NCBI GenBank assembly: GCA_034521975.1
Contig: JAXHLR010000002.1
Coordinates: 186,001-250,000, forward strand
Direction of reading: 5' to 3'
Length of the DNA: 64,000 nt
Source of the DNA: Acidimicrobiales bacterium
Lineage (GTDB): Bacteria > Actinomycetota > Acidimicrobiia > Acidimicrobiales > SKKL01
Both the position numbers and the translations under genes were made by a program. The first letter of the stretch is position 1. Each line of letters begins with the position of its first letter. Under the pieces are notes generated by a model that did no database searches, was not told the DNA's origin, and saw only the letters and a list, made by a program, of their open reading frames with translations. Positions 1-64,000 of the stretch are shown here, piece after piece.

Positions 1-2
1 GC

Positions 3-80
3 CTGGGTGCCGACGGCCCCCTCGTGGGCGCGGCCGCGGTCGCGTGGCGCAACGTCGGCCTCGACATCGGCATCGCCTGA
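3..80 (+). CDS. C-terminal end of a ROK-family sugar kinase (partial)
   Basis: Only the last 25 codons are present; the frame is open from the window edge to a TGA at 78-80. The residues LGADGPLVGAAAVAWRNV resemble the usual last helix of ROK kinases and glucokinases (LGNDAGxIGAAxLA). Those enzymes phosphorylate glucose or other sugars in the cytoplasm with ATP. The catalytic and zinc motifs would lie upstream of the window, so substrate and activity cannot be judged. The assignment rests on one short motif. Confidence 0.45.
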   Translation: MGADGPLVGAAAVAWRNVGLDIGIA

Positions 81-92
81 GGCGGCGCTGGA

Positions 93-98
93 TACGAT
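93..98 (+). promoter_or_regulatory. -10 element of a leaderless promoter (TACGAT)
   Basis: TACGAT is followed by 7 bases and then the ATG at 106. There is no Shine-Dalgarno, so transcription would start at or next to the start codon. Inferred from spacing and from many similar cases in the window. Confidence 0.5.
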
Positions 99-105
99 CG
101 TGGCC

Positions 106-393
106 ATGCGACCGGTACCGGTGATGAGGGGACGGACGGAGGTGGGCTGGACGCGCGTGGTCCTCGCCATCGTGTGCCGTCCGTGGCTCTGGCCGGTGGC
201 GACCACGACCTTCGTCGGACTGATCCCCCGTCGCTGGTGGGCCCGACACCCGTGGCTGCCGGTTCCCGATGCCGGCTTCCTCACGTTCCGGCTCACCACG
301 GCGTTCGGGCCCGATCCCTCAGCGCCGCCCCCTGCCGAGGTGATCTCGTTCCTGAGGTGGTGCCGTACGTGGCCGCGCGTGGTCCGGCGATGA
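106..393 (+). CDS. Small conserved actinobacterial protein of unknown function
   Basis: A 95-residue basic protein. Residues about 14-40 are hydrophobic and rich in Trp and Val (around IVCRPWLWPVATTTFVGLI). Then come a WW-rich segment, a short LPVPD motif near residues 57-61, and a C-terminal FLRWCRTWPR. This pattern matches small uncharacterised proteins I know from actinobacteria, which usually end in a YLRWC-type motif. It may be membrane-associated, but a clear transmembrane helix is not certain. The ATG at 106 is chosen because the TACGAT hexamer sits 7 bases upstream. No function is proposed. Confidence 0.6.
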   Translation: MRPVPVMRGRTEVGWTRVVLAIVCRPWLWPVATTTFVGLIPRRWWARHPWLPVPDAGFLTFRLTTAFGPDPSAPPPAEVISFLRWCRTWPRVVRR

Positions 394-452
394 GGCCCTC
401 GTCCGCGCCGGCGCCGGCAGCGATCTCTCCCGAGCCGGGACCGGCAGGAAGC

Positions 453-458
453 TAGTCT
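453..458 (+). promoter_or_regulatory. -10 element of a leaderless promoter (TAGTCT)
   Basis: TAGTCT is followed by 6 bases and the ATG at 465 of the HNH gene. No ribosome-binding site precedes the ATG. Confidence 0.5.
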
Positions 459-464
459 GCTGCG

Positions 465-974
465 ATGGGTCGGGCCTTGGTGCTCAACGCGAGCTATGAG
501 CCACTGTGTGTGGTCCCGGCCCGCCGCGCGGTGGTGCTGGTGCTGTCCGAGAAGGCCGAGATCGTCCACGAGTCGGGTGACGAGTACCGCTCCGAGCGCC
601 TCAGCGTGGCGGTCCCCTCGGTCGTGAGGCTCCGCTACTACGTCCGTGTCCCCTACGAACGAGCCACTGCTCTGTCCCGTCGGGCGGTGTTCCATCGCGA
701 TGGTGGGCGGTGCCAGTACTGCGGCGGATCCGCCGAGAGCATCGACCACGTCGTTCCCCGCAGCCGTGGCGGGTCACACGTGTGGGAGAACGTGGTCGCC
801 GCCTGTCGCCGCTGCAACGCCGCCAAGGGCGACCGCCTGCTGGCCGAGACGCCGATGACGCTGCGGACACGGCCGGCGACGCCGCGCGAGCTCAGCTGGA
901 TCATCGTGGCGGTCGCCGATGTGCCCGAGCTGTGGCAGCAGTACCTCCAGCCCAGTCGCCTCATCCCGGCCTAG
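465..974 (+). CDS. HNH endonuclease family protein
   Basis: A 169-residue protein. An N-terminal domain (residues 1-65) begins with ALVLNASYEPL, typical of a widespread group of stand-alone HNH proteins. A zinc-ribbon HNH module follows: CQYCGG near residue 86, IDHVVPRSRGG near 95, and CRRCNAAKGDR near 112. The paired CxxC motifs should bind a structural zinc, and the DH and N residues form the metal-dependent nuclease site. Homologues are common in actinobacteria and cyanobacteria and mostly uncharacterised. It lies 6 bases before menC, but no functional link is evident. Leaderless start at 465. Confidence 0.8.
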   Translation: MGRALVLNASYEPLCVVPARRAVVLVLSEKAEIVHESGDEYRSERLSVAVPSVVRLRYYVRVPYERATALSRRAVFHRDGGRCQYCGGSAESIDHVVPRSRGGSHVWENVVAACRRCNAAKGDRLLAETPMTLRTRPATPRELSWIIVAVADVPELWQQYLQPSRLIPA

Positions 975-980
975 CCGAAG

Positions 981-2081
981 GTGGGCGATCTGTTCCCCTC
1001 GGGACCGCTGCAGCGGATCGATCTGATCAGGGTGTGCGTCCCTCTGGTCACCCCTCTGGTCTCGGCCCACGGAGCCGAGCACGATCGGTGGTCGATCCTG
1101 GTCCGGGTGGTCGGGGTCGACGACGCCGAGGGCTGGGGTGAGTGTCCGGCCTTGGCCGCCCCCACCTACACCTCCGAGTGGCACGAGGGGGCCTGGTCGG
1201 TGCTGCTCAACCACCTCGGGCCTGCCGCGCTGGCCGGTCGCCCCGCCGGCATCAGGGGCCACCCCATGGCGGTGAGCGCCATCGAGGGCGCGCTGATCGA
1301 TCTCGAGCTGCGCCGGCGCGGCGTCTCGCTCGCCGATGCGTTGGGCGCAACCCAGCAGCGGGTGGCGACCTGCGCCGTCCTCGGAGTCGGCACCGACATC
1401 GATCGGTTGCTCGCCGAGGTCGGACAGCGGCTCGATACCGGGGTGCGGGCGGTCAAGCTCAAGGTGGCGCCGGGGTGGGACGCCGAACCGTTGCGCGCGG
1501 TGCGCGAGGCGTGGCCCGACCTGTGGCTGGCCGCCGACGCCAACGGCTCCTTCGGTGATGCCGGTCCGGGTGAGCTCGACTGGTTGGACGAGCTGGGGTT
1601 GGCCTATCTCGAGCAGCCGCTGGCGCCCGACGATCTGGTCGGTTCCGTCCGGTTGGCCGATCGCATGCGCACACCGATCGCCCTCGACGAGTCGGCCACC
1701 AGCGCAGGGATGGTCGAGACGGCCCTGGCACTGGGTCCGGTCGGGGCCGTGAACCTGAAGCCGTCGCGGTTGGGCGGACTCGTGGCCTGTGCCGACGTCC
1801 ACGCCATGCTGGTCGAGCGCGGCGTCGCCATGTGGTGCGGGGGCATGCTCGAGCTCGGCATCGGACGCGCCGCGGCGCTCGCCGTCGCCGCCCTGCCGGG
1901 CGCCACGTTGCCGACCGACCTCGGGCCGTCGGCGGCCTATGTCCTCGACGACGTCACCGATCCGATCGTGCTCGAGTCCGACGGGATGCTCTCGGTGCCG
2001 GCCGGGCCGGGGATCGGACGGGTTCCTGATCCCGGTCGACTCGACGACGTCACCGTCGCTCGGCGATCGATCGGTGGCTGA
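981..2081 (+). CDS. menC: o-Succinylbenzoate synthase (enolase superfamily)
   Basis: A 366-residue member of the mandelate racemase/enolase superfamily. MenC dehydrates SHCHC to o-succinylbenzoate in menaquinone synthesis. Visible catalytic features are the KLK pair near residue 158 (AVKLKVAPGWD), the metal ligands in LAADANG (Asp), LEQPLAPDD (Glu) and ALDESATS (Asp), and the second lysine in NLKPSRLGG. Length is normal. It starts with GTG at 981. Other men genes lie between 40043 and 49768, which supports MenC over a racemase or N-acylamino-acid racemase, but sequence alone cannot exclude those. The next gene overlaps its end by 8 bases. Confidence 0.8.
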   Translation: MGDLFPSGPLQRIDLIRVCVPLVTPLVSAHGAEHDRWSILVRVVGVDDAEGWGECPALAAPTYTSEWHEGAWSVLLNHLGPAALAGRPAGIRGHPMAVSAIEGALIDLELRRRGVSLADALGATQQRVATCAVLGVGTDIDRLLAEVGQRLDTGVRAVKLKVAPGWDAEPLRAVREAWPDLWLAADANGSFGDAGPGELDWLDELGLAYLEQPLAPDDLVGSVRLADRMRTPIALDESATSAGMVETALALGPVGAVNLKPSRLGGLVACADVHAMLVERGVAMWCGGMLELGIGRAAALAVAALPGATLPTDLGPSAAYVLDDVTDPIVLESDGMLSVPAGPGIGRVPDPGRLDDVTVARRSIGG

Positions 2082-2781
2082 GCCCGAGATCGTCGCCGCC
2101 GATCTGGTGCGCGGGTGGCGGGTCGAACGGCGCCGGGGCACTGCGGCCGACCTGCACGATGCCGAGGTGCGCCCCGATGTCGAGGCATCGGTCTGGATCT
2201 GCGAGCCCCTGCGGCCGGCACTGGTGCTCGGGAGCACCCAGCGTGACCTGGTCGTGCCGCCGGGGCCTCTCGAACGGGGCGGCATCGATCTGGTTCGTCG
2301 CCGCAGCGGCGGGGGAGCGGTGCTGCTGCTTCCCGGACGGTCGACCTGGATCGACTTCGTGATCCCCGTCGGCCACTCGCTGTGGGACGCCGATGTCGGT
2401 CGCGCCACCCACTGGGTGGGCGACACCATGGCCCGCGCGCTCACCTCCTCGGGGATCGAGTCCGTGCCACATCGGGGAGCGATGCGCCCGAGCGATTGGT
2501 CCCGGCTGGTGTGCTTCGCGGGCCTCGGCCCCGGCGAGGTCGTCGATCCCCGTGGGCGCAAGCTGGTGGGCCTGTCCCAGCGGCGCACCCGTCACGCTGC
2601 TCGGTTCCAGACGGTCCTCTACCACCGCGGTGAGCCGTCCGAGATCGTCGACCTGCTCGGCCTCGGCGCACCCGAGGCCGAGCAGGTGGCCGCTGTGCTC
2701 GAGGCCGGCGCGCGGTCGGTGGCGGTGGACCCCGACGCCTTCGTCGAGGCGCTGCTCGGGTCGCTGCCCCTGTCTCGCTGA
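2074..2781 (+). CDS. Lipoate/biotin-protein ligase A/B family protein
   Basis: A 235-residue protein of the lipoate-protein ligase fold. Evidence: PALVLGSTQRD near residue 50, the RRSGGGAVLL segment near 72-81 (family RRxSGGGAVxH, lipoyl-AMP loop), and a glycine-rich GRKLVGLSQRR near 165-175 that aligns with the ligand-binding GxKIxGxAQRR. The histidine that often follows GGGAV is replaced by Leu. The enzyme would attach or transfer lipoyl or octanoyl groups to carrier lysines in the cytoplasm. The GTG at 2074 is preferred because it overlaps the menC stop by 8 bases and fits the family's length. Exact substrate unknown. Confidence 0.7.
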   Translation: MAEPEIVAADLVRGWRVERRRGTAADLHDAEVRPDVEASVWICEPLRPALVLGSTQRDLVVPPGPLERGGIDLVRRRSGGGAVLLLPGRSTWIDFVIPVGHSLWDADVGRATHWVGDTMARALTSSGIESVPHRGAMRPSDWSRLVCFAGLGPGEVVDPRGRKLVGLSQRRTRHAARFQTVLYHRGEPSEIVDLLGLGAPEAEQVAAVLEAGARSVAVDPDAFVEALLGSLPLSR

Positions 2782-2874
2782 ACCATCCGGCCCCCTGACC
2801 CGATCGCGTGACCTCACGCGGTCGAACTCGCGCGTTCCGCGCGCGGTTGTCGGGGGTCCAGAGGGGGCGAGTGG

Positions 2875-2903
2875 TTGACGAGTGGGAGCGAGGGGCGTAA
2901 AGT
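2875..2903 (+). promoter_or_regulatory. Predicted sigma-A type promoter of the dcw cluster
   Basis: TTGACG at 2875-2880 and TAAAGT at 2898-2903 are separated by exactly 17 bases. This is the best -35/-10 pair in the window. It lies 116 bases before mraZ and is covered by the MraZ-type repeats. Confidence 0.65.
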
Positions 2904-2927
2904 GGGGCGAAATGGAGGACAGGGGAG
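2883..2927 (+). promoter_or_regulatory. MraZ operator: five repeats at 10-base spacing
   Basis: Five 5-base blocks start at 2883 (TGGGA), 2893 (GGGCG), 2903 (TGGGG), 2913 (TGGAG) and 2923 (GGGAG), each separated by 5 bases. MraZ is known to bind tandem TGGGN boxes with 5-base spacers upstream of its own gene and to repress the dcw cluster. Three blocks start with TGG and two are degenerate. The array spans the -10 hexamer, so bound MraZ would block RNA polymerase. Confidence 0.7.
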
Positions 2928-3018
2928 CACAGGTTCCGTCCAGTCCCATCGCCCTCCACCCACCGACAGCCATCCATCCCGAACCCAGCAAGCGGCCTGA
3001 TCCACGAGAGGGGGCGCC

Positions 3019-3438
3019 GTGTTCCTCGGAACCTTCGAGCACTCCCTCGACGACAAGGGGCGAGTGGTGCTCCCGTCGGCGTTCCGCAGCGCGCTCGCTG
3101 AGGGAGGGGTGCTGGCCAAGCTCGACGACTGCATCGGTCTCTGGACCCCGGAGGAGTTCGAAAAGGTGGCATCGCTGCTGCAGGACAAGGTGAGAGAGGG
3201 CCAGGTCAGCCAGGACGCGCTGCGCGTCTTCGCCGCCGATGCCGCCACCGTCCGGCCCGACTCACAGGGCCGCATCTCGATCCCGCCCCGTCTCCGCGAG
3301 CACAGCGGTCTCGACCGCGAGCTGATCATCAACGGTCGACTCGATCGCATCGAGCTCTGGAGCGTCGAGCGGTGGTCCGGGGTCAGCACCGACGCCGACT
3401 CCAAGCTCGCCAGCGCAGTCTCGGTCATCGGGCTCTGA
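3019..3438 (+). CDS. mraZ: Transcriptional regulator MraZ
   Basis: A 139-residue protein with two swapped-hairpin AbrB-like halves. The first carries DDKGRVVLPSAFR near residues 11-23, the second DSQGRISIPPRLR near residues 80-92. These DxKGRxxxP motifs are diagnostic for MraZ. The family forms ring oligomers that bind tandem repeats and regulate the dcw cluster, mostly as a repressor. It is the first gene of the cluster. The GTG at 3019 gives the canonical MFLGTFEHSLDDKGR start. TGGGN-type repeats lie about 90-135 bases upstream. Confidence 0.95.
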   Translation: MFLGTFEHSLDDKGRVVLPSAFRSALAEGGVLAKLDDCIGLWTPEEFEKVASLLQDKVREGQVSQDALRVFAADAATVRPDSQGRISIPPRLREHSGLDRELIINGRLDRIELWSVERWSGVSTDADSKLASAVSVIGL

Positions 3439-3507
3439 CCATCGATCTCCACGTCCCGTCCCCGAACACCGACAGGTTCTGACACGACCACCCCCAACAC
3501 GGCGACA

Positions 3508-3632
3508 GCCGCTCATGTGCAACCCCCCGACCGGCGAGATGGAAGGCCCCTACTCCGCCCGCTTCCCATTCAGTCCGATCGGGGAGACATCCCGACGGGC
3601 GTTCGGCGGTCGGGGGGTTGCAGATGAGCGGC
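3508..3632 (+). promoter_or_regulatory. Long folded leader element upstream of rsmH
   Basis: Positions 3508-3537 pair with 3603-3632 with two mismatches (3517/3623 and 3534/3606), giving a stem of about 30 base pairs. The arms are C-rich (AACCCCCCGACC) and G-rich (GGTCGGGGGGTT). Inside, 3556-3561 pairs with 3596-3601, and 3562-3567 with 3581-3586 around a 13-base loop. The stem ends 11 bases before the GAGG ribosome-binding site of rsmH. A structured mraW RNA motif is known in actinobacterial leaders of this same gene; this may be a relative or an independent element. I could not test covariation. Confidence 0.6.
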
Positions 3633-3652
3633 GGTTCGATCCGAGGATGACG

Positions 3653-4630
3653 ATGGACAACCACACTCCCGACCACAGCGACCGTTCACCCGCCGACGGG
3701 TTCGAGCACCGACCGGTCATGGTCGAGGAGATCGTCGCGCTGTTCGAACCGGTCCCAACCGGACTGGTGGTCGACGCCACGATCGGGGGCGGCGGACACG
3801 CGCACGCGGTGCTGGACTCCCGGCCCGATCTCGTCCTGCTCGGGCTCGACCAGGACGCCGACGCCATCGCCGCGGCCACCGAGCGCCTGGCCCCCTTCGG
3901 CGACCGGGTGACGATCCGTCGAGCCCGGTTCGACGAGCTCACCCAGGTGGTCGAGTCCATCGGGCACCTCGACGTGGTGGCCGTGTTGTTCGACCTCGGC
4001 GTCAGTTCCTGGCAGCTCGACGACGCCGCCCGGGGCTTCAGCTACCGCCGGCCCGCACCGCTCGACATGCGGATGGACCAGCGGTCCGAGCGCAGCGCCG
4101 ACGACGTGGTGAACCGCTACTCCGAGCGGGACCTGAGCCGGGTCCTTCGCACCTACGGCGACGAGCGCTTCGCCCGTCCGATCGCGCGGGCGATCGTCGC
4201 CGCGCGCCCGGTGCACACCACCGTCGACCTCGCCGAGGTCGTCCGGTCCGCCATCCCCGCCCCGGCCCGGCGTCGGGGTGGACATCCCGCCACCCGCTCG
4301 TTCCAGGCCATCCGCATCGAGGTCAACCAGGAGCTGGCCGTGCTGCCCAGCGCGATCGACCAGGCCGTCGCCCTGCTCGTCCCGGGCGGACGGTGTGCGG
4401 TGCTGACCTACCACTCGGGCGAGGACCGCATCGTGAAGGAACGGTTCCTGGTGGCCGAGTCCGGTGGCTGCACCTGTCCCGATCATCTGCCCTGCGTCTG
4501 TGGCGCGGTGCCCAAGGTGCGTCTGTTGCGTCGCGGCGGTTGGACCCCGACCGCTGACGAGCGTGCCACCAACCGTCGGGCCGAGAGCGCGCGCCTGCGC
4601 GCGGTCGAGAAGCTGGAGGCCGCGGCGTGA
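3653..4630 (+). CDS. rsmH: 16S rRNA (cytosine-1402-N4)-methyltransferase
   Basis: A 325-residue RsmH (MraW), which methylates N4 of C1402 in 16S rRNA using SAM. FEHRPVMVEEIVALF near residues 18-32 is the usual opening. VVDATIGGGGHAHAVL near 42-57 is the SAM-binding loop, and LFDLGVSSWQLDD near 112-124 and RGFSYRRPAPLDMRMD follow. The C-terminus ends in a typical RRAESARLRAVEKL. The ATG at 3653 is chosen because GAGG ends 6 bases upstream; an ATG at 3647 abuts the GAGG. The frame stays open upstream through the leader fold, which makes longer starts possible but less likely. Confidence 0.93.
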   Translation: MDNHTPDHSDRSPADGFEHRPVMVEEIVALFEPVPTGLVVDATIGGGGHAHAVLDSRPDLVLLGLDQDADAIAAATERLAPFGDRVTIRRARFDELTQVVESIGHLDVVAVLFDLGVSSWQLDDAARGFSYRRPAPLDMRMDQRSERSADDVVNRYSERDLSRVLRTYGDERFARPIARAIVAARPVHTTVDLAEVVRSAIPAPARRRGGHPATRSFQAIRIEVNQELAVLPSAIDQAVALLVPGGRCAVLTYHSGEDRIVKERFLVAESGGCTCPDHLPCVCGAVPKVRLLRRGGWTPTADERATNRRAESARLRAVEKLEAAA

Positions 4631-5109
4631 GCATCCTGAGCATCGAGGCCCCTGCCCGGCGAGGTGCCGGCCCCGATCGGGTCGGCGATCCGGCTCCACG
4701 TCGCGACGACCGTCCTCCGCTGCGCCTGGTCGAACCGGAGGCCCCACGGCGTCGACTTCGCGTGGGGGTCGTCGGCACCACGCTGCTCGTGGCGCTGTGT
4801 GCCGGCATCTTCGGACTGGCCGCGGTTCACACCCTGGTCGTGCAGGCCCAGTTCGAGCTCGACCGCCTCGACCAGCAGGTGGCCGACCGCCAGGGCGAGC
4901 TCGACTCGCTGCGCCTGGAGGTCGCAGGGCTCGAATCGCCCGAGGCCATCACCGAGGCCGCTCGTGACCTCGGGCTGGTGACGCCCTCCGAGCGGGTCTA
5001 CCTGGATCCCGTGCAGACTCCGGTGCCCGAGCGCGGGCCTGGCGCCGAACGGGGCCCGCCCCCGCCGGGCGAGGAGCAGGCAGCCCGATCGGTGGCCGGC
5101 GGACGATGA
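4627..5109 (+). CDS. ftsL: FtsL-like division protein
   Basis: A 160-residue bitopic membrane protein. Residues 1-45 are a basic, Pro/Arg-rich cytoplasmic tail. About 46-70 form one transmembrane helix (VGTTLLVALCAGIFGLAAV). Residues 75-105 form a short periplasmic coiled coil (FELDRLDQQVADRQGELDSL), followed by ARDLGLVTPSERVYL, which is common in FtsL and DivIC. The tail is proline-rich. FtsL helps form the FtsQLB complex at the septum. Identity rests on topology and on its place between rsmH and ftsI. It starts with GTG overlapping the rsmH stop by 4 bases and ends with an ATGA overlap to ftsI. Confidence 0.8.
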   Translation: MSILSIEAPARRGAGPDRVGDPAPRRDDRPPLRLVEPEAPRRRLRVGVVGTTLLVALCAGIFGLAAVHTLVVQAQFELDRLDQQVADRQGELDSLRLEVAGLESPEAITEAARDLGLVTPSERVYLDPVQTPVPERGPGAERGPPPPGEEQAARSVAGGR

Positions 5110-6992
5110 GCAGGCGCCCCCCGGTCACACGTCGCGCCGGTGGGCTGGTCCGGTCCTCGGGGACCTCCCCGTCTCCCCGACGTGTCCATCGACGCCGCCT
5201 CTGGGGGTTGTTGATCGCGCTCACGATGTTGTTCGTTGGTGTGGTCGCCCGGGTCGCGGACCTGCAGCTCGTGGCCCAGGAGCGCTACGTCGCCTACGGT
5301 CAGAACCAGCGCCTGCGGTCGGAGGTGCTGCCTGCCAGCCGCGGATCGGTCCTGGATCGCAGCGGTGCCGAGCTCGTGCTGTCGGTCCCGGCGACCACGG
5401 TCTGGGCAGACCCCAGCCGTGTGACCGACCCGGCCGGAGCCGCGGAGGCCTTGGCGCGCCTGCTCGACCTCGACCCCTCATGGCTGCGGGAGCGCTTCAG
5501 CCGCGTCTCGCGGTTCGAGTACCTTGCCCGCCAGGTCGACGACGAGACCGCGGCGGCGGTCGCCGAGCTGGACCTCGAGGGCGTGTACCTCCGGGCCGAA
5601 CCGGCCCGGGTGCGTCCCTCGGGGGACCTGGCGCGCACCGTGCTGGGCGATGCCGACATCGATGGTGGTGGGGTCTCGGGGGTCGAGCTGCAGTTCGACG
5701 ACTTCCTGAGTGGCACGCCCGGCGAGGTCGTGTTCGAGCGCAGCCTCAACGGAGGGGTGCCGATCCCGGTCGGAGAGCATCAGGTCGAGCCCGCCCGTCG
5801 CGGCGACGATGTGGTCTTGACCATCGACGGATCGTTGCAGCACCTCGCCGAGGAGGCGCTGGCCGACTGGGTGGTCGAGATGGAGGCCGATCACGCCTCG
5901 ATGATCGTCAGCGTTCCCGGGACCGGTGAGGTCCTGGCCATGGTCAACCTCTCCACCGATCCCGACAGCGGCGAGGCGGTGCCGTCGGGATACAACCAGG
6001 CCCTGGTCGACAGCTTCGCCCCGGGCTCGGTGCTGAAGCTGGTGACGGTCGCCGCCTCGCTCGAGGAGGGGCTCAGCACACCGTGGCGCGAGCTGCGCGT
6101 GCCCGCTCAGCTCCTGGTCGCCGACAGCTGGTTCCACGACTCCACGCCACATGCCACCGAGCCGTGGTCGGTGAGTCGCATCCTCGTCGACTCGTCCAAC
6201 GTCGGTGCGATCATGCTCGGTCAAGAGCTGGGGGAGCAGCGGGTCAGCTCCTACCTCGAGGACTTCGGCTTCGGTGAACCCACCGGGATCGGGTTTCCCG
6301 GTGAGAGCCCCGGTCTCCTGCGCCCGGTGGAGGACTGGCACGGGTCCGACATCGCGGGCAACGTGATCGGTACCGGTGTTTCGGTCACCGCGGCTCAGGT
6401 CCTCGCCGCCTACAACGTGGTCGCCAACGACGGAGTCCACGTGCCGCTGCGGCTCGTCTCGGCTCACGTCGACGCCGAGGGCGACCGCCATGAGGTCCCC
6501 GTCGCCGAATCCCACCGGGTCATCTCCGAACGCACGAGCGATCAGGTCGCCACCATGCTCACCGAGGTGATCGACGAGGGCACCGGACGGCGGGCCGCCG
6601 TGCCCGGCTACGAGGTGGCGGGCAAGACCGGAACCGCATGGAAGCGTCTCGACGACGGCGGGTTCGGCGAGGCCGGCAGCCGACGCTACATGGCCACCTT
6701 CGTGGGGTTCGCGCCGGTCGAGGACCCCAGGGTCTCGGTGATCGTGGTGGTCGACGACCCCACGAGCAACTACTCCGGTGGGGCCGCGGCGGCGCCCGCG
6801 TTCGCCCGCGTCACCGAGCACGCGCTGCGCCTGCTCGACGTGCCGCCAAGCCGGGTTCGGACCGATGGTGCATCGGAACCTATCCTGGTGTCGGCCTCGA
6901 GCCCCTCGGCGGAGTCCGCCAGAGTCCGAGCGCCCGTGGTCGCAGATCCTGCCGCGGGTGACGCCGCAGCAGGAGATGCCCGTGATCGCTGA
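5106..6992 (+). CDS. ftsI: Septal peptidoglycan transpeptidase FtsI (PBP3)
   Basis: A 628-residue class B penicillin-binding protein. It has a basic N-terminus, a membrane anchor near residues 36-52, a dimerisation domain starting near VLPASRGSVLDRSG, and a transpeptidase domain. The three active-site motifs are SVLK (Ser308 to Lys311), SSN (363-365) and KTG (507-509). It cross-links septal peptidoglycan with FtsW as glycosyltransferase partner. The C-terminus extends about 60 residues past the domain with an Ala/Pro/Asp-rich tail. The ATG at 5106 overlaps the ftsL stop. murE starts inside its last codons. Confidence 0.93.
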   Translation: MSRRPPVTRRAGGLVRSSGTSPSPRRVHRRRLWGLLIALTMLFVGVVARVADLQLVAQERYVAYGQNQRLRSEVLPASRGSVLDRSGAELVLSVPATTVWADPSRVTDPAGAAEALARLLDLDPSWLRERFSRVSRFEYLARQVDDETAAAVAELDLEGVYLRAEPARVRPSGDLARTVLGDADIDGGGVSGVELQFDDFLSGTPGEVVFERSLNGGVPIPVGEHQVEPARRGDDVVLTIDGSLQHLAEEALADWVVEMEADHASMIVSVPGTGEVLAMVNLSTDPDSGEAVPSGYNQALVDSFAPGSVLKLVTVAASLEEGLSTPWRELRVPAQLLVADSWFHDSTPHATEPWSVSRILVDSSNVGAIMLGQELGEQRVSSYLEDFGFGEPTGIGFPGESPGLLRPVEDWHGSDIAGNVIGTGVSVTAAQVLAAYNVVANDGVHVPLRLVSAHVDAEGDRHEVPVAESHRVISERTSDQVATMLTEVIDEGTGRRAAVPGYEVAGKTGTAWKRLDDGGFGEAGSRRYMATFVGFAPVEDPRVSVIVVVDDPTSNYSGGAAAAPAFARVTEHALRLLDVPPSRVRTDGASEPILVSASSPSAESARVRAPVVADPAAGDAAAGDARDR

Positions 6993-8448
6993 GCCGAGAG
7001 CCACCCATGAGGTGGCGCTGGGAGAGCTGGCTCGATGTGCCGGTGCCGGGCTGATCGGCACCACCGATGGACCGCCTGCCGACGGGGTCCTGGTCACCGA
7101 CGTCGTCCACGACTCCCGCCACGTCGGGCCCGGGCACCTCTTCGTGTGCATCCGCGGCACCAGCGTCGACGGTCACGACCTCGCGATCGACGCGGTCGCC
7201 GCTGGAGCGGTCGCCCTCGTCGTCGACCATCGACTCGAGATCGGGGTGCCCCAGCTTCATGTCGATGACACCCGGGTCGCGATGGCCCCCATCGCCGCCT
7301 GCTTCTTCGGCCATCCCGCCGAATCGATGACCGTCATCGGCGTCACCGGCACCAACGGCAAGACCACGGTCGTGCACCTGCTGCGGTCGATCCTCGAGCA
7401 GGCTGGAACGGCTGCGGCGACGATCGGAACGCTCACCGGGGGTCACACCACGCCCACCACCCCCGAGGCGCCGGAGCTGCAGCGACGCCTGGCCGCCCTC
7501 CTCGCTCGCGGCACCGAAGCGGTGGCCATCGAGATCTCCTCCCACGCGCTGTCGCTGCACCGCGTCGACGCCATCGTCGCCGATATCGCCGTCTTCACCA
7601 ACCTGAGCCGTGACCACCTCGACTTCCATGCCAGCATGGACACCTACTTCCAAGCCAAGGCCCGACTCTTCACGCCCGCCCACGCGCGGCAGGCAGTGGT
7701 CAACCTCGATGACTCCCACGGCCGGCTCCTGTTCGACGCGGCGTCGATCCCCACGATCGGCTACCGGCTCGCCGATGCCTCCGGGCTCCAGCTCCACCCG
7801 GACCACAGCAGCTTCGTGTGGGAGAGCCAGCACGTCACCCTGCCGTTGGTGGGCCGGGCGAACGTGTCCAACGCCTTGGCCGCCGCAACGGTGGCCCGCC
7901 TGCTCGGCATCCCGACCGCCACCATCGCCGATGGCCTCGAGCGGGTCGAGCCGGTCCGGGGCCGCTTCGAGCGGGTCGACCTCGGTGCCGGGTTCGAGGC
8001 GATGGTCGACTACGCGCACACCCCCGACGCGCTGAGCCAGCTGCTGGAGACCGCCAACGAGCTGACCGGCAGCGGCCGGGTCCACCTGGTGGTGGGCTGC
8101 GGGGGAGACAAGGATCGCACCAAGCGGGTCCCGATGGGCGACGCTGCGGCCCGGCTGGCCGACCACGTGGTGCTCACCAGCGACAACCCCCGCAGCGAGG
8201 ATCCTTACGCGATCATCGACGAGATGCGCGCAGGGATGAGCACGACCGAACACGTCGACATCGAGATCGAGGCCGACCGTCGTCAGGCCATTCGCCGGGC
8301 GCTTGCTGCTGCCGCGCCCGGCGACCTGGTCGTGGTCGCGGGCAAGGGACACGAGACCGAACAGATCATCGGCGACCAGACGATCCCCTTCGACGACCGC
8401 GTCGTGGTCGTCGAGGAGTGGGAACGATTGAACGGGACCGTGCGGTGA
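6982..8448 (+). CDS. murE: UDP-MurNAc-L-Ala-D-Glu:meso-diaminopimelate ligase
   Basis: A 488-residue Mur ligase adding the third residue of the stem peptide. The ATP loop is GVTGTNGKTT. The DNPRSEDP segment near residue 405 carries the DNPR motif that marks meso-diaminopimelate specificity, so a DAP-type wall is expected. The N-terminal VHDSRHVGPGHLFVCIRG is also typical. The GTG at 6982 has AGGAG six bases upstream; an ATG at 6976 abuts that AGGAG and is less likely. It overlaps ftsI by 11 bases. mraY follows at once, with no murF between. Confidence 0.92.
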   Translation: MIAEPRATHEVALGELARCAGAGLIGTTDGPPADGVLVTDVVHDSRHVGPGHLFVCIRGTSVDGHDLAIDAVAAGAVALVVDHRLEIGVPQLHVDDTRVAMAPIAACFFGHPAESMTVIGVTGTNGKTTVVHLLRSILEQAGTAAATIGTLTGGHTTPTTPEAPELQRRLAALLARGTEAVAIEISSHALSLHRVDAIVADIAVFTNLSRDHLDFHASMDTYFQAKARLFTPAHARQAVVNLDDSHGRLLFDAASIPTIGYRLADASGLQLHPDHSSFVWESQHVTLPLVGRANVSNALAAATVARLLGIPTATIADGLERVEPVRGRFERVDLGAGFEAMVDYAHTPDALSQLLETANELTGSGRVHLVVGCGGDKDRTKRVPMGDAAARLADHVVLTSDNPRSEDPYAIIDEMRAGMSTTEHVDIEIEADRRQAIRRALAAAAPGDLVVVAGKGHETEQIIGDQTIPFDDRVVVVEEWERLNGTVR

Positions 8449-9494
8449 TCCAGCTGCTCATCGCGGTGACGGTCTCGATCGCCGTGTCCCTCGCGACCAC
8501 CCGGTACCTCATCGCCTGGCTCACTTCGCATCGCATCGGTCAGCCGATCCACGACGACGTGCCCGAAGGCCACACCACCAAGGCCGGCACTCCCACGATG
8601 GGCGGTGTCGCCATCGTCGCCGGTCTCCTGGTGGGATATGCCGCCACCAACCTCTACCGGGGCGTCTACACCCGTACCGGCATCATCGTCGTGCTCGCGA
8701 TCGCGGCAGCGGGTCTGGTCGGACTCGTCGACGACTGGATCAAGGTGTCACGGGAACGGAACCTGGGCCTGACCAAGCGGGCCAAGCTGGCCGGCTTGGT
8801 GCTCGTGGCGGGCGGGTTCATCGTGTCGATGCTGGCGTTCACCGGTGTCAGCACCGAGCTGGCCTTCACCAGGGCCGGGCACCTCGGCGTCGATCTCGGC
8901 GAGTGGGGGTGGGCGCTGTTCGCCTTGTTGTTGATCATGGGCAGCACCAACGCGGTCAACTTCACCGACGGCCTCGACGGCCTCGTCGGTGGTTCGGCCA
9001 CTCTCGGGTTCGCGGCGATGACCGTCATCGGGTTCTGGGCGTTCCGCAACCCCGAGCTGTACGAGGTCAGCCACGCCCTCGACCTCGCCATCGTCGCGGT
9101 CGCGATGCTCGGCGCGTGTCTGGGCTTTCTGTGGTGGAACGCCTCGCCGGCTCAGATCTTCATGGGTGACACCGGCTCGCTGGCGATCGGAGCTGCCTTC
9201 GCCACTCTGGCGCTCGCCACCAACACCCACTTGCTGCTCGTGTTCATCGGCGGGCTCTACGTCATGGAGGCGTTGTCGGTGATCATCCAGATCGCCAGCT
9301 TCCGTCTGACCGGCCGGCGGGTGTTCCGGATGGCTCCCATCCATCACCACTTCGAGCTGCGCGGCTGGCCGGAGACGACGGTGATCGTGCGCTTCTGGAT
9401 CTTGGCCGGGATCGCCACCGCGGTCGGTCTCGGCCTGTTCTACGCCGACTTCATCACCAACACCGACCTCCCCGCCCGGGTGGTGCCGGGGTGA
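8445..9494 (+). CDS. mraY: Phospho-N-acetylmuramoyl-pentapeptide transferase
   Basis: A 349-residue integral membrane enzyme with about ten hydrophobic helices. It moves phospho-MurNAc-pentapeptide from UDP to undecaprenyl phosphate to make lipid I. Signatures are HTTKAGTPTMGG near residues 43-54, the aspartate-rich VDDWIKV near 92, NFTDGLDGL near 170-178, FMGDTGSLA near 239, and the histidine cluster IHHHFELRGW near 300. The GTG at 8445 overlaps the murE stop by 4 bases. Length and motifs are normal. Confidence 0.95.
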   Translation: MIQLLIAVTVSIAVSLATTRYLIAWLTSHRIGQPIHDDVPEGHTTKAGTPTMGGVAIVAGLLVGYAATNLYRGVYTRTGIIVVLAIAAAGLVGLVDDWIKVSRERNLGLTKRAKLAGLVLVAGGFIVSMLAFTGVSTELAFTRAGHLGVDLGEWGWALFALLLIMGSTNAVNFTDGLDGLVGGSATLGFAAMTVIGFWAFRNPELYEVSHALDLAIVAVAMLGACLGFLWWNASPAQIFMGDTGSLAIGAAFATLALATNTHLLLVFIGGLYVMEALSVIIQIASFRLTGRRVFRMAPIHHHFELRGWPETTVIVRFWILAGIATAVGLGLFYADFITNTDLPARVVPG

Positions 9495-10843
9495 ACCCGA
9501 CGGGCTCCGGCCCGGGTCCGACGATCGTGGTCGGCCTCGGCATCACCGGCAGGGCAGTGGTCGATGCGCTCCTCGCCGACGACCGCGAGCTGGTGGTGAT
9601 CGATGACCGTCCCTCCCCCGAGGTCAGGCACTTCGTCGACAGCCGCGGTCTGGAGCTGATCGAATCTCCCGATCCCGACGAGGTCGCTCGCCTGGTGGGT
9701 GGCGCGTCGCGGCTCATCCCCGCGCCCGGATTGCCCGACCGGCATCCGGCGATCCGAACGGCGCGCCGCCTCGGCGTCGCCGTCCAGTCCGAGTTCGACC
9801 TGGCCGCGGAACGGGACGATCGTCCCGTGGTGGCGGTGACCGGCACCGACGGCAAGACCACGGTCACCACGATGGTGGCGGCCATGCTCGAGGCCAGCGG
9901 ACGGGCCACCTCCCTCGCCGGCAACAACGACACGCCGCTGATCGCGGCGATCGCCGATCAGCGCCCCGAGGTGTTCGTGGTCGAAGCCTCGTCGTTCCGT
10001 CTCGGACACAGCCAGCGCTTCGCGCCCGTCGTCGCCACCTGGTTGAACTTCGCTCCCGATCACCTCGATGTGCACGACAGCCTCGATGCGTACGAGCGGG
10101 CCAAGGCGTCGATCTTCGACCATCAACCCGCGGACGGCGTCGCCATCACCAACGCAGGCGATCCGGTGGTGAGTCGTCACCGCGGGCGGGGCGCGGCCCG
10201 CCACCTCACGTTCTCCGCCGGTGATGGCGACTACCGAGTGGACAGCGGCTGGCTGGTCACCGACAGGGGAGAGCGCATCGTCGCGGTCGATGAGATGAGC
10301 CGCCGAGCGCCCCACGACATCGAGAACGCGCTGGCCGCCGCCGCCACGGCGTGCAGCGCCGGAGCCGATCTGGTGGCCGTGGCCGAGGTACTGGGCAGCT
10401 TCGAAGGCCTGGCGCACCGCGCCCAGCTCATCGACGAACAGGGCGGGGTCCGCTTCGTCGACGACTCCAAGGCCACGGTGCCTCACGCAGTGATCGCCGC
10501 GGTGCGGGGCTGTGCGCACGTCGTGCTCATCGCCGGGGGCCGGAACAAGGGACTCGATCTGACCGCGCTACGGGAGGTGAGCGACCGCGTCCGGGCGGTG
10601 GTGGCCATCGGCGAAGCCGCGTCCGAGGTTCGCGCTGTGTTCGCACCCATGGGGATCAGCGTCGTCGATGCCGACTCCATGGACGACGCGGTCGGGAGCG
10701 CCAGCATGCTCGCCCGGGTCGGCGACACGGTCCTCCTCTCGCCGGGCTGCACGTCCCATGATTGGTACGACAACTTCGCCGAACGGGGCGATGACTTCGG
10801 TCGGGCCGTCCGAGCCCTGCACACCGGAACAGGTGCCTCATGA
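9491..10843 (+). CDS. murD: UDP-MurNAc-L-Ala:D-Glu ligase
   Basis: A 450-residue Mur ligase. Residues 10-25 (TIVVGLGITGRAVVDA) form the N-terminal Rossmann domain. VTGTDGKTTVTT near residue 117 is the ATP loop, with Asp where most MurD have Asn. EASSFRL near 162 and the C-terminal SPGCTSHDWYDNFAERGDDF (family SPACASxDxFxNFxxRGxxF) identify MurD rather than MurC, E or F. It adds D-Glu to UDP-MurNAc-L-Ala in the cytoplasm. The GTG overlaps the mraY stop by 4 bases. Confidence 0.93.
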   Translation: MNPTGSGPGPTIVVGLGITGRAVVDALLADDRELVVIDDRPSPEVRHFVDSRGLELIESPDPDEVARLVGGASRLIPAPGLPDRHPAIRTARRLGVAVQSEFDLAAERDDRPVVAVTGTDGKTTVTTMVAAMLEASGRATSLAGNNDTPLIAAIADQRPEVFVVEASSFRLGHSQRFAPVVATWLNFAPDHLDVHDSLDAYERAKASIFDHQPADGVAITNAGDPVVSRHRGRGAARHLTFSAGDGDYRVDSGWLVTDRGERIVAVDEMSRRAPHDIENALAAAATACSAGADLVAVAEVLGSFEGLAHRAQLIDEQGGVRFVDDSKATVPHAVIAAVRGCAHVVLIAGGRNKGLDLTALREVSDRVRAVVAIGEAASEVRAVFAPMGISVVDADSMDDAVGSASMLARVGDTVLLSPGCTSHDWYDNFAERGDDFGRAVRALHTGTGAS

Positions 10844-11997
10844 TCACAGACGAACCCACCGAGACCCGCCCACGGTCGGGGCCCCGCCTCCTTGGCCGAC
10901 CGAGGGGACGCCGCACCGGGCTCTTCATGGCGCTGTTGGCCATCGTGGTGCTGCTCTGCCTGCTCGGACTGGTCATGGTGATGTCGGCCTCGTCGGTCGT
11001 CGGGCTCTACCAGTTCGGCTCGTCCTGGTACTTCGTGAAGCGTCAGGCGATCTGGCTCGGTGCCGGCCTCGTCGTCCTCGTGCTCACCATGCGGATCGAC
11101 TACCACGTCTGGCGCCGGCTGGCGGTCCCGTCGCTGCTGGTCTCGCTCGGGTTGCTCGTGCTCGTGCTCATCCCCGGCATCGGCCGCGAGGTCTACGGTG
11201 CGACCCGCTGGCTGGGGATCGGTCCCGTCCAGATCCAGCCGTCGGAGTTCGCCAAGTTCGGCCTCGTCCTGTTCACCGCCGACCTGCTCGCCCGGCGGGC
11301 CCACCGGATGCACGACCTGCGCATCACCCTGAAGCCGGTGGCGGTGGTCACCGCGGTCGTGGCGGGGCTGGTGCTGTTGCAGCCGAACCTCGGCACCACC
11401 ATGGTCATCGGCGCCATCGCCGTGGCCATGCTGTTCGTGGCCGGCACCCCGCTGCTCCCCCTTGCCGGACTCGGTATGGGCGGCGCCGCTGCTGCCGGCG
11501 GGCTGGCCCTCGCTGCTCCCTACCGGCGGGAGCGTGTCATGACGTTCCTCGATCCGTGGCGGGACCCCCTCGACACGGGCTACCAGACCATCCAGTCGTT
11601 GGTCGGCATCGCCCAGGGCGGCCTGGCGGGGGTGGGGCTCGGAGCGAGTCGCTCGAAATGGGGCTTCCTGCCCTTCGCCCACACCGACTTCGTGTTCGCC
11701 ATCATCGCCGAGGAGGCAGGGCTCATCGGCGCGTCGCTCGTCGTCGCCCTCTTCATCGCCCTCGCCTGGCTGGGGGTGCTCACCTCGATGCGCGCGCCCG
11801 ACACCTTCGGCATGCTCGTCGCCGCAGGGATCACCACCTGGCTCTGCGTGCAGGCCTTCGTCAACATCGGCGCAGTCATCGGCATCCTGCCCATCACCGG
11901 GGTGCCCCTGCCCTTCGTCTCCTTCGGTGGCTCGTCGCTGCTGGCGATCATGGCGGCCAGCGGGATCTTGTTGAACGTGTCGCGCCATGCCCGCTGA
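10840..11997 (+). CDS. ftsW: Septal peptidoglycan glycosyltransferase FtsW
   Basis: A 385-residue SEDS-family protein with about ten transmembrane helices. The cytoplasmic N-terminus (residues 1-25) is arginine-rich. Family signatures include VYGATRWLGIGPVQIQPSEF near 118-137 and the C-terminal GVPLPFVSFGGSSLLA near 355-370. FtsW polymerises lipid II at the septum with FtsI. It is placed between murD and murG, as is usual for FtsW in dcw clusters. RodA is the alternative name for paralogues, but the position favours FtsW. The ATG overlaps the murD stop. Confidence 0.92.
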   Translation: MITDEPTETRPRSGPRLLGRPRGRRTGLFMALLAIVVLLCLLGLVMVMSASSVVGLYQFGSSWYFVKRQAIWLGAGLVVLVLTMRIDYHVWRRLAVPSLLVSLGLLVLVLIPGIGREVYGATRWLGIGPVQIQPSEFAKFGLVLFTADLLARRAHRMHDLRITLKPVAVVTAVVAGLVLLQPNLGTTMVIGAIAVAMLFVAGTPLLPLAGLGMGGAAAAGGLALAAPYRRERVMTFLDPWRDPLDTGYQTIQSLVGIAQGGLAGVGLGASRSKWGFLPFAHTDFVFAIIAEEAGLIGASLVVALFIALAWLGVLTSMRAPDTFGMLVAAGITTWLCVQAFVNIGAVIGILPITGVPLPFVSFGGSSLLAIMAASGILLNVSRHAR

Positions 11998-13132
11998 TCC
12001 GACCCCCACCTGGGCGATGATCGCGGGTGGGGGCACCGCGGGCCACGTCATCCCCGGGCTGTCGGTGGCCGCCGAGCTGGTCCGTCGAGGGCACTCACCC
12101 GACTCGATCCACTTCCTCGGCAGCGCGCGCGGGGTCGAGGTCGAGATGGTGCCCGAGGCCGGGTTCGCCGTGAGCGTCCTCCCGGGTCGTGGTCTCAACA
12201 GTCGCCGTCTCGACCTGGCCAACCTCGTGGCGGTCGTCGGACTCGTCCGGGCCACGCTCGCGGGCATCGGCATCGTGCGTCGTCACCGTCCGGCCGTGGT
12301 GCTGTCGCTCGGCGGCTACGCCGCCGTGGCCGGGATCATCGGTGCGGCGGTCTGGCGGGTCCCGGTCGTGGTCACCGAACAGAACGCAAGGGGGTCGCTC
12401 GCCAACCGTCTCGCCGGCCGCTTCGCCAAGACCTGCGCCGTGCCCTTCGAGGGCACCGACCTTCCCCGCGCCGTGGTCACGGGAAACCCGGTGCGACCCG
12501 AGATCGTCGAGGCAGCAGATGCTGCGGCCGATCCGACGAGGCGCTCTGCGATCCGTCGCGAGCTCGGCGTTCCCGAGGGCTCGACGCTCATCGCGGTGAT
12601 GAGCGGATCGCTCGGTGCCCGGTCGGTCAACCGTGCAGCGATCGCCATGGTGGAACGACTCGCCGACCGGGGCGATCTCGTGGTGCACCACGTCGTCGGA
12701 CGCAGGGACTGGCAGAGCGAGCACGCACCGGCTCCGGTGCTCGGCGCCGAGGCCGCCATCGACCACCGGTCCTTCGAGTACGAGTCCAGGGCCGATCGGC
12801 TGCTCGCGGCCGCCGATCTGTTCATCGGGCGAGCCGGTGGATCGACCGTCGCCGAGCTGGCCGTGGTCGGCGTGCCGAGCATCCTGGTCCCGCTTCCCAT
12901 CGCCCCACGCGATGCGCAGTTCCACAACGCTGAGGCGCTGGTCCAAGCGGGCGCGGCCATCCGGATCACCGATGCCGAGTGCACCGGCGAGCGGCTGGTC
13001 GAGCTGGTCGAGGAGCTGCTCGACGATCCCGCGACGCTCCCGGCCATGGCCGCGAGCGCTCGCCAGGTAGGCCACGCTGATGCCGCGGGGCGGGTGGCCG
13101 CGCTGTGCGAGGAGCACGCGCTCGGTGACTGA
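11987..13132 (+). CDS. murG: Lipid II synthase: UDP-GlcNAc transferase MurG
   Basis: A 381-residue GT28 glycosyltransferase that adds GlcNAc to lipid I on the inner membrane face. The N-terminal GGGTAGHVIPGL (residues 9-20) and the C-terminal GRAGGSTVAELAVVGVPSILVPLP (nucleotide site) are diagnostic. The family VTGNPVR segment is present near 163-169. It begins 11 bases inside ftsW and ends 8 bases inside murC, so translation of the group is probably coupled. Confidence 0.94.
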   Translation: MPADPTPTWAMIAGGGTAGHVIPGLSVAAELVRRGHSPDSIHFLGSARGVEVEMVPEAGFAVSVLPGRGLNSRRLDLANLVAVVGLVRATLAGIGIVRRHRPAVVLSLGGYAAVAGIIGAAVWRVPVVVTEQNARGSLANRLAGRFAKTCAVPFEGTDLPRAVVTGNPVRPEIVEAADAAADPTRRSAIRRELGVPEGSTLIAVMSGSLGARSVNRAAIAMVERLADRGDLVVHHVVGRRDWQSEHAPAPVLGAEAAIDHRSFEYESRADRLLAAADLFIGRAGGSTVAELAVVGVPSILVPLPIAPRDAQFHNAEALVQAGAAIRITDAECTGERLVELVEELLDDPATLPAMAASARQVGHADAAGRVAALCEEHALGD

Positions 13133-14504
13133 GGTCGACCTGTCCCGCCCAACGCGGATCCACATGGTCGCCATCGGAGGCAAGGCCATGAGTGCGATGG
13201 CCGAGATCCTGCTGGCCATGGGACACCACGTCACCGGTTCCGATCTGGTCGACGGGCCCGAGCTCGCGCACCTGCGGTCCCTTGGTGCCACGGTCGTGGT
13301 CGGCCACGACGCCGCCAACGTCGGCGATGCCGGCCTGGTCGCCTGCTCCACCGCGGTGTCGGCCGACAACGTCGAACGGCAGGCCGCGCTCCGGCGCGGC
13401 ATCCCGGTGGTGAGCCGCCCCGAGCTCCAGGGTTCCATCGTCGGGACGCGGCGAGCGCTCGCGGTCTCGGGGACCCATGGAAAGAGCTCGACCACGGCGA
13501 TGCTGGTCACCATCTGCAACCACGCAGGGCTCGACGTCTCCTACATCGTCGGTGCCCGCATCGGGAACCTGGGCTCGGCCCGGCTCGGGAGCGGCGAGTG
13601 GTTCGTGGTCGAGGCCGACGAGAGCGACGGCACCTTCCTGCAGCTCGGCGCCGAGGTCGCGGTGGTGACCAACGTCGACGCTGACCACCTCGACCAGTGG
13701 GGGTCGCTCGACGCCATCGAGGCCGGGTTCGATCGGTTCCTCTCCGAAGCCACCGGCGGGTCGATGGTGGGTGTCGACGACCCGATCGCGAACCGCCTCG
13801 GTGCCCGGCACGGCTCGCTCGGGGTCGGTCTCTCGCCCGGCGCCGACTGGCGCATCGTCGAGCCGGAGGTCGGTCGTGGTGTCACCCGGTTCACGTTGAT
13901 CGATCCATCGGGGGCCAGCACCGATGTGGCGGTGCCGGAGCCGGGCGTCTACAACGCCCGCAACGCGGCCATGGCCATCGCCGCCGCCCACCACCTGGGG
14001 GTGCCGGTGCCGGTGGCGGTCGAGGCCCTGGCCCGATACGCCGGACTCGAGCGTCGCTTCCAGGTCCGAGGCGAGGTGGGCGGCGTCACCGTGGTCGACG
14101 ACTACGCCCACAACCCGGCGAAGGTCACCGCGGTGCTGGCAGCAGCCGCGGCCGGTGGGTGGGACCGAGTGCTCGCGGTGTTCCAGCCACATCGCTACAG
14201 CCGCACCGCCGACCTTTGGGCGTCCTTCGCCGACAGCTTCGTCGACGCCGACATCGTCTGGGTGACCGAGCTCGACCCCAGCGGGGAGCCCCACCGCGAC
14301 GACATCAGCGGATCGCTGATCTGGGAGGCGGCGCGCCGCGCCCATCCCGACGCGGACATCCGGTGGGCGCCCGACCGCGAGGCGCTCATCGCCGAAGTGG
14401 TCGGCGAGCTACAGCGGGGCGACCTGTGCATCACCATCGGGGCGGGCGACATCACCACCCTCCCCTCCCCGCTGCTCGAGAAGCTGGGGGAGACGTCGCC
14501 GTGA
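13125..14504 (+). CDS. murC: UDP-N-acetylmuramate:L-alanine ligase
   Basis: A 459-residue Mur ligase adding the first stem residue. The ATP loop is GTHGKSSTTAM, with HG as expected for MurC. VEADESDGTFLQL and VDDYAHNPAKV are family motifs, and FQPHRYSRT near residue 360 is also typical. The N-terminal glycine motif reads HMVAIGGKAMSAMAEIL where most MurC have IGGIGMSGIAE; the Lys and Ala there are unusual. The GTG at 13125 is chosen because GGAG ends about 10 bases upstream and the murG stop overlaps. Confidence 0.92.
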   Translation: MTEVDLSRPTRIHMVAIGGKAMSAMAEILLAMGHHVTGSDLVDGPELAHLRSLGATVVVGHDAANVGDAGLVACSTAVSADNVERQAALRRGIPVVSRPELQGSIVGTRRALAVSGTHGKSSTTAMLVTICNHAGLDVSYIVGARIGNLGSARLGSGEWFVVEADESDGTFLQLGAEVAVVTNVDADHLDQWGSLDAIEAGFDRFLSEATGGSMVGVDDPIANRLGARHGSLGVGLSPGADWRIVEPEVGRGVTRFTLIDPSGASTDVAVPEPGVYNARNAAMAIAAAHHLGVPVPVAVEALARYAGLERRFQVRGEVGGVTVVDDYAHNPAKVTAVLAAAAAGGWDRVLAVFQPHRYSRTADLWASFADSFVDADIVWVTELDPSGEPHRDDISGSLIWEAARRAHPDADIRWAPDREALIAEVVGELQRGDLCITIGAGDITTLPSPLLEKLGETSP

Positions 14505-15418
14505 ACCGCGATGCGCCAGCCATCGACGCCGTCGCCGAGGCCCTGGGTCCGCGTGTCCGGCGCCAGGTGCCGCTCGGGCCGCTCACCACCTATCGCGTCG
14601 GAGGGCCCGCAGCGCTGCTGCTCGACGCCCACGCCGTCGCCGATCTGGTCGATCTCGGTCAGGTGCTGGCCGAGCATCCCGTCCCGGTGCTGGTGGTCGG
14701 CAAGGGATCGAACCTGTTGGTGCTCGACGGCGGCTTCGCCGGGGTGGTGGTCCACCTCGGCGACGAGTTCGCCTCGGTCGACATCGAGGGCACCCGGGTC
14801 ACCGCCGGCGGCGCGGCATCGATGCCCGTCGTCGCCCGTCGCACCGCACGTGCCGGGCTGACCGGGTTCGAGTGGGCGGTCGGGATCCCCGGTTCGATCG
14901 GCGGGTCGGTGCGGATGAACGCCGGAGGGCACGGGTCCGACATGGCGGCCAGCTTGATCAGCATCCGCGTCGTCGCCCTCGCGGGCGGCGACCATGATGA
15001 GGTGTCCGCCGATGCGCTCGAGCTCTCCTACCGGTCCTCGAACCTGGCACCGTCGACCGTCGTGGTCGACGCCACGTTCGGGTTGAGCAGAGGCGACCCG
15101 GCCACCGCCCAGGCCGAGATCGACTCCATCGTGCGGTGGCGGCGGGCGAACCAGCCCGGTGGCCCCAATGCGGGCTCGGTGTTCACCAATCCGCCCGACG
15201 ATCACGCCGGGCGGCTGATCGACGAGGCGGGGTGTCGCGGGTTGCGGCTCGGCTCGGCCCAGGTGTCGCCCAAGCACGCCAACTTCATCCAGGCCGATCC
15301 TGGTGGCTCGGCCGACGACATCTGGAGGCTCATGAACGAGGTGCGCACTCGCGTGGCCGAGCGCATGGGCGTCGAGCTGCGCGCCGAGACCCACGTCGTG
15401 GGAGAGCCGGCCTCGTGA
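14501..15418 (+). CDS. murB: UDP-N-acetylenolpyruvoylglucosamine reductase
   Basis: A 305-residue FAD enzyme that reduces enolpyruvyl-UDP-GlcNAc to UDP-MurNAc with NADPH. FAD-binding motifs are LGPLTTYRVGGPA near residues 26-38, VVGKGSNLLVLDGGFAGVV near 66-84, and GIPGSIGGSVRMNAGGHG near 128-145. NAGSVFTNP near 224 holds the catalytic serine of type I-like MurB. Short insertions typical of E. coli MurB are missing. It lies between murC and ftsQ, as in several actinobacteria, and its GTG overlaps the murC stop. Confidence 0.94.
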   Translation: MNRDAPAIDAVAEALGPRVRRQVPLGPLTTYRVGGPAALLLDAHAVADLVDLGQVLAEHPVPVLVVGKGSNLLVLDGGFAGVVVHLGDEFASVDIEGTRVTAGGAASMPVVARRTARAGLTGFEWAVGIPGSIGGSVRMNAGGHGSDMAASLISIRVVALAGGDHDEVSADALELSYRSSNLAPSTVVVDATFGLSRGDPATAQAEIDSIVRWRRANQPGGPNAGSVFTNPPDDHAGRLIDEAGCRGLRLGSAQVSPKHANFIQADPGGSADDIWRLMNEVRTRVAERMGVELRAETHVVGEPAS

Positions 15419-16311
15419 CCCGTGCGAGCTCCGGTGGCGGCACCGCGGTCGCCGAGCGTCCGGGATCGACCCCGCCGGTCGATCCCCGGCTGCGTGCCCG
15501 TCGCATCGCGGTTCGTCGGCGCGAGGGCCGGCGCCGGTTGCGACGCCTGTTGTTCGCCGTGGTGGTCACCATCGTCTGCGCCATGGCGTGGGCGATCACC
15601 CGGAGCCCGCTCCTCGACATCGACCACCTCGAGGTCGTCGGGGTGGAGCGGCTCGATGCCGCCACCGTCGTCGCGACGGGTGGCGTCGCCATCGACGACC
15701 CCTTGATCGATCTCGACCTGGGGGCCGTCGACGACCGGATCGAGGCACTGGCCTGGGTCGAGTCGGTCGAGGTCACCAGGAGCTGGTGGGGAACGATACG
15801 GTTCGCGGTCACCGAGCGAGTACCCGTTGCCATCCTGGTCGGCGACGGCACCGATGCCGGTTCGTGGCTCGTCGACCGCTCCGGGTGGGTTCTGGCGTCG
15901 GCGACGCCCGACGATCGCTCGTCGCTGGCGATGATCGAGGGGGTGGAGGCACCGGAGGTGGGCGGTCGCCTCGACGCCGAGCACCGTCCCCCGGTGTCGG
16001 TGGCCGCCTCGCTGACCGTTGGCCTCCATCCCTGGATCGACGCGGTGGTGGTCGACCCCTCCGGCGAGCACTGGTTGCGCCTGGCGCGGTCGGCGTCCGA
16101 TCCCAGCCAGGGCCACGACCCGGCACCGGGCGGGGATCCGGTGTCCGATCCGGCGCGGGTCCGGCTCGGCAGGACGCTCGACCTGCCCGAACAGTTGGTG
16201 GCCGCCGAGACGGTGCTGACCCGGGTCGACCTGAGCTGTCTGGCGACCGTCGATGTCCGGGTGGCCGCCACCCCGGCGGTCACCCGTCACCCCGACTGCG
16301 AGGCGATGTGA
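15415..16311 (+). CDS. ftsQ: Cell-division protein FtsQ
   Basis: A 298-residue bitopic protein. A very basic cytoplasmic region (residues 1-44) precedes one transmembrane helix (LLFAVVVTIVCAMAWAI). A POTRA domain follows, starting at ITRSPLLDIDHLEVVGVERL, then an FtsQ beta domain with VPVAILVGDG and WLVDRSGWVL. FtsQ links FtsL/B to the divisome. Residues 220-245 form a low-complexity Asp/Pro/Gly loop (SDPSQGHDPAPGGDPVSDPA) that looks like an insertion in the C-terminal domain. The GTG overlaps the murB stop. Confidence 0.88.
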   Translation: MTRASSGGGTAVAERPGSTPPVDPRLRARRIAVRRREGRRRLRRLLFAVVVTIVCAMAWAITRSPLLDIDHLEVVGVERLDAATVVATGGVAIDDPLIDLDLGAVDDRIEALAWVESVEVTRSWWGTIRFAVTERVPVAILVGDGTDAGSWLVDRSGWVLASATPDDRSSLAMIEGVEAPEVGGRLDAEHRPPVSVAASLTVGLHPWIDAVVVDPSGEHWLRLARSASDPSQGHDPAPGGDPVSDPARVRLGRTLDLPEQLVAAETVLTRVDLSCLATVDVRVAATPAVTRHPDCEAM

Positions 16312-16347
16312 GGGGATCCCCCGCATCGGCCCAGGTCAGGGGTATCC

Positions 16348-16377
16348 TTGACCCTGATCCGATGGGCCCGATAGCGT
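16348..16377 (+). promoter_or_regulatory. Possible promoter upstream of ftsZ
   Basis: TTGACC at 16348-16353 is followed after 18 bases by TAGCGT at 16372-16377. The -10 match is weak. It would start transcription about 130 bases before ftsZ and just ahead of the attenuator-like leader. Confidence 0.4.
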
Positions 16378-16390
16378 CTCACCCCGTAGA

Positions 16391-16463
16391 TGAGGTCGAG
16401 TGTCACCTCAACCTCCACTGCAACGTGAGGCCGGGCGACACCGTTGTCCGGCCTTCGTCTTGT
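16391..16463 (+). promoter_or_regulatory. Attenuator-like leader of ftsZ
   Basis: Four segments can pair in exclusive ways. TGAGGT (16391-16396) pairs with ACCTCA (16405-16410). CCTCA (16406-16410) can instead pair with TGAGG (16426-16430). AGGCCGG (16428-16434) pairs with CCGGCCT (16448-16454), and TTCGTCTTGTT follows, which is T-rich for this genome. This is the 1:2, 2:3, 3:4 layout of a terminator/antiterminator. No leader peptide is obvious. No ligand or factor is proposed. Confidence 0.4.
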
Positions 16464-16517
16464 TCCGGCGAGCGTGCTCGCCCACATCCGACGTCACAGA
16501 GGTGGAGGTAGCCGACC

Positions 16518-17624
16518 ATGGCCGGTATTCCCCAGAACTACCTGGCGGTCATCAAGGTCATCGGCATCGGCGGGGGTGGTGTCAACGCGGTCAACCGCAT
16601 GATCGACGCCGGTCTCAAGGGCGTGGAGTTCGTCGCCGTCAACACCGATGCCCAGGCCCTGCTCATGAGCGACGCCGACGTCAAGCTCGACATCGGCCGT
16701 GAGCTCACCCGTGGGCTCGGGGCAGGCAGCGATCCCGAGATCGGACGTCAGGCCGCCGAGGACCACCGACAGGAGATCGAAGAGGCGCTCGAGGGCGCCG
16801 ACATGGTGTTCATCACCGCCGGCAAGGGCGGTGGAACCGGCACGGGGGCGGCGCCGGTGGTCGCCGAGGTCGCCAAGAGCCTCGAGGCGCTCACCATCGG
16901 CGTGGTCACCCGACCGTTCGCGTTCGAAGGTCGCCGCCGCTCGGTCCAGGCCGAAGCCGGCATCCAGCGCCTCCGCGAGAAGGTCGACACCCAGATCGTC
17001 ATCCCCAACGATCGCCTCCTCACCATCGCCGATGAGAAGACGTCGATGCTCAACGCCTTCAAGATGGCCGACGAGATCCTCCTCCAAGGGGTGCAGGGCA
17101 TCACCGACCTCATCACCACGCCGGGTCTGATCAACACCGACTTCGCCGACGTGAAGATGGTGATGCACGACGCCGGTTCGGCGCTGATGGGCATCGGGTT
17201 CGGCTCCGGCGAGGGTCGGGCGCTGAACGCGGCCCGGGCCGCGATCTCCAGCCCGCTGTTGGAGGCATCCATCGAAGGTGCCCGCGGCATCCTCCTCAAC
17301 ATCTCCGGGGGCAGCGACCTGGGCTTGTTCGAGGTCAACGAGGCGGCCGAGGTCATCCACGGTGTCGCCCATCCCGACGCCAACATCATCTTCGGCGCGG
17401 TCATCGACGACGCCATGGGCGACGAGGTCCGGGTCACCGTCATCGCCGCCGGGTTCGACCGGTGGGACGACAAGCGCAGCGAGACCGAACGGCGGCCGTC
17501 GATCCTCGACCGCGACACGCTGCTTCGCGACGACGAGACCCCCGACATCTTCACCGACGACGAGGGCGACGACCTCGACATCGACGGCGACGACGACTTC
17601 GACGTGCCGTCGTTCCTGCGCTAG
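16518..17624 (+). CDS. ftsZ: Cell-division GTPase FtsZ
   Basis: A 368-residue tubulin homologue that forms the Z-ring. [16 protein letters not shown] starts the GTPase domain, [11 protein letters not shown] near residues 101-111 is the tubulin signature, and the T7 region NTDFADVK is present. The C-terminus has an acidic linker and ends DFDVPSFLR, close to the usual actinobacterial conserved tail that binds FtsA-like or SepF partners. GGAGGT ends 9 bases before the ATG, one of the best ribosome-binding sites in the window. sepF lies four genes downstream. Confidence 0.97.
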
Positions 17625-17641
17625 AGGCCCTGCACCCCGAC

Positions 17642-18322
17642 GTGGCCGTCACCCTGCCCCTGCTCGATGGCCGGCAGGCGCACCTGGTCTTCACCGACCG
17701 ATCCCACGGCGATCTGGGTCGCGAGGCCGCCGCGACCGAACGTGATGCCCGTCGCGCTCGGGTGGCCCCGCTTCCCTGGACGTCGTTGGCGCAGGTGCAC
17801 GGCTCGTCGGTCGTCGAGGTCACCGCTCCCGGCGAGCACGCCGACGTCGAGGCCGACGCCGCGGTCACCACCGCCACGGGTGCGGTACTGGCCGTGCACA
17901 CCGCCGACTGTGCTCCCGTTGCGCTGATCGCCGACGGCGGAGCGGTGGCGGTCGTCCATGTCGGCTGGAAGGGCCTGTCCGAAGGGGTGGTCGAACGCGG
18001 GGCCGGTCGCCTTCGCTCGGTCGCCCGCGGTCCCTACCGGGCGGTGTTGGGACCCTGCATCCATCCCGAGTGCTACCAGTTCTCCGAGCCCGACCTCGTG
18101 CCGCTGGTCGAGCGGTTCGGTCCCGTCGTGCGCTCGACCACCTCCGCCGGTCAGCCCGCCCTCGATCTGCCGGCCGCGGTGGCCGTGGCGCTGGGGCGCG
18201 AGGCCGTTCCCCTCGTCGCCGACCACACCGCGTGCACCGCGTGCGGCGGTCGGTGGTACTCGCACCGGGCCCGAGGCGACCGCGAACGTCAGGCACTGGT
18301 GGCCTGGATCGCACGGGCCTGA
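17642..18322 (+). CDS. pgeF: YfiH/PgeF-family polyphenol-oxidase-like protein
   Basis: A 226-residue member of the laccase-domain (DUF152) family. The metal-site motifs are QVHGSSV near residue 53, HTADCAPV near 87-94, HVGWKGLSEG near 107-116 and GPCIHPECYQF near 139-149. In E. coli the homologue (PgeF) removes wrongly built L-Ser muropeptide precursors, which would fit this position after ftsZ; other members have been described as purine nucleoside phosphorylases. The GTG at 17642 gives the normal family length. It ends in TGATG overlapping yggS. Confidence 0.8.
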   Translation: MAVTLPLLDGRQAHLVFTDRSHGDLGREAAATERDARRARVAPLPWTSLAQVHGSSVVEVTAPGEHADVEADAAVTTATGAVLAVHTADCAPVALIADGGAVAVVHVGWKGLSEGVVERGAGRLRSVARGPYRAVLGPCIHPECYQFSEPDLVPLVERFGPVVRSTTSAGQPALDLPAAVAVALGREAVPLVADHTACTACGGRWYSHRARGDRERQALVAWIARA

Positions 18323-19014
18323 TGGGCCTCCCCGAGATCGACCCGGCGGTGGTGGGCGAACGCCTGGCCGCGCTCCGACGGCGCATCCGCGAGGTCGGTG
18401 TCGATCCCGACACGACCACCATCCTGGCCGTCACCAAGGGGTTCGGTCCCGACGCGGTCCAGGCGGCGTTGGCTGCCGGGCTGGTCGACGTCGGCGAGAA
18501 CTACGCCCAGGAGCTGCTGTCCAAGGTCGAATCCGCCGCCGCCGTGCCGCCTCGGTGGCACATGATCGGGGCGTTGCAGCGAAACAAGGTGCGCAAGCTG
18601 GCACCGCACGTCTCGGTGTGGCAGACGGTCGACCGTCTCGCCGTCGGCCGCGAGATCGCCCGGTGGGCCCCGGGCGCCACGGTCTTCGTGCAGGTGAACG
18701 CCACCGGCGAGGCCGCCAAGGCCGGGTGCCCACCGGACCAGGTGCCAGAGTTGGTCGAGCAGCTGCACGCGCTGGGCCTCGACGTGCGGGGATTGATGAC
18801 CATCGGCCCCACCGAGGTCGGTGCCGATCCGCGTCCGGGGTTCGAGGCGACCGCCGCGCTGGCCGACCGGCTCGGTCTCGCCGAGCGGTCCATGGGCATG
18901 TCCGGTGACCTCGAGGTCGGCCTGTCGTGCGGTGCCACCATGGTCAGGGTCGGGACGGCGCTGTTCGGGCCGCGTCGCCAGGGTGTCACCGCTGAACCCC
19001 CGGCCGGCGTCTAG
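18322..19014 (+). CDS. yggS: PLP homeostasis protein, YggS/PROSC family
   Basis: A 230-residue single-domain fold-type III PLP protein. ILAVTKGFGPDAV near residues 34-46 holds the PLP-binding lysine. GENYAQELLSK, WHMIGALQRNKVRK and the C-terminal SMGMSGDLEVGLSCGATMVRVGTALFG are standard. The family binds PLP and keeps vitamin B6 and amino-acid pools in balance; it has no clear catalytic activity. In Gram-positive dcw clusters it commonly sits between ftsZ and sepF, as here. Its TAG stop forms the first three bases of the sepF -10 hexamer. Confidence 0.92.
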   Translation: MGLPEIDPAVVGERLAALRRRIREVGVDPDTTTILAVTKGFGPDAVQAALAAGLVDVGENYAQELLSKVESAAAVPPRWHMIGALQRNKVRKLAPHVSVWQTVDRLAVGREIARWAPGATVFVQVNATGEAAKAGCPPDQVPELVEQLHALGLDVRGLMTIGPTEVGADPRPGFEATAALADRLGLAERSMGMSGDLEVGLSCGATMVRVGTALFGPRRQGVTAEPPAGV

Positions 19015-19017
19015 AAT
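19012..19017 (+). promoter_or_regulatory. -10 element upstream of sepF (TAGAAT)
   Basis: TAGAAT lies 24 bases before the sepF ATG, with GAGGAGG between, so this would give a short leadered transcript. Its TAG is also the yggS stop codon. Confidence 0.5.
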
Positions 19018-19041
19018 CGTCACACCGCGAGGAGGAGCCGC

Positions 19042-19698
19042 ATGTCAACGGTCTGGCGCAAGGCGATGATCGCTCTTGGCCTCGGCGACGATGAGGACTA
19101 CGAGGACTACGACGACGAGTTCGCACCGCGCGCCCCAGTTCCCGGAGTGCCACCGTCGCCGGCACCGTCCCCCCAGCCAGCCACCCAACCGCGTTCGGTC
19201 CAGCCGGTCGCCGACCGCACCGCGTCGGTGTCGCCACTACCCGGCGTTCCCGCGCCCGAAGGTGGACAGACCCGCTTTCCCACCCACGGCGGACCGCACG
19301 AACAGCCCCCGGTCCGCACGGTGGCCGCCTCGAACCAGGCCTCGGCTCCCGGGTCCGATCCCGGGCGCTCCGCTCCGGCCGAGTCGGTCGCCAAGAGCGG
19401 GGTCCGCACCATCGCCCGGCCGACGGCCACGCCCTACGTGGTGGCGCCCCGGTCCTTCGACGACGCGGCCACGATGGCCGACCACTTCAAGGACAAGGAG
19501 CCGGTGATCGTCAATCTGCAGGGAGTCGAGCGCGATCTGTCGCGACGCCTCGTCGACTTCGCCAGCGGCCTCTGCTACGGCCTCGGCGGCCAGATGAAGA
19601 AGGTCGCCACCGACGTTTTCCTGTTGACCCCCACCGACGTCGAGGTCTCTGCCGAGGAGCGCCAGCGGCTCTCCGAACGTGGCCTCTACGACTCCTAG
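19042..19698 (+). CDS. sepF: Z-ring anchoring protein SepF
   Basis: A 218-residue protein. The N-terminal amphipathic helix (MSTVWRKAMIALGLGDD) should bind the membrane. An acidic stretch (DDEDYEDYDDEF) and a Pro/Ala-rich linker lead to the SepF domain near residues 135-215: VVAPRSFDDAATMADHFKDK, then VIVNLQGVERDLSRRLVDFASGLCYG. SepF tethers FtsZ to the membrane in bacteria that lack FtsA, and no ftsA is seen here. The ATG has GAGGAGG about 7 bases upstream. Confidence 0.93.
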   Translation: MSTVWRKAMIALGLGDDEDYEDYDDEFAPRAPVPGVPPSPAPSPQPATQPRSVQPVADRTASVSPLPGVPAPEGGQTRFPTHGGPHEQPPVRTVAASNQASAPGSDPGRSAPAESVAKSGVRTIARPTATPYVVAPRSFDDAATMADHFKDKEPVIVNLQGVERDLSRRLVDFASGLCYGLGGQMKKVATDVFLLTPTDVEVSAEERQRLSERGLYDS

Positions 19699-19706
19699 CC
19701 CGCCTC

Positions 19707-19958
19707 GTGGAGATCATCTGCACCCTGCTCGGGTGGTACCTGGTCATCATCTTCATCCGCATCGTCTTGAGCTGGATCCCGCTCGCTCCGGGTGGAGCCA
19801 TGGAGGGCGTTGCCAGCTTCTTCTACGCGATCACCGAACCGGTCATGGCACCGGTCCGGGGCCTGCTCCCGCCGGTTCGCATGGGCGGGATGGGCCTCGA
19901 CCTCTCACCGCTCATCGTGCTCTTCGGCATCCAGATCATCCGGGCGATCATCTGTTGA
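19707..19958 (+). CDS. YggT-family membrane protein
   Basis: An 83-residue protein with two hydrophobic helices (about residues 3-25 and 60-82) and the YggT signature between them: LSWIPLAPGG, then YAITEPVMAPVRGLLPP. YggT proteins are found next to sepF and divIVA in many Gram-positive clusters; their job at the division site or in osmotic stress is not settled. It starts with GTG 8 bases after sepF. Confidence 0.88.
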   Translation: MEIICTLLGWYLVIIFIRIVLSWIPLAPGGAMEGVASFFYAITEPVMAPVRGLLPPVRMGGMGLDLSPLIVLFGIQIIRAIIC

Positions 19959-19970
19959 TCCGCTGTTGGC

Positions 19971-19976
19971 TACCAT
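19971..19976 (+). promoter_or_regulatory. -10 element of a leaderless promoter (TACCAT)
   Basis: TACCAT is followed by 7 bases and the divIVA ATG at 19984. There is no Shine-Dalgarno, so divIVA could be transcribed independently of the dcw block. Confidence 0.5.
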
Positions 19977-19983
19977 CGCGCCC

Positions 19984-20991
19984 ATGGATCTGACCCCACA
20001 GTTGTTCCGCGACGTCCAGTTCACCGAACGTCGCGGCGCCTACGACAAGGACGAAGTCAACGCATTTCTCGCCCGGGTGGGCACTGCGGTCGGGCAGATG
20101 CAGGAACGACTCCGCGAGGCACAGCGACGCGTCGAGGCCACCGAGGACCACATCGCCAAGCTCGAGGCCGCGGCGCGGGAGCAAAAGGACGCCGACGAGA
20201 CGCTGCGACGCACCCTCGTGCTCGCTCAACGCACCGCTGACGCCGCAGTCAGCGAGGCCAAGGACGAGGCCGAGGGCATCGTGGCCGACGCGCGCCAGCG
20301 GGCCGACGAGATGCTCGTCCAGGCCGAGGAGGCGGTGCGTCGAGACGTCGGGGCGACCCGCGATCGCCTCGAGGCCGAGATACGCGATCTCGAAGGCCAC
20401 CGCGACGAGATGCTCGAGCGGATCAAGGTGATCGACTCGCACCTCGAGACCGAACGGGCCCGGCTGCACGCCGAGCTCGATGCCATCAAGGACGTGCTCG
20501 ACGATCCGTCGCGGGCCACGATCGCTCCCGTGCCCGGCGACGAACCCGAGTCGGTGATCGTGCTGTCCGACCCTCCTGCGGCCGAGAGCCCGGCCGACGA
20601 CGAGGACCTCTCGCACCTGCCACCCCCGCCCGAGGACTGGCAGCCCGAGTCGACCGGCACCGGAAGCACTCCCGCCGCGCCAGCCGAGCCGACCACGCCC
20701 GGCGGCGACGAGCCCGCCGTCGGCGAACCCCAGGACGAGCCCGGCAACGACGACCCGGCTCCCCGTGGCCTCTTCGGCAGCATCGACGAGATCCCCGACA
20801 GCGATGGTCCCCCCACCGAGGCGCACCCGGTGGTGGGAGCCGGTGGATCGTTCGGTAGCTCGCACCTCGACGAGCTGCGCCGGGCGGTCAGCGACGAGTC
20901 CGCCGAGTCCGAGGCCGACGCCGCCATGGCGGCGTTCTTCGATCAGGACAACGACGAGGAACCCTCACGTCGCTTCGGCCGCCGCCGCTGA
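19984..20991 (+). CDS. divIVA: DivIVA/Wag31-type polar growth protein
   Basis: A 335-residue coiled-coil protein. The N-terminal DivIVA domain begins MDLTPQLFRDVQFTERRGAYDKDEVNAFL in two parts: a membrane-binding loop and the start of the coiled coil. Heptad-rich helices run to about residue 175 (QMQERLREAQRRVEATEDH; RRDVGATRDRLEAEIRDLE). The last 160 residues are acidic, Pro/Gly-rich and probably disordered, ending in RRFGRRR. In actinobacteria DivIVA marks poles and directs wall growth. It is the last gene of the block, facing ileS. Confidence 0.9.
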   Translation: MDLTPQLFRDVQFTERRGAYDKDEVNAFLARVGTAVGQMQERLREAQRRVEATEDHIAKLEAAAREQKDADETLRRTLVLAQRTADAAVSEAKDEAEGIVADARQRADEMLVQAEEAVRRDVGATRDRLEAEIRDLEGHRDEMLERIKVIDSHLETERARLHAELDAIKDVLDDPSRATIAPVPGDEPESVIVLSDPPAAESPADDEDLSHLPPPPEDWQPESTGTGSTPAAPAEPTTPGGDEPAVGEPQDEPGNDDPAPRGLFGSIDEIPDSDGPPTEAHPVVGAGGSFGSSHLDELRRAVSDESAESEADAAMAAFFDQDNDEEPSRRFGRRR

Positions 20992-21003
20992 CAGGCGCGT
21001 ACC

Positions 21004-24000
21004 TCAACCGCGGTTGGCGTTCTCCACCTCGATGGTGACGGGGTCCTGGTCGATCTCCCCGGTGGCGGTGTGGCCGGTCCCGGTGGTCGCGTCGGCGATG
21101 TCGACCGCCAGCACCTGGGTCGCGATCCAGTCTCGATGGTCGGTGACGGCACTGCTCACCGCCGAGGAGTCGCTCTGAACGCGCAGCGAGATGCGGTCGG
21201 TCACCTCCAGCCCTGCATCCTTGCGGGCCTGCTGGACGAGCCTCACGAGGTCTCGTGCCCGGCCTTCGGCGGCGAGTTCGGATGTGACCTCGGTGTCGAG
21301 GACCGCCACTGCGTCGTTGGTACGTAGCGCCTGGCTGGTCTCGCCCTCGCGGGGCTTGAGCGTCAGCTCGAACTCACCGGGTTCGAGTGAGTGACCAGCG
21401 ACGGCCACCCGGTCTCCGTCGAGGGTCCACTCCCCACTTCGGGCCGCGCCCATCACCTTCTGGGTGTCGCCGCCGAGCTTGGGTCCGAGCACCCGACCGT
21501 TTGGTCGTAGGACGAAGTCTGCATGCGACGCGAGGTCGTCGGTCAGCGACACGGACTTGACGTTCACCTCGTCGGCGATGAGCTCGACGAAGGGGGCGAG
21601 GCGTTCGCTGTCGGCTCCCGCGACGGTGAGGTCCCGCAACGGCAGGCGGGTGCGGAGACCATGCTCCTCGCGCAGGAACAGCGCGGCGGTGCACACGTCG
21701 CGGACGCGGTCCATGTCGCGGACGAGGTCGGTGTCGGCCGGTAGCTCGTCGGGGTCGGGCCAGTCCGCGAGGTGCACGCTGTCCGTCCCGGTGAGGTTGC
21801 GGTGGATCTCCTCGGTGAGCATCGGCAGCAGCGGCGCGGCAACCCTGGTGAGGGTGGTCAGCACCGTGAAGAGGGTGTCGTGGGCGTCGGCGGACCCGGA
21901 ACCGTCCTCGCCACCCCAGAAGCGCTCGCGGGAACGGCGGATGTACCAGTTGTTGAGCGCGTCGATGAAGGTCTGGATCTCGGCGCAGGCGTCGGCCAGG
22001 TGGTAGTCGTCGAGTGAGGCGGTCACGGTCTCGAGGACGTGTCGGGTCTTGGCCAAGATGTAGCGGTCGAGCACGTGCGGCGAGTTGGCGCGCGCGGTGG
22101 CCCGGCGTCGGTCGGCGTTCGCGTAGAGCACGAAGAACGAGTAGGCGTTCCAGATGGGCATGAGCACCTGGCGCACCACCTCGGCGACATCGGAACCGTC
22201 GGTGGCGATCCGCAGGTCGCCGCCGCGGAGGATGGGCGAGGACATGAGGTGCCAGCGCAGCGCGTCGGCGCCGATGGTCTCGAACAGATCCTCGGGGTCG
22301 GGATAGTTGCGCTTCGACTTCGACAGCTTCTTGCCCTCGTGATCGAGCACCACGCCGTGACAGATCACGTTCTGGAACGCGGGGGTGTCGAACAGCGCGG
22401 TGGCCAGCACGTGCAGGGTGTAGAACCAGCCGCGGGTCTGGGCGACGTACTCCACGATGAAGTCGCCGGGGTGGTGGTGGTCGAACCACTCCTTGTTCTC
22501 GAACGGGTAGTGGACCTGGGCGAAGGGCATCGATCCCGACTCGAACCAGCAGTCGAGCACCTCCGGCACCCGTCGCATCATCGACTTGCCGGTTGGGTCG
22601 TCGGGGTTGGGGCGGACCAGTTGGTCGATCGTGGGCCGGTGCAGGTCGGTGGGGCGGACCCCGAAGTCACGTTCGATCTCGTCGAGGCTGCCGTAGACAT
22701 CGACACGTGGATGGTCGGGATCGTCGCTCTTCCACACCGGGATGGGTGAGCCCCAGAACCGGTTGCGGCTGATCGACCAGTCACGGGCGCCGGCGATCCA
22801 CTTGCCGAACTGGCCGTCGCGGACGTGGTCGGGGATCCAGTTGATCTGCTGGTTGAGCTCGACCATGCGGTCGCGGAAGTCGGTCACCGTGACGTACCAC
22901 GAGCTCATCGCCCGGTAGATGATCGGCGTGTCGGTGCGCCAGCAGTGAGGGTAGTTGTGCTCGTAGGTCTCGTGCTTGACGACCCGGCCGAGCTCCTTGA
23001 GGTGGCGGATGATGGGGGTGTTGGCCTCGAGCACGTTCTCGCCGGCCCACTCGGGGACATCCTCGGTGAAGCGCCCGGCCTCGTCGACCGGCACAACCAG
23101 GCCGATCCCGTGCTCTTCGCCGATGCGCTGGTCGTCCTCGCCGAAGCCGGGCGCGATGTGGACGATGCCGGTACCCTCAGCGGTGTCGATGAAGTCGGCG
23201 GGGATGATCCGGAAGCTGTTCGCAACGTCGGCGAAGTAGGGGAACAGCGGCTGGTAGGTGCGGCCGATCAGGTCGGCACCGGTGATGGTGCCGACGTGGC
23301 GCGTGCCCGCGAGCTGGCTCTCGTAGTGGCCCATGGCGTCGGCACCGATCAGGTAGTGCTCGCCGTCCTCTTCGACGATGGCGTAGTCGATGTCGGGGCC
23401 AACGGCGAGCGCCAGGTTCGAGGGGAGCGTCCAAGGAGTCGTGGTCCAGGCGAGGATGTGCATGGGGCCCGGATCGCCGTCGCGGGGGTCGAGGGTGAAC
23501 GACACGGTGATGGCGGGATCCTGGCGGGGACGGGTGGCGTCGTCGAGACGGATCTCGAAGTTCGACAGGGGCGTCTCGGCGCCCCACGAATACGGCATGA
23601 CCCGGTGGGCCTCATAGACCAGCCCCTTGTTCCAGAGCTGCTTGAAGGCCCACATGACGCTCTCCATGTAGGAGATGTCCATGGTCTTGTAGTCGTTGCT
23701 GAAGTCGACCCAGCGAGCCTGGCGGGTGACATAGCGCTCCCACTCCTTGGTGTAGCGCATCACCGAGGTGCGGCAGGTGTCGTTGAAGCGCTCGATGCCG
23801 AAGTCGGCGATTGCGGCTCGGCCGGCGACCTCGAGGTCCTTCTCGACCTCCATCTCGACGGGCAGGCCGTGGCAGTCCCAGCCGAAGCGGCGCTCGACGC
23901 GGCGGCCCTTCATGGTCTGGTAGCGGGGGACCACGTCCTTCACATAGCCGGTGAGGAGGTGCCCGTAGTGGGGGAGTCCGTTGGCGAACGGCGGGCCATC

Positions 24001-24156
24001 GTAGAAGACGAACTCGTTGGCCCCGTCGGGGCCCGGAGGGCGGGCCTCGACCGAGCGCTCGAAGGTGTGTCCGGCCGACCACGACTCCAGGATCCGCCGC
24101 TCGATCTCGGGGAACGAGGGTCGTGGATCGACAGGGGAGTAGGGCTGGTCGGCCAT
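21004..24156 (-). CDS. ileS: Isoleucyl-tRNA synthetase, eukaryote-like type
   Basis: A 1,050-residue class I synthetase charging tRNA-Ile. The HIGH motif appears as PHYGH in PPFANGLPHYGHLLTGY near residues 51-67, and the KMSKS loop as KLSKSKRNY near 603-611. GWDCHGLPVE and the editing domain follow. PHYGH with VVPRYQTMKGRRVERRFGWD marks the second, eukaryote-like IleS type, whose members are often insensitive to mupirocin. The start at 24156 gives the normal N-terminus; the frame is open further upstream but only as antisense to the Lys/Ala repeats. I found no T-box leader. Confidence 0.94.
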   Translation of the reverse strand: MADQPYSPVDPRPSFPEIERRILESWSAGHTFERSVEARPPGPDGANEFVFYDGPPFANGLPHYGHLLTGYVKDVVPRYQTMKGRRVERRFGWDCHGLPVEMEVEKDLEVAGRAAIADFGIERFNDTCRTSVMRYTKEWERYVTRQARWVDFSNDYKTMDISYMESVMWAFKQLWNKGLVYEAHRVMPYSWGAETPLSNFEIRLDDATRPRQDPAITVSFTLDPRDGDPGPMHILAWTTTPWTLPSNLALAVGPDIDYAIVEEDGEHYLIGADAMGHYESQLAGTRHVGTITGADLIGRTYQPLFPYFADVANSFRIIPADFIDTAEGTGIVHIAPGFGEDDQRIGEEHGIGLVVPVDEAGRFTEDVPEWAGENVLEANTPIIRHLKELGRVVKHETYEHNYPHCWRTDTPIIYRAMSSWYVTVTDFRDRMVELNQQINWIPDHVRDGQFGKWIAGARDWSISRNRFWGSPIPVWKSDDPDHPRVDVYGSLDEIERDFGVRPTDLHRPTIDQLVRPNPDDPTGKSMMRRVPEVLDCWFESGSMPFAQVHYPFENKEWFDHHHPGDFIVEYVAQTRGWFYTLHVLATALFDTPAFQNVICHGVVLDHEGKKLSKSKRNYPDPEDLFETIGADALRWHLMSSPILRGGDLRIATDGSDVAEVVRQVLMPIWNAYSFFVLYANADRRRATARANSPHVLDRYILAKTRHVLETVTASLDDYHLADACAEIQTFIDALNNWYIRRSRERFWGGEDGSGSADAHDTLFTVLTTLTRVAAPLLPMLTEEIHRNLTGTDSVHLADWPDPDELPADTDLVRDMDRVRDVCTAALFLREEHGLRTRLPLRDLTVAGADSERLAPFVELIADEVNVKSVSLTDDLASHADFVLRPNGRVLGPKLGGDTQKVMGAARSGEWTLDGDRVAVAGHSLEPGEFELTLKPREGETSQALRTNDAVAVLDTEVTSELAAEGRARDLVRLVQQARKDAGLEVTDRISLRVQSDSSAVSSAVTDHRDWIATQVLAVDIADATTGTGHTATGEIDQDPVTIEVENANRG

Positions 24157-24285
24157 GGGGGAGTGGTCCTCGCACGCGGAGACGATGGGCCCTGGCAGCA
24201 TATCGGCCGGTCCCCGAGGCCCGGGAAGCGGTTTCGGTGGTGTCAGATCCTGGTCTGGTGGGTCGGAGAGCGTTCGTGGTGGCGA

Positions 24286-24291
24286 TAGGAT
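24286..24291 (+). promoter_or_regulatory. Possible -10 element (TAGGAT) of the TraR/DksA-like gene
   Basis: TAGGAT lies 66 bases before the ATG at 24357, which also has an AGAGGA ribosome-binding site. No good -35 was found. Confidence 0.3.
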
Positions 24292-24356
24292 CGCTCGACC
24301 ACACCGACCCCGGCGGAGCCCAGGGACCGCACTCCCCGGCAGCGAGAGGAACGACG

Positions 24357-25047
24357 ATGGCCAACGCCAGCACTCGAGGGGCAGCCAAGGCACCAGCACG
24401 GAACACGCCTGCCAGGAAGAAGGCGTCAGCGAACAAGAAGGCGCCGGCCAAGAAGAAGGCGTCAGCGAACAAGAAGGCGCCGGCCAAGAAGAAGGCGTCA
24501 GCGAACAAGAAGGCGCCGGCCAAGGCAGCTCCGGCCAAGAAGAAGGCTCCGGCCAAGAAGAAGGCGCCGGCCAAGGCAGGCGCCGGCCAAGGCAGCGCCG
24601 GCCAAGGCAGCTCCGGCCAAGGCAGCGCCGGCCAAGAAGAAGGCGCCGGCCAAGAAGAAGGTGGCCAAGACGCCGTTCGGAGCGAAGTTCCTCGAGCATC
24701 AGCGACAAGCGCTGCTCAAGGAGCGAGCCCGTTACACCCACCAGGCCGACAGCCTCAAGGCCGAGGCCGACCTGCTCATGCTCGATCGCGATCCTGGAGA
24801 CGTCCAGTTCGACGACGAGTCCGGAGAGGGCGACACCGTGGCCGTCGAGCGCGAGCGCGACCTGGCGCTGAGCGCACAGGCGAGGGCGGCGGTCGACGAG
24901 ATCGACGCCGCACTTGCGCGGATCGACAACGGCACCTACGGCATCTGTGTGACCTCTGGCCTGCCGATCCCGAAGGAACGACTAGAGGCCATTCCGTGGG
25001 CGGCCGAGCGGGTGGAGTTCAAGGTCGGGGGGTTCAACCGCCGGTGA
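24357..25047 (+). CDS. TraR/DksA-like protein with Lys/Ala-rich tail; frame broken by one base
   Basis: From the ATG at 24357 (AGAGGA upstream) a histone-H1-like tail of KKAPAK/KKASAN units runs for about 75 residues. At 24579-24580 one extra G shifts the frame. Removing it joins the tail to AAPAKKKAPAKKK and then to the conserved domain VAKTPFGAKFLEHQRQALL (from 24661). The domain has a coiled coil, VQFDDESGEGDT, and a DksA-like C-terminus (NGTYGICVTSGLPIPKERLEAIPW). Only one of the four zinc-ribbon cysteines remains. The domain alone can start at GTG 24661. Family members act on RNA polymerase; the Lys/Ala tail suggests DNA or RNA binding. A sequencing error in the repeat is possible. Confidence 0.7.
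24421..24528 (+). repeat. Three tandem 36-base coding repeats
   Basis: Units starting at 24421, 24457 and 24493 are identical or nearly so and encode KKASANKKAPAK-type 12-residue repeats. Looser KAPAK/AAPAK repeats continue to about 24660. Such repeats are prone to slippage, which is relevant to the frameshift at 24579. Confidence 0.85.
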
Positions 25048-25580
25048 CCTCGAGCCCGGTCCACCGGCGGGCGGTGGGACCGGTCGCGCTTGCTGCGGTG
25101 CTGGTGGTCATCGACCAGATCTCCAAGCACTGGGCGGTCACCTCGCTGGCCGACGGCCGCATCATCGAGCTCGTGGGGACCCTGCAGCTGCGTCTCGCGT
25201 TCAACACGGGAATGTCGTTCGGGCTGGGCGCCGGCTGGGGCCGGCTCATCGCTCCGTTGGCCGCGCTCGTGGTCGTCGGCCTGCTCCTGATGGTCGGCCG
25301 GATCCCGAACCGACTCGGCCTGTTCGCGGTCGGCCTGGTCATGGGCGGAGCGATCGGCAACCTGATCGACCGCGCGTTCCGTGCAGGCGACGGGTTCCTC
25401 GGTGGAGGCGTGGTCGACTTCATCGACCTGCAGTGGTGGCCGGTCTTCAACGTTGCCGACATGGCGATCGTCGTCGGGGCGGTGCTGTTGGCGATCGCCA
25501 CCTGGGGCGCCGACGACGGATCCGACACCGAGCAGGCAGGAGCGAGTCGCGATGCCGGCGCAGCACGAGACTCTGCCTGA
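25044..25580 (+). CDS. lspA: Lipoprotein signal peptidase
   Basis: A 178-residue membrane aspartyl protease (SPase II) that cleaves signal peptides of lipidated prolipoproteins. There are four hydrophobic helices. VVIDQISKHWA near residues 21-31, LAFNTGMSFG near 51-60, GGAIGNLIDRAFRAG (first catalytic Asp, near 109) and VVDFIDLQWWPVFNVADMAI (second catalytic Asp, near 137) are all present. A 25-residue polar tail follows. The GTG overlaps the upstream stop by 4 bases and rluD starts within its last 29 bases; the pair lspA-rluD is common. Confidence 0.92.
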   Translation: MTSSPVHRRAVGPVALAAVLVVIDQISKHWAVTSLADGRIIELVGTLQLRLAFNTGMSFGLGAGWGRLIAPLAALVVVGLLLMVGRIPNRLGLFAVGLVMGGAIGNLIDRAFRAGDGFLGGGVVDFIDLQWWPVFNVADMAIVVGAVLLAIATWGADDGSDTEQAGASRDAGAARDSA

Positions 25581-26472
25581 CAGCCTCGACGGCGAACGCC
25601 TCGACCGGGTGGTGGCCATGGTGTCGGGGTGCAGTCGATCCGAGGCGAGCACCATGATCGCCGACGGCGCGGTGACACTGGATGGCGACGTCGTCACTCT
25701 GCGATCGACCAAGGTCAGCGGTGGTCAAGAGGTCTCGATCGAGGTGCCCGAGTCGCCGGCAGGCTCGTCGATCGAGCCCGACCCGTCGGTGGCGCTCGAC
25801 GTGGTCCACGTCGATGACGATGTCATCGTCGTGGACAAGCCCGCCGGGCTCGTGGTGCACCCGGGCTCGGGAAACGCCATGGGAACGCTCGTGCAGGGAG
25901 TAGTGGCCATCTGGCCGGAGGTCGCCCAGGTCGGTGAGCCGGAGCGGCCCGGCATCGTGCACCGGATCGACAAGGGCACGAGCGGTCTCCTGGTCGTTGC
26001 CCGCACCCAGCGGGCCTACGAGTCGCTGGTGGATCAGTTCGGATCCCGTTCGGTCGAGCGCGAGTATCTGGCCCTGTGCTGGGGCCATCTCGACTCGCCG
26101 AGTGGTCTCATCGAGGCGCCGATCGGCAGGAGGGCCTCTGACCCGACCAAGATGGCGGTCACCAACCAGGGCCGCGAGGCGCGGACTCGCTTCGAGGTGC
26201 GGGAGACCTTCAGCGATCCCTCGGAGGTGAGCCTCCTGGCGTGCAGGCTCGAGACGGGTCGAACCCACCAGATTCGCGTGCACCTGGCCGCGATCGGACA
26301 CCCCATCGTCGGCGACCGCCAGTACGGCGGCGCTCGCTCGCCGATCCCGTGCGCGCGGCCATGGCTCCACGCCGCCCAGCTCGGCTTCGATCACCCCGGC
26401 ACCGGGCAGCGCCTCAGGTTCAGGTCGGAGCTGCCGGAGGACCTCGCCGGGGTGCTCGGGGGTCTCTCCTAG
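25552..26472 (+). CDS. rluD: RluD-family rRNA pseudouridine synthase
   Basis: A 306-residue protein. An N-terminal S4 RNA-binding domain (RLDRVVAMVSGCSRSEASTMI, residues 13-70) precedes the RluA/D catalytic domain. VVDKPAGLVVHPG near 95, and GIVHRIDKGTSGLLVVART near 135 with the catalytic Asp in HRIDKGTSG, are diagnostic; RLETGRTHQIRVHLAAIGHPIVGD follows. E. coli RluD modifies U1911, U1915 and U1917 of 23S rRNA. The exact target here is inferred. The 3' end overlaps the convergent HNH gene by 53 bases. Confidence 0.88.
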   Translation: MPAQHETLPDSLDGERLDRVVAMVSGCSRSEASTMIADGAVTLDGDVVTLRSTKVSGGQEVSIEVPESPAGSSIEPDPSVALDVVHVDDDVIVVDKPAGLVVHPGSGNAMGTLVQGVVAIWPEVAQVGEPERPGIVHRIDKGTSGLLVVARTQRAYESLVDQFGSRSVEREYLALCWGHLDSPSGLIEAPIGRRASDPTKMAVTNQGREARTRFEVRETFSDPSEVSLLACRLETGRTHQIRVHLAAIGHPIVGDRQYGGARSPIPCARPWLHAAQLGFDHPGTGQRLRFRSELPEDLAGVLGGLS

Positions 26473-27754
26473 CGGTTTCTGGGGTCGGTCGGAGATTGCC
26501 GTTGTTGATGCGTCGGAGTTGGGTGCGGACCTTGGGGTGAAGCGGTTGGGGCCGGCTGGGGAGGCGGCGTCGGCCGTCGGGGCTGATGAAGGTGATCTCG
26601 CCGTTGGGGTTGCCCTCGATGGTCCAGCCGCCTTCGTGGACGAGGCGGTGGTGTTCCCAGCACAGACCCACGAGGTTGTCGAGGTTGGTCTCACCGCCGT
26701 CGGTCCAGTGGTGGATGTGGTGGATCTGGCGGATCTTGCGTCCGCAACCGAACCCGCGGCAGCAGATGTCTCGGCCGTGGACCTGGCGGCGCTGCCACCA
26801 CGGGACCTGTTGGCTGGCCCGGGCGACACCGACGGTGGCGCCGTCGGGGCCGTGCAGCGCGACCTCGACGCGGGCGTCGCACATGGAGCGCATGACCCCG
26901 CTCTGGCAGAGGGCGAGGTCGCCGATGAACCCGTTGCCCGGTGTCTCGCCGTCGACCACAGCAGCGTCGACGTGGATGACCACGGTGGCCCGGTCGGGAG
27001 CGGAGGCGGAGCCGAGTTTGCGGGTGGCGAGGTCGTGGAGAGCGTCGGCGCGGCGGGTGGCGATCGGCGCCCACCGGCCAACTTCGGGGTCGGGGCCCCA
27101 GTTCTCGGCGATCGAGTCGATCGCCTGGTTGACCGCCTCGCCCTGGTCGAAGGGCAAGAACCCGCTGTAGCAGTAGCCACCCTTGCGGTGGTCACGTCGC
27201 CATCGGAACCCCCGGTTGGCGTGGGCGTCGTTGGCCTCGTCGTCGGGAACGGGTCGGGCCTGGCGGGCCATCAACGCGATCTGGTGGGCCGAGTGTCCAG
27301 GCAGTGCTGCCGCCTGTTCGGTGTCGGCGTCGGGGGTGACGAACTTGGTGGCGGGTCTCACCTGGTCCCACGACAGCTCACCGCGTGCGTAGGCGCCGCG
27401 CAGCGCCGGCAGCGCCTGGAGGGCCTGGCCGGCTCGCACCCACTCGTCGGCGTTGGAGCGGGCCAGCCCCAGGCGCCCGACCAGCCACGGGGCCACGTCG
27501 GTGGCGCCGTCGAGGTCGTGGTCGCCCTGAGCTGCTGAGGCAGCCAGGATGTCGAGGATCTCGGCGTGGGTGGCACACAGCACCGCTGCGAGCTGTTCGA
27601 GGGCGGCCAGGCGCTCATCGGGGGTGGACTCGGCGTAGCGGGCCGCGTTCGCTGACAGGACCGCATGCTCGGCGCGCTTGCCGCCCTCGACGTCTCCGAC
27701 GCCTTCGCCGTGCTCCGCCTCGTTGTCGTGGCTCACCACCGTGGCTCGACCCAT
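26420..27754 (-). CDS. HNH endonuclease with DUF222 (13E12 repeat family)
   Basis: A 444-residue protein. The N-terminal DUF222 helical region (residues 35-290) includes AGQALQALPALRGAYARGELSWDQVRP. The C-terminal HNH domain has CCRGFGCGRK, IHHIHHWTDGGETNLDNLVGLC, and WEHHRLVHEGG. These genes form large families in actinobacteria, including the 13E12 repeats of mycobacteria, some known to be LexA-regulated. A perfect LexA-type box lies about 75 bases upstream. Its 3' end overlaps rluD, which suggests insertion or drift at this site. Function, whether mobility or DNA damage response, is unproven. Confidence 0.85.
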   Translation of the reverse strand: MGRATVVSHDNEAEHGEGVGDVEGGKRAEHAVLSANAARYAESTPDERLAALEQLAAVLCATHAEILDILAASAAQGDHDLDGATDVAPWLVGRLGLARSNADEWVRAGQALQALPALRGAYARGELSWDQVRPATKFVTPDADTEQAAALPGHSAHQIALMARQARPVPDDEANDAHANRGFRWRRDHRKGGYCYSGFLPFDQGEAVNQAIDSIAENWGPDPEVGRWAPIATRRADALHDLATRKLGSASAPDRATVVIHVDAAVVDGETPGNGFIGDLALCQSGVMRSMCDARVEVALHGPDGATVGVARASQQVPWWQRRQVHGRDICCRGFGCGRKIRQIHHIHHWTDGGETNLDNLVGLCWEHHRLVHEGGWTIEGNPNGEITFISPDGRRRLPSRPQPLHPKVRTQLRRINNGNLRPTPETARRDPRAPRRGPPAAPT

Positions 27755-27823
27755 CGAAACCCGCGCCCTTCGCGCTCGACCTGACTGGAGGGAGCCGCAC
27801 CGGCTCCGATGGGGAAGAACTCC

Positions 27824-27845
27824 AGAATATCGAACAGGTGTTCGA
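27824..27845 (-). promoter_or_regulatory. LexA (SOS) box abutting a -10 element
   Basis: TCGAACAGGTGTTCGA at 27830-27845 is a perfect TCGAAC-N4-GTTCGA palindrome, the actinobacterial SOS box. On the minus strand TATTCT (27829-27824) directly follows. LexA bound here would block transcription of the DUF222/HNH gene. Confidence 0.8.
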
Positions 27846-27883
27846 GTGTCAAGCCTCTCGCAGGTGTCGCGTCGTCCGAGGGT

Positions 27884-28436
27884 TCAGTCGGGCCACCATA
27901 CGTAGGTCCACGCCGGCGGTTCGTCCGGTGGTCGGCACGCCCCGTGGCGAGTGAACCCTGCTCGCTCCAAGGCGACCCAAGACGGTCTGTTGGCCTGGGC
28001 CGGAGTCGCGACACAGCATCGTGCACCCGGCGTACGGTCGAGCACGAACCTCGCGAGCTCGGCGAGGACCCTGGGACCCAAGCCCTGCCCGGAGAACTCT
28101 GCACCGAGCAGGTAGTCGATTCCCACGGCGTGGGGGAGTCCGACCGCTTCGTCGTGGTCGGGATAGTCCTCGTGCCGGTAGTGCTGGGCCAGCCCCGCCC
28201 GGACGCCCGTCGATCTCGATCACCCACATGCCCGTCGCGTCGAGACCATCGACACGCCTGCCGTACTTGGCCTCGACGCCTGCCGGTGAGCTGTCCTCGT
28301 TCCACCATCGGTCGACGTGGGGCTCGGAGAACCACATTGCGAGTTGCGGGAAGTCGTCACGTGCCACCGGCCTGAACCCGATCCCGAACCGCCGGCCGTG
28401 CTGCTCGACCGCTCGACCGTTCGACCGCTCGGCCAC
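27884..28436 (-). pseudogene. GNAT acetyltransferase, AAC(6')-like, frameshifted
   Basis: The first part (from GTG 28436) reads GIGFRPVARDDFPQLAMWFSEPHVDRWWNED and KYGRRVDGLDATGMWVIEIDGRPGG. The second part, in another frame, reads LAQHYRHEDYPDHDEAVGLP, GIDYLLGAEFSGQGLGPRVL and ends YVWWPD. Together they match the order of aminoglycoside 6'-N-acetyltransferase-like GNAT proteins, with the acetyl-CoA loop QGLGPR. One extra C in the run at 28193-28196 (plus strand) breaks the frame. Either a recent pseudogene or a homopolymer error. Substrate unknown; resistance should not be assumed. Confidence 0.75.
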
Positions 28437-28440
28437 TCGC

Positions 28441-28884
28441 TCAGTCGACCTCGGGCCAGTCCTGCTGGCCGCGAGCCATCGCCGCGACGTCGGCCAGCGT
28501 GGTGCCTTCGAGGTGGCGGCGCATGTGTTCGCCCACCTCGGCCCAGACCGCCAGCAGCACGCACTGACCCTCGTGGTCGCAGGCACCGTCCTGGTGGGGT
28601 TCGCCGAAGTCGCCGGCGACGATGGGCCCGTCGACTGCGCTGACGACGTCGGCCAAGGTGACGGTCGCCGGGTCTCGGGCGAGCACGTAGCCGCCGCCCA
28701 CACCGCGCTTGGACCGAACCAGCCCCGCACCCTTGAGTGCGAGGAGGATCTGTTCGAGGTAGGGCTGGGGCAGCCCGGTCCGCTCGGCGATGTCGCGAAC
28801 CGAGGTGGGGCCTTCGTGGTCGGCGTGCAACGTGAGGGAGAGCAGCGCCCGGCAGGCGTAGTCACCGCGAGTCGAAACCTTCAC
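28441..28884 (-). CDS. Rrf2-family transcriptional regulator
   Basis: A 147-residue winged-helix regulator. It opens VKVSTRGDYACRALLSLTLH, then TSVRDIAERTGLPQPYLEQILLALKGAGLVRSKRGVGGGYVLA (helix-turn-helix and wing). Two cysteines near residues 103 and 109 (GACDHEGQCVL) may bind an iron-sulfur cluster; a third Cys in DYACRA could be a ligand or not. Rrf2 proteins include IscR, NsrR and RsrR, which sense Fe-S status, NO or redox. Targets are unknown. The GTG at 28884 is favoured by the TACAGT 7 bases upstream. The GNAT fragment starts 5 bases after its stop. Confidence 0.85.
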   Translation of the reverse strand: MKVSTRGDYACRALLSLTLHADHEGPTSVRDIAERTGLPQPYLEQILLALKGAGLVRSKRGVGGGYVLARDPATVTLADVVSAVDGPIVAGDFGEPHQDGACDHEGQCVLLAVWAEVGEHMRRHLEGTTLADVAAMARGQQDWPEVD

Positions 28885-28891
28885 GATCACT

Positions 28892-28897
28892 ACTGTA
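28892..28897 (-). promoter_or_regulatory. -10 element of a leaderless promoter (TACAGT, minus strand)
   Basis: TACAGT on the minus strand ends 7 bases before the GTG at 28884 of the Rrf2 gene. Confidence 0.55.
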
Positions 28898-28957
28898 TGG
28901 CCGACGGGAGCACCCCGGTGTTGGCATCGGCCCACCAGACGTGATGGAGTGGACGAG

Positions 28958-30097
28958 ATGAGTCCGAGCGAACCCCCTGTCGCGGACCAGCCAGACTCGG
29001 TTCACGAGCACCCGTGCCTCCCCGACTACGGCGGAGCATGCATCTCCAACGTGGTTCCCGCCCTGCTCGAGTGGGACGAGACGCCCAGCTGGTTGCCGTC
29101 CCCGGTGGTCGATGCCGACCAGGTGGTGCTGCTCGTGCTCGATGGCCTGGGGTGGGAGCAGCTCCAGCACTACGCCCACCTGGTGCCGACCCTCGCGAGT
29201 CTGGCCGGTGGTCCGGTGGCGAGCGTGGTTCCCTCCACCACGGCCACTGCGCTGACCTCCATCACCACCGGGCTTCCACCGGGAGAGCACGGTGTCGTCG
29301 GCTACCGCATGGCCGTCGAGGGCGAGGTGCTCAACGTGTTGCGCTGGTCGACCGCCCGCGGCGACGCACGCGACCGGTTCCCGCCCGAGCGTCTCCAAGA
29401 CGTCAGTCCCTTCGCCGGCCAGCGCCCCCCGATCGTCACCAAGGCCGAGTTCGCCACGTCGGGGTTCAGCGGTGCCCACCTGCACCAGGTCCGGTTCCAC
29501 GGCTACCGCATGCCGTCGACGATGTTGGTCCACCTCCACCGTCTGCTGCAGGCCAACGAGCCGTTCATCTACGCCTACTACGACGGCATCGACAAGGTGG
29601 GCCACGAGTACGGGTTCGGCGACTGCTTCGAGTCGGAGCTGGTGGCCGCCGATCGCCTGGCGGCCGACATCATCGACCTGTTGCCACCGCGCGCGTCGCT
29701 GATCGTCACCGCCGACCACGGCCAGGTCGAGACCGGCGGCAACGTCACCAGTCCCCACCACCAGGTGCTCGCCGAGACCGCCATGCAGTCCGGTGAAGGA
29801 CGCTTCCGGTGGTTCCACGCCCGCCCCGGTCGGTCCCAGGCGTTGCTCGAAGCCCTGGTCACCCACCACGGCCACCAGGCGTGGATCCGCACCCGCGACG
29901 AAGCGATCAGCCAGGGCTGGTACGGGCCCAAGGTGAGCGACATGGCCCGGGCCCGGATGGGCGACGTGCTGCTCGCCCCATGGGGCACCCTGGCCTTCCT
30001 CGAGCCCAACGACACCGGTCCGTTCCAACTCGTCGGACGCCACGGATCGGTGACGCCGGCCGAGATGCTGGTGCCGCTCATCGCCGCCAGAGGGTGA
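28958..30097 (+). CDS. Type I phosphodiesterase/nucleotide pyrophosphatase family protein
   Basis: A 379-residue alkaline-phosphatase-superfamily enzyme. VVLLVLDGLGWEQLQ near residues 54-68 supplies the first metal-binding Asp. VPSTTATALTSITTG near 89-103 supplies the Thr nucleophile. YYDGIDKVGHEYG near 208 and SLIVTADHGQVE near 247 supply the other metal ligands. It should hydrolyse phosphodiesters or pyrophosphates with two zinc ions, substrate unknown. There is no signal peptide. The ATG at 28958 has GGAG eight bases upstream, better than a GTG at 28949. Confidence 0.82.
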   Translation: MSPSEPPVADQPDSVHEHPCLPDYGGACISNVVPALLEWDETPSWLPSPVVDADQVVLLVLDGLGWEQLQHYAHLVPTLASLAGGPVASVVPSTTATALTSITTGLPPGEHGVVGYRMAVEGEVLNVLRWSTARGDARDRFPPERLQDVSPFAGQRPPIVTKAEFATSGFSGAHLHQVRFHGYRMPSTMLVHLHRLLQANEPFIYAYYDGIDKVGHEYGFGDCFESELVAADRLAADIIDLLPPRASLIVTADHGQVETGGNVTSPHHQVLAETAMQSGEGRFRWFHARPGRSQALLEALVTHHGHQAWIRTRDEAISQGWYGPKVSDMARARMGDVLLAPWGTLAFLEPNDTGPFQLVGRHGSVTPAEMLVPLIAARG

Positions 30098-30122
30098 CCC
30101 GCGCGGCCAGAGGGTGATCCGC
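30086..30122 (+). repeat. Short direct repeat spanning a stop codon
   Basis: A 17-base sequence (GCCAGAGGGTGACCCGC) at 30086-30102 recurs at 30106-30122 with one change. The first copy contains the TGA stop of the phosphodiesterase. Probably a small tandem duplication. Confidence 0.7.
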
Positions 30123-30132
30123 CTCGACCCGC

Positions 30133-30138
30133 TATGGT
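30133..30138 (+). promoter_or_regulatory. -10 element of a leaderless promoter (TATGGT)
   Basis: TATGGT is followed by 7 bases and the ATG at 30146 of the Bpa gene. No Shine-Dalgarno. Confidence 0.55.
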
Positions 30139-30145
30139 GCCCCTG

Positions 30146-30676
30146 ATGTCGGAACACCAGCGCTCACCCCACGATCCGGCCGATGCTCCCGAGCGTGGAG
30201 AGCTCATCACCCCCTTCACTCCGGACGGACAGCGCGCCAAGAAGCACGACGACCGACGTGAGTCGGTCGATGAGCCCGCCAAGGTGATGCGCATCGGCTC
30301 GATGATCAAACAGCTGCTCGACGAGGTGCGAACCACCCAGCTCGACGAAGCCAGCCGCGACCGTCTGCGTGACATCTACGACCTGTCGATCACCGAGCTG
30401 GGCAGTGCGCTCTCCGAGGATCTCCGTGACGAGCTCAAGCGGCTCACCATGCCCTTCGGGGCCGAGGAGCTTCCGTCAGACGCCGAGCTCCGGGTGGCCA
30501 AGGCGCAGCTGGTTGGCTGGCTCGAAGGCCTCTTCCACGGCATCCAGGCCACGCTGTTCGCGCAGCAGGTCGCCGCCCGCCAGCAGCTCGAGCAGATGCG
30601 CTCGGCAGAGCTCCCGAGTGGTGAGCAGGGGGGTCGGCAGAGTCCGTCGACCGATCGCCCCGGCACCTACCTCTGA
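30146..30676 (+). CDS. bpa: Bacterial proteasome activator (Bpa/PafE)
   Basis: A 176-residue protein. After a variable N-terminus (1-48) comes VMRIGSMIKQLLDEVRTTQLDEASRDRLRDIY, then LRDELKRLTMPF and AQLVGWLEGLFHGIQATLFAQQVAARQQLEQM. This matches the four-helix activator domain of mycobacterial Bpa (PafE, DUF2587). The C-terminus ends GTYL, close to the GQYL motif that docks into the proteasome alpha ring. Bpa forms dodecameric rings that open the 20S core without ATP to degrade unfolded proteins such as HspR. It implies prcA/prcB elsewhere. Leaderless start at 30146. Confidence 0.92.
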   Translation: MSEHQRSPHDPADAPERGELITPFTPDGQRAKKHDDRRESVDEPAKVMRIGSMIKQLLDEVRTTQLDEASRDRLRDIYDLSITELGSALSEDLRDELKRLTMPFGAEELPSDAELRVAKAQLVGWLEGLFHGIQATLFAQQVAARQQLEQMRSAELPSGEQGGRQSPSTDRPGTYL

Positions 30677-30713
30677 CTCGGTGTCTCCTCGTTCGCGTCG
30701 CGGCGAGATGGGG

Positions 30714-30719
30714 TACAGT
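30714..30719 (+). promoter_or_regulatory. Possible -10 element upstream of dnaE (TACAGT)
   Basis: TACAGT lies 44 bases before the dnaE GTG at 30764, giving a leader of about 38 bases. No convincing -35 was seen. Confidence 0.4.
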
Positions 30720-30763
30720 CGGCGAGAACGACACCGTTGTGATTTGTCAGGGGGTTTCCTGCG

Positions 30764-33700
30764 GTGACCGACTCGTTCACCCACCTCCACGTGCACACCG
30801 AGTTCTCCATGCTCGACGGCGCGGCGCGCATCTCCGAGGTGGTCGCCGCGGCCGCGGCCGACGGCCAGCCGGCGTTGGGGATCACCGACCACGGCAACAT
30901 GTACGGGGTCCTCGACTTCTACCGCGAGTGCCGCGACCACGGCATCAACCCGATCATCGGCACCGAGGCCTACATGGCCCACGACGACCGCTTCGAGCGG
31001 CCGGCACGGCGGGGCCGGGTCGACGACTCCGGTGGTGAGGTCGACGGCGGCAAGAAGCTCTACTACCACCTGACGCTGCTGGCCGAGAACCGCGAGGGCT
31101 ACCGCAACCTCATCCAGCTGGCCAGCCGGGCCTTCCTCGAGGGCTACTACTACAAGCCCCGGGTCGACTGGGACCTGCTCGACGAGCACTCCGAAGGTGT
31201 CATCGCGACCACCGGGTGCCTCGGCGGGCACGTGCTGCAGTCGCTCATGCAGGGAGACTTCGACGGCGCGCTCAAGAAGGCGGGACGCCTCCAGGACATC
31301 TTCGGACGCGACTCGCTGTTCGTCGAGCTCCAAGACCACGGGATCCCCGAACAGCACCGCACCAACCCCCAGCTGGTCGAGATCGCCCGCCGCATCGGCG
31401 CGCCCCTGCTGGCAACCAACGACAGCCACTACACCCACAGCCACGACGCGGTCAGCCACGACGCGCTGCTGTGTGTCCAGACCGGGTCGCTCATGAGCGA
31501 CCCGGACCGCTTCAAGTTCCACGGCGACCAGCACTACCTGAAGTCCGCCGCCGAGATGCGCCACCTCTTCTCCGAGGTGCCCGAAGCCTGCGACAACACG
31601 CTGTGGATCGCCGAGCGCTGCAACGTCGAGATCGAGTTCGGCACACCCCAGCTGCCCGACTTCCCCATCCCCGCAGGCTTCGAGGGCGACGACGACTACC
31701 TCCGGCACCTCACCTTCGAGGGGGCCAAGAAGCGGTGGGGCGAACCCCTCGACGACCGGGTCGTCGAACGGCTGGCCTACGAGCTGCAGACGATCAGCGA
31801 AATGGGGTTCTCGAGCTACTTCCTCATCACCTGGGACCTCATCCGCCACGCGCGCGACACCGGCATCCGGGTCGGGCCGGGCCGTGGCAGCGCGGCCGGT
31901 TGTGCGGTGGCCTACTGCCTGTGGATCACCGACCTCGACCCCATCCGCTACGACCTGCTCTTCGAACGGTTCCTCAACCCCTCGCGGTCGTCCATGCCCG
32001 ACATCGACATGGACTTCGACTCCCGCTACCGCGACGAGATGATCCGCTACGCCGCCGAGCGCTACGGCCGCAACCACGTCGCCCAGATCGTCACCTTCTC
32101 GACGATCAAGGCCAGGGCCGCGGTGCGCGATGCCGCCAGGGTGCTGGGTCACCCCTACGCGGTGGGCGACAAGGTCGCCAAGGCCATGCCACCGCTGATC
32201 ATGGGCCGCGACACCCCGCTCTACGCCTGCATGACCGAAGATCCCAAGTTCGTCGACGGCTACAAGATGGCGGCCGAGCTCCGCCAGATGTATGACACCG
32301 ATCCCGATGCTCGCCAGGTCATCGACGTGGCCAAGGGACTCGAAGGACTCCGCCGCCAGGACGGCATCCACGCGGCCGCGGTGGTCATCACCAAGGAGCC
32401 GCTGACCGAGCACCTGCCCATCCAGCGCAAGCCCGAGAACGGTCAGGACCCCGAGGACGCCCCGGTCGTCACCCAGTACGAGATGCACGGGGTCGAGGAC
32501 CTCGGCCTGTTGAAGATGGACTTCCTCGGGCTGCGCAACCTCGATGTCATCCAGGACGCGGTCGACCTCATTGCCGAGACCAGGGGCGTGGCGCTCGACA
32601 TCGACTCGGTCGACCTCGAGGACCCCCTCACCTACGAGCTGCTCGCCCAGGGCGACTCCATCGGCGTGTTCCAGCTCGAAGGCGGGCCCATGCGGGCCCT
32701 CATGCGCTCCCTCGCCCCCACCTGCTTCGAAGACGTCGCCGCGCTCGTGGCCCTCTACCGCCCGGGCCCGATGGCGGCGAACATGCACAACGACTACGCC
32801 GACCGCAAGAACGGCCGGAAGCCCATCGACTACCTGCACCCCGACGCCGAAGAGATCCTGGGCAGCACCCAGGGGCTGATGATCTACCAAGAGTCGGTGA
32901 TGCGGATCGCCCAGAAGTTCGCCGGGTACTCGCTCGCCGAGGCCGACAACCTCCGCAAGGCGTGCGGCAAGAAGATCCGCGAGCTCATCGCCCAGGAGCG
33001 CGAGAAGTTCGAGGCCGGCTGCGAGGCCAACGGGTACGGGCGCGATCTCGGCAAGGCGTGGTTCGACATCATCGAGCCCTTCGCCGACTACGCGTTCAAC
33101 AAGAGCCACTCCTACGGGTATGGCTTCGTCGCCTACCAGACCGCCTACCTCAAGGCGCACTACCCGGTCGAGTACTTCGCCGCACTGCTCACCAGCGTCA
33201 GGACCAACCTCGACAAGGCCGCGGTCTATCTCGCCGAGTGCCGCAACATGGGCGTCGATGTCCTCGTCCCCGACGTGAACGTCTCGGCGTCGGACTTCAC
33301 CGCGGTGCCCGACCCCGACGGCGGTCGCCTCGGCTCGATCCCGTTCGGGCTGTCCGCGGTCCGCAACGTCGGCGAAGGGCTCGTCGCCCACATCGTCGCC
33401 GAGCGCGAGGCCAACGGGCCCTTCACCGACTTCTACGACTTCTGCGAACGGGTCCACCTCTCGGTGCTCAACAAGCGAACGCTCGAGGCCCTCATCAAGG
33501 CCGGTGGGTTCGACTCGCTCGGCCATCCCCGCCAGGGACTGCTGCAGGTGTTCGAGGCGATCGTCGACACCACCGTGGCCCGCCGTCGCGAGCGCGACAT
33601 GGGGGTCATGACCCTCTTCGGCGAGGCCGACGGCGACCCGGTCTTCGACGAACGGCCGCCCATCCCCGACATCGACTTCGACAAGATGACCCGCCTCGCC

Positions 33701-34300
33701 TTCGAGAAGGAGATGCTCGGGCTCTACGTCAGCGACCATCCGCTCATGGGCGCCGAGGGGGCGCTGCGGCGCCGTACCGACATCAACCTGCTCGATCTGC
33801 TCGATGTCGAGGAGGGCTCGGTCCGCACCTGCGGGGGGATCATCACGAGTCTGGCCCGCAAGTGGACCAAGAAGGGCGACCTCATGGCCGTGTTCACCCT
33901 CGAGGACCTCCAGGGATCGGCCGAGGTCATGGTCTTCCCCAAGACCATGCAGGCATACGGCCACCTGCTCGACAACGATCGCGTCGTGTGCGTCAAGGGC
34001 CGGGTCGACCATCGCGACGATGTCCCCAAGCTCATGGCGGTCGAGATCGAACCCTTCGAAGGGGGCCTCGAGCAGGCAAGGCCGCCGCTGCGCATCCGCG
34101 TGGCGCTCACCGCGCTCTCCGACGAGGTGTCGGGCGCGCTCAAGGCGTTGCTGTCACGGCACCCCGGCGAGTCCGAGGTCTTCCTGCACCTCGGCGACCG
34201 TACCGTCATCCGCCTCCCCGACGAGTTCTCGGTGAACGCCGAGGGCGGGCTGGTCGGCGAGCTGCGCGAGATGCTCGGCCCCGACGCCATCGTCTGCTGA
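30764..34300 (+). CDS. dnaE: DNA polymerase III alpha subunit
   Basis: A 1,178-residue replicative polymerase (DnaE1 type). The PHP domain starts at THLHVHTEFSMLDGAARI (residues 5-22), with further metal residues in ITDHGNMYG. The catalytic palm has GPGRGSAAG near 372 and PDIDMDFDSRYRDEM near 411-425, holding the active-site aspartates. FNKSHSYGYGFVAYQTAYLKAHYP near 778 is conserved. The C-terminus has helix-hairpin-helix and OB-fold regions (ITSLARKWTKKGDLMAVFTLEDLQG). The first PHP metal site looks complete, so intrinsic proofreading is possible. It ends 1 base before the next GTG. Confidence 0.97.
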   Translation: MTDSFTHLHVHTEFSMLDGAARISEVVAAAAADGQPALGITDHGNMYGVLDFYRECRDHGINPIIGTEAYMAHDDRFERPARRGRVDDSGGEVDGGKKLYYHLTLLAENREGYRNLIQLASRAFLEGYYYKPRVDWDLLDEHSEGVIATTGCLGGHVLQSLMQGDFDGALKKAGRLQDIFGRDSLFVELQDHGIPEQHRTNPQLVEIARRIGAPLLATNDSHYTHSHDAVSHDALLCVQTGSLMSDPDRFKFHGDQHYLKSAAEMRHLFSEVPEACDNTLWIAERCNVEIEFGTPQLPDFPIPAGFEGDDDYLRHLTFEGAKKRWGEPLDDRVVERLAYELQTISEMGFSSYFLITWDLIRHARDTGIRVGPGRGSAAGCAVAYCLWITDLDPIRYDLLFERFLNPSRSSMPDIDMDFDSRYRDEMIRYAAERYGRNHVAQIVTFSTIKARAAVRDAARVLGHPYAVGDKVAKAMPPLIMGRDTPLYACMTEDPKFVDGYKMAAELRQMYDTDPDARQVIDVAKGLEGLRRQDGIHAAAVVITKEPLTEHLPIQRKPENGQDPEDAPVVTQYEMHGVEDLGLLKMDFLGLRNLDVIQDAVDLIAETRGVALDIDSVDLEDPLTYELLAQGDSIGVFQLEGGPMRALMRSLAPTCFEDVAALVALYRPGPMAANMHNDYADRKNGRKPIDYLHPDAEEILGSTQGLMIYQESVMRIAQKFAGYSLAEADNLRKACGKKIRELIAQEREKFEAGCEANGYGRDLGKAWFDIIEPFADYAFNKSHSYGYGFVAYQTAYLKAHYPVEYFAALLTSVRTNLDKAAVYLAECRNMGVDVLVPDVNVSASDFTAVPDPDGGRLGSIPFGLSAVRNVGEGLVAHIVAEREANGPFTDFYDFCERVHLSVLNKRTLEALIKAGGFDSLGHPRQGLLQVFEAIVDTTVARRRERDMGVMTLFGEADGDPVFDERPPIPDIDFDKMTRLAFEKEMLGLYVSDHPLMGAEGALRRRTDINLLDLLDVEEGSVRTCGGIITSLARKWTKKGDLMAVFTLEDLQGSAEVMVFPKTMQAYGHLLDNDRVVCVKGRVDHRDDVPKLMAVEIEPFEGGLEQARPPLRIRVALTALSDEVSGALKALLSRHPGESEVFLHLGDRTVIRLPDEFSVNAEGGLVGELREMLGPDAIVC

Positions 34301-35071
34301 GTGGACTCACCCGAGGCCGCGCGGCTGCTGGAGCGAGGTCTGGCAACGAGTTGGGCACGTCAGACCAGATGGGTGCCCGGCAGCACCATCAGGCACCTCG
34401 GTGGGCTCCTCGTCGCACTCAGCGGCATCGTGGACCAGACCCAGCAGGTGGCGGTGGTCGAGGGGCCGGTCACCGAGCCCGGCGCCGCGGTGATCGCGGC
34501 CGAGATCTGCTTCGATCGTGCCGGATGGCGACCGGCGTTCGACCTGGTCGTCGGCGCACACCCTGACATCGAAGCGGTGCTCGACCGGCGCGGGTTCGAG
34601 GTGGTCGTCAGCCGTCCGGGGATGGTGCGACCGCTCGCCGCACGTGACTGGGAGAGGATCGAGCCCGGTGTCGTGCTCGAGCTCGGAACCAGCGTCGAAC
34701 GCGATCAGATCGTCGAGGTGCAGCGCGTGTCGTTCGATCTCACCCCCGCGACCGCATCGGGGCTGGTCGGTGACGCCATGTTCGCCGACCCCGACGTTGC
34801 CGTCATCGTGGCCCGGACCGAGATCGGCGGGCCGGTGGTCGGCTCGATCACCGTCCACCTCGATCCGGCCGCGGCGGCGATCGTCGGCACCGCCGTGGAT
34901 CCGCGCCATCGCGAGCGTGGGATCGGGACCGCGCTGACCGCCGCCGCGCTCGATCTGGCCGCCGCGCACCGGATCCCCCACGCCTGGTTGCAGGCGACCC
35001 CCGCCGGTGAAGGGATCTACGACCGGTTGGGGTTCGCCCGGGTGGCCCGATGCGACGTGTGGCTGCGCTGA
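34301..35071 (+). CDS. GNAT-family N-acetyltransferase
   Basis: A 256-residue protein. The C-terminal half holds a GNAT domain: VGSITVHLDPAAAAIVGTAVDPRHRERGIGTALTAAAL, with the acetyl-CoA loop RERGIGTA near residue 206, then WLQATPAGEGIYDRLGFARV. The N-terminal half (residues 1-110) resembles a second, degenerate GNAT-like module that may bind the acceptor. It begins with GTG directly after the dnaE stop, so it is probably co-transcribed, but no functional link is known. Acceptor unknown. Confidence 0.8.
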   Translation: MDSPEAARLLERGLATSWARQTRWVPGSTIRHLGGLLVALSGIVDQTQQVAVVEGPVTEPGAAVIAAEICFDRAGWRPAFDLVVGAHPDIEAVLDRRGFEVVVSRPGMVRPLAARDWERIEPGVVLELGTSVERDQIVEVQRVSFDLTPATASGLVGDAMFADPDVAVIVARTEIGGPVVGSITVHLDPAAAAIVGTAVDPRHRERGIGTALTAAALDLAAAHRIPHAWLQATPAGEGIYDRLGFARVARCDVWLR

Positions 35072-35147
35072 GCCGATCGCTCAAGTTGCGCGAACGGCGG
35101 GGACCTACTGGACTGGTGGTGTTGTCCGTCCACCATTCCTGGGGGTC

Positions 35148-35825
35148 ATGACAGGCATGGCGATCGAGATCGAGACCAAGGATTGCGCCGCCTTGAGCGA
35201 TGCAGACTTCGGAGAGCTGGCGGACATGTGCGCGGAGGGAGACAGCGAGATCGGTGTCGGCATGCTCTCGAAGCAGGCCGAGGAATGGGTGCTGATCACC
35301 CTGGCCAGGGACAACAGCAAGCTGAAGGGTTTCTCGTTCAGCACCCTCGAACGCATCGGGGGCACCCCGAGCGTGCTCGTGGGTGTCGCATCGGTGAAGC
35401 GGACCTCCAAGCGCGACTCCATCCTGCGGGGCATCGTCCTCGACCAGTTGCGGCGGGCGGTGCTGGCGTTCCCCGACGAAGACGTCCTGATCGGTGCCCG
35501 CTTCAACGATCCCGCAGGGTTCGAGGCCTACCGCCAGCTCGACGACATCGTGCCCCGGCCGGGCCACAAGGCCTCGGGAGAGGAACGGGCCTGGGGGCGA
35601 CGGCTCGCCAAGCGCTTCGGCGTTGAAAACGGCAACTACGACGACCGCAGCTTCGTGGCCACCGGCGACGGTTCGACCCCCTGTGTGCTCCACCACGAGG
35701 CGCTCAAGCCCGAGCGGATCGCCCCCGATGTGGCGGCGCTGTTCGAACCGCTCGACCGGCGACGTGGCGACTCGCTCATCGCGTTCGGTTGGGCGATGGC
35801 CGAGGATCTGGCGAAGCTGGCCTGA
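35148..35825 (+). CDS. Uncharacterised protein
   Basis: A 225-residue protein I do not recognise. Residues 1-25 alternate acidic and hydrophobic positions (MTGMAIEIETKDCAALSDAD). The middle part looks like a GNAT-like alpha/beta fold (SVLVGVASVKRTSKRDSILRGIVLDQLRRAVLAFPDEDVLIGARFNDPAGFEAYRQL), but no clear acetyl-CoA loop is seen. The C-terminus has RAWGRRLAKRFG and ends with a helical FGWAMAEDLAKL. No signal peptide or membrane helix. The ATG at 35148 or 35157 could be used; neither has a well-spaced ribosome-binding site. It is followed 3 bases later by the patatin gene. Confidence 0.6.
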   Translation: MTGMAIEIETKDCAALSDADFGELADMCAEGDSEIGVGMLSKQAEEWVLITLARDNSKLKGFSFSTLERIGGTPSVLVGVASVKRTSKRDSILRGIVLDQLRRAVLAFPDEDVLIGARFNDPAGFEAYRQLDDIVPRPGHKASGEERAWGRRLAKRFGVENGNYDDRSFVATGDGSTPCVLHHEALKPERIAPDVAALFEPLDRRRGDSLIAFGWAMAEDLAKLA

Positions 35826-35828
35826 TCG

Positions 35829-36836
35829 GTGATCCCCGTCGGGTCCAACGACCGAACCGATGGGTTCACCTTGGTGCTCGGTGCCGGTGGCCGGGTCGGC
35901 ATGGCCTCCCACGCCGGTGTGCTGCGGGCCCTGGACGAGGTCGGCGGACTCGACCCGGCTCGAGCTCGGCTCGTGATCGGCACCAGCGCGGGAAGCGTCA
36001 TGGGTGCGCTGCTGCGGCTGGGATGGTCGACCTCGGAGATCTGGGCCCTCGCCACCAGGACCCGGCTGCCCGACCACCGCGATGATGTCGCCGGCGACGA
36101 CCTCTTCGGGCGGTCGTGGACGAACCCCTCCCAGCTGGTGCGGCGGGCGTTGGGCTCGGTGTTCGTCGTGTCGCGCTCGCTCGTACGGGTCCCGCTGGTG
36201 CCCATACCCGAGCTGGCCCGCCGGGTCTTCCCCGGGGGGTTCCTCAGCCTCAGCGAGGAACAGGGCGATGTCGGCACCGGCATCGGCGACCACTGGCCCG
36301 ATGCGCCGCTGTGGTTGTGCGCGGTCGACATCGAGACCGGCCGACGGGTGGTGCTCGGACGCCGCGGCGACCAACCGCCGCTGGCCGAGGCGGTGCTGGC
36401 GTCATGCGCCATTCCCGGCTACTACCAGCCCGTGCGGCTCGACGGCCGGACGCTGGTCGACGGGGGCGTCCACTCCACGACGAACCTCGACCTGGCCGGT
36501 CGGGTCGAGGCCCCGCTGGTCATCGCCTCGGCTCCGATGGCCTATGACCCCCGCCGCGCGCCGGGACCGCTCGCCCGCGCCGCCCGGCGCCCCATCAACC
36601 GTGGCCTGGCGCGAGACCGGATGGCGCTGCGCTCCGCCGGACGGTCGGTATTGCTGCTGCGTCCGGGCCGCGAGGAGCTCGACGCGCATGGTCTCAACCC
36701 CATGCGCGGCCACGGTCTCGAACCGGTGGCGGTGGCCGCCTACGACGCCACCGCCAGGTTCATCGCCAGCCCCAGAGCCGCGCGCCTCCTCACCGAGGCG
36801 GCCGAGGCTCCCATTTCCGTCGCCTCCGCGAGCTGA
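35829..36836 (+). CDS. Patatin-like phospholipase
   Basis: A 335-residue serine hydrolase. LVLGAGGRVGMASHAGVLRAL near residues 15-35 is the oxyanion-hole loop (usual GGGxxG, here GAGGRVG). VIGTSAGSVMGAL near 57-69 holds the GxSxG nucleophile serine. LVDGGVHSTTNLD near 212-224 supplies the catalytic Asp in DGG. The Ser-Asp dyad is therefore complete. Bacterial patatins hydrolyse acyl chains from phospholipids or other esters; substrate unknown. No signal peptide. It starts with GTG. Confidence 0.85.
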   Translation: MIPVGSNDRTDGFTLVLGAGGRVGMASHAGVLRALDEVGGLDPARARLVIGTSAGSVMGALLRLGWSTSEIWALATRTRLPDHRDDVAGDDLFGRSWTNPSQLVRRALGSVFVVSRSLVRVPLVPIPELARRVFPGGFLSLSEEQGDVGTGIGDHWPDAPLWLCAVDIETGRRVVLGRRGDQPPLAEAVLASCAIPGYYQPVRLDGRTLVDGGVHSTTNLDLAGRVEAPLVIASAPMAYDPRRAPGPLARAARRPINRGLARDRMALRSAGRSVLLLRPGREELDAHGLNPMRGHGLEPVAVAAYDATARFIASPRAARLLTEAAEAPISVASAS

Positions 36837-36847
36837 TCCCTGACCCG

Positions 36848-37468
36848 ATGGAGTTCCGCGACGTCGTCGCTCGACGCCGGATGGTGCGGGCATTCACCTC
36901 GGAACCCGTCGACGCCGAGGTCCTCGACCAGATGCTCTCCGACGCCCTGAGGTCTCCCTCCGCGGGGAACAGCCAGGGTCGGGACCTGGTCGTGCTCGAG
37001 GGACCGCAACAGACCGCGGCCTTCTGGGACGTGACCCTGCCGGAGGAGCGGCGCCCGTCGTTCGCCTGGCCAGGGCTGCTGGCCGCCCCGGTGATCGTCG
37101 TGCCGCTGGCCGACCCGAAGCGCTATCTCGACCGGTACTCCCGGCCCGACAAGGAGACCACGGGGTTGGGTGCGACCGAGGATGCGTGGCCGGTGCCGTA
37201 CTGGACCATCGACACGGCCTTCGCCACCATGACCTTGTTGCACGCCGCGGTCGACGCCGGGCTCGGCGCGCTGTTCTTCGGGATCTTCCGCAACGAGGCC
37301 GAGCTCATGGGCGCGCTCGGCGTTCCCGACCATCTGCGACCCATCGGGGCGGTCGCCATCGGGCATCCCGCGCCGGAGCACCGTCGGGGTCGGTCGGCCG
37401 ATCAACCCCGACGCGGGCTCGCCGAGGCCGTCCATCGTGGGTCCTGGGGTGGCTCGCGGGGCCGCTAG
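36848..37468 (+). CDS. Nitroreductase family protein
   Basis: A 206-residue flavin-dependent oxidoreductase. MEFRDVVARRRMVRAFTSEPVD is the classic N-terminus with the Arg residues that bind FMN phosphate, and LRSPSAGNSQG near residue 35 follows. PYWTIDTAFATMTLLHAAVDAGLGALFFGIF and the C-terminal IGAVAIGHP complete the FMN site. Substrate unknown. The last 25 residues are basic and low-complexity. Its TAG stop is the start of the next gene's -10 hexamer. Confidence 0.85.
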   Translation: MEFRDVVARRRMVRAFTSEPVDAEVLDQMLSDALRSPSAGNSQGRDLVVLEGPQQTAAFWDVTLPEERRPSFAWPGLLAAPVIVVPLADPKRYLDRYSRPDKETTGLGATEDAWPVPYWTIDTAFATMTLLHAAVDAGLGALFFGIFRNEAELMGALGVPDHLRPIGAVAIGHPAPEHRRGRSADQPRRGLAEAVHRGSWGGSRGR

Positions 37469-37471
37469 GGT
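37466..37471 (+). promoter_or_regulatory. -10 element of a leaderless promoter (TAGGGT)
   Basis: TAGGGT lies 8 bases before the ATG at 37480 of the SDR gene. Its TAG is also the nitroreductase stop codon. Confidence 0.55.
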
Positions 37472-37479
37472 CCCAGCAC

Positions 37480-38232
37480 ATGGACATCGCATTCGGGGGG
37501 AAGGTCGCGCTCGTGACGGGCGCGTCGAAGGGGATCGGCAGGGCCATCGCCGCGTCGCTGGCTGCCCATGGCGCACGGGTCATGCTGTCGTCGCGCAAGC
37601 AGGAGGCGCTCGATGCCGCCGCGGCCGAGATCGACGGCGAGACCGCGGTCTTCGCGGCCAACGCCGGCGATCCGGAGGCGGCCGAGGCCTGCGTGGCAGC
37701 CACCGTCGAACGCTTCGGTGGCATCGACATCCTCGTCAACAACGCGGCGACCAACCCCTACGCCGGCCGCTCGATCGACATCGACCTGCCCCGGTACGAC
37801 AAGACGTTCGAGGTCAACCTGCGGGGTCCACTCGTGTGGTCGCACCAGGCATGGCACCAGTCGATGCACGCGCGTCCGGGGGCCTCGATCATCAACCTGG
37901 CCTCGGTCGGCGCCTACTCCGCCGCCTCGGGCATCGGCATCTACAACATGACCAAGGCGGGACTCGTCCACCAGACGCGCCTGCTCGCCAACGAGCTGGC
38001 ACCCACGGTTCGGGTCAACGCCATCGCCCCGGGTCTGGTCAAGACCGACATGGCCAGGGCGCTGTGGGAGCCCAACGAGGCCACGCTCGGGTCGAACACC
38101 CCGCTCGGTCGCATCGGCGAGCCACAGGACATCGCCAACGCTGCGCTGTTCCTCGCGTCGGACCTGGCGGCGTGGATCACCGGTCACACCCTGGTCGTCG
38201 ACGGTGGTTCGCTCCTGCGCAGCGGTAGCTAG
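37480..38232 (+). CDS. Short-chain dehydrogenase/reductase
   Basis: A 250-residue classical SDR. VALVTGASKGIGRAIA near residues 9-24 is the nucleotide-binding TGxxxGxG loop, NNAAT near 86 is the usual NNAG variant, and the catalytic Ser and YNMTK (Tyr156-Lys160) are present. The C-terminal DGGSLLRSG is also typical. Members use NAD(P)H on carbonyl or enoyl substrates. It resembles both FabG-like and DHRS4-like SDRs, so the substrate is open. Its TAG stop again doubles as the start of the next -10 hexamer. Confidence 0.85.
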   Translation: MDIAFGGKVALVTGASKGIGRAIAASLAAHGARVMLSSRKQEALDAAAAEIDGETAVFAANAGDPEAAEACVAATVERFGGIDILVNNAATNPYAGRSIDIDLPRYDKTFEVNLRGPLVWSHQAWHQSMHARPGASIINLASVGAYSAASGIGIYNMTKAGLVHQTRLLANELAPTVRVNAIAPGLVKTDMARALWEPNEATLGSNTPLGRIGEPQDIANAALFLASDLAAWITGHTLVVDGGSLLRSGS

Positions 38233-38235
38233 GGT
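38230..38235 (+). promoter_or_regulatory. -10 element of a leaderless promoter (TAGGGT)
   Basis: TAGGGT is followed by 7 bases and the GTG at 38243 of a 50-residue membrane protein. Its TAG is the SDR stop. Confidence 0.5.
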
Positions 38236-38242
38236 GGACGAC

Positions 38243-38395
38243 GTGACCGGACGAGTGACACGCCCGCCAGAACCCGACGACACCTTTCCGTCGATGAAGC
38301 AGCGCAACCCCGCCATGTGGTGGGTTGCGGTCATCGCGGTGGTCGCCCTCGTGCTCACCACCGCCGCCGGCGCAGTGAGCGCGCTGCTCGCCTGA
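38243..38395 (+). CDS. Small single-span membrane protein
   Basis: A 50-residue protein. A polar N-terminus (MTGRVTRPPEPDDTFPSMKQ) leads to MWWVAVIAVVALVLTTAAGA, a single transmembrane helix, and SALLA at the end. The leaderless -10 seven bases before its GTG supports it as a real gene. It faces another tiny membrane-protein gene tail to tail. I do not recognise a family. Confidence 0.5.
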   Translation: MTGRVTRPPEPDDTFPSMKQRNPAMWWVAVIAVVALVLTTAAGAVSALLA

Positions 38396-38417
38396 GCCGC
38401 CCCACCCTGGCCGTGGG

Positions 38418-38612
38418 TCAACCCTCGAACACCAGCCAGAGCACGAACAAGACGAGCGCCGCGACGACGAGGGGCCACGGCACGCCGAGCAGCAGCACGA
38501 CCACTCCCACCACGGCGACCAGTGGGACGAACACCAGCACCTTGAGGTGACGCCGATCGAGCGGTCGGCGTTCGCGCGGGGCGTCGCCGGGCGATAGCGG
38601 ATCATCGGACAC
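38418..38612 (-). CDS. Small membrane protein
   Basis: A 64-residue protein. The N-terminal 24 residues are polar and basic (MSDDPLSPGDAPRERRPLDR). Two hydrophobic stretches (VLVFVPLVAVVGVVVLLLGV and LVVAALVLFVLWLVF) fill the rest and end in EG. It probably forms a helical hairpin in the membrane. The GTG at 38612 is preferred because the protein then starts with a normal soluble tail. Family not recognised. Confidence 0.5.
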   Translation of the reverse strand: MSDDPLSPGDAPRERRPLDRRHLKVLVFVPLVAVVGVVVLLLGVPWPLVVAALVLFVLWLVFEG

Positions 38613-38675
38613 GCCACCCAGTGTTGCCGACCCTCGTCGGCGATGTCGCGAACCGTTGCGGTGGAGTGCGCCCGG

Positions 38676-38681
38676 TAGCGT
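38676..38681 (+). promoter_or_regulatory. -10 element of a leaderless promoter (TAGCGT)
   Basis: TAGCGT is followed by 7 bases and the GTG at 38689. Confidence 0.5.
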
Positions 38682-38688
38682 GAACCTC

Positions 38689-40038
38689 GTGGGGACCAGC
38701 AGCTGCAGCACCTGCGGAGCGAGCCTGCCGGAGCGTGCCCGGTTCTGCCCGTCCTGCGGCGCTGCGGCCAGCCACGCCCTCCCGGTCTTCGACCTCGGCT
38801 CCGAGGCACACCCGGACGAACCCGAGCCGCCACCGCCCCGGGACCGCACCCGCACCACGGTCGCCGGGGTGCTGCTGGGCGTGGTGGCGCTCATCGTGGT
38901 GCTGTCGGTCACCGGCGGTGGCGACGCCGACGAGCGGGCGGACCCCACCGCCGCAGACCAGACGACGACCACGACGCTCCCCCCGGCCTCGGCTCCGACG
39001 CTGCCCACCCCCCGGACCAACGACGACCTGACGCTGCTGGAAGAGGGAGAGCGGCTCGATCCGGCGTCCGGCATGGCGCTGGTGTGGTTCCGATCGAACG
39101 GAGCTGTGGTGGTCGCCGACCTGGGCACCGGCACCGAGCAGGTGATCGAGGACGACCTGCCGGTCCGACCGGTGCAGGGTGCACGATGGACAGGAGACTC
39201 GTTTCTGGTCCGGGGAGTGGACTCCGAGCTGTATCAGACCCGTCCCACCTCGGCCGGGTGGCGGCGAGTCGAGACCGACGGATACGAGGCCGATCTGTGG
39301 TGGCCCGGCCACGGCGAGCTGTTGACCTTGTGGTCCGCCGATTCGGCGACGCCGAGGTCGGGCGCGGTGCTGGGTCGGGTCCTCGCCACGGGCGAACTCG
39401 AGGTGTTCGATCTCGGTCAGCCCTTCGACCGACCGGCCGGTCTCGTCGATGGACGCCTGGCGGTCGACATCGGCGGAGCCATCTATCTCATCGCCCCCGA
39501 CGGCACCCCGCAGCGGCACGCCTTCGGGTCGTTGCTCGGGGCCAGCGACCGGCTTCTGGTGCGTCGGAGCTGCAACGAGGTGCTCGAGTGCGAGATCGTG
39601 CTCGACGACGTGTCTGCCGGCATCGAGACCACCTTGGGTGGGTTCGAGTCGTCGGCATCGATCATCGCTGCCCGTCCCGCGCCCGATGGCAGCGCCGTGG
39701 CGGTCGTTTCTCCGCCCGATGCCGACGGATCCGCGCTCGAACTGTCGGTTCTGTCGGTGGACGGTGGCCCACCGGTCACCTTCGCGCTCGACGGATGGAG
39801 CGGCGACCCCAGCACCGCCGTCACCTGGACACCGGACAGCAACGGTCTGATCTGGCTCGAGCAGCACTTGCAGCCGTCGGTGCAGGCGGTGTGGTGGCGC
39901 GGTCCCGACGCCTCCACGAGCCCCGTGTCGGTACGGCTGTCGGATCGGACGCAGGCATCCGGTGGTTACGAAGGCCTGTTCCTGGTGCCGGTCGATGCGC
40001 TCCCGGAGCCATGGCGTCCCGTGTCGGCGCCGGGTTGA
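38689..40038 (+). CDS. Zinc-ribbon membrane protein with beta-propeller-like domain
   Basis: A 449-residue protein. Residues 5-25 form a zinc ribbon (CSTCGASLPERARFCPSCG). A Pro/Arg linker leads to one transmembrane helix near 62-77 (VAGVLLGVVALIVVLSV), then a Thr/Pro-rich stretch. Residues 120-440 have repeated beta-strand blocks with WF, DLGTG, DGR and DG turns like a TolB- or WD-type beta-propeller. The ribbon should be cytoplasmic and the propeller outside. Function unknown; such proteins are often sensors or assembly factors. The leaderless signal fixes the GTG at 38689. Confidence 0.65.
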   Translation: MGTSSCSTCGASLPERARFCPSCGAAASHALPVFDLGSEAHPDEPEPPPPRDRTRTTVAGVLLGVVALIVVLSVTGGGDADERADPTAADQTTTTTLPPASAPTLPTPRTNDDLTLLEEGERLDPASGMALVWFRSNGAVVVADLGTGTEQVIEDDLPVRPVQGARWTGDSFLVRGVDSELYQTRPTSAGWRRVETDGYEADLWWPGHGELLTLWSADSATPRSGAVLGRVLATGELEVFDLGQPFDRPAGLVDGRLAVDIGGAIYLIAPDGTPQRHAFGSLLGASDRLLVRRSCNEVLECEIVLDDVSAGIETTLGGFESSASIIAARPAPDGSAVAVVSPPDADGSALELSVLSVDGGPPVTFALDGWSGDPSTAVTWTPDSNGLIWLEQHLQPSVQAVWWRGPDASTSPVSVRLSDRTQASGGYEGLFLVPVDALPEPWRPVSAPG

Positions 40039-40042
40039 GCGC

Positions 40043-41158
40043 TCACAGCCGCGTGCGCACCACCTTGCCCAGCGCGGTGGTGGGCAATCGCTCCACCAGC
40101 TCGAGCTCTCGCGGGGCGGCGAAGGCGGGCATCTGGTCCTTCACCGCCGAGCGCAGTTGGTCGAGCGTCGGAAGATGGTGACGATCGGCCGGGACCACGA
40201 CGGCCACCACCCGCTGCCCCCACTCGGGGTCGGCCCGGCCGACCACCGCGACTTCGGCAACGAGGGGATGGGCCCCGAGCACCGCCTCGACCGTGGCCGG
40301 CCACACGTTCTCGCCGCCGGTGATGATGAGGTCGCTCGCTCGCCCGTGGACGGTGAGCTCGCCGGTGTCGGGATCGACCTCGCCCCGGTCGCCGGTCGCC
40401 AGCCATCCCTCGAAGTCGGTCGGCACCGTGCCGTCGCGGTAGGCCCGCAGCAGCATCGGTCCCCGCAGGTGGATCTCGCCGTCGACGATCCGCACCTCGA
40501 CGTCATCGAGCGGATGGCCGTCGTAGACCACGCCGCTGCCGGTCTCGGTCATGCCGTAGGTGGCCACCGTGTTGGCGGGGCGGTCGGCCGGGGGAGCCGA
40601 GCCGCCCAGGACGATGCAGGCGAAGCGCGACGGGTCGATCCGCGCCAGCGCGGTGGCCACCAGCGACACGTGGGTGGCGCCACGCTCGGTGGCCGCGGCC
40701 GTCACCGCCTCGGCATCGAAGCCCGGGTGCACCTCGAGGGGGGTGCCGGTGAGCAGCGCCCGGGTCACGACCGAGAGCCCGCCGACGTGGGACAGGGGCA
40801 GACATGCCAGCCACCGGTGCCGGTCCGGGTCCACACCGAGGCGCGCGGTGGTCGCCTGTGCCGACGCGGTGACTGCGTCGTGGGTCAGGACCACCCCCTT
40901 CGGGGCGCCGGTCGTGCCGCTGGTGGCCACCACCAGGGCATCGCCGGCCTGCACCGGCCTTCCGTCGGTCGTGCGGGTGCGGCCACCGTCGGGGGTGTCG
41001 AGCACCGTGGGGGCCATCGCGGCGATGAGCCGGTCGCGGGCGGGCCCCGGTAGGCGGGGATCGACCGGGAGTACGGCGTCGCCGTCGTCCCACGCCCGCC
41101 GTAGGCGGTCGACCCACGCCGGCCCGGCCGGTCCGATCAGCGCCACGAGCTCGTGCAC
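40043..41158 (-). CDS. menE: o-Succinylbenzoate-CoA ligase-like AMP-binding enzyme
   Basis: A 371-residue acyl-adenylating enzyme. VATSGTTGAPKGVVLTH near residue 75 is the P-loop (A3), ATYGMTETGSG near 195 is A5, WLATGDRGE near 258 is A7, and GGENVWPATVE is A8. It ends at GKVVRTRL with the catalytic lysine A10. It is shorter than most MenE (about 450), as the N-terminal domain is reduced. MenE activates o-succinylbenzoate. The neighbours menA, menH and menD strongly favour this role. The GTG at 41158 has TACGCT six bases upstream. Confidence 0.85.
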   Translation of the reverse strand: MHELVALIGPAGPAWVDRLRRAWDDGDAVLPVDPRLPGPARDRLIAAMAPTVLDTPDGGRTRTTDGRPVQAGDALVVATSGTTGAPKGVVLTHDAVTASAQATTARLGVDPDRHRWLACLPLSHVGGLSVVTRALLTGTPLEVHPGFDAEAVTAAATERGATHVSLVATALARIDPSRFACIVLGGSAPPADRPANTVATYGMTETGSGVVYDGHPLDDVEVRIVDGEIHLRGPMLLRAYRDGTVPTDFEGWLATGDRGEVDPDTGELTVHGRASDLIITGGENVWPATVEAVLGAHPLVAEVAVVGRADPEWGQRVVAVVVPADRHHLPTLDQLRSAVKDQMPAFAAPRELELVERLPTTALGKVVRTRL

Positions 41159-41164
41159 GAACGC

Positions 41165-41170
41165 AGCGTA
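41165..41170 (-). promoter_or_regulatory. -10 element of a leaderless promoter (TACGCT, minus strand)
   Basis: TACGCT on the minus strand ends 6 bases before the menE GTG at 41158. Confidence 0.55.
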
Positions 41171-41249
41171 GAGGTTGGCCCTGGTTCTCCCGCTGGACGA
41201 CACTTCACGTCGTGCCCGAGACCACCAGCACCCGCGTGACGCCGCGCCG

Positions 41250-42122
41250 ATGAACCCCTGGATCCTCGGGGCCCGCCCCAGGACGCTGCCCGCTGCGGTG
41301 GTCCCGGTCGCGGTCGGCACCGCCGCCGCCGTGGGCGAGGCGCCCGTCGTGGCCTGGCGGGCCGGCGCCGCGCTGGTCGTGGCACTCGCCCTGCAGGTGG
41401 GCGTGAACTACGCCAACGACTACAGCGACGGCAAGCGGGGCACCGACGCCGACGGCGCCAGGGTGGGCCCGATGCGCCTGGTGGGCTCGGGGCTGAAGCC
41501 GGCCTCGGCGGTCAAGCGGGCTGCGCTGGCCGCCCTCGGGGTCGCCGCGCTGGCGGGGCTGGCGCTGGTGCTCGCGGTCGGCTGGGAGCTGCTGGTGGTG
41601 GGGGCGCTGGCGATCGCCGCCGCCTGGCTCTACACCGGTGGCCCTCGCCCCTACGGCTACGCCGGGTTCGGCGAGCTGTTCGTCTTCGTGTTCTTCGGGT
41701 TGGTCGCCACCGTCGGCTCCACCTACGTGCACACCGGCACCGTCACCGGGCTGTCGGTGGCGGTCGCGGTGCCGGTCGGGCTGCTGTCGACGGCGTTGCT
41801 GGTCGTCAACAACCTGCGCGACATCCCCGGCGACGCGGCGTCCGGCAAGCGCACCCTGGCGGTCCGCCTCGGCGACGGGCGCACACGCGTGCTCTACACC
41901 CTGTTGATGGCGGCACCGTTCGTGATGGTGCCGCCCATCGCCGCGTTCGGCCGGATCGGTGCCGTGGCCGCGCTGGTGGGGATCCCCTTCGGTCGCCGAC
42001 CGGTGCTGTCGGTCCTCGAGGGAGCGGCCGGGCAGGCGTTGATCCCCGTGCTGGGGGCGACGGGACGGGTTCAGCTCATCGTCGGGGTCGCGCTGTCCGC
42101 AGGGCTCTGGTACAGCGCCTGA
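41250..42122 (+). CDS. menA: 1,4-Dihydroxy-2-naphthoate polyprenyltransferase
   Basis: A 290-residue membrane prenyltransferase with eight to nine helices. NYANDYSDGKRGTD near residues 50-63 is the first Asp-rich motif that binds prenyl diphosphate through Mg, and NNLRDIPGDAASGKRTLAVRLGD near 187-210 is the second. MenA joins DHNA to the isoprenoid tail, giving demethylmenaquinone. It diverges from menE, with 91 bases between. The ATG at 41250 matches the family start (MNPWILGARPRTLPAA). No Shine-Dalgarno is evident. Confidence 0.92.
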   Translation: MNPWILGARPRTLPAAVVPVAVGTAAAVGEAPVVAWRAGAALVVALALQVGVNYANDYSDGKRGTDADGARVGPMRLVGSGLKPASAVKRAALAALGVAALAGLALVLAVGWELLVVGALAIAAAWLYTGGPRPYGYAGFGELFVFVFFGLVATVGSTYVHTGTVTGLSVAVAVPVGLLSTALLVVNNLRDIPGDAASGKRTLAVRLGDGRTRVLYTLLMAAPFVMVPPIAAFGRIGAVAALVGIPFGRRPVLSVLEGAAGQALIPVLGATGRVQLIVGVALSAGLWYSA

Positions 42123-42908
42123 TCACAGCCCGTGCCGCTCCAGCCACCTGCGCACGGTGACGAGGAAGCGCGCGGGCTGTTCGAGGTGGGCGGTGTGGCC
42201 GGCTCCCGCGATCGTCTCGAAGGTCGCCGACGCCCCGATCGAGGCTGCGAGGCGCTCGCCGAGGGCGACGAACTTGGCGTCGGCGGCTCCCGCCACCACC
42301 AGCACCGGCATGGTCAGCTCACCCAGGCGGTCCCAGGACGGCACCTGGCTGCCGGTGCCCGCCAGGCGCAGCGACGAGGCCAGACCCGCAGCAGTGTTCT
42401 CCGAGCGTTCGTCCCGGCAGGCCACGTCGGCTCCCAGGCCGGAGAAGATCGGCAACGACAACCACTCGGCCACGAACGCCTCGACCCCCATCTTCTCGAT
42501 GCGACGGGCCCTGGCCTCGTCGTCGGCGAGCCGGGCGGAGCGCTCGCCGGGGTCCTCGATGCCCGCGGTGGCGCCGACCAGGACCAGGCCGTCGACGACG
42601 TCGGGCCGTTCCAGCGCGGTGTGGAGCGCGAAGCGCCCACCCATCGAGTACCCGAGGTAGGTGGCCGGGCCCGCAGCCTCGGCGATGAGGTGCCCGCCGC
42701 CGACCAGGTCGGCGACGACATCGCTCGACCACCCGTGTCCGGGGGCGTCGATCAGCACCAACTCGTGATCGCGGGCGAAGTCCTCGGCGACGGGCCCCCA
42801 GCACCGCCGGTTCTGGGTGAACCCGTGCACCAGCGCCAGCGGAGGGCCGCTGCCGCGACGTTCGGCGTACAGAGATGCCTCGCCGGGGAGCACGCTCGGT
42901 CGATCCAC
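42123..42908 (-). CDS. menH: Alpha/beta hydrolase, probable SHCHC synthase
   Basis: A 261-residue alpha/beta hydrolase. LVHGFTQNRRCWGPV near residues 26-40, DAPGHGWS near 53-60, and YLGYSMGGRFALHTAL near 83-98 with the GxSxG serine are standard for MenH, as is a C-terminal GAGHTAHLEQP with the catalytic His. MenH eliminates pyruvate from SEPHCHC to give SHCHC. The gene diverges from menD, whose product is its substrate's source. The last codon abuts menA. Confidence 0.88.
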   Translation of the reverse strand: MDRPSVLPGEASLYAERRGSGPPLALVHGFTQNRRCWGPVAEDFARDHELVLIDAPGHGWSSDVVADLVGGGHLIAEAAGPATYLGYSMGGRFALHTALERPDVVDGLVLVGATAGIEDPGERSARLADDEARARRIEKMGVEAFVAEWLSLPIFSGLGADVACRDERSENTAAGLASSLRLAGTGSQVPSWDRLGELTMPVLVVAGAADAKFVALGERLAASIGASATFETIAGAGHTAHLEQPARFLVTVRRWLERHGL

Positions 42909-42914
42909 GCCGAC

Positions 42915-42924
42915 AACCTATGCT
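42915..42924. promoter_or_regulatory. Overlapping divergent -10 elements for menH and menD
   Basis: AACCTATGCT carries TAGGTT on the minus strand (42920-42915), ending 6 bases before the menH GTG, and TATGCT on the plus strand (42919-42924), ending 8 bases before the menD ATG. The hexamers share two bases, so the two promoters should compete. Confidence 0.6.
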
Positions 42925-42932
42925 GCGCGCCG

Positions 42933-44654
42933 ATGCCCGACGCGCCGATCACCGCCCAAGCCACCTTCTGCGCGACCGTGGTCGACGAATGGGTCAGGTG
43001 CGGCATCACCGATGCGGTGGTGGCTCCCGGGTCCCGGTCCACGCCGCTGGCCATGGCCTTGGTGGCAGACGATCGGTTGCGGGTCCATGTCCACCACGAC
43101 GAGCGGTCGGCGGGGTTCCTCGCTCTGGGGCTCGCCCTGGCCACCGGATCGCCGGCGCCGGTGCTGACCACCAGCGGCACCGCCACCGTCGAGCTGCACG
43201 CCGCGGTGGTCGAGGCCCACAACGGCCGGGTCCCGATGGTGTGCGTCACCGCCGACAGGCCACCCGAGCTCCAGCAGGTCCGGGCACCACAGACCATCGA
43301 TCAGACCCGTCTCTACGGTGTCGCCTCCCGTTGGTTCGCCGATCCGGGACCGGTCGACACGGTGCCCGAGTCGGCCTGGCGGTCCTTGGGTGCCAGGGCC
43401 GTCGCCGAGGCGCTCGGGCCACCGGCGGGTCCCGTGCAGCTCAACCTGGGCTTCCGCGACCCGCTCGTGGCCAGTCCCGGCGAGCTGCCGCCCGGGCGCG
43501 CCGACGACGCACCGTGGCACCGCCGCGACGTCGAGACACCACACGCAGCCCCGCGGGTGGTCGCCGATCTCGCCGCCACGGTCGCCGGACGGCGCGGGGT
43601 GATCGTCGCCGGTGGTGCCGGAGGTGGGAGGGCACTCGACCCGATCCCCGTGCACGCCCTGGCCCGCAGCCTCGGCTGGCCGGTGCTGGCGGATCCGCGT
43701 TCGGGGTGCCGGACCGAGGTGGGTACCACGGTGTCGCACGCCGATGCCCTGCTGCGGCACGTGCCTTTCGCCGAGCGGCACCGCCCCGATGTGGTGCTGC
43801 AGCTGGGAGAGCCGCCGGCATCGAAGGTGCTGGCCCAGTGGCTGACCGCTGCATCCGAGCACCTGGTGATCGATCCCGACGGCATCTGGGCCGACCCCGA
43901 CCGCCGCTCGGAGCTCATCGTGGCCGCCGATCCGTCACACCTGGCCGCAGAGCTGGCGGTGGCGGTCGCCGGGGGTGGCACCGACCCCGGGTGGCTCGAC
44001 GAGTGGACCGAGGCCGACGCCGCGGCCAGCACGAGCATCGCCTCGACCCTGGCGTTGCACCCGTCGGTATCCGAGCCCGGCGTCGCCCGCGACCTCCTCG
44101 CCGCGCTCAGCGCCGGGAGCAGCCTGGTCGTGTCGTCGTCGATGCCCGTTCGCGACCTCGAGTGGTACGGCGCGGCCCGGTCGGGTGTCCGGGTGCTGGC
44201 CAACCGTGGGGCCAACGGGATCGACGGGGTCGTCTCCACCGCCGTGGGGGTGGCGCTGGCCGGATCACCGACCGCGCTGCTGATCGGCGACGTGGCCCTG
44301 CTGCACGACTCGAACGGTCTGCTCGGGCTGATGCAGCGCCAGGTCGACCTGGTCGTCGTGGTGGTCGACAACGACGGAGGCGGCATCTTCTCCTTCCTGC
44401 CCCAGGCCGAGCTGCTCGACAGCGAAGGGTTCGAGCGGCTCTTCGGGACCCCCCACGGGATCGACCTCGCCGCCCTCGCGGCGGTCCACGGCATTCCCAC
44501 CACGGTCGCCGCACAGTCGGGGGAGGTGAGCCGTGCGGTGGTCGATGCCCAAGCGGCGGGGGGAGTCCACCTGATCGTCGCCCGCACCGAGCGACACGCC
44601 AACGTGGCCCTCCACGACGAGCTGCACGCCGCGGTGGCCGACGCGCTCGGCTAG
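42933..44654 (+). CDS. menD: SEPHCHC synthase (menaquinone pathway)
   Basis: A 573-residue thiamine-diphosphate enzyme. VVAPGSRSTPLAMALV near residues 30-45, HHDERSAGFLALGLA near 54-68, and TSGTATVELHAAVVEA near 82-97 are MenD signatures. SSSMPVRDLEW near 405, RGANGIDGVVSTAVG near 425, and GDVALLHDSNGLL near 453 form the cofactor and Mg site. It joins isochorismate with 2-oxoglutarate-derived succinic semialdehyde to make SEPHCHC. Length and motifs are normal. Leaderless start at 42933. Confidence 0.94.
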   Translation: MPDAPITAQATFCATVVDEWVRCGITDAVVAPGSRSTPLAMALVADDRLRVHVHHDERSAGFLALGLALATGSPAPVLTTSGTATVELHAAVVEAHNGRVPMVCVTADRPPELQQVRAPQTIDQTRLYGVASRWFADPGPVDTVPESAWRSLGARAVAEALGPPAGPVQLNLGFRDPLVASPGELPPGRADDAPWHRRDVETPHAAPRVVADLAATVAGRRGVIVAGGAGGGRALDPIPVHALARSLGWPVLADPRSGCRTEVGTTVSHADALLRHVPFAERHRPDVVLQLGEPPASKVLAQWLTAASEHLVIDPDGIWADPDRRSELIVAADPSHLAAELAVAVAGGGTDPGWLDEWTEADAAASTSIASTLALHPSVSEPGVARDLLAALSAGSSLVVSSSMPVRDLEWYGAARSGVRVLANRGANGIDGVVSTAVGVALAGSPTALLIGDVALLHDSNGLLGLMQRQVDLVVVVVDNDGGGIFSFLPQAELLDSEGFERLFGTPHGIDLAALAAVHGIPTTVAAQSGEVSRAVVDAQAAGGVHLIVARTERHANVALHDELHAAVADALG

Positions 44655-44861
44655 GAGCTTGGGGCCGTATGCGTTGAGGTGGTCACGGGCGTCAACGGTA
44701 GCTGTGGGCAGGCGGGTTGAGGGTCCCCCCGTTGGACACGATGCAGTGGTGCGAGTTCGAGACGACCGCGGACGATGGTTCATCGGTGAGGATCGTCGAC
44801 GTGGAAGGCCTCGACCTCCTCGCCGAGCCGTCGTCCCCCGATCGTGAGCCCGCGGATCATC

Positions 44862-45166
44862 ATGAACGAAGCGTGGATCTACGGCCTCGCGGCCGCTGTC
44901 GCCGTCATCGTGCTGCTGCTCGCTGCCGCCACGTCGTCGACCCCGTTCGTGCCGTCGTGGCGATCCAGAACTACCTGCGGGGCACCTCCGAGATCGCCCA
45001 GACCAGGCTGCGCAGCATCCTCGGCCAGGTCGAGCTCGACGATCTGTTGGTCAAGCGCGACGAGATCAACTCCCAGCTGCAGGCGATCATCGATGGGGTC
45101 ACCGCTTCGCTGAGGTCTGCGAGCGGTGTCCCGAACCCCGCCAGTGGCTGGCAGGTCTCGCTCTAG
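44862..45166 (+). pseudogene. Remnant of an SPFH/stomatin-like protein gene
   Basis: MNEAWIYGLAAAVAVIVLLLAAAT (read in two parts: MNEAWIYG then the membrane helix) from 44862 is a slipin N-terminus. In another frame, from about 44934, comes HVVDPVRAVVAIQNYL, then GTSEIAQTRLRSILGQVELDDLLVKRDEINSQLQAIID in pieces, which is the core of the SPFH domain. An intact slipin has roughly 70-90 residues between these parts and a longer C-terminus. The gene therefore lost an internal segment with a frame change, and its 3' end. 44655-44861 holds no recognisable gene. Confidence 0.7.
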
Positions 45167-45255
45167 CGGCTCGAAACATCTCTGGACGCCGTTCGCGCAC
45201 TTCCCGGGTGGGTCACCCTCGTGGCATCATTCCATGCACCGAGGAGGGCCGGATC

Positions 45256-46407
45256 GTGGACAGAGGGCACCCGGATGAGACGAAATCAGGCGATCCGTCC
45301 GATCAGGAGCTCTCCCCTCTCGTCCTCGCGACCCGGCTGACCCCGCATTGGGAGTCGCACGGCCAGTTCGTCGCAGGCCGTGACACGCTCGAGAGCGCAT
45401 TGGCGGCTCAAGACGGCCCACCAGCCGAACAAGCAGAAGCGTACGGGGCGCTTGCCACGCTCGCCACGGTCCAAGGTGACCTGGCTGCAGCGCGACGGGC
45501 CCATCAGGAAGCGATCTCCCTTCATGCAGCGATCGGGAACGAAGGTGCTGTCGCGTCGGCGACCAGTGCTCTCGCCGTGGTCCTGCTGCGCTCGGGCGAC
45601 CACGAGGCCGCCGAGGATGCTGGGCTGCTCGCCCTGGCGGCGTCAGAGCAACTCGAGGACGACAGAGGCAGAGCATTCGCGTTGTCGTGTTTGGGATTGA
45701 TCGCCGCGGCAAGGCATAGCCCCGACGAAGCGTTTGAACATCTCCTGCACAGTTCGGAGCTGTTCCGGGCCCAAGGGTTGCGGCATGAGTCGGCCAGTGT
45801 CCTTGCCAACCTTGGCAACCTTGCTCAGGACGTCGGGGACGACCAGCGGTCGTCTCGCTTTTACGACGGTGCCCTGCAGCTCTTCGACTCCATCGAGGAC
45901 CGACGGGGAGCGGCACTGTGTCTCAACAACCTCGCCATCCTTGCCAACGCGCACGGTGACGTCGATCATGCCATCGAGCTGGCGCGTCGCGCCTTGGACC
46001 GTTTCACCGTTGTCGCCGACCTCCGCGGCGAAGCGGCCATGTTGAACAACCTTGCGGGCTTCTGGGAGGCGCACGGGGCCTTCACCGAGGCCCGCATGCT
46101 CTACGAACAGGCGATCGCACGGTTCGAGAAGCTTCAGGATGTGGCGGGTCGCACCACAGCTCAACAGAACCTAGACGGCCTGTGTCCTGTCTCCACCGAA
46201 CTCTCCGATCGGGAGGCTCAGGTGGCCGAACTGGTCGCTGCCGGAATGTCGAACCGCCTCATCGCCGAGGAGCTCTTCGTCTCGGAGCGAACGGTGCACA
46301 GCCACCTCTCACACATCTTCACCAAGCTCGACCTCACATCACGGACCCAGTTGGTCAAGTGGTGGGCCACCGTAGGCCAACGTGGGGGAACCGAGGTCAG
46401 GGAGTAA
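45256..46407 (+). CDS. TPR-containing LuxR-type regulator lacking its ATPase part
   Basis: A 383-residue protein. Residues 20-320 are tandem TPR-like helix pairs (LATLATVQGDLAAARRAHQEA; LCLNNLAILANAHGDVDHAIELA; LNNLAGFWEAHGAFTEARMLYEQA). The last 65 residues are a LuxR HTH: LSDREAQVAELVAAGMSNRLIAEELFVSERTVHSHLSHIFTKL in sequence order. Large ATP-binding LuxR regulators have this same C-terminal layout after a STAND ATPase domain, so this looks like the downstream half. GAGGAGGG seven bases before the GTG at 45256 suggests it is still translated. Codon use is less GC-biased than its neighbours. Confidence 0.78.
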   Translation: MDRGHPDETKSGDPSDQELSPLVLATRLTPHWESHGQFVAGRDTLESALAAQDGPPAEQAEAYGALATLATVQGDLAAARRAHQEAISLHAAIGNEGAVASATSALAVVLLRSGDHEAAEDAGLLALAASEQLEDDRGRAFALSCLGLIAAARHSPDEAFEHLLHSSELFRAQGLRHESASVLANLGNLAQDVGDDQRSSRFYDGALQLFDSIEDRRGAALCLNNLAILANAHGDVDHAIELARRALDRFTVVADLRGEAAMLNNLAGFWEAHGAFTEARMLYEQAIARFEKLQDVAGRTTAQQNLDGLCPVSTELSDREAQVAELVAAGMSNRLIAEELFVSERTVHSHLSHIFTKLDLTSRTQLVKWWATVGQRGGTEVRE

Positions 46408-46660
46408 GATCCATCGCTTCGGTCACCCGCGTGTAGGGGACTCCCGCCTCGTCATTGAGATCGGCGACATCTTGCGCGGTGGATGCCTCGAAGAGACACA
46501 TGCAGTGGGATTCCCCCGGCACGAACGTGCTCCGGATGTAGCGAACCTCCTGGCCCTTGCGTCGGAACTCCTCCGCTGTGGCAATGACCTTCCTCTGTGC
46601 GTTGCCCAGAGCATCGAGCGTGATCCCTGGCAGGTCCCTGTCAACCATGTACACCGACAT
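46397..46660 (-). CDS. DUF4242 (SCO4226-like) protein
   Basis: An 87-residue ferredoxin-like alpha/beta protein. MSVYMVDRDLPGITLDALGN opens the domain; RRKGQEVRYIRSTFVPGESHCMCLFEA near residues 34-60 and LNDEAGVPYTRVTEAMDL at the end match DUF4242. A Streptomyces member (SCO4226) binds nickel through His and other residues at a dimer interface. GGGAG six bases before the ATG at 46660 supports the start. Its 3' end overlaps the convergent LuxR-type gene by 11 bases. Function unknown. Confidence 0.78.
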   Translation of the reverse strand: MSVYMVDRDLPGITLDALGNAQRKVIATAEEFRRKGQEVRYIRSTFVPGESHCMCLFEASTAQDVADLNDEAGVPYTRVTEAMDLTP

Positions 46661-46941
46661 CTTGGTCTCCCTGTTCTTCGACCACGGATTCGCGGTCTGG
46701 TTCAGACCATATGGGACAGCAGGCGGGCGCGCATCGGTAGAAACGCGGATCCTCGCGTCAGGACGGCGGGGGCATCGGCACGCCGCGAGCAGTACCTGCG
46801 CGTTCGCGCACCTCGCCGTCGTCGGTGCGTCGTGCTCCGGCAGGATGACCACCCCGACGAGCGCGATGGGCCCGGACGAGCGCAACACAGCGCCGACGTG
46901 CGACGCTGGTTTCCTGATCCAACACCGAGGGGGGTTCCGTC

Positions 46942-47799
46942 GTGCAGGTCCAACGCTTCGCTGCCGATGTCGAGCCGGCAATGATCGCTGAGGTGCTGGC
47001 TGTGGACGGATGTGCGGTGGTCGAGCACCTCGTCAACCCCACGGTCATGGACCGCTTGGCTGAGGAGATGGCGCCGTGGATGGAGGCCACGTCACCTGGG
47101 CCCGACGACTTCTCCGGACACTCGACGCGGCGCACGGGCGGACTGCTCGCCCGCAGCGAGACGAGCCGGGCGCTCATCCAGCACCCCACCGTGCGCGGCG
47201 CGGTCGACCTCGTGCTCGGAGACGCCACCTCCTACCAGCTCCACCTGACCCAGCTCATCGCCGTCGGACCCGGTGAGTCGGCCCAGGACATCCACCGTGA
47301 CCAGTGGGCTTTCGACTTCTTCCCGTTTCCCTCCGGCTACGAGGTCCAGTGCAACACGCTCTGGGCGATGACCGACTTCACCGAGGCTAACGGAGCCACC
47401 CGGGTCATTCCGGGCAGCAACCACTTCGAGGACAGGCAGCGCTTCACCGAGGTCGACACGATCCCCGCCGAGATGCCCAAAGGATCGGTGCTGTTCTACA
47501 CCGGCACCTTGTACCACGGGCGTGGCGCGAACCGGTCCGAGCAGGTGCGCTGTGGGGTGAACATCACCTACTCCGTGGCCTGGCTGCGACAGGAGGAGAA
47601 CCAGTACCTCACCGTGCCGGTCGAGACGGCGCGTATCTTCGACGAGGACCTGCAGCGGCTCATGGGCTACGGGCGCGGCGCCTACGCCCTTGGCTACATC
47701 GACGACCTGCGCGACCCGATCGAGGTCCTGCGACCAGACGCCGGGCGCATCGGGTTCGGCGACGTCTCCTCCGGGGAGCTCTCCCGCCGCATCGGATGA
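46942..47799 (+). CDS. Phytanoyl-CoA dioxygenase (PhyH) family protein
   Basis: A 285-residue Fe(II)/2-oxoglutarate oxygenase. QDIHRDQWAFDFFP near residues 114-127 contains the HxD iron ligands. LYHGRGANRSEQVRCGV near 191-207 holds the distal His and the Arg that binds 2-oxoglutarate. TRVIPGSNHFEDRQ near 153 is typical for the family. Members hydroxylate lipids, amino acids or secondary metabolites; substrate unknown. The GTG at 46942 has GAGGGG about 8 bases upstream. The 281 bases before it contain nothing I can name. Confidence 0.82.
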   Translation: MQVQRFAADVEPAMIAEVLAVDGCAVVEHLVNPTVMDRLAEEMAPWMEATSPGPDDFSGHSTRRTGGLLARSETSRALIQHPTVRGAVDLVLGDATSYQLHLTQLIAVGPGESAQDIHRDQWAFDFFPFPSGYEVQCNTLWAMTDFTEANGATRVIPGSNHFEDRQRFTEVDTIPAEMPKGSVLFYTGTLYHGRGANRSEQVRCGVNITYSVAWLRQEENQYLTVPVETARIFDEDLQRLMGYGRGAYALGYIDDLRDPIEVLRPDAGRIGFGDVSSGELSRRIG

Positions 47800-47835
47800 C
47801 CGACGCTGTCGTTCGATCAAGCCTGCCGATCGTGG

Positions 47836-49077
47836 CTAGGGGCGGAGCAGCGCCGACAGGATCGCCTGGAGTTTCGCCCTCGTCTCGGCCAGCTCGGCGT
47901 CGGGGTCCGAGTCGGCGACCACGCCCACTCCGGCGAACACCCGGGCCCGGGTGCCGGAGAGCTCGGCCGAGCGGATCCCGACCGCCCACTCGCCGTTGCC
48001 CCGGTGGTCGACCCACCCCACCGGCCCGGCATAGGCGCCCCGGTCGAGGTCCTCGAGTCGGTCGATCAGCTCGAGCGCGGCCGCGGTGGGCGAGCCGCAC
48101 ACCGCAGGGGTGGGATGGACGGCGGTGACCAGCTCGAGCGCCGAGGCGGCGGGGGTCGACAGGCGGCCCTCGACATAGGTGGCGAGGTGCTGGACGTTGG
48201 CCATGGCCACGATGGACGGTTCGGGTTCGGCATCGAGGTACGAGCACCAGGGCAGCAGCGTGTCGCGGACCATGTCGATGGTGATCTGATGCTCTTCGCG
48301 GTCCTTGCTCGAGGCCAGCAGCGATGCCGCCAGACGGGCGTCGGCGGTGGGGTCGGCGCTGCGCGGGGCCGTGCCCGCCATGGGCCGCGATCGGACGATG
48401 TCGCCCGACCGCGACAGCAACAGCTCGGGCGAGGCTCCGACCATCGGTCCGACCGAGGTCAGGTAGCAGCCGGGGTAGGCGCGGCGGAGGCGACCGAGGA
48501 CAGCGGAGCGCGACAGCGGTCGGTCGGTGTCGACGGTGATCTCGCGGGCCAGGACGAACTTGCGCAGACCGTCGGCCCCGCCCAGGGTGTCGCGCCCCTG
48601 TGCGAGCGCAGCGCACCAGTCCCGGGGATCGCGAGCGGATCGGATCCTGATCTCGCCCGGATCGAGCTCGGACTCGGTGGGCGTCGGGGGATGGAGGTCG
48701 ACCGCCGCCGGTCGGTCCCCGTTGGCGACGACGTGGGTCAGCCATCGGGTCCCGTCTGGTCCTCGACCGACCAGCACCTCGGGAACGGTGAGGGTGCGGG
48801 GCCGGCCGGGGAGAAACGGCAGCGCACCGAAGGCGACGAGGCCGCATCCGGGGAGCCCGACCTCGTCGTCGACGTCGAAGGACGTGGTGGCGTGGTCGAA
48901 GGCGGTCGCGACCTCGGCCGGGACCGAGCCCTCGAGGATCAGCTCGGCGGCCACCCCGCGTCCGGCCAGACCCACCCCGTCGCGCTCGACCAACAGCCCG
49001 TGGTCGCCGGCGAAGGCCAACAGATCGACGTCGTCGTCGAGGCGGCGGGTGGTGACCTGGTGGGTGGGATCACCCAT
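47836..49077 (-). CDS. menF: Isochorismate synthase
   Basis: A 413-residue chorismate-binding enzyme. The C-terminal domain has KFVLAREITVD near residue 170, SPELLLSRSGDIVRSRPMAGTAPRS near 216-240, REEHQITIDMVRDTL near 261, and AVHPTPAVCGSPT near 318, with Mg-binding Glu in later motifs. It converts chorismate to isochorismate, the entry to menaquinone (or to salicylate-type siderophores). Presence next to menG and near menD favours menF over entC. The gene overlaps menG by 8 bases on the same strand. Confidence 0.88.
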   Translation of the reverse strand: MGDPTHQVTTRRLDDDVDLLAFAGDHGLLVERDGVGLAGRGVAAELILEGSVPAEVATAFDHATTSFDVDDEVGLPGCGLVAFGALPFLPGRPRTLTVPEVLVGRGPDGTRWLTHVVANGDRPAAVDLHPPTPTESELDPGEIRIRSARDPRDWCAALAQGRDTLGGADGLRKFVLAREITVDTDRPLSRSAVLGRLRRAYPGCYLTSVGPMVGASPELLLSRSGDIVRSRPMAGTAPRSADPTADARLAASLLASSKDREEHQITIDMVRDTLLPWCSYLDAEPEPSIVAMANVQHLATYVEGRLSTPAASALELVTAVHPTPAVCGSPTAAALELIDRLEDLDRGAYAGPVGWVDHRGNGEWAVGIRSAELSGTRARVFAGVGVVADSDPDAELAETRAKLQAILSALLRP

Positions 49078-49768
49078 CGCGGGATCCGAGGATCAGCTGG
49101 GCGGCGCCGGGGGGCAACAGGGTGTGGGTGGCATCGGCGAACCCGGCCCGGCGCACCATCCTCAGCAGCTCGACCGGGTCGGGGAGGTACTGCACCGAGC
49201 GGGGGAGGTACCGATAGGCGGCGGGATCGGAGAGGAGCCCGCCGATGACCGGGACGACCTTGCCGAAGTAGATGGCGTGCCCGGCCCGAAGGACCGGGTT
49301 GGTGGGTTCGCCCACGTCGAGGAGCGCGATCCGTCCACCCGGGCGGACGACGCGGGCCAGCTCGTCGAAGAAGGGGCGCAGCTCGACGAGGTTCCGCAGG
49401 GCGAACCCACAGGTGATCCCGTCGGCGGACCGGTCGGGAACCGGGAGGCGGAGGATGTCCGCCTGCACGAGGGGCGCCTCGGTCCGGGCGTTGGACAGCA
49501 TTCCGAACGAGAGGTCGATGGCGATCGGTTCCATCCCCGCTGCCTGGAGGTCCCGGCAGAAGTCGCCGGTGCCGGCAGCCAGGTCGAGCACGGTGCTCGA
49601 CGGTGCCAGGTCGAGGTCGCGCACCGCCCGGCGGCGCCACCGCACGTCGAGGCCGAAGGTCATGATCCGGTTGACCAGGTCGTAGCGGGGGGCGATGGTG
49701 TCGAACATCGAGCGGACCGCCGCGACCTTGGTGCCTCCGGTCGGCAGCTCGTCGCGGTCCTCGATCAC
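49070..49768 (-). CDS. menG: Demethylmenaquinone methyltransferase
   Basis: A 232-residue UbiE/MenG SAM methyltransferase. MFDTIAPRYDLVNRIMTFGLDVRWRR near residues 21-46, VLDLAAGTGDFCRDL near 58-72 (SAM loop) and GFALRNLVELRPFFDELARVVRPGG near 118-142 are diagnostic. It makes menaquinone in the last pathway step. The GTG at 49768 is favoured by TACCAT seven bases upstream; longer starts exist but lack a signal. It runs into menF. Confidence 0.92.
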   Translation of the reverse strand: MIEDRDELPTGGTKVAAVRSMFDTIAPRYDLVNRIMTFGLDVRWRRRAVRDLDLAPSSTVLDLAAGTGDFCRDLQAAGMEPIAIDLSFGMLSNARTEAPLVQADILRLPVPDRSADGITCGFALRNLVELRPFFDELARVVRPGGRIALLDVGEPTNPVLRAGHAIYFGKVVPVIGGLLSDPAAYRYLPRSVQYLPDPVELLRMVRRAGFADATHTLLPPGAAQLILGSRDG

Positions 49769-49775
49769 ACCTCGG

Positions 49776-49781
49776 ATGGTA
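49776..49781 (-). promoter_or_regulatory. -10 element of a leaderless promoter (TACCAT, minus strand)
   Basis: TACCAT on the minus strand ends 7 bases before the menG GTG at 49768. Confidence 0.55.
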
Positions 49782-49871
49782 GATGCCGGGCGAGGGTGCT
49801 CCCGCACGGGCGGGCGCGGGCCTCCACCACCCACTAGGGTTCGGGCGCTGCAACGGCGCGGGCGCCGTGTG

Positions 49872-49943
49872 CGGCCCCCTGGAGTAGGGGCCGGCGCGCC
49901 CGGGTGGTGCGGCTTCGGCTGATGTCGGGGCCGACCACCCGGG
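49872..49943. other. Two adjacent perfect hairpins in an intergenic stretch
   Basis: CGGCCCC (49872-49878) pairs with GGGGCCG (49887-49893) around 8 bases. CCCGGGTGGT (49899-49908) pairs with ACCACCCGGG (49934-49943) around 25 bases. There is no T-run on either side. They sit between menG and the decayed acyl-CoA dehydrogenase. They could be terminators, a folded RNA, or part of the decayed gene's old leader. Confidence 0.5.
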
Positions 49944-50016
49944 GACGCGGACGCTGTCCGACTCGTACAGTCGCATCACTGGATCGTTCAGCCGACCGCA
50001 TGGCACACTCGTCGCC

Positions 50017-50249
50017 ATGGCCGCGGTCTCCGCCGAGGCGGCCAAGACCCCCATGGGACCCTTCGCCCTCGACGCCCAGACCCCCGACGAGGGCAACATG
50101 CACACCCTGTTGCACTGGGCCACCGATGAGCAGAAGGAGCTGTACCTCACGCGGACGAGATCCACCAGATGCGCATCGCCGAGCGCACCCTGGCTGTCTA
50201 CAAGGACACCGGCGGCGTCAACGCCGCGACGGGTAGTCTTCCGCTGTAG
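50017..50249 (+). pseudogene. Remnant of an acyl-CoA dehydrogenase gene
   Basis: From 50017 one frame reads MAAVSAEAAKTPMGPFALDA, then QTPDEGNMHTLLHWATDEQK and ELYL, matching the N-terminal/middle part of ACAD10/11-like acyl-CoA dehydrogenases. From about 50150 another frame reads ADEIHQMRIAERTLAVYKDT and ends GSLPL at a TAG (50247-50249), matching their extreme C-terminus. About 250 residues between them are missing. This is an internal deletion with frame change. No product is expected. Confidence 0.72.
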
Positions 50250-50273
50250 CCGGCCTCACCAGATCGCGGGACC

Positions 50274-50327
50274 GCGGCTCTGGATCCCGGACCGTTCGCC
50301 ACGTGGGCGGTCCGGGACCAGAGCCGC
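50274..50327. terminator. Strong bidirectional stem-loop terminator
   Basis: GCGGCTCTGG (50274-50283) pairs with CCAGAGCCGC (50318-50327), and TCCCGGACCG (50285-50294) pairs with CGGTCCGGGA (50308-50317). That is 20 base pairs with one bulged A and a 13-base loop. It lies between the convergent acyl-CoA dehydrogenase remnant and the acyl-CoA ligase, two bases after the latter's stop. No T-run, as is common in actinobacteria. Confidence 0.75.
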
Positions 50328-50329
50328 CT

Positions 50330-51898
50330 CTACGAGGGTCGGTCCGTGGCGGCGAGCAGCGACTGGGCCCAGGCGTAGTCGGGCTTTCCCGACTCGGTTC
50401 GCTGGACCCGGTCGACCAGGGCCATGGTCCGTGGCGTCTTGTAGCTCGCGAGATTGGTGCGGCAGTGGTTGGCGAGCGTGGCTCTCGACACGTCGTGGCG
50501 CCCACGCACAGCGACCACCGCCCCGACCCGTTCTCCCCATCGGTCGTCGGGCAGGCCGACCACGACCGCGTCGTGCACCGCGGGGTGCTCGCGGAGCACC
50601 GCTTCGATCTCCTCGGGATGGATCTTCTCACCTCCTGAGTTGATCGTGGCCGATCCTCGTCCCAGCAGCAGGATCCGTCCGTCTCCATCCACCAGCGCCT
50701 GGTCGCCGGTGATCGCCCATCGCACCCCGTCGACGGTCGGGAAGGTGGCTGCGGTGCGTTCCGGGTCTCCCAGGTATCCGAGCGGGATGTGTCCCCGTCT
50801 GGCCACGCGGCCGGCGACCCCGCTGCCGGGTTCGACCGGCGACAGGGTGTCGTCGAGCACCACGGTGTGGTCGCCGGCCTCGAAGCGCGGTGGCCCGGTC
50901 ACCGGCGCCATTCCCGCCGAGTAGACGAGCGAGGCTTGTCCCCCGGTCTCGGACGTGCCATAGCTGTCGACCACCATCACCCACGGCAGCAGGTCCAGCA
51001 GCGCCCGCCTCACGGGAGCCGAGAGCGTGGCTCCGCCGGAGATCACCACGGTGAGGCTGGTGAGGTCCCAGCGGTCGGGCTCGGCCGCGACGGCGTCGGC
51101 GAGCGGGGCGGCGAACGCGTCTCCGACCACCACCAGATAGGACACCGATTCCGCGTCGACGAGATCGAGCAGGCCGGTCGGATCGTAGGTCGGTGCGGGC
51201 GAGAGGACCACGCAACTGCCCGCGAACAAGGTGAGGAACGCGAACCAGTGCGCGGTGCCGTGCATGAGTGGCGACGCGGGCAGGACCCGGTTGGGCGGGT
51301 CGGCGATCACGTCGGTGATCTGGTCGGGTGCCTCGATCGGGTTCGCGGTGCGGCGACCGCCACCCATGGCCGCGAAGAAGATGTCCTCGTGGCGCCACAC
51401 GACCCCCTTCGGGGCGCCGGTGGTGCCGCCGGTGTAGAGGATGTAGTGGTCGTCGCTGGATCGGGGCGACGTGGGGGTTCCCCCCGGAGCATCGTTCAGC
51501 CACCGCTCGTAGGCCGCACCTCGCTCGAGGGTCTTCAGCAGCCGGTCCAGGGCATCGACCCGTGGCGTCAGTTCGGGTTCGTGGACCAGCAGCCGGGCGC
51601 CGCTGTCGTCGAGCACGTGGCCCAGCTCGCCGGCCTGGTACCGGTAGTTGACGTTGATCGGCACCGCCCCCGACTTGAACGCGCCGAGCATGAGCTCGAG
51701 GTACTCGATGCTGTTGCGCAGCGCAATGGCCACCCGCTCGCCGGGTGCGATGCCCGAGCCGGCCAGCGCGGCGGCGACGCGATCGGCTCGCTGGTCGAGG
51801 TGACGGTACGTGCACCGGTGGTCGCCGCAGATGATCGCCTCGCGGCTGGGGACATGTCGCGCAACCCGCTCGAACAGGTCCGCCAGGTTGTAGCTCAC
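50330..51898 (-). CDS. Acyl-CoA synthetase (AMP-binding, FadD-like)
   Basis: A 522-residue adenylate-forming enzyme. YILYTGGTTGAPKGVVWRH near residue 155 is A3, VVDSYGTSETGGQASL near 318 is A5, ITGDQALVDGDGRILLLGRGS near 405 is A7/A8, and GGEKIHPEEIE follows. The C-terminal RTESGKPDY holds the catalytic lysine. MHGTAHWFAF and the overall order resemble actinobacterial fatty-acyl or steroid side-chain CoA ligases. Substrate unknown. A decayed acyl-CoA dehydrogenase lies next to it. The GTG at 51898 has TACGGT seven bases upstream; a GTG at 51907 overlaps the hexamer and is less likely. Confidence 0.85.
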   Translation of the reverse strand: MSYNLADLFERVARHVPSREAIICGDHRCTYRHLDQRADRVAAALAGSGIAPGERVAIALRNSIEYLELMLGAFKSGAVPINVNYRYQAGELGHVLDDSGARLLVHEPELTPRVDALDRLLKTLERGAAYERWLNDAPGGTPTSPRSSDDHYILYTGGTTGAPKGVVWRHEDIFFAAMGGGRRTANPIEAPDQITDVIADPPNRVLPASPLMHGTAHWFAFLTLFAGSCVVLSPAPTYDPTGLLDLVDAESVSYLVVVGDAFAAPLADAVAAEPDRWDLTSLTVVISGGATLSAPVRRALLDLLPWVMVVDSYGTSETGGQASLVYSAGMAPVTGPPRFEAGDHTVVLDDTLSPVEPGSGVAGRVARRGHIPLGYLGDPERTAATFPTVDGVRWAITGDQALVDGDGRILLLGRGSATINSGGEKIHPEEIEAVLREHPAVHDAVVVGLPDDRWGERVGAVVAVRGRHDVSRATLANHCRTNLASYKTPRTMALVDRVQRTESGKPDYAWAQSLLAATDRPS

Positions 51899-51905
51899 CG
51901 GGGTC

Positions 51906-51911
51906 ACCGTA
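51906..51911 (-). promoter_or_regulatory. -10 element of a leaderless promoter (TACGGT, minus strand)
   Basis: TACGGT on the minus strand ends 7 bases before the GTG at 51898. Confidence 0.5.
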
Positions 51912-51956
51912 GTGTGGCCACGAACGCACCCCGGACGGATCGGCGGACCGACGCGC

Positions 51957-52340
51957 TCAGGTGAACCAGATGCGTTGGTGCTGACGGCTCAGGGGGTGCA
52001 GCAGCAGCACGACCTGAGCGATCGGGAACAGCGCGATGGTGACGAACCGGAACTCCCCGAGGATGCTGGGGCCGAAGTCCCACAACCAGGCCACGAGCGG
52101 GAACAGCCCGAGCACGGTGATGCCCACGGCCAAGCGGTAGCCCCACCGCTTCTCGTTGGCGATGCCGAGCCCGCCGGCGACCATGGCGATCGACGCCAGC
52201 AGGTTGACCTCGAAGCCCCAGTAGAACTGGTAGACGGTGCCACCGAGGAGCAGGCCGAGCACGGCGCGGATGTAGAGCAACAGCACCGCGATTTGTAGGG
52301 TCTGCGGCTGATGAGGGTTGGTCCAGCGGCGCGTCTCCAT
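51957..52340 (-). CDS. Multi-span membrane protein of unknown function
   Basis: A 127-residue protein with four hydrophobic stretches: LQIAVLLLYIRAVLGLLLGG, NLLASIAMVAGGLGIAN, LAVGITVLGLFPLVAWLWDF and FVTIALFPIAQVVLLLHPLS. The N-terminus METRRWTNPHQPQT is polar. This is a DUF-type small integral membrane protein seen in actinobacteria; I cannot name it. Its start ATG (minus strand, 52340) overlaps the start ATG of the divergent nucleotidyltransferase within CCATGG. Confidence 0.65.
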   Translation of the reverse strand: METRRWTNPHQPQTLQIAVLLLYIRAVLGLLLGGTVYQFYWGFEVNLLASIAMVAGGLGIANEKRWGYRLAVGITVLGLFPLVAWLWDFGPSILGEFRFVTIALFPIAQVVLLLHPLSRQHQRIWFT

Positions 52341-53085
52341 GGTTGACAGTCTGGCAGGCCTCGTGTTGGCCGCCGGTGCCGGCACCCGGATGGAGCCCTT
52401 GAGCCGGGTGCGTCCCAAGCCGCTCCTGCCCTTCGGCCAGGCGGCCCTGGTTGACCACGCCATCGCCAGGTTGCGGTCCTGCACCACCAGGATCGCGGTG
52501 AACGCCCACCACGGGCGGGCCGAGATGGAGGCCCACCTGTCGGGCCGGGTCCACCTGTCGGTCGAGGACCGGCCGGGCCTCGGCACCGCCGGCGGCGTGG
52601 CCCACGCCGCGCCGTGGATCGGCGACGACGATCTCGTCGTGGTCAACGCCGACACCTGGTGTCCCGGCGACCTCGAACCACTCGCTCAGAGCTGGGATCG
52701 AGACCGGATCCGGGTCGTCGTGGCGGGAGCACCTGTCCTGGCTGCCGATTCGCGCATCGTCGCCTCGTTCCTCCCCGCGCGTGAGGTCGCCCGGCTGGCC
52801 GTGGAACCCTCAGGGCTCTACGAGACGTGCTGGGCTCCGGCGGCCGAGGCCGGTCGTCTCGACGTGGTCGGTTGGGAGGGGACCGTGATCGACTGTGCCA
52901 CTCCCCGCGACTACCTCACCGCCAGCCTGCTGAGGTCGCGGGGCCACTCGGTCGTCGGCGAGGGCGCGGTGGTCGAGGGAACGGTCGTCCGCTCGGTCGT
53001 GTGGCCCGGTGCCCACGTGTGGCCTGTCGAGATCCTGGTCGACGCCATCCGCACCGATGTGGGGGTCACCGTGCTGGTCCGGTGA
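52339..53085 (+). CDS. Sugar-phosphate nucleotidyltransferase family protein
   Basis: A 248-residue protein. LAGLVLAAGAGTRMEPLSRVRPKPLLPFG near residues 4-32 is the NTP-transferase signature (LAAGxGTRMxPLTxxxPKPLLP). VVNADTW near residue 109 holds the metal-binding Asp (usual NGD, here NAD). The C-terminus has a short hexapeptide-like segment (GEGAVVEGTVVRSVVWPGAHV). It should form NDP-sugars or related compounds; substrate unknown. The ATG at 52339 is preferred; a TTG at 52318 in frame would overlap the divergent gene's start. Confidence 0.82.
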   Translation: MVDSLAGLVLAAGAGTRMEPLSRVRPKPLLPFGQAALVDHAIARLRSCTTRIAVNAHHGRAEMEAHLSGRVHLSVEDRPGLGTAGGVAHAAPWIGDDDLVVVNADTWCPGDLEPLAQSWDRDRIRVVVAGAPVLAADSRIVASFLPAREVARLAVEPSGLYETCWAPAAEAGRLDVVGWEGTVIDCATPRDYLTASLLRSRGHSVVGEGAVVEGTVVRSVVWPGAHVWPVEILVDAIRTDVGVTVLVR

Positions 53086-53088
53086 GGT

Positions 53089-54138
53089 TCAGGCGCCTGG
53101 GTCGCGGCGACGGCGCGGGGATGCCACCGTGGTCGTCTGGTTCGCTCGGAGCTGGCCGCACGCGGCATCGATGTCGGTACCGCGGTTCTGGCGGACCGTG
53201 GCGTTGATGCCGAGTGACCGCAGATGCTCGCAGAACGACCGGACCCGTTCCGGTGGTGTCCCCCGGGTGGGGTAGCCGGGTGTGGGGTTGAGGGGGATCA
53301 GGTTCACGTGTGCTCGCAGGGGGCGGGCGAACGTCGCCAGCTGCCGGGCGTCGAGATCCGAGTCGTTGACACCGTCGATCAGGGCCCACTCGAAGGACAG
53401 GCGGCGTCCCTTGGCTCGCAGGTACTCGTTGCAGGCCTCGGCGAGCACCGCGAGCGGGTACCGCCGGTTGATGGGGACGAGCTGGTCGCGACGCTCGTCG
53501 TCGGCCAGGTGGAGCGACACCGCCAGGTTCACCGGCAGAGCTTCGGCGGCCAGTCGTCGGATGCCGGGCACCAGGCCGACCGTCGACACCGTGATGTGGC
53601 GCGCCGAGAGCCCCACGTCGGCGTGGAGCCGCTCGATGGCGCCCCACATGGCGTCGTAGTTGGCCAGCGGTTCGCCCATCCCCATGAAGACCACGTTCGA
53701 CAGGCGGCGGGGCAAGGCCGCTCGCCGGGCCTCGATCACCTGCTCGACGATCTCGCCGACGCTGAGCTGACGGTCGAACCCGGCCTGACCGGTTGCACAG
53801 AACGAGCAGGCCATGGCGCAGCCGGCCTGGGTGCTCACACATGCCGTGGTGCGGTCGCGGTAGTGCATGAGCACGGTCTCGATCCGGGCGCCGCCGTCGA
53901 GCTCCCACAGCCACTTGGCGGTCATGGCGTCGTCACTGACCGACTCGGCGACCGGTGTGAGCGCGCGTGGAAGCTCCTCGGCCAGATGCTCCCGGAGTCC
54001 CTTGGGCACGTCGGTCAGCTCGAGCAGGTCCCGCCCCTGGTGGTAGAGGCCGTCCCAGATCTGTCGAGTCCGGTAGGCGGGTTCGTCCTCGAGCAGGCCT
54101 GCGAGCTCGTGGGCGCTGGGGTCATAGCGGGTGGGCAC
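53089..54138 (-). CDS. rlmN: Dual-specificity RNA methyltransferase RlmN
   Basis: A 349-residue radical-SAM enzyme methylating C2 of A2503 in 23S rRNA and A37 of some tRNAs. ACVSTQAGCAMACSFCATGQ contains the second conserved Cys region and the CxxxCxxC cluster motif near residues 105-115. GMGEPLANYD near 152 binds SAM, and SLHLADDERRDQLVPINRRYP and NLIPLNPTPG are standard. The C-terminal RSFCEHLRSLGINATVRQNRG has the Cys that forms the methyl-linked intermediate. The GTG at 54138 has TAAGCT six bases upstream. Confidence 0.95.
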   Translation of the reverse strand: MPTRYDPSAHELAGLLEDEPAYRTRQIWDGLYHQGRDLLELTDVPKGLREHLAEELPRALTPVAESVSDDAMTAKWLWELDGGARIETVLMHYRDRTTACVSTQAGCAMACSFCATGQAGFDRQLSVGEIVEQVIEARRAALPRRLSNVVFMGMGEPLANYDAMWGAIERLHADVGLSARHITVSTVGLVPGIRRLAAEALPVNLAVSLHLADDERRDQLVPINRRYPLAVLAEACNEYLRAKGRRLSFEWALIDGVNDSDLDARQLATFARPLRAHVNLIPLNPTPGYPTRGTPPERVRSFCEHLRSLGINATVRQNRGTDIDAACGQLRANQTTTVASPRRRRDPGA

Positions 54139-54144
54139 CCACTC

Positions 54145-54150
54145 AGCTTA
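54145..54150 (-). promoter_or_regulatory. -10 element of a leaderless promoter (TAAGCT, minus strand)
   Basis: TAAGCT on the minus strand ends 6 bases before the rlmN GTG at 54138. Confidence 0.5.
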
Positions 54151-54165
54151 GGCAGCGGCCCTGGA

Positions 54166-54171
54166 TACGCT
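54166..54171 (+). promoter_or_regulatory. -10 element of a leaderless promoter (TACGCT)
   Basis: TACGCT is followed by 6 bases and the ATG at 54178 of the VIT1-type gene. Confidence 0.5.
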
Positions 54172-54177
54172 GTCGGC

Positions 54178-54927
54178 ATGGACCACGATCCCTCGCTGCG
54201 GAACGACTCCCTCGATGCCGTCTACCGGGCGGCGCACCGCAACCACCAGCACCGGAGCGTGTCCACCGGAGGCGCCAGAGCAGCGGTCTTCGGCGCCAGC
54301 GACGGTCTGGTGTCGAACGTGTCGCTGATCCTCGGTATGGCCGGCGCGTCACCTGCGGAGGGCGTCGTCCGCCTCGCGGGGATCGCCGGGCTCGTCGCCG
54401 GTGCGGTGTCGATGGCCGCAGGCGAGTACATCTCCATGCGTGCCCAGACCGAGCTCTACGAGCGCGAGCTGCGGATCGAGCGCTCCGCCCAGCGCCAGAA
54501 CCCCGAGCTCGAGCAGCTGGAGCTGTCCAAGATCTACGAGGATCGGGGGATGAGCGCTGAGCTGGCCGAGGAGCTGGCCGGGGCCATGATGCGCGACCCC
54601 GACGTGGCGCTGGAGGTCCATGCCCGCGAGGAGCTCGGCATCGATCCCGATGAGCTCGGCTCGCCGCTGGGGGCTGCGGGCTCGTCGTTCGCCGCCTTCG
54701 CCGTCGGTGCCGCGCTGCCGCTGATCCCCTGGCTGTTCACTGCGGGCACCGGGGCGTTCGTCGGTTCGGTCGTTCTCGGGTTGGTGGGCGCGTTGGTGCT
54801 CGGCGCGATCGTTGGCTTCTTCTCGGGCCGGTCGCCGGTCTACACCGCGGTCCGCCAGGCACTGGTGGCCAGCGGGGCCGCCGCGGTCACCTACGGGATC
54901 GGCTCGGCCATCGGCGTCGGGATCTGA
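54178..54927 (+). CDS. VIT1/CCC1-family iron/manganese transporter-like protein
   Basis: A 249-residue membrane protein. RAAVFGASDGLVSNVSLILGMAGA near residues 34-57 and GLVAGAVSMAAGEYISMRAQTELYERE near 70-96 form the first helices with the metal-pathway GASDGL and MAxGEYxS motifs. A cytoplasmic acidic loop (ELEQLELSKIYEDRGMSAELAEEL) may bind metal. Three more helices follow. Plant VIT1 and yeast CCC1 move Fe and Mn into vacuoles; bacterial members may export them. The 3' end overlaps mshD by 37 bases, on opposite strands. Confidence 0.88.
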   Translation: MDHDPSLRNDSLDAVYRAAHRNHQHRSVSTGGARAAVFGASDGLVSNVSLILGMAGASPAEGVVRLAGIAGLVAGAVSMAAGEYISMRAQTELYERELRIERSAQRQNPELEQLELSKIYEDRGMSAELAEELAGAMMRDPDVALEVHAREELGIDPDELGSPLGAAGSSFAAFAVGAALPLIPWLFTAGTGAFVGSVVLGLVGALVLGAIVGFFSGRSPVYTAVRQALVASGAAAVTYGIGSAIGVGI

Positions 54928-55685
54928 GCCGGAACGTCGCGTTCGAACACCGTCACCGTGTGGTGGACGGTGAAGCCGAGCTGTTCGTAGAGCGCGACGG
55001 CCGGTCGGTTGTCGGCCTCGGTGTAGAGCATGGCGGTGTCGAGACCCAGGCCGGCGAGGTGTTCGAGTCCGGCGAGCACCAGGGCGCGCCCCAGGCCCCG
55101 TCCGGTGGCATCGGGGTGGACGGCGATCACATAGATCTCCCCGAGCGGAGGGTCGAGGTCGTGGTGCACCTTGGTCCAGCAGAACCCCAGCAACGGGCCG
55201 GTCGGCGGGTGCACGAGGAAGCCGTTCGGATCGAACCACGGTTCATCCTCGTGGTCGCGGAGGTGCTGGCGGGTCCACCCGCTCTGCTCGGGATGCCAGG
55301 CGAACGCGGCGTTGTTGATCCGGAGCCAGTCCTCGTCGTCGCGGCCGGGTTCGAAGGGCCGGGTGTCGAGATCCGTGGTGTGTGGAACCGGGAGCGACCG
55401 GCGCATCTGGACGAGCCGGCGGGTCGGCGCCAGGCCCGCGGCGGTCGCGATCTGGTGGTGCTCGGCGCTCGCGTCCGGAACCCGCCAGCGGACCGGGCCT
55501 CCACCGTGGTCGCCGATCGTCTGCACCAGATCGTCGAGGAGTCGGCTGGCGGTGGCTACGTCGAGTCCTCCGGCTCCGCCGTGCAGCTCCACCTCCCATC
55601 CGCGTTCGCCGGGGTGGGCGACGCCCTCGGCACCGTGGTGGTGCACGGTCAGCGCTCGGTCGGGAGGGAGGGGTGTGGTCGACAT
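54891..55685 (-). CDS. mshD: Mycothiol synthase
   Basis: A 264-residue protein with two GNAT domains. The second holds GEIYVIAVHPDATGRGLGRALVLAGLEHL, with the acetyl-CoA loop GRGLGRAL, and MLYTEADNRPAVALYEQLGF. RINNAAFAWHPEQSGWTRQHL and DPNGFLVH are MshD signatures. The enzyme acetylates Cys-GlcN-inositol in the last step of mycothiol synthesis, which restricts the organism to actinobacteria. It is somewhat shorter than mycobacterial MshD (about 315) because the N-terminal domain is small. Leaderless start at 55685. Confidence 0.9.
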   Translation of the reverse strand: MSTTPLPPDRALTVHHHGAEGVAHPGERGWEVELHGGAGGLDVATASRLLDDLVQTIGDHGGGPVRWRVPDASAEHHQIATAAGLAPTRRLVQMRRSLPVPHTTDLDTRPFEPGRDDEDWLRINNAAFAWHPEQSGWTRQHLRDHEDEPWFDPNGFLVHPPTGPLLGFCWTKVHHDLDPPLGEIYVIAVHPDATGRGLGRALVLAGLEHLAGLGLDTAMLYTEADNRPAVALYEQLGFTVHHTVTVFERDVPAQIPTPMAEPIP

Positions 55686-55693
55686 CGCGGTCG

Positions 55694-55699
55694 AGGGTA
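55694..55699 (-). promoter_or_regulatory. -10 element of a leaderless promoter (TACCCT, minus strand)
   Basis: TACCCT on the minus strand ends 8 bases before the mshD ATG at 55685. Confidence 0.5.
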
Positions 55700-55836
55700 C
55701 CGGTCGGCGTCGTCGGCTCGGGTCAGGCCCCGGGGCCAGTCTTCCGGGAGCCGGTTCGACCGTACGCCGTAGAACGCGAACGGCGCTCTAGAACCGAAAA
55801 GTTGAATGTGGATGTGTCACGGCGTCGCGGGCGGTG

Positions 55837-55973
55837 TATGGTGATACCTGCCAGGTCCCGCCACCTGGCTGAAGGTGACCCGGGATCCGCCGCCTGAGGT
55901 CACCCGGTCGGCGCCCCTTCGGGGGCGCCGACTCGCGTCAGGGCCCCGACCGTACAACGTAAGAACCTTCAGC
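55837..55973 (+). ncRNA. Candidate structured non-coding RNA
   Basis: Between the mshD start and a convergent small gene, 310 bases lack a coding frame but hold three hairpins. GCCAGGT (55850-55856) pairs with ACCTGGC (55863-55869). GGTGACC (55874-55880) pairs with GGTCACC (55898-55904). An 11-bp stem, GTCGGCGCCCC (55907-55917) with GGGGCGCCGAC (55922-55932), has a TTCG loop. GCTGAAGGT (55868-55876) can also pair with ACCTTCAGC (55965-55973). TATGGT (55837-55842) is a possible -10. I do not recognise it as SRP RNA, 6S, RNase P or a known riboswitch. The strand is uncertain. Confidence 0.4.
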
Positions 55974-55995
55974 GGGGCGTGCGTCGTCCGCGTGG

Positions 55996-56187
55996 TCATC
56001 GCAGGCGGTGCACCAGACGGTCGAGGCGCCGGTAGGCGCTGCGCAGGGCTCGCTCCACCTCGTCGAGGTCGGTGCTGATGTCGTCGGTCTCGGTGTCACG
56101 GTGCGCGTCGGCGATGGCAACCACCCGTTGGGTGAGCTCGGAGAGCGTCGAGGACACCGATGAGAGCTGGGCGCGGTGTTCGTCCAT
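55996..56187 (-). CDS. Small uncharacterised helical protein
   Basis: A 63-residue acidic/basic helical protein: MDEHRAQLSSVSSTLSELTQ, then AHRDTETDDISTDLDEVERALRSAYRRLDRLVHRL. It looks like two helices in a coiled coil. A CATACT hexamer on the minus strand ends 6 bases before its ATG, which supports a leaderless start. No family recognised. Confidence 0.55.
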   Translation of the reverse strand: MDEHRAQLSSVSSTLSELTQRVVAIADAHRDTETDDISTDLDEVERALRSAYRRLDRLVHRLR

Positions 56188-56239
56188 GCACGCAGTATGA
56201 CCCCACGAAACCGATGGGCGATCCGATCGGTGGGACCGG

Positions 56240-56245
56240 TACCGT
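56240..56245 (+). promoter_or_regulatory. -10 element upstream of the his operon (TACCGT)
   Basis: TACCGT ends 9 bases before the hisD ATG at 56255, so the his operon is likely leaderless or nearly so. Confidence 0.5.
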
Positions 56246-56254
56246 GGCGGGGCC

Positions 56255-57550
56255 ATGATCCTGACCCACCTCGATCTGCGAGGACTCGACGACGACGCCC
56301 TCCGCGCCACCCTGCCCCGGCCCAAGGCGGCCGGCTCCGAGCCGGTGGAAGCGGTGCGCGAGATCCTCGACGACGTCCGCGTACGCGGCGACACCGCGGT
56401 CCTCGAGCTCACCGAACGCTTCGACGGGGTGCGCCTCGATTCGCCACGTGTCCCTTCCGCCGCGTTGGACGAAGCCCTGGCGTCGATCGATCCGTCGGTG
56501 CGGGCCGCGCTCGACGCTGCCGCCGAGCGCATCCGGGCCCACCACCAGACCCAGGTGCGCCACGACCACACCGACACCCGCGACGGCATCAGCATCGAGG
56601 CGCTGGTCCGGCCGGTCGAGCGCGCCGGCATCTACGTGCCCGGGGGCAGGGCCGCCTACCCGAGCACGGTGCTGATGACGGTCATCCCCGCCCGCGTCGC
56701 CGGCGTGCCCGAGGTTGTGCTGTGCGTGCCACCGGACCGCGCCACCGGTCGAGTCGCCGAGGTGACCCTGGCCGCGGCCGCGATCGCCGGGGTCGACGAG
56801 GTCTACGCCATCGGTGGAGCCCAGGCGATCGGTGCCATGGCCTACGGCACCGAGACGGTGCGCCCGGTCGACGTCATCGCCGGGCCCGGCAACGTGTTCG
56901 TCGCGGTCGCCAAGCGCGAGGTGTCCGACCGGGTCGGCATCGCGGCGGCCTTCGCGGGACCGTCCGAGGTGGTGGTCGTCGCCGACGAGACGACACCGGT
57001 CGACTACGCGGCCATCGACGTCATCCTGCAGGCCGAGCACGGCCCCGACGGCACCTCGTGGCTCATCAGCTGGTCCCCGGAGGTGTGCGAGGCGGTGGAC
57101 GCCGCGGTCGAACGTCTCGTCGCCGGCGCTCCACGGCGAACCGAGATCGAACAGACCTTGTCCGCCGGTGGGTTCAGCGCCCTCGTCGACGGCCCCGAGC
57201 AGGCCATCGCGGTCGCCAACCTCGTCGCCCCCGAACACCTCGAGCTCCTCTGCGACGACCCTCGTCGGTTGCTTCCGCTGGTGCGCAACGCACCGGCGGT
57301 GTTCTGCGGACCGCTCTCTCCCGCGTCGATCGGCGACTACATCGCCGGTCCCAGCCACGTGCTCCCCACCGACGGCACCGCCCGATTCGCCAGCGCGCTC
57401 ACCGTCGCCGACTTCACCAAGGACATCCACGTGGTGACCGTCGAGCCCGCGGGCTTCGACGCCGTGGCTCCCCACGTGGTGGCGCTGGCGGCGGCCGAGG
57501 GGCTCGATGCCCATGCCGAATCGGTCCGTCTCCGCCAGGCCGACCGATGA
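56255..57550 (+). CDS. hisD: Histidinol dehydrogenase
   Basis: A 431-residue zinc enzyme for the last two oxidations of histidine synthesis. VERAGIYVPGGRAAYPSTVLM near residues 122-142 and the segment from IGGAQAIGAMAYGTETVRPV near 187 to GPGNVFVAVAKREV near 210 are family signatures. AGPSEVVVVADETT near 234 and GPSHVLPT near 365 contribute to the active site and zinc site. It is the first gene of hisDCBHAF. hisC starts inside its stop codon (ATGA). Confidence 0.95.
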   Translation: MILTHLDLRGLDDDALRATLPRPKAAGSEPVEAVREILDDVRVRGDTAVLELTERFDGVRLDSPRVPSAALDEALASIDPSVRAALDAAAERIRAHHQTQVRHDHTDTRDGISIEALVRPVERAGIYVPGGRAAYPSTVLMTVIPARVAGVPEVVLCVPPDRATGRVAEVTLAAAAIAGVDEVYAIGGAQAIGAMAYGTETVRPVDVIAGPGNVFVAVAKREVSDRVGIAAAFAGPSEVVVVADETTPVDYAAIDVILQAEHGPDGTSWLISWSPEVCEAVDAAVERLVAGAPRRTEIEQTLSAGGFSALVDGPEQAIAVANLVAPEHLELLCDDPRRLLPLVRNAPAVFCGPLSPASIGDYIAGPSHVLPTDGTARFASALTVADFTKDIHVVTVEPAGFDAVAPHVVALAAAEGLDAHAESVRLRQADR

Positions 57551-58635
57551 CCGGCTCCGGCACGCGGTCGCGACGGCCGGCGGTGCGCGACGACCTCGCG
57601 CTCATGGACGGCTACCACTCGCCACAGGTCGACGTCGAGGTCCGCCTCAACACCAACGAGTCGCCGGTCGGACCACCGCCCGAGTTCGCCCGCGAGCTGG
57701 CCGACGCGATCGCCGCCGTCGACTGGAACCGCTACCCGGACCGTGCTGCCACCGAGCTGCGGACCGCCATCGCCGGGCTGCACGGCGTCGGTCCCGACCA
57801 GGTGTTCGCCGCCAACGGCTCCAACGAGGTCCTCCAGACCCTCTGCCTCGCCTACGGGGGGCCTGGCCGCACGGCGGCGGTCTTCGAGCCGACCTATGCC
57901 CTGCACGGCCACATCGCCCGCGTGACCGGCACCTCGGTGGTGGTCGGCGAGCGCACCGACGACTTCGAGCTCGACCCGGCCGAGGTCGACCGGATCATGG
58001 CGACCGATCCCGACATCGTGTTCCTCTGCTCGCCGAACAACCCCACGGGTCTGGTCGAGCCCGAGCCCGTCGTCCGCGACATCGTCGGTCGCGCCGGCGC
58101 GCAGGGTGCGCTGGTGGTGGTCGACGAGGCCTACGGCCAGTTCGCCGGGTGGTCCGCGCTCGAGCTCCTCGACGACGATCTGCCGCTGGTGGTCACCCGC
58201 ACCTACTCCAAGACCTGGGCGATGGCCGCGGCGCGGCTCGGGTACCTGGTCGGGCCGGGTTGGCTGGTCGCCGAGCTGGCGAAGGTCGTGCTGCCCTATC
58301 ACCTCGACGCCGTCACCCAGCTGGCGGGCACGCTGGCGCTCCGCCACATCGACGCCATGGAGCACCGGGTGGCCGACCTGGTCGAGGAACGGGGCCGGGT
58401 CGTCGCGGCCCTGTCCGAGCTTGCGGTCACCGTGTGGCCATCGGGCGCCAACTTCATCCTGTTCCGGCCCGACGCACGCGATGGTGCCGAGGTGTGGCAC
58501 GACCTGGTCGATCGATCCGTGCTGGTGCGCAACTGCGCCTCGTGGCCGCGCCTCGACGGCTGCCTGCGGGTCACCCTCGGCACCCCGGCCGAAGACGATC
58601 GCTTTCTCGAAGCACTCACGGAGATCCTCACATGA
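57547..58635 (+). CDS. hisC: Histidinol-phosphate aminotransferase
   Basis: A 362-residue PLP class I/II aminotransferase. LNTNESPVGPP near residues 35-45, AANGSNEVLQTL near 88, and FLCSPNNPTGLV near 158 line the substrate and PLP site. VVDEAYGQF near 192 and RTYSKTWAMAAARLGYLVGP near 218 hold the PLP lysine. It converts imidazole-acetol phosphate to histidinol phosphate. Both ends overlap neighbours by 4 bases. Confidence 0.94.
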   Translation: MTGSGTRSRRPAVRDDLALMDGYHSPQVDVEVRLNTNESPVGPPPEFARELADAIAAVDWNRYPDRAATELRTAIAGLHGVGPDQVFAANGSNEVLQTLCLAYGGPGRTAAVFEPTYALHGHIARVTGTSVVVGERTDDFELDPAEVDRIMATDPDIVFLCSPNNPTGLVEPEPVVRDIVGRAGAQGALVVVDEAYGQFAGWSALELLDDDLPLVVTRTYSKTWAMAAARLGYLVGPGWLVAELAKVVLPYHLDAVTQLAGTLALRHIDAMEHRVADLVEERGRVVAALSELAVTVWPSGANFILFRPDARDGAEVWHDLVDRSVLVRNCASWPRLDGCLRVTLGTPAEDDRFLEALTEILT

Positions 58636-59249
58636 CCACCGATACCCCGACCCGCAGCGCGCGCCGCTCGCGGACCACCAAGGAGACCTCGATCGAGATC
58701 GCCCTCGACCTCGACGCCACCGGTGGCGGGGTGGTCGAGGCGTCCACGGGGTTGCCGTTCTTCGACCACATGCTCTCCCAGTTGGGTCGCCACGGCGGGC
58801 TCGACCTCTCGGTGACCGCCACCGGCGACCTCCACATCGACGCCCACCACACGGTCGAGGACACCGGGATCCTGCTCGGCGAGACCTTCGCCGAGGCGCT
58901 CGGCAACAAGGCCGGGGTGCGCCGGTTCGCGTCGAACCGGGTACCGCTCGACGAGGCCCTGGTCGACGTGGCGCTCGACCTGTCCGGCCGGCCCTTCCTC
59001 GTCTACGAGGTCCATCCCCCAGGCGAGAAGATCCTCGGCGACCCACCCTTCGATCCCCAGCTGGCCGAGGAGTTCTGGCGCGCGTTCGTCACCTCGGCCG
59101 CGATCACCCTCCACGTCGAGATGGTGCGGGGCAAGAACACCCACCACGTCATCGAGGCAAGCTTCAAGGCCGTCGCCAGGTCGTTGCGCGACGCGATCCG
59201 CGTCGAGGTGGCCGATGGTGCGGTCCCCTCCACCAAGGGGACCCTGTGA
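58632..59249 (+). CDS. hisB: Imidazoleglycerol-phosphate dehydratase
   Basis: A 205-residue IGPD of the monofunctional type, without the histidinol phosphatase domain of enteric HisB. STGLPFFDHMLSQLGRHGGLDL near residues 40-61 and DAHHTVEDTGILLGE near 76-90 supply the Mn-binding His residues of the first half; NTHHVIEASFKAVARSLRDA near 174-193 supplies the second. Metal residues all appear present. A separate histidinol phosphatase must exist elsewhere. Confidence 0.95.
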   Translation: MTTDTPTRSARRSRTTKETSIEIALDLDATGGGVVEASTGLPFFDHMLSQLGRHGGLDLSVTATGDLHIDAHHTVEDTGILLGETFAEALGNKAGVRRFASNRVPLDEALVDVALDLSGRPFLVYEVHPPGEKILGDPPFDPQLAEEFWRAFVTSAAITLHVEMVRGKNTHHVIEASFKAVARSLRDAIRVEVADGAVPSTKGTL

Positions 59250-59259
59250 GGGTGCACCG

Positions 59260-59901
59260 ATGAGCAGCGCCGACACCCAGCGGCCGCTGGTGGCGGTCCT
59301 CGACTACGGCATCGGCAACCTGCGTTCGGCCCAGAAGGGGCTCGAGCGGGCCGGTGCCGACGCGCGCCTCACCGCCGATCCCGGCCTCATCGCCGATGCC
59401 GCGGCCGTGGTCCTGCCCGGGGTCGGCGCCTTCGGGCGGTGCATGGAGGCCTTGCACGAGTCGGGGTTGGCCACCCGGGCGGTCGAGGCCGCCGCGAGCG
59501 GTCGGCCCTTCCTCGGCATCTGCGTCGGGATGCAGCTGATGTACGAGGGATCGGACGAGACCGCCGACGTCCCCGGGCTCGGCATCCTCCCTGGCCGGGT
59601 GGTGCTGCTCCCCGAAGGGGTCAAGCGGCCCCAGATGCAGTGGAACGTGCTCGAGATCGTGCGGCCCTCGCCGCTGCTCGAGGGACTTGCGGATCCGGCG
59701 TGGGTCTACTTCGTCCACTCCTACGCGCCCGAGGACGGCGAGCACACCATCGCCCGGTGCGACTACGGCGGACCGGTGGTCGCCGCTGTCGAGCACGACA
59801 ACGTGCTGGCCACCCAGTTCCACCCCGAGAAGTCCGGCGACACCGGCATCGCCATCCTGTCGAACTTCGTGGCCATGGCCCGTACCGCCGTGGGGGTCTG
59901 A
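59260..59901 (+). CDS. hisH: Imidazole glycerol phosphate synthase, glutaminase subunit
   Basis: A 213-residue class I glutamine amidotransferase. VLDYGIGNLRSAQKGLERAG near residues 13-32 is the usual opening. GICVGMQLMYEGSDE near 86-100 holds the nucleophile Cys, and TQFHPEKSG near 188 holds the His and Glu of the triad. It feeds ammonia to HisF. The ATG at 59260 has GAGGG about 8 bases upstream. Confidence 0.95.
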   Translation: MSSADTQRPLVAVLDYGIGNLRSAQKGLERAGADARLTADPGLIADAAAVVLPGVGAFGRCMEALHESGLATRAVEAAASGRPFLGICVGMQLMYEGSDETADVPGLGILPGRVVLLPEGVKRPQMQWNVLEIVRPSPLLEGLADPAWVYFVHSYAPEDGEHTIARCDYGGPVVAAVEHDNVLATQFHPEKSGDTGIAILSNFVAMARTAVGV

Positions 59902-59903
59902 CC

Positions 59904-60641
59904 GTGGATCTCTATCCCGCCATCGACATCCTCGGCGGGCGTGTCGTGCAGCTGGTGCAGGGCGACTTCGACAACGTGGCCGTCCACGGCGACGACCCGG
60001 CCGCGGTCGCCCGAGCGTTCGAACAGGCGGGCGTGCCATGGATCCACTGCGTCGATCTCGACGCGGCGCGCACCGGCGAGCTGGTGAACCGCCCCCACAT
60101 CGCAGCAGTGGTCGAGGCGGTGTCGGTACCGGTCCAGGTCGGCGGGGGAGTGCGGTCGGCCGATGCGGCCCGAGCGCTGGACGGCATCGGAGTGACTCGG
60201 GTGGTGATCGGCACGGCGGCGTTCGAGGAGCCGGAGATCGTCGAGGCGATCGCTGCCCAGCAGCGGGTCGCCATCGGCCTCGACATCAGGGGCCGTGAGG
60301 TTGCCATCCGGGGATGGACCGCTGGTGCCGGCGTCGAGTGGGATCAGGTGCTGGCGCGCCTCGCGGGCGCCGGCGCCGAGGCCGTCGTCGTCACCCAGAT
60401 CGAGCGCGAGGGGCTCATGGGTGGGCCCGACGTCGCCGGTCTCACCGAGATGCTGGCCGCGACCGACCTCGACGTCATCGCCTCGGGCGGCGTCAGCAGC
60501 CTCGACGACCTGCGGGCGCTCGACGCCGTGGAGGTCGATGGGCGCGGGCTCGCGGGGGCGATCGTCGGCACGGCGGTGTACGAGGGAGCGGTTCCCGTGG
60601 AACGAGCGGTGGAGGTGTTGCGATGCGCGCCGCGCGGGTGA
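59904..60641 (+). CDS. hisA: ProFAR isomerase HisA (possibly bifunctional PriA)
   Basis: A 245-residue (beta/alpha)8 barrel. [19 protein letters not shown] near residues 4-22 has the first catalytic Asp, and [16 protein letters not shown] and [13 protein letters not shown] contribute to the phosphate sites. It isomerises ProFAR to PRFAR. In many actinobacteria the same enzyme (PriA) also replaces TrpF; no trpF is seen in this window, so bifunctionality is possible but unproven. It starts with GTG and overlaps hisF by 19 bases. Confidence 0.92.
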
Positions 60642-61411
60642 TCCCCTGCCTCGACGTCGACGCCGGTCGGGTCGTCAAGGGAACCAACTTCGTCGACCTG
60701 CGCGACGCGGGCGACCCCGTCGAGCTGGCGGCCCGCTACGACGCCGAGGGCGCCGACGAGCTGGTGTTCCTCGACATCACCGCCTCGTCCGACGAGCGCG
60801 ACACCATCGTCGAGCTCGCCCGCCACGTGGCCGAGGAGGTGTTCATCCCGTTCACCATCGGCGGTGGCATCCGTTCGGTCGACGACGCCCGCCGGCTGTT
60901 GCGCGCGGGCGCCGACAAGGTGTCGGTCAACTCTGCCGCGGTGGCCCGCCCCGAGCTGCTGGGTGAGCTGGCCGAAGAGTTCGGAACCCAGTGCGTGGTG
61001 ATCGCCATCGACGGCCGTCGCCAACAGGTCGAGTCGACATCGTTGGGTGAGGTGCCGTCGTCGTTCGAGGTGTACACCCACGGCGGGCGCCGCCCGACCG
61101 GCATCGACGTGGTCGAGTGGGCCACCCGCGCCACCGATCTGGGCGCGGGAGAGGTGCTGCTGACCTCCATGGATCGCGACGGCACCCGTCAGGGGTTCGA
61201 CCTGGAGATGACCCGCGCTGTCGCCGACGCGGTGCCGGTCCCGGTCATCGCCTCCGGTGGGGTCGGAGAGCTGCAGCATCTGGTCGACGGCATCACCGGC
61301 GGTGGGGCCGACGCCGTGCTGGCCGCGTCGATCTTCCACTTCGGCGAGCACTCGATCGCCGAGGCCAAGGCGCTCATGGCCGATCAGGGAGTCAACGTCA
61401 GGCCGGTGTGA
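60623..61411 (+). CDS. hisF: Imidazole glycerol phosphate synthase, cyclase subunit
   Basis: A 262-residue barrel. [27 protein letters not shown] near residues 6-32 is the HisF signature with catalytic Asp11. [30 protein letters not shown] near 79-108 and [14 protein letters not shown] near 184 are typical. It makes imidazoleglycerol phosphate and AICAR using ammonia from HisH. Its 3' end overlaps the opposing hydrolase gene by 14 bases. hisI, hisE and hisG are not in this run. Confidence 0.95.
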
Positions 61412-62027
61412 CGGCCTCGACCACCGCGTCGACCGCCGCCGCGAGTCGTCCGGTCAGGAAGTGGTCGGCCATGTCGATCTCGACGACGGTGGTGGCGCCC
61501 CACCCGGCGGAGGCGTCGCGGGCCGCGGCAGGCGGTCGGAACTGGTCGTGGGCGGGGACGACGAGGGTGGTCGGTCGGTCGTCGGTCGCGGCGGCGGGAT
61601 CGTCGGCGATCACCGAGAGCGGAGCGGCGATGGCGACCCAGCCGGTGAGGTCGGGATGGTCGGACGAGAGGGCCACGTCGCCGCCGAAGGAGTAGCCGAT
61701 CGACCACAGCGGTGTGCCGGGGGCGAGTGCGGCCGCGGTGCCGAGGGCAGCGGAAGCGTCGAGCCGTTCGTCGACACCCGACCCGAAGGTGCCCTCCGAT
61801 CGTCCGACACCGCGGAAGTCGAACCGCACGACCGCCACCCCGGTAACGGCGAGTCCCCGGAACACTGCGTCGACCACCGTGTTGTGGCGGTCTCCGCCCA
61901 TCCGCGGATGCGGATGGCACACCACCGCGACGGCACCGGTCCCCGGTGGGACCACGAGGTCGCCGTGAAGGGTCAGCCCGTCGTCGGTGACGATCTCGAT
62001 GGGCCCGATGTCGATGTCGTCGGACAT
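61398..62027 (-). CDS. Alpha/beta hydrolase, dienelactone-hydrolase-like
   Basis: A 209-residue alpha/beta hydrolase. [18 protein letters not shown] near residues 35-52, [12 protein letters not shown] near 68-79, and [13 protein letters not shown] near 107-119 with the GxSxG serine are close to a family of small hydrolases (CHPHP...MDNKVV type). ADHFLTG near the C-terminus supplies His. Substrate unknown. The ATG at 62027 lies 8 bases from the shared palindromic promoter with the GroES-like gene. Confidence 0.82.
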
Positions 62028-62035
62028 GGCCCCAG

Positions 62036-62045
62036 ACGGTACCGT
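62036..62045. promoter_or_regulatory. Palindromic bidirectional -10 element (ACGGTACCGT)
   Basis: The perfect 10-base palindrome gives TACCGT on both strands. On the plus strand it ends 7 bases before the ATG at 62053; on the minus strand, 8 bases before the ATG at 62027. Both genes lack a Shine-Dalgarno. Confidence 0.7.
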
Positions 62046-62052
62046 CGGCGAG

Positions 62053-62403
62053 ATGAGCAACAGCGAGGGCGCCGGTCTGCCGGGCGACGACAAGCTGCCC
62101 ATCAAGATGCTGAACGACCGGATCCTGGTGAAGATCGAACAGCCCGAGGGCGAGCGCAGGTCGTCGGGTGGCATCCTCATCCCCGCCACCGCGCAGAGCT
62201 CCAAGCGACTCGCCTGGGCCGAGGTCGTTGCGGTCGGGCCCAACGTGCGCTCGATGGAGACCGGCGACCAGGTGCTGTTCAACCCCGAGGACCGCTACGA
62301 GGTCGAGGTGCGGGGGACCGACTACATCATCTTGCGCGAGCGCGACATCCACGCGGTGGCATCGAGCCGCCTCGAAGAAGGCAGCACCGGCCTGTACCTC
62401 TGA
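62053..62403 (+). CDS. GroES-like co-chaperonin
   Basis: A 116-residue protein of the GroES (cpn10) fold. MLNDRILVKIEQPEGERRSSGGILIP near residues 19-44 and GDQVLFNPEDRYEVEVRGTDYIILRERDIHAV near 74-105 match the family. The mobile loop that contacts GroEL (usually GG(I/V)VLP-like) is present as SSGGILIPATAQ. It has an 18-residue N-terminal extension and a different C-terminus, and groEL is not adjacent. So it may be a second, divergent GroES. Leaderless start. Confidence 0.82.
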   Translation: MSNSEGAGLPGDDKLPIKMLNDRILVKIEQPEGERRSSGGILIPATAQSSKRLAWAEVVAVGPNVRSMETGDQVLFNPEDRYEVEVRGTDYIILRERDIHAVASSRLEEGSTGLYL

Positions 62404-62429
62404 GGTCGAGGCCGCGCGAACCTGGTCGG

Positions 62430-62792
62430 ATGCTGGTGATCGACGCGGCCAACGTGATCGGGTCGCGCCCGACGGGATGGTGGCGCGATCGGCCGGGGGC
62501 CGCACGAACCTTCGTGGGTCGCGTGCGGGCGACGGTGGCCGCGGGGAATCTCGATCCGCCGGTGACCGTGGTGCTCGAGGGCCGGTCCCGGTCAGGGGCA
62601 GAGGAGGCGGATCACGACGGCGTGGCGGTCGTGCACGCGCTCGGCGAAGGCGACGACACCATGGTCTCGGTTGCCGAGACCAACCGTGACGTGGTGGTGG
62701 TCACCGCCGACCGTGAGCTGGCCGCCCGGGTCCGAGCCGTCGAGGCGAAGGTCGTCGGTCCGAGCTGGCTGCTCGACCGCCTCGTCGACTGA
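62430..62792 (+). CDS. NYN/PIN-like nuclease-domain protein
   Basis: A 120-residue protein. MLVIDAANVIGSRPTGWWRD opens with the acidic VIDAANV motif of NYN/YacP-type PIN folds, and VVVVTADRELAARVRAVEAKVVGPSWLLDRL carries the second acidic cluster (TADREL). Together they suggest a metal-dependent RNase or RNA-binding protein. The target is unknown. It starts 26 bases after the GroES-like gene and may be co-transcribed. Confidence 0.72.
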   Translation: MLVIDAANVIGSRPTGWWRDRPGAARTFVGRVRATVAAGNLDPPVTVVLEGRSRSGAEEADHDGVAVVHALGEGDDTMVSVAETNRDVVVVTADRELAARVRAVEAKVVGPSWLLDRLVD

Positions 62793-62888
62793 GGCTGGCG
62801 GCCTGCTCTCCTGGCCTCAGCGTTCGGACGGAGCTCGGGGACGGTCCCGCTGTCCAATGCGACCTTGTAGATATGCATTGTTGCCTTG

Positions 62889-62894
62889 TAATCT
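62889..62894 (+). promoter_or_regulatory. -10 element (TAATCT) of a hypothetical gene
   Basis: TAATCT is followed by 9 bases and the GTG at 62904. The surrounding 62860-62895 is AT-richer than the rest of the window. Confidence 0.45.
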
Positions 62895-62903
62895 GACTCC
62901 GCG

Positions 62904-63200
62904 GTGGTCGGGTCGCTGTCGAGGCGGCTCGGTGGGGTCGATGAAGCAGTCGCCGCCGACGTGCTCGGCGCGGTCATCGAGCTTCCCGAGACGATCGATC
63001 TGGTGTCGCTCCGGGCCTTGGGGTGGCCGATGGGTGAACTGGTCCACGCCGGAGCTCGCCTCGATCTCATCTCGCTCGAAGCGCTGGCGGCGGCGAGGCA
63101 TCTCTCCGCCGTCATCTGTCTCGCCGAAGTCGACGACAACGATCCTCTGCGGACGGCTGCGACCAGCTTCGGTGTCGAGCTCCGAACGGTTGGCGACTGA
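62904..63200 (+). CDS. Uncharacterised protein, weakly PIN-like C-terminus
   Basis: A 98-residue protein of alternating helices. The C-terminus (LISLEALAAARHLSAVICLAEVDDNDPLRTAATSFGVELRTV) resembles the end of PIN-fold toxins, where a helix is followed by a strand and an acidic residue. The N-terminal half (VGSLSRRLGGVDEAVAADVLGAVIELPETID) has no clear active-site Asp, so this may be a truncated or different protein. The TAATCT hexamer supports a start at 62904. A toxin-antitoxin role is only a guess. Confidence 0.45.
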   Translation: MVGSLSRRLGGVDEAVAADVLGAVIELPETIDLVSLRALGWPMGELVHAGARLDLISLEALAAARHLSAVICLAEVDDNDPLRTAATSFGVELRTVGD

Positions 63201-63223
63201 CGTCGTGGGACTCCTCGGTCGCG

Positions 63224-63832
63224 CTATGGGCCAGCCGCTTCGCGCGGGAGTTGGGACATCCAGACTCGGAACAGGTCCGTGTCGTACCGGTCGCGCACGA
63301 GCATCGGCGGCATCTCACTCGGGTACTCCCATCTGACTCGATCTTGATCGAGCCGGGCGAGCGTCTGGTACCAGTCACGGAGTCCCGAGCCGAGACGACG
63401 GTGCAGATCGAAGTTCCTCCGGCTACGAGTCGGGTCGGCGTCGCGCCGGCGCGACAGCGTTTCGTCGTCGGAGATGTTGACCAGCACGAGGTCGGCGATG
63501 CCCAACCGACAGGACGCGATGGCCTCGGTCGCCGCGTCGATGCCGGCTTCGAAGCGTTCCCACGAGATGACCCCCAGTCGCGCGAGGCAGTAGTCGTAGT
63601 GCAGCTTCAGTGGATCGGTGTCACACACCGCCAGGTCGCGCTCGGTCTCAACCCGAAGGGCCTCTGCCCAGCGGCGGCAGTTGACGTCGTTCCAGAACCG
63701 AGCGAGGCCGTCGTCAGACGAGGCTGCGGGCGGTTCGATCCGTTCCGTCTCGGCTACCACGCTGTCGGGTCCCTGTGCAACGCACCATGTGGTCTTTCCC
63801 GCCGCGCTGGGGCCCTCGACGACGACGATCAC
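63224..63832 (-). CDS. P-loop ATP/GTP-binding protein (small-kinase-like)
   Basis: A 202-residue protein. IVVVEGPSAAGKTTWC near residues 2-17 is the Walker A motif. DLAVCDTDPLKLHYDY near 66-81 may act as a Walker B or substrate Asp, and RRRDADPTRSRRNFDLHRRL near 128-147 resembles an arginine-rich lid. The order is that of small AAA_18-type kinases acting on nucleotides or other small molecules. Substrate unknown. It starts with GTG. Confidence 0.65.
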   Translation of the reverse strand: MIVVVEGPSAAGKTTWCVAQGPDSVVAETERIEPPAASSDDGLARFWNDVNCRRWAEALRVETERDLAVCDTDPLKLHYDYCLARLGVISWERFEAGIDAATEAIASCRLGIADLVLVNISDDETLSRRRDADPTRSRRNFDLHRRLGSGLRDWYQTLARLDQDRVRWEYPSEMPPMLVRDRYDTDLFRVWMSQLPREAAGP

Positions 63833-63912
63833 ACATCGGATCGTGTCACCTCCTCATCATTGAGTCACGGGCGTCTTCTGTGAGATTTCTTGAAGTTTCG
63901 GTGGTTGTGGTT

Positions 63913-63939
63913 GCGAACAGGTGTTCGAGCCGGTATTGT
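63913..63939 (+). promoter_or_regulatory. LexA (SOS) box with downstream -10 element
   Basis: GCGAACAGGTGTTCGA at 63913-63928 holds GAAC-N4-GTTC with the same AGGT core as the box at 27830. TATTGT (63934-63939) follows after 5 bases and ends 7 bases before the ATG at 63947. Confidence 0.7.
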
Positions 63940-63946
63940 GGGGTGC

Positions 63947-64000
63947 ATGAGCGAACATCCGGCGGTGTTGGTGCGACAACTGGGGGAGGTGCTCGACGGG
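63947..64000 (+). CDS. N-terminus of an SOS-boxed gene (partial)
   Basis: Only MSEHPAVLVRQLGEVLDG is present before the window ends. The leaderless start and the LexA box upstream resemble the DUF222/HNH gene at 26420-27754, whose box has the same core. This suggests, but does not show, a second 13E12-type HNH gene. Confidence 0.4.
   Translation, partial: MSEHPAVLVRQLGEVLDG

Follow-up and report, generated by a model that had tools for sequence, protein, structure and literature searches.

What is the very long hairpin that fills the leader between mraZ and rsmH in this stretch of Acidimicrobiales DNA (64,000 nt, called here the window)? The initial annotation had offered three readings: a lineage variant of the mraW RNA motif, a cis-regulatory RNA of a new kind, and a site of processing.

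A structured RNA between mraZ and rsmH

The long stem and the two nested hairpins described by the initial annotation are present where it placed them (Table 1): the stem, P1, has 25 consensus pairs between its two arms and encloses the hairpins P2 and P3, and the finding of Pfam MraZ and MraW methylase domains on either side confirms the position between mraZ and rsmH. The segment 3480-3660 folds with a predicted energy of -94.4 kcal/mol, compared to -70.1 +/- 4.4 kcal/mol for dinucleotide shuffles (z -5.6), and none of 200 shuffles was as stable. P1 closed by a tetraloop cap alone is predicted at about -61 kcal/mol. What had been overlooked is a G-rich ribosome-binding sequence together with an AUG (3624) inside the 3′ arm of P1. 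The distance from the end of P1 to the GAGG at 3643-3646 is 10 bases. The element is present as a single copy in its genome, the two further matches being its two arms matching each other.

mraZ and rsmH are probably in one operon. No promoter-like site was detected in the spacer between them, the sole promoter-like site being upstream of mraZ, and a scan of 2780-3720 for terminator-like sites (a GC stem followed by a U-run) gave none. The site upstream of mraZ, at 2875-2907, is a sigma-70-like promoter TTGACG-17-TAAAGT overlapping GTGGG repeats that resemble MraZ-binding boxes, loose-pattern matches to which are no commoner in the window than expected by chance.

Table 1. Features of the rsmH leader and its neighbourhood (coordinates within the window).
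Feature	Position	Strand	Basis or remark
mraZ, upstream gene	3019..3438	+	Pfam PF02381, E 5e-26
Whole structured leader RNA, three-way junction P1/P2/P3	3508..3632	+	z -5.6; 34-sequence alignment with 27 covarying pairs; R1 match E 9e-28
P1 5′ arm (GCCGCUCAUGUGCAACCCCCCGACCGGC)	3508..3535	+	Pairs with the 3′ arm; compensatory changes in 21 of 25 P1 pairs
P2 hairpin, stem GAUGGAAG/CUUCCCAUU (3538-3545/3562-3570)	3538..3570	+	92.6% of cells paired
P2 loop GCCCCUACUCCGCCCG, core CUCCGCCC at 3553-3560	3546..3561	+	Core nearly invariant; C3558 corresponds to 16S C1402
P3 hairpin, GGGGAGAMAUCCC type (3574-3583/3591-3599)	3574..3599	+	Compensatory changes in 5 of 8 pairs; missing from short forms in other orders
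P1 3′ arm, with G-rich ribosome-binding sequence (3612-3617) and AUG (3624-3626)	3605..3632	+	Covariation; predicted unpaired probability; conserved AUG/GUG
8-codon ORF AUG AGC GGC GGU UCG AUC CGA GGA UGA	3624..3650	+	Starts in P1; UGA overlaps the rsmH AUG at 3647
rsmH (mraW), 16S rRNA C1402 N4-methyltransferase	3653..4630, start 3647 or 3653	+	Pfam PF01795, E 1e-103

The hairpin is a real, conserved RNA structure. In an alignment of 34 sequences supporting 41 pairs, 27 of these pairs carry compensatory changes with both sides altered, and 94.1% of cells are paired, compared to 84.1% in shuffles and 33-46% for structures slid by 1-3 columns. G-U pairs (109) are far more frequent than A-C mismatches (22), and therefore the constraint acts on RNA of the rsmH strand; the fold is thus supported by covariation on the RNA strand, as expected of a structured cis-regulatory RNA. 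At genus level, the RNA of a congener is 96.8% identical, compared to 49% for the spacer 5′ of the RNA and about 75-77% for rsmH, and two of the four differences within the RNA (3525 C to U, 3615 G to A) form one compensatory pair.

The initial annotation had named two observations that would count against a functional RNA, arms that do not covary and coding conservation in the rsmH frame. The first is contradicted by the 27 compensated pairs. As to the second, an ORF from 3515 to 4630 does run open across the leader, as a coding sequence in the rsmH frame would require; however, in 20 of 96 loci a stop interrupts this frame within the motif, and the motif lengths are evenly spread modulo 3, so that the leader is not conserved as coding sequence. 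An inverted repeat acting at the level of DNA, or a mobile repeat, is equally hard to reconcile with an element that is single copy, holds a fixed position throughout a class and shows the above excess of G-U pairs, and we give practically no credence to any of these explanations.

Comparison with relatives extends the finding from one genome to a class. When 79 related genomes were searched with the RsmH protein and the upstream DNA was read, the same element was found before rsmH in most Acidimicrobiales families. A covariance model of the leader RNA (R1) has matches in 206 of the 298 genomes searched from the order and in 243 of a sample of 296 from the class Acidimicrobiia; where coordinates were given, nearly all second matches within a genome are the same hairpin on the opposite strand. 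In a phylum-wide sample of about 400 genomes R1 had no credible match outside Acidimicrobiia, all of its hits falling within the class. A second model (R2), made from short forms, gave four weak matches beyond the class, which are unrelated sequence, none of them adjoining rsmH. Of 97 loci, 96 have rsmH directly downstream by tblastn; the last, represented by a short stretch of sequence, has it directly downstream by coordinates. In other orders, among them some genomes of about 1 Mb, the form is shorter (about 90-103 nt) and lacks P3. With strong covariation, class-wide presence and rsmH adjacent wherever checked, the suggestion of a new cis-regulatory RNA is supported, and the presence at rsmH of a class-wide structured RNA that Rfam 15 lacks is established. 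In the open-access literature, which was the limit of our search, no account of the Acidimicrobiia rsmH leader RNA was found.

Several variants were seen among these loci. Seven loci with short forms lacking P3 have a further conserved segment in common, GNGCCAGCG, located between P2 and P1 on the 3′ side, and in two loci of one family the inner hairpins are replaced by another pairing (GAUGGAGUUUUCAACUCCGCCCGCUCC), with CUCCGCCC retained. In five relatives without the RNA, read by eye, the stop of mraZ and the start of rsmH overlap or come close to doing so (GTGA/ATGA), an arrangement suggesting that direct mraZ-rsmH translational coupling may take the place of the leader where it is missing. 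An Acidimicrobiia-type rsmH leader is also found in the record CAMBWL010000008.1, titled ‘Bifidobacterium breve’, and this MAG title is probably wrong.

Relation to the mraW RNA

The mraW RNA motif, RF01746 (Weinberg et al., 2010; PMC2864571), the function of which has been described as unknown (PMC5640933), resembles the present leader in being a cis RNA of Actinomycetota located between mraZ and rsmH, with a long GC-rich stem and a C-rich apical loop, and it is this common site and architecture that argue for kinship. In addition, R1 weakly matches (E 0.009) a Streptomyces locus at which RF01746 has a match below threshold; we take this R1 match as that of a generic hairpin. However, RF01746, judged by the gathering score of its Rfam covariance model, gave no hit in the window, at 12 loci representing this gene junction or in 198 Acidimicrobiales genomes, the last search having found its control, Corynebacterium glutamicum; nor did R1, conversely, reach beyond Acidimicrobiia in the roughly 400 genomes of the phylum. 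Rfam 15 as a whole gave no match on the window, and a permissive scan of 2700-4000 returned three sub-threshold, implausible matches only. The folds differ as well: the mraW RNA of Actinomycetales is an unbranched hairpin with the loop CUUCCCC, the Kibdelosporangium copy of which ends well before the rsmH start, whereas the leader of Acidimicrobiia is branched into P1/P2/P3, carries the loop CUCCGCCC and buries a start codon. The lineage-variant reading is thus not supported, and descent of the leader from RF01746, be it as a divergent member or as a homologue, is largely refuted and appears very improbable. The conserved loop of the Kibdelosporangium mraW RNA, ACCUUCCCCGG, matches 16S rRNA 1377-1387 at 9 of 11 positions, about 15-25 nt before C1402, a match that ties with another 16S site.

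The buried start site and the P2 loop

In the predicted fold a GGGGG ribosome-binding sequence and an AUG are buried within the 3′ arm of P1; the predicted probability of being unpaired is 0.000 for the G-run, and for the AUG it is 0.005. Such an arrangement recurs in the class, as 80 of 96 loci have an AUG or GUG within the 3′ arm, mostly at the same structural place and preceded by a G-rich ribosome-binding sequence paired to the 5′ arm; about 16 of the 96 have neither codon there. In 50 of 96 loci the arm start codon shares the rsmH frame, which is open from there on, and elsewhere it begins a short ORF. The latter is the case in the window, where the GAGG belonging to rsmH itself falls outside P1, so that repression would require coupling via the 8-codon ORF.

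P1 varies freely with compensation while the P2 loop stays nearly invariant. Of 97 loci across the class, 83 have exactly CUCCGCCC, UCCGCCC is found in all 19 short forms, and the loop is kept both in forms without P3 and in the lower-GC (0.44) loci of small genomes. Pairing between the P2 and P3 loops was considered as the cause of this invariance and ruled out, since the loop persists without P3.

The CCGCCC of the loop is identical to 16S rRNA 1399-1404, and RsmH is the enzyme that methylates 16S C1402 (PMC5053481). Since the assembly of the window's genome lacks a 16S gene, relatives and E. coli K-12 were used for comparison. Among E. coli 16S, 23S and 5S rRNA the 11-mer UACUCCGCCCG has its single best ungapped match at 16S 1395-1405 (9 of 11), and the pattern GYACACACCGCCCGTC was found in the 16S of 8 of 12 relatives tested, the segment being GTACACACCGCCCGTC in those eight. 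The comparison was made after the loop had been seen. Composition-matched shuffles reach the C1402-site match with P about 0.01-0.02 in ungapped comparison, and with P 0.03 to 0.13, depending on loop form, in gapped local alignment (264, 79, 394 and 119 of 3000 shuffles); an equally good match somewhere in 16S and 23S is common by chance, and the nearly invariant loop U mismatches 16S A1398. Such modest P values mean that the similarity by itself proves nothing. More weight comes from the neighbouring gene, which encodes the enzyme acting on that very site, and from the translational autoregulation reported for sgm, the gene of a further 16S methylase (Kojic et al., 1996, doi 10.1128/jb.178.18.5493-5498.1996, by its title as cited in PMC6804068 and PMC2791848). 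There is no sign that CCGCCC is a general signal of rsmH genes, as it is upstream of rsmH in only 7 of 70 other rsmH loci, mostly from other phyla. The short-form linker was also considered as a mimic of 16S, through GUGCCAGC of the 530 loop; this was rejected, since there are equally good or better matches elsewhere in rRNA.

Sgm and RsmH are both 16S rRNA methyltransferases acting in the C1400 region, Sgm at G1405, near C1402. The sgm mRNA is said to carry CCGCCC near its ribosome-binding site, identical to 16S 1399-1404, and deletion of this sequence reportedly abolishes autorepression. The present leader likewise places an rRNA target sequence in the mRNA near a ribosome-binding site, at modest statistical support. 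The two systems differ in that Sgm is a resistance methylase (m7G1405) and a single gene, whereas here a housekeeping enzyme, RsmH, is joined to a covarying RNA conserved over a class. In the autogenous leaders of ribosomal-protein and ermC type, an rRNA-binding protein feeds back on an rRNA-like site in its mRNA; those leaders involve other proteins and RNA sites, and binding of RsmH to its leader is hypothetical.

Probable control of rsmH translation and alternative explanations

We consider it rather probable that the leader is an intercistronic cis-regulatory RNA, ancestral to Acidimicrobiia, which controls the translation of rsmH, possibly autogenously. Translational control through the buried start site is the best-supported function and a likely one. 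We infer that translation is limited by P1 and that some factor works through the loop. In the scenario proposed here, P1 would hold a ribosome-binding sequence and start codon, rsmH's own in about half the species and, in the window, those of the short ORF coupled to rsmH, and because the start site is so held, the default state would limit initiation. The P2 loop ACUCCGCCCG would be kept single-stranded as a candidate recognition site, and when unmethylated 30S subunits become scarce, free RsmH would bind its own mRNA and keep P1 closed.

RsmH is hypothesized as the ligand, and of the candidates it is the most likely one because the loop carries the CCGCCC of its 16S substrate site (1399-1404, target C1402); its chances may nevertheless be put at somewhat below even. 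Two reports count against it: RsmH is reported to need the assembled 30S subunit and not naked 16S rRNA (PMC5053481), and in vitro the RNA binding of METTL15, the human RsmH homologue, shows no sequence specificity (PMC10828496). We advance only tentatively the full proposal that RsmH controls its own synthesis through a class-wide leader mimicking its decoding-centre substrate (16S 1396-1405), so that its output would track the supply of unmethylated 30S subunits.

A nearly invariant loop on a stem that varies with compensation would fit any trans-acting ligand, whether a protein other than RsmH, a small molecule, the ribosome itself, or a small RNA with complementarity to the C-rich loop. 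The preference of RsmH for assembled 30S and the modest significance of the 16S similarity both favour such a ligand, which is possible if on the unlikely side, given that rsmH is the sole constantly associated gene and that its substrate site shares CCGCCC, autogenous control being the simplest reading of both. The third suggestion of the initial annotation, a processing site, would make P1 a substrate of RNase III type, at which cutting of the mraZ-rsmH mRNA uncouples mraZ from the downstream cluster, with the loop as a structural detail. A stem of about 25 pairs covarying along its length, placed between two cistrons in a spacer without a promoter-like site, would suit this purpose; the nearly invariant, unpaired CUCCGCCC loop and the AUG kept at one position of the arm are not accounted for, and we regard processing as an improbable explanation of the element.

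The leader represents an RNA family new to Rfam 15, in a class of mostly uncultured bacteria with genomes down to about 1 Mb, and it heads the cluster of genes for division and the cell wall. It would offer a direct test of how an enzyme that modifies the decoding centre is matched to the supply of ribosomes, and its loop predicts that RsmH would act on the leader, perhaps even methylating the loop C itself.
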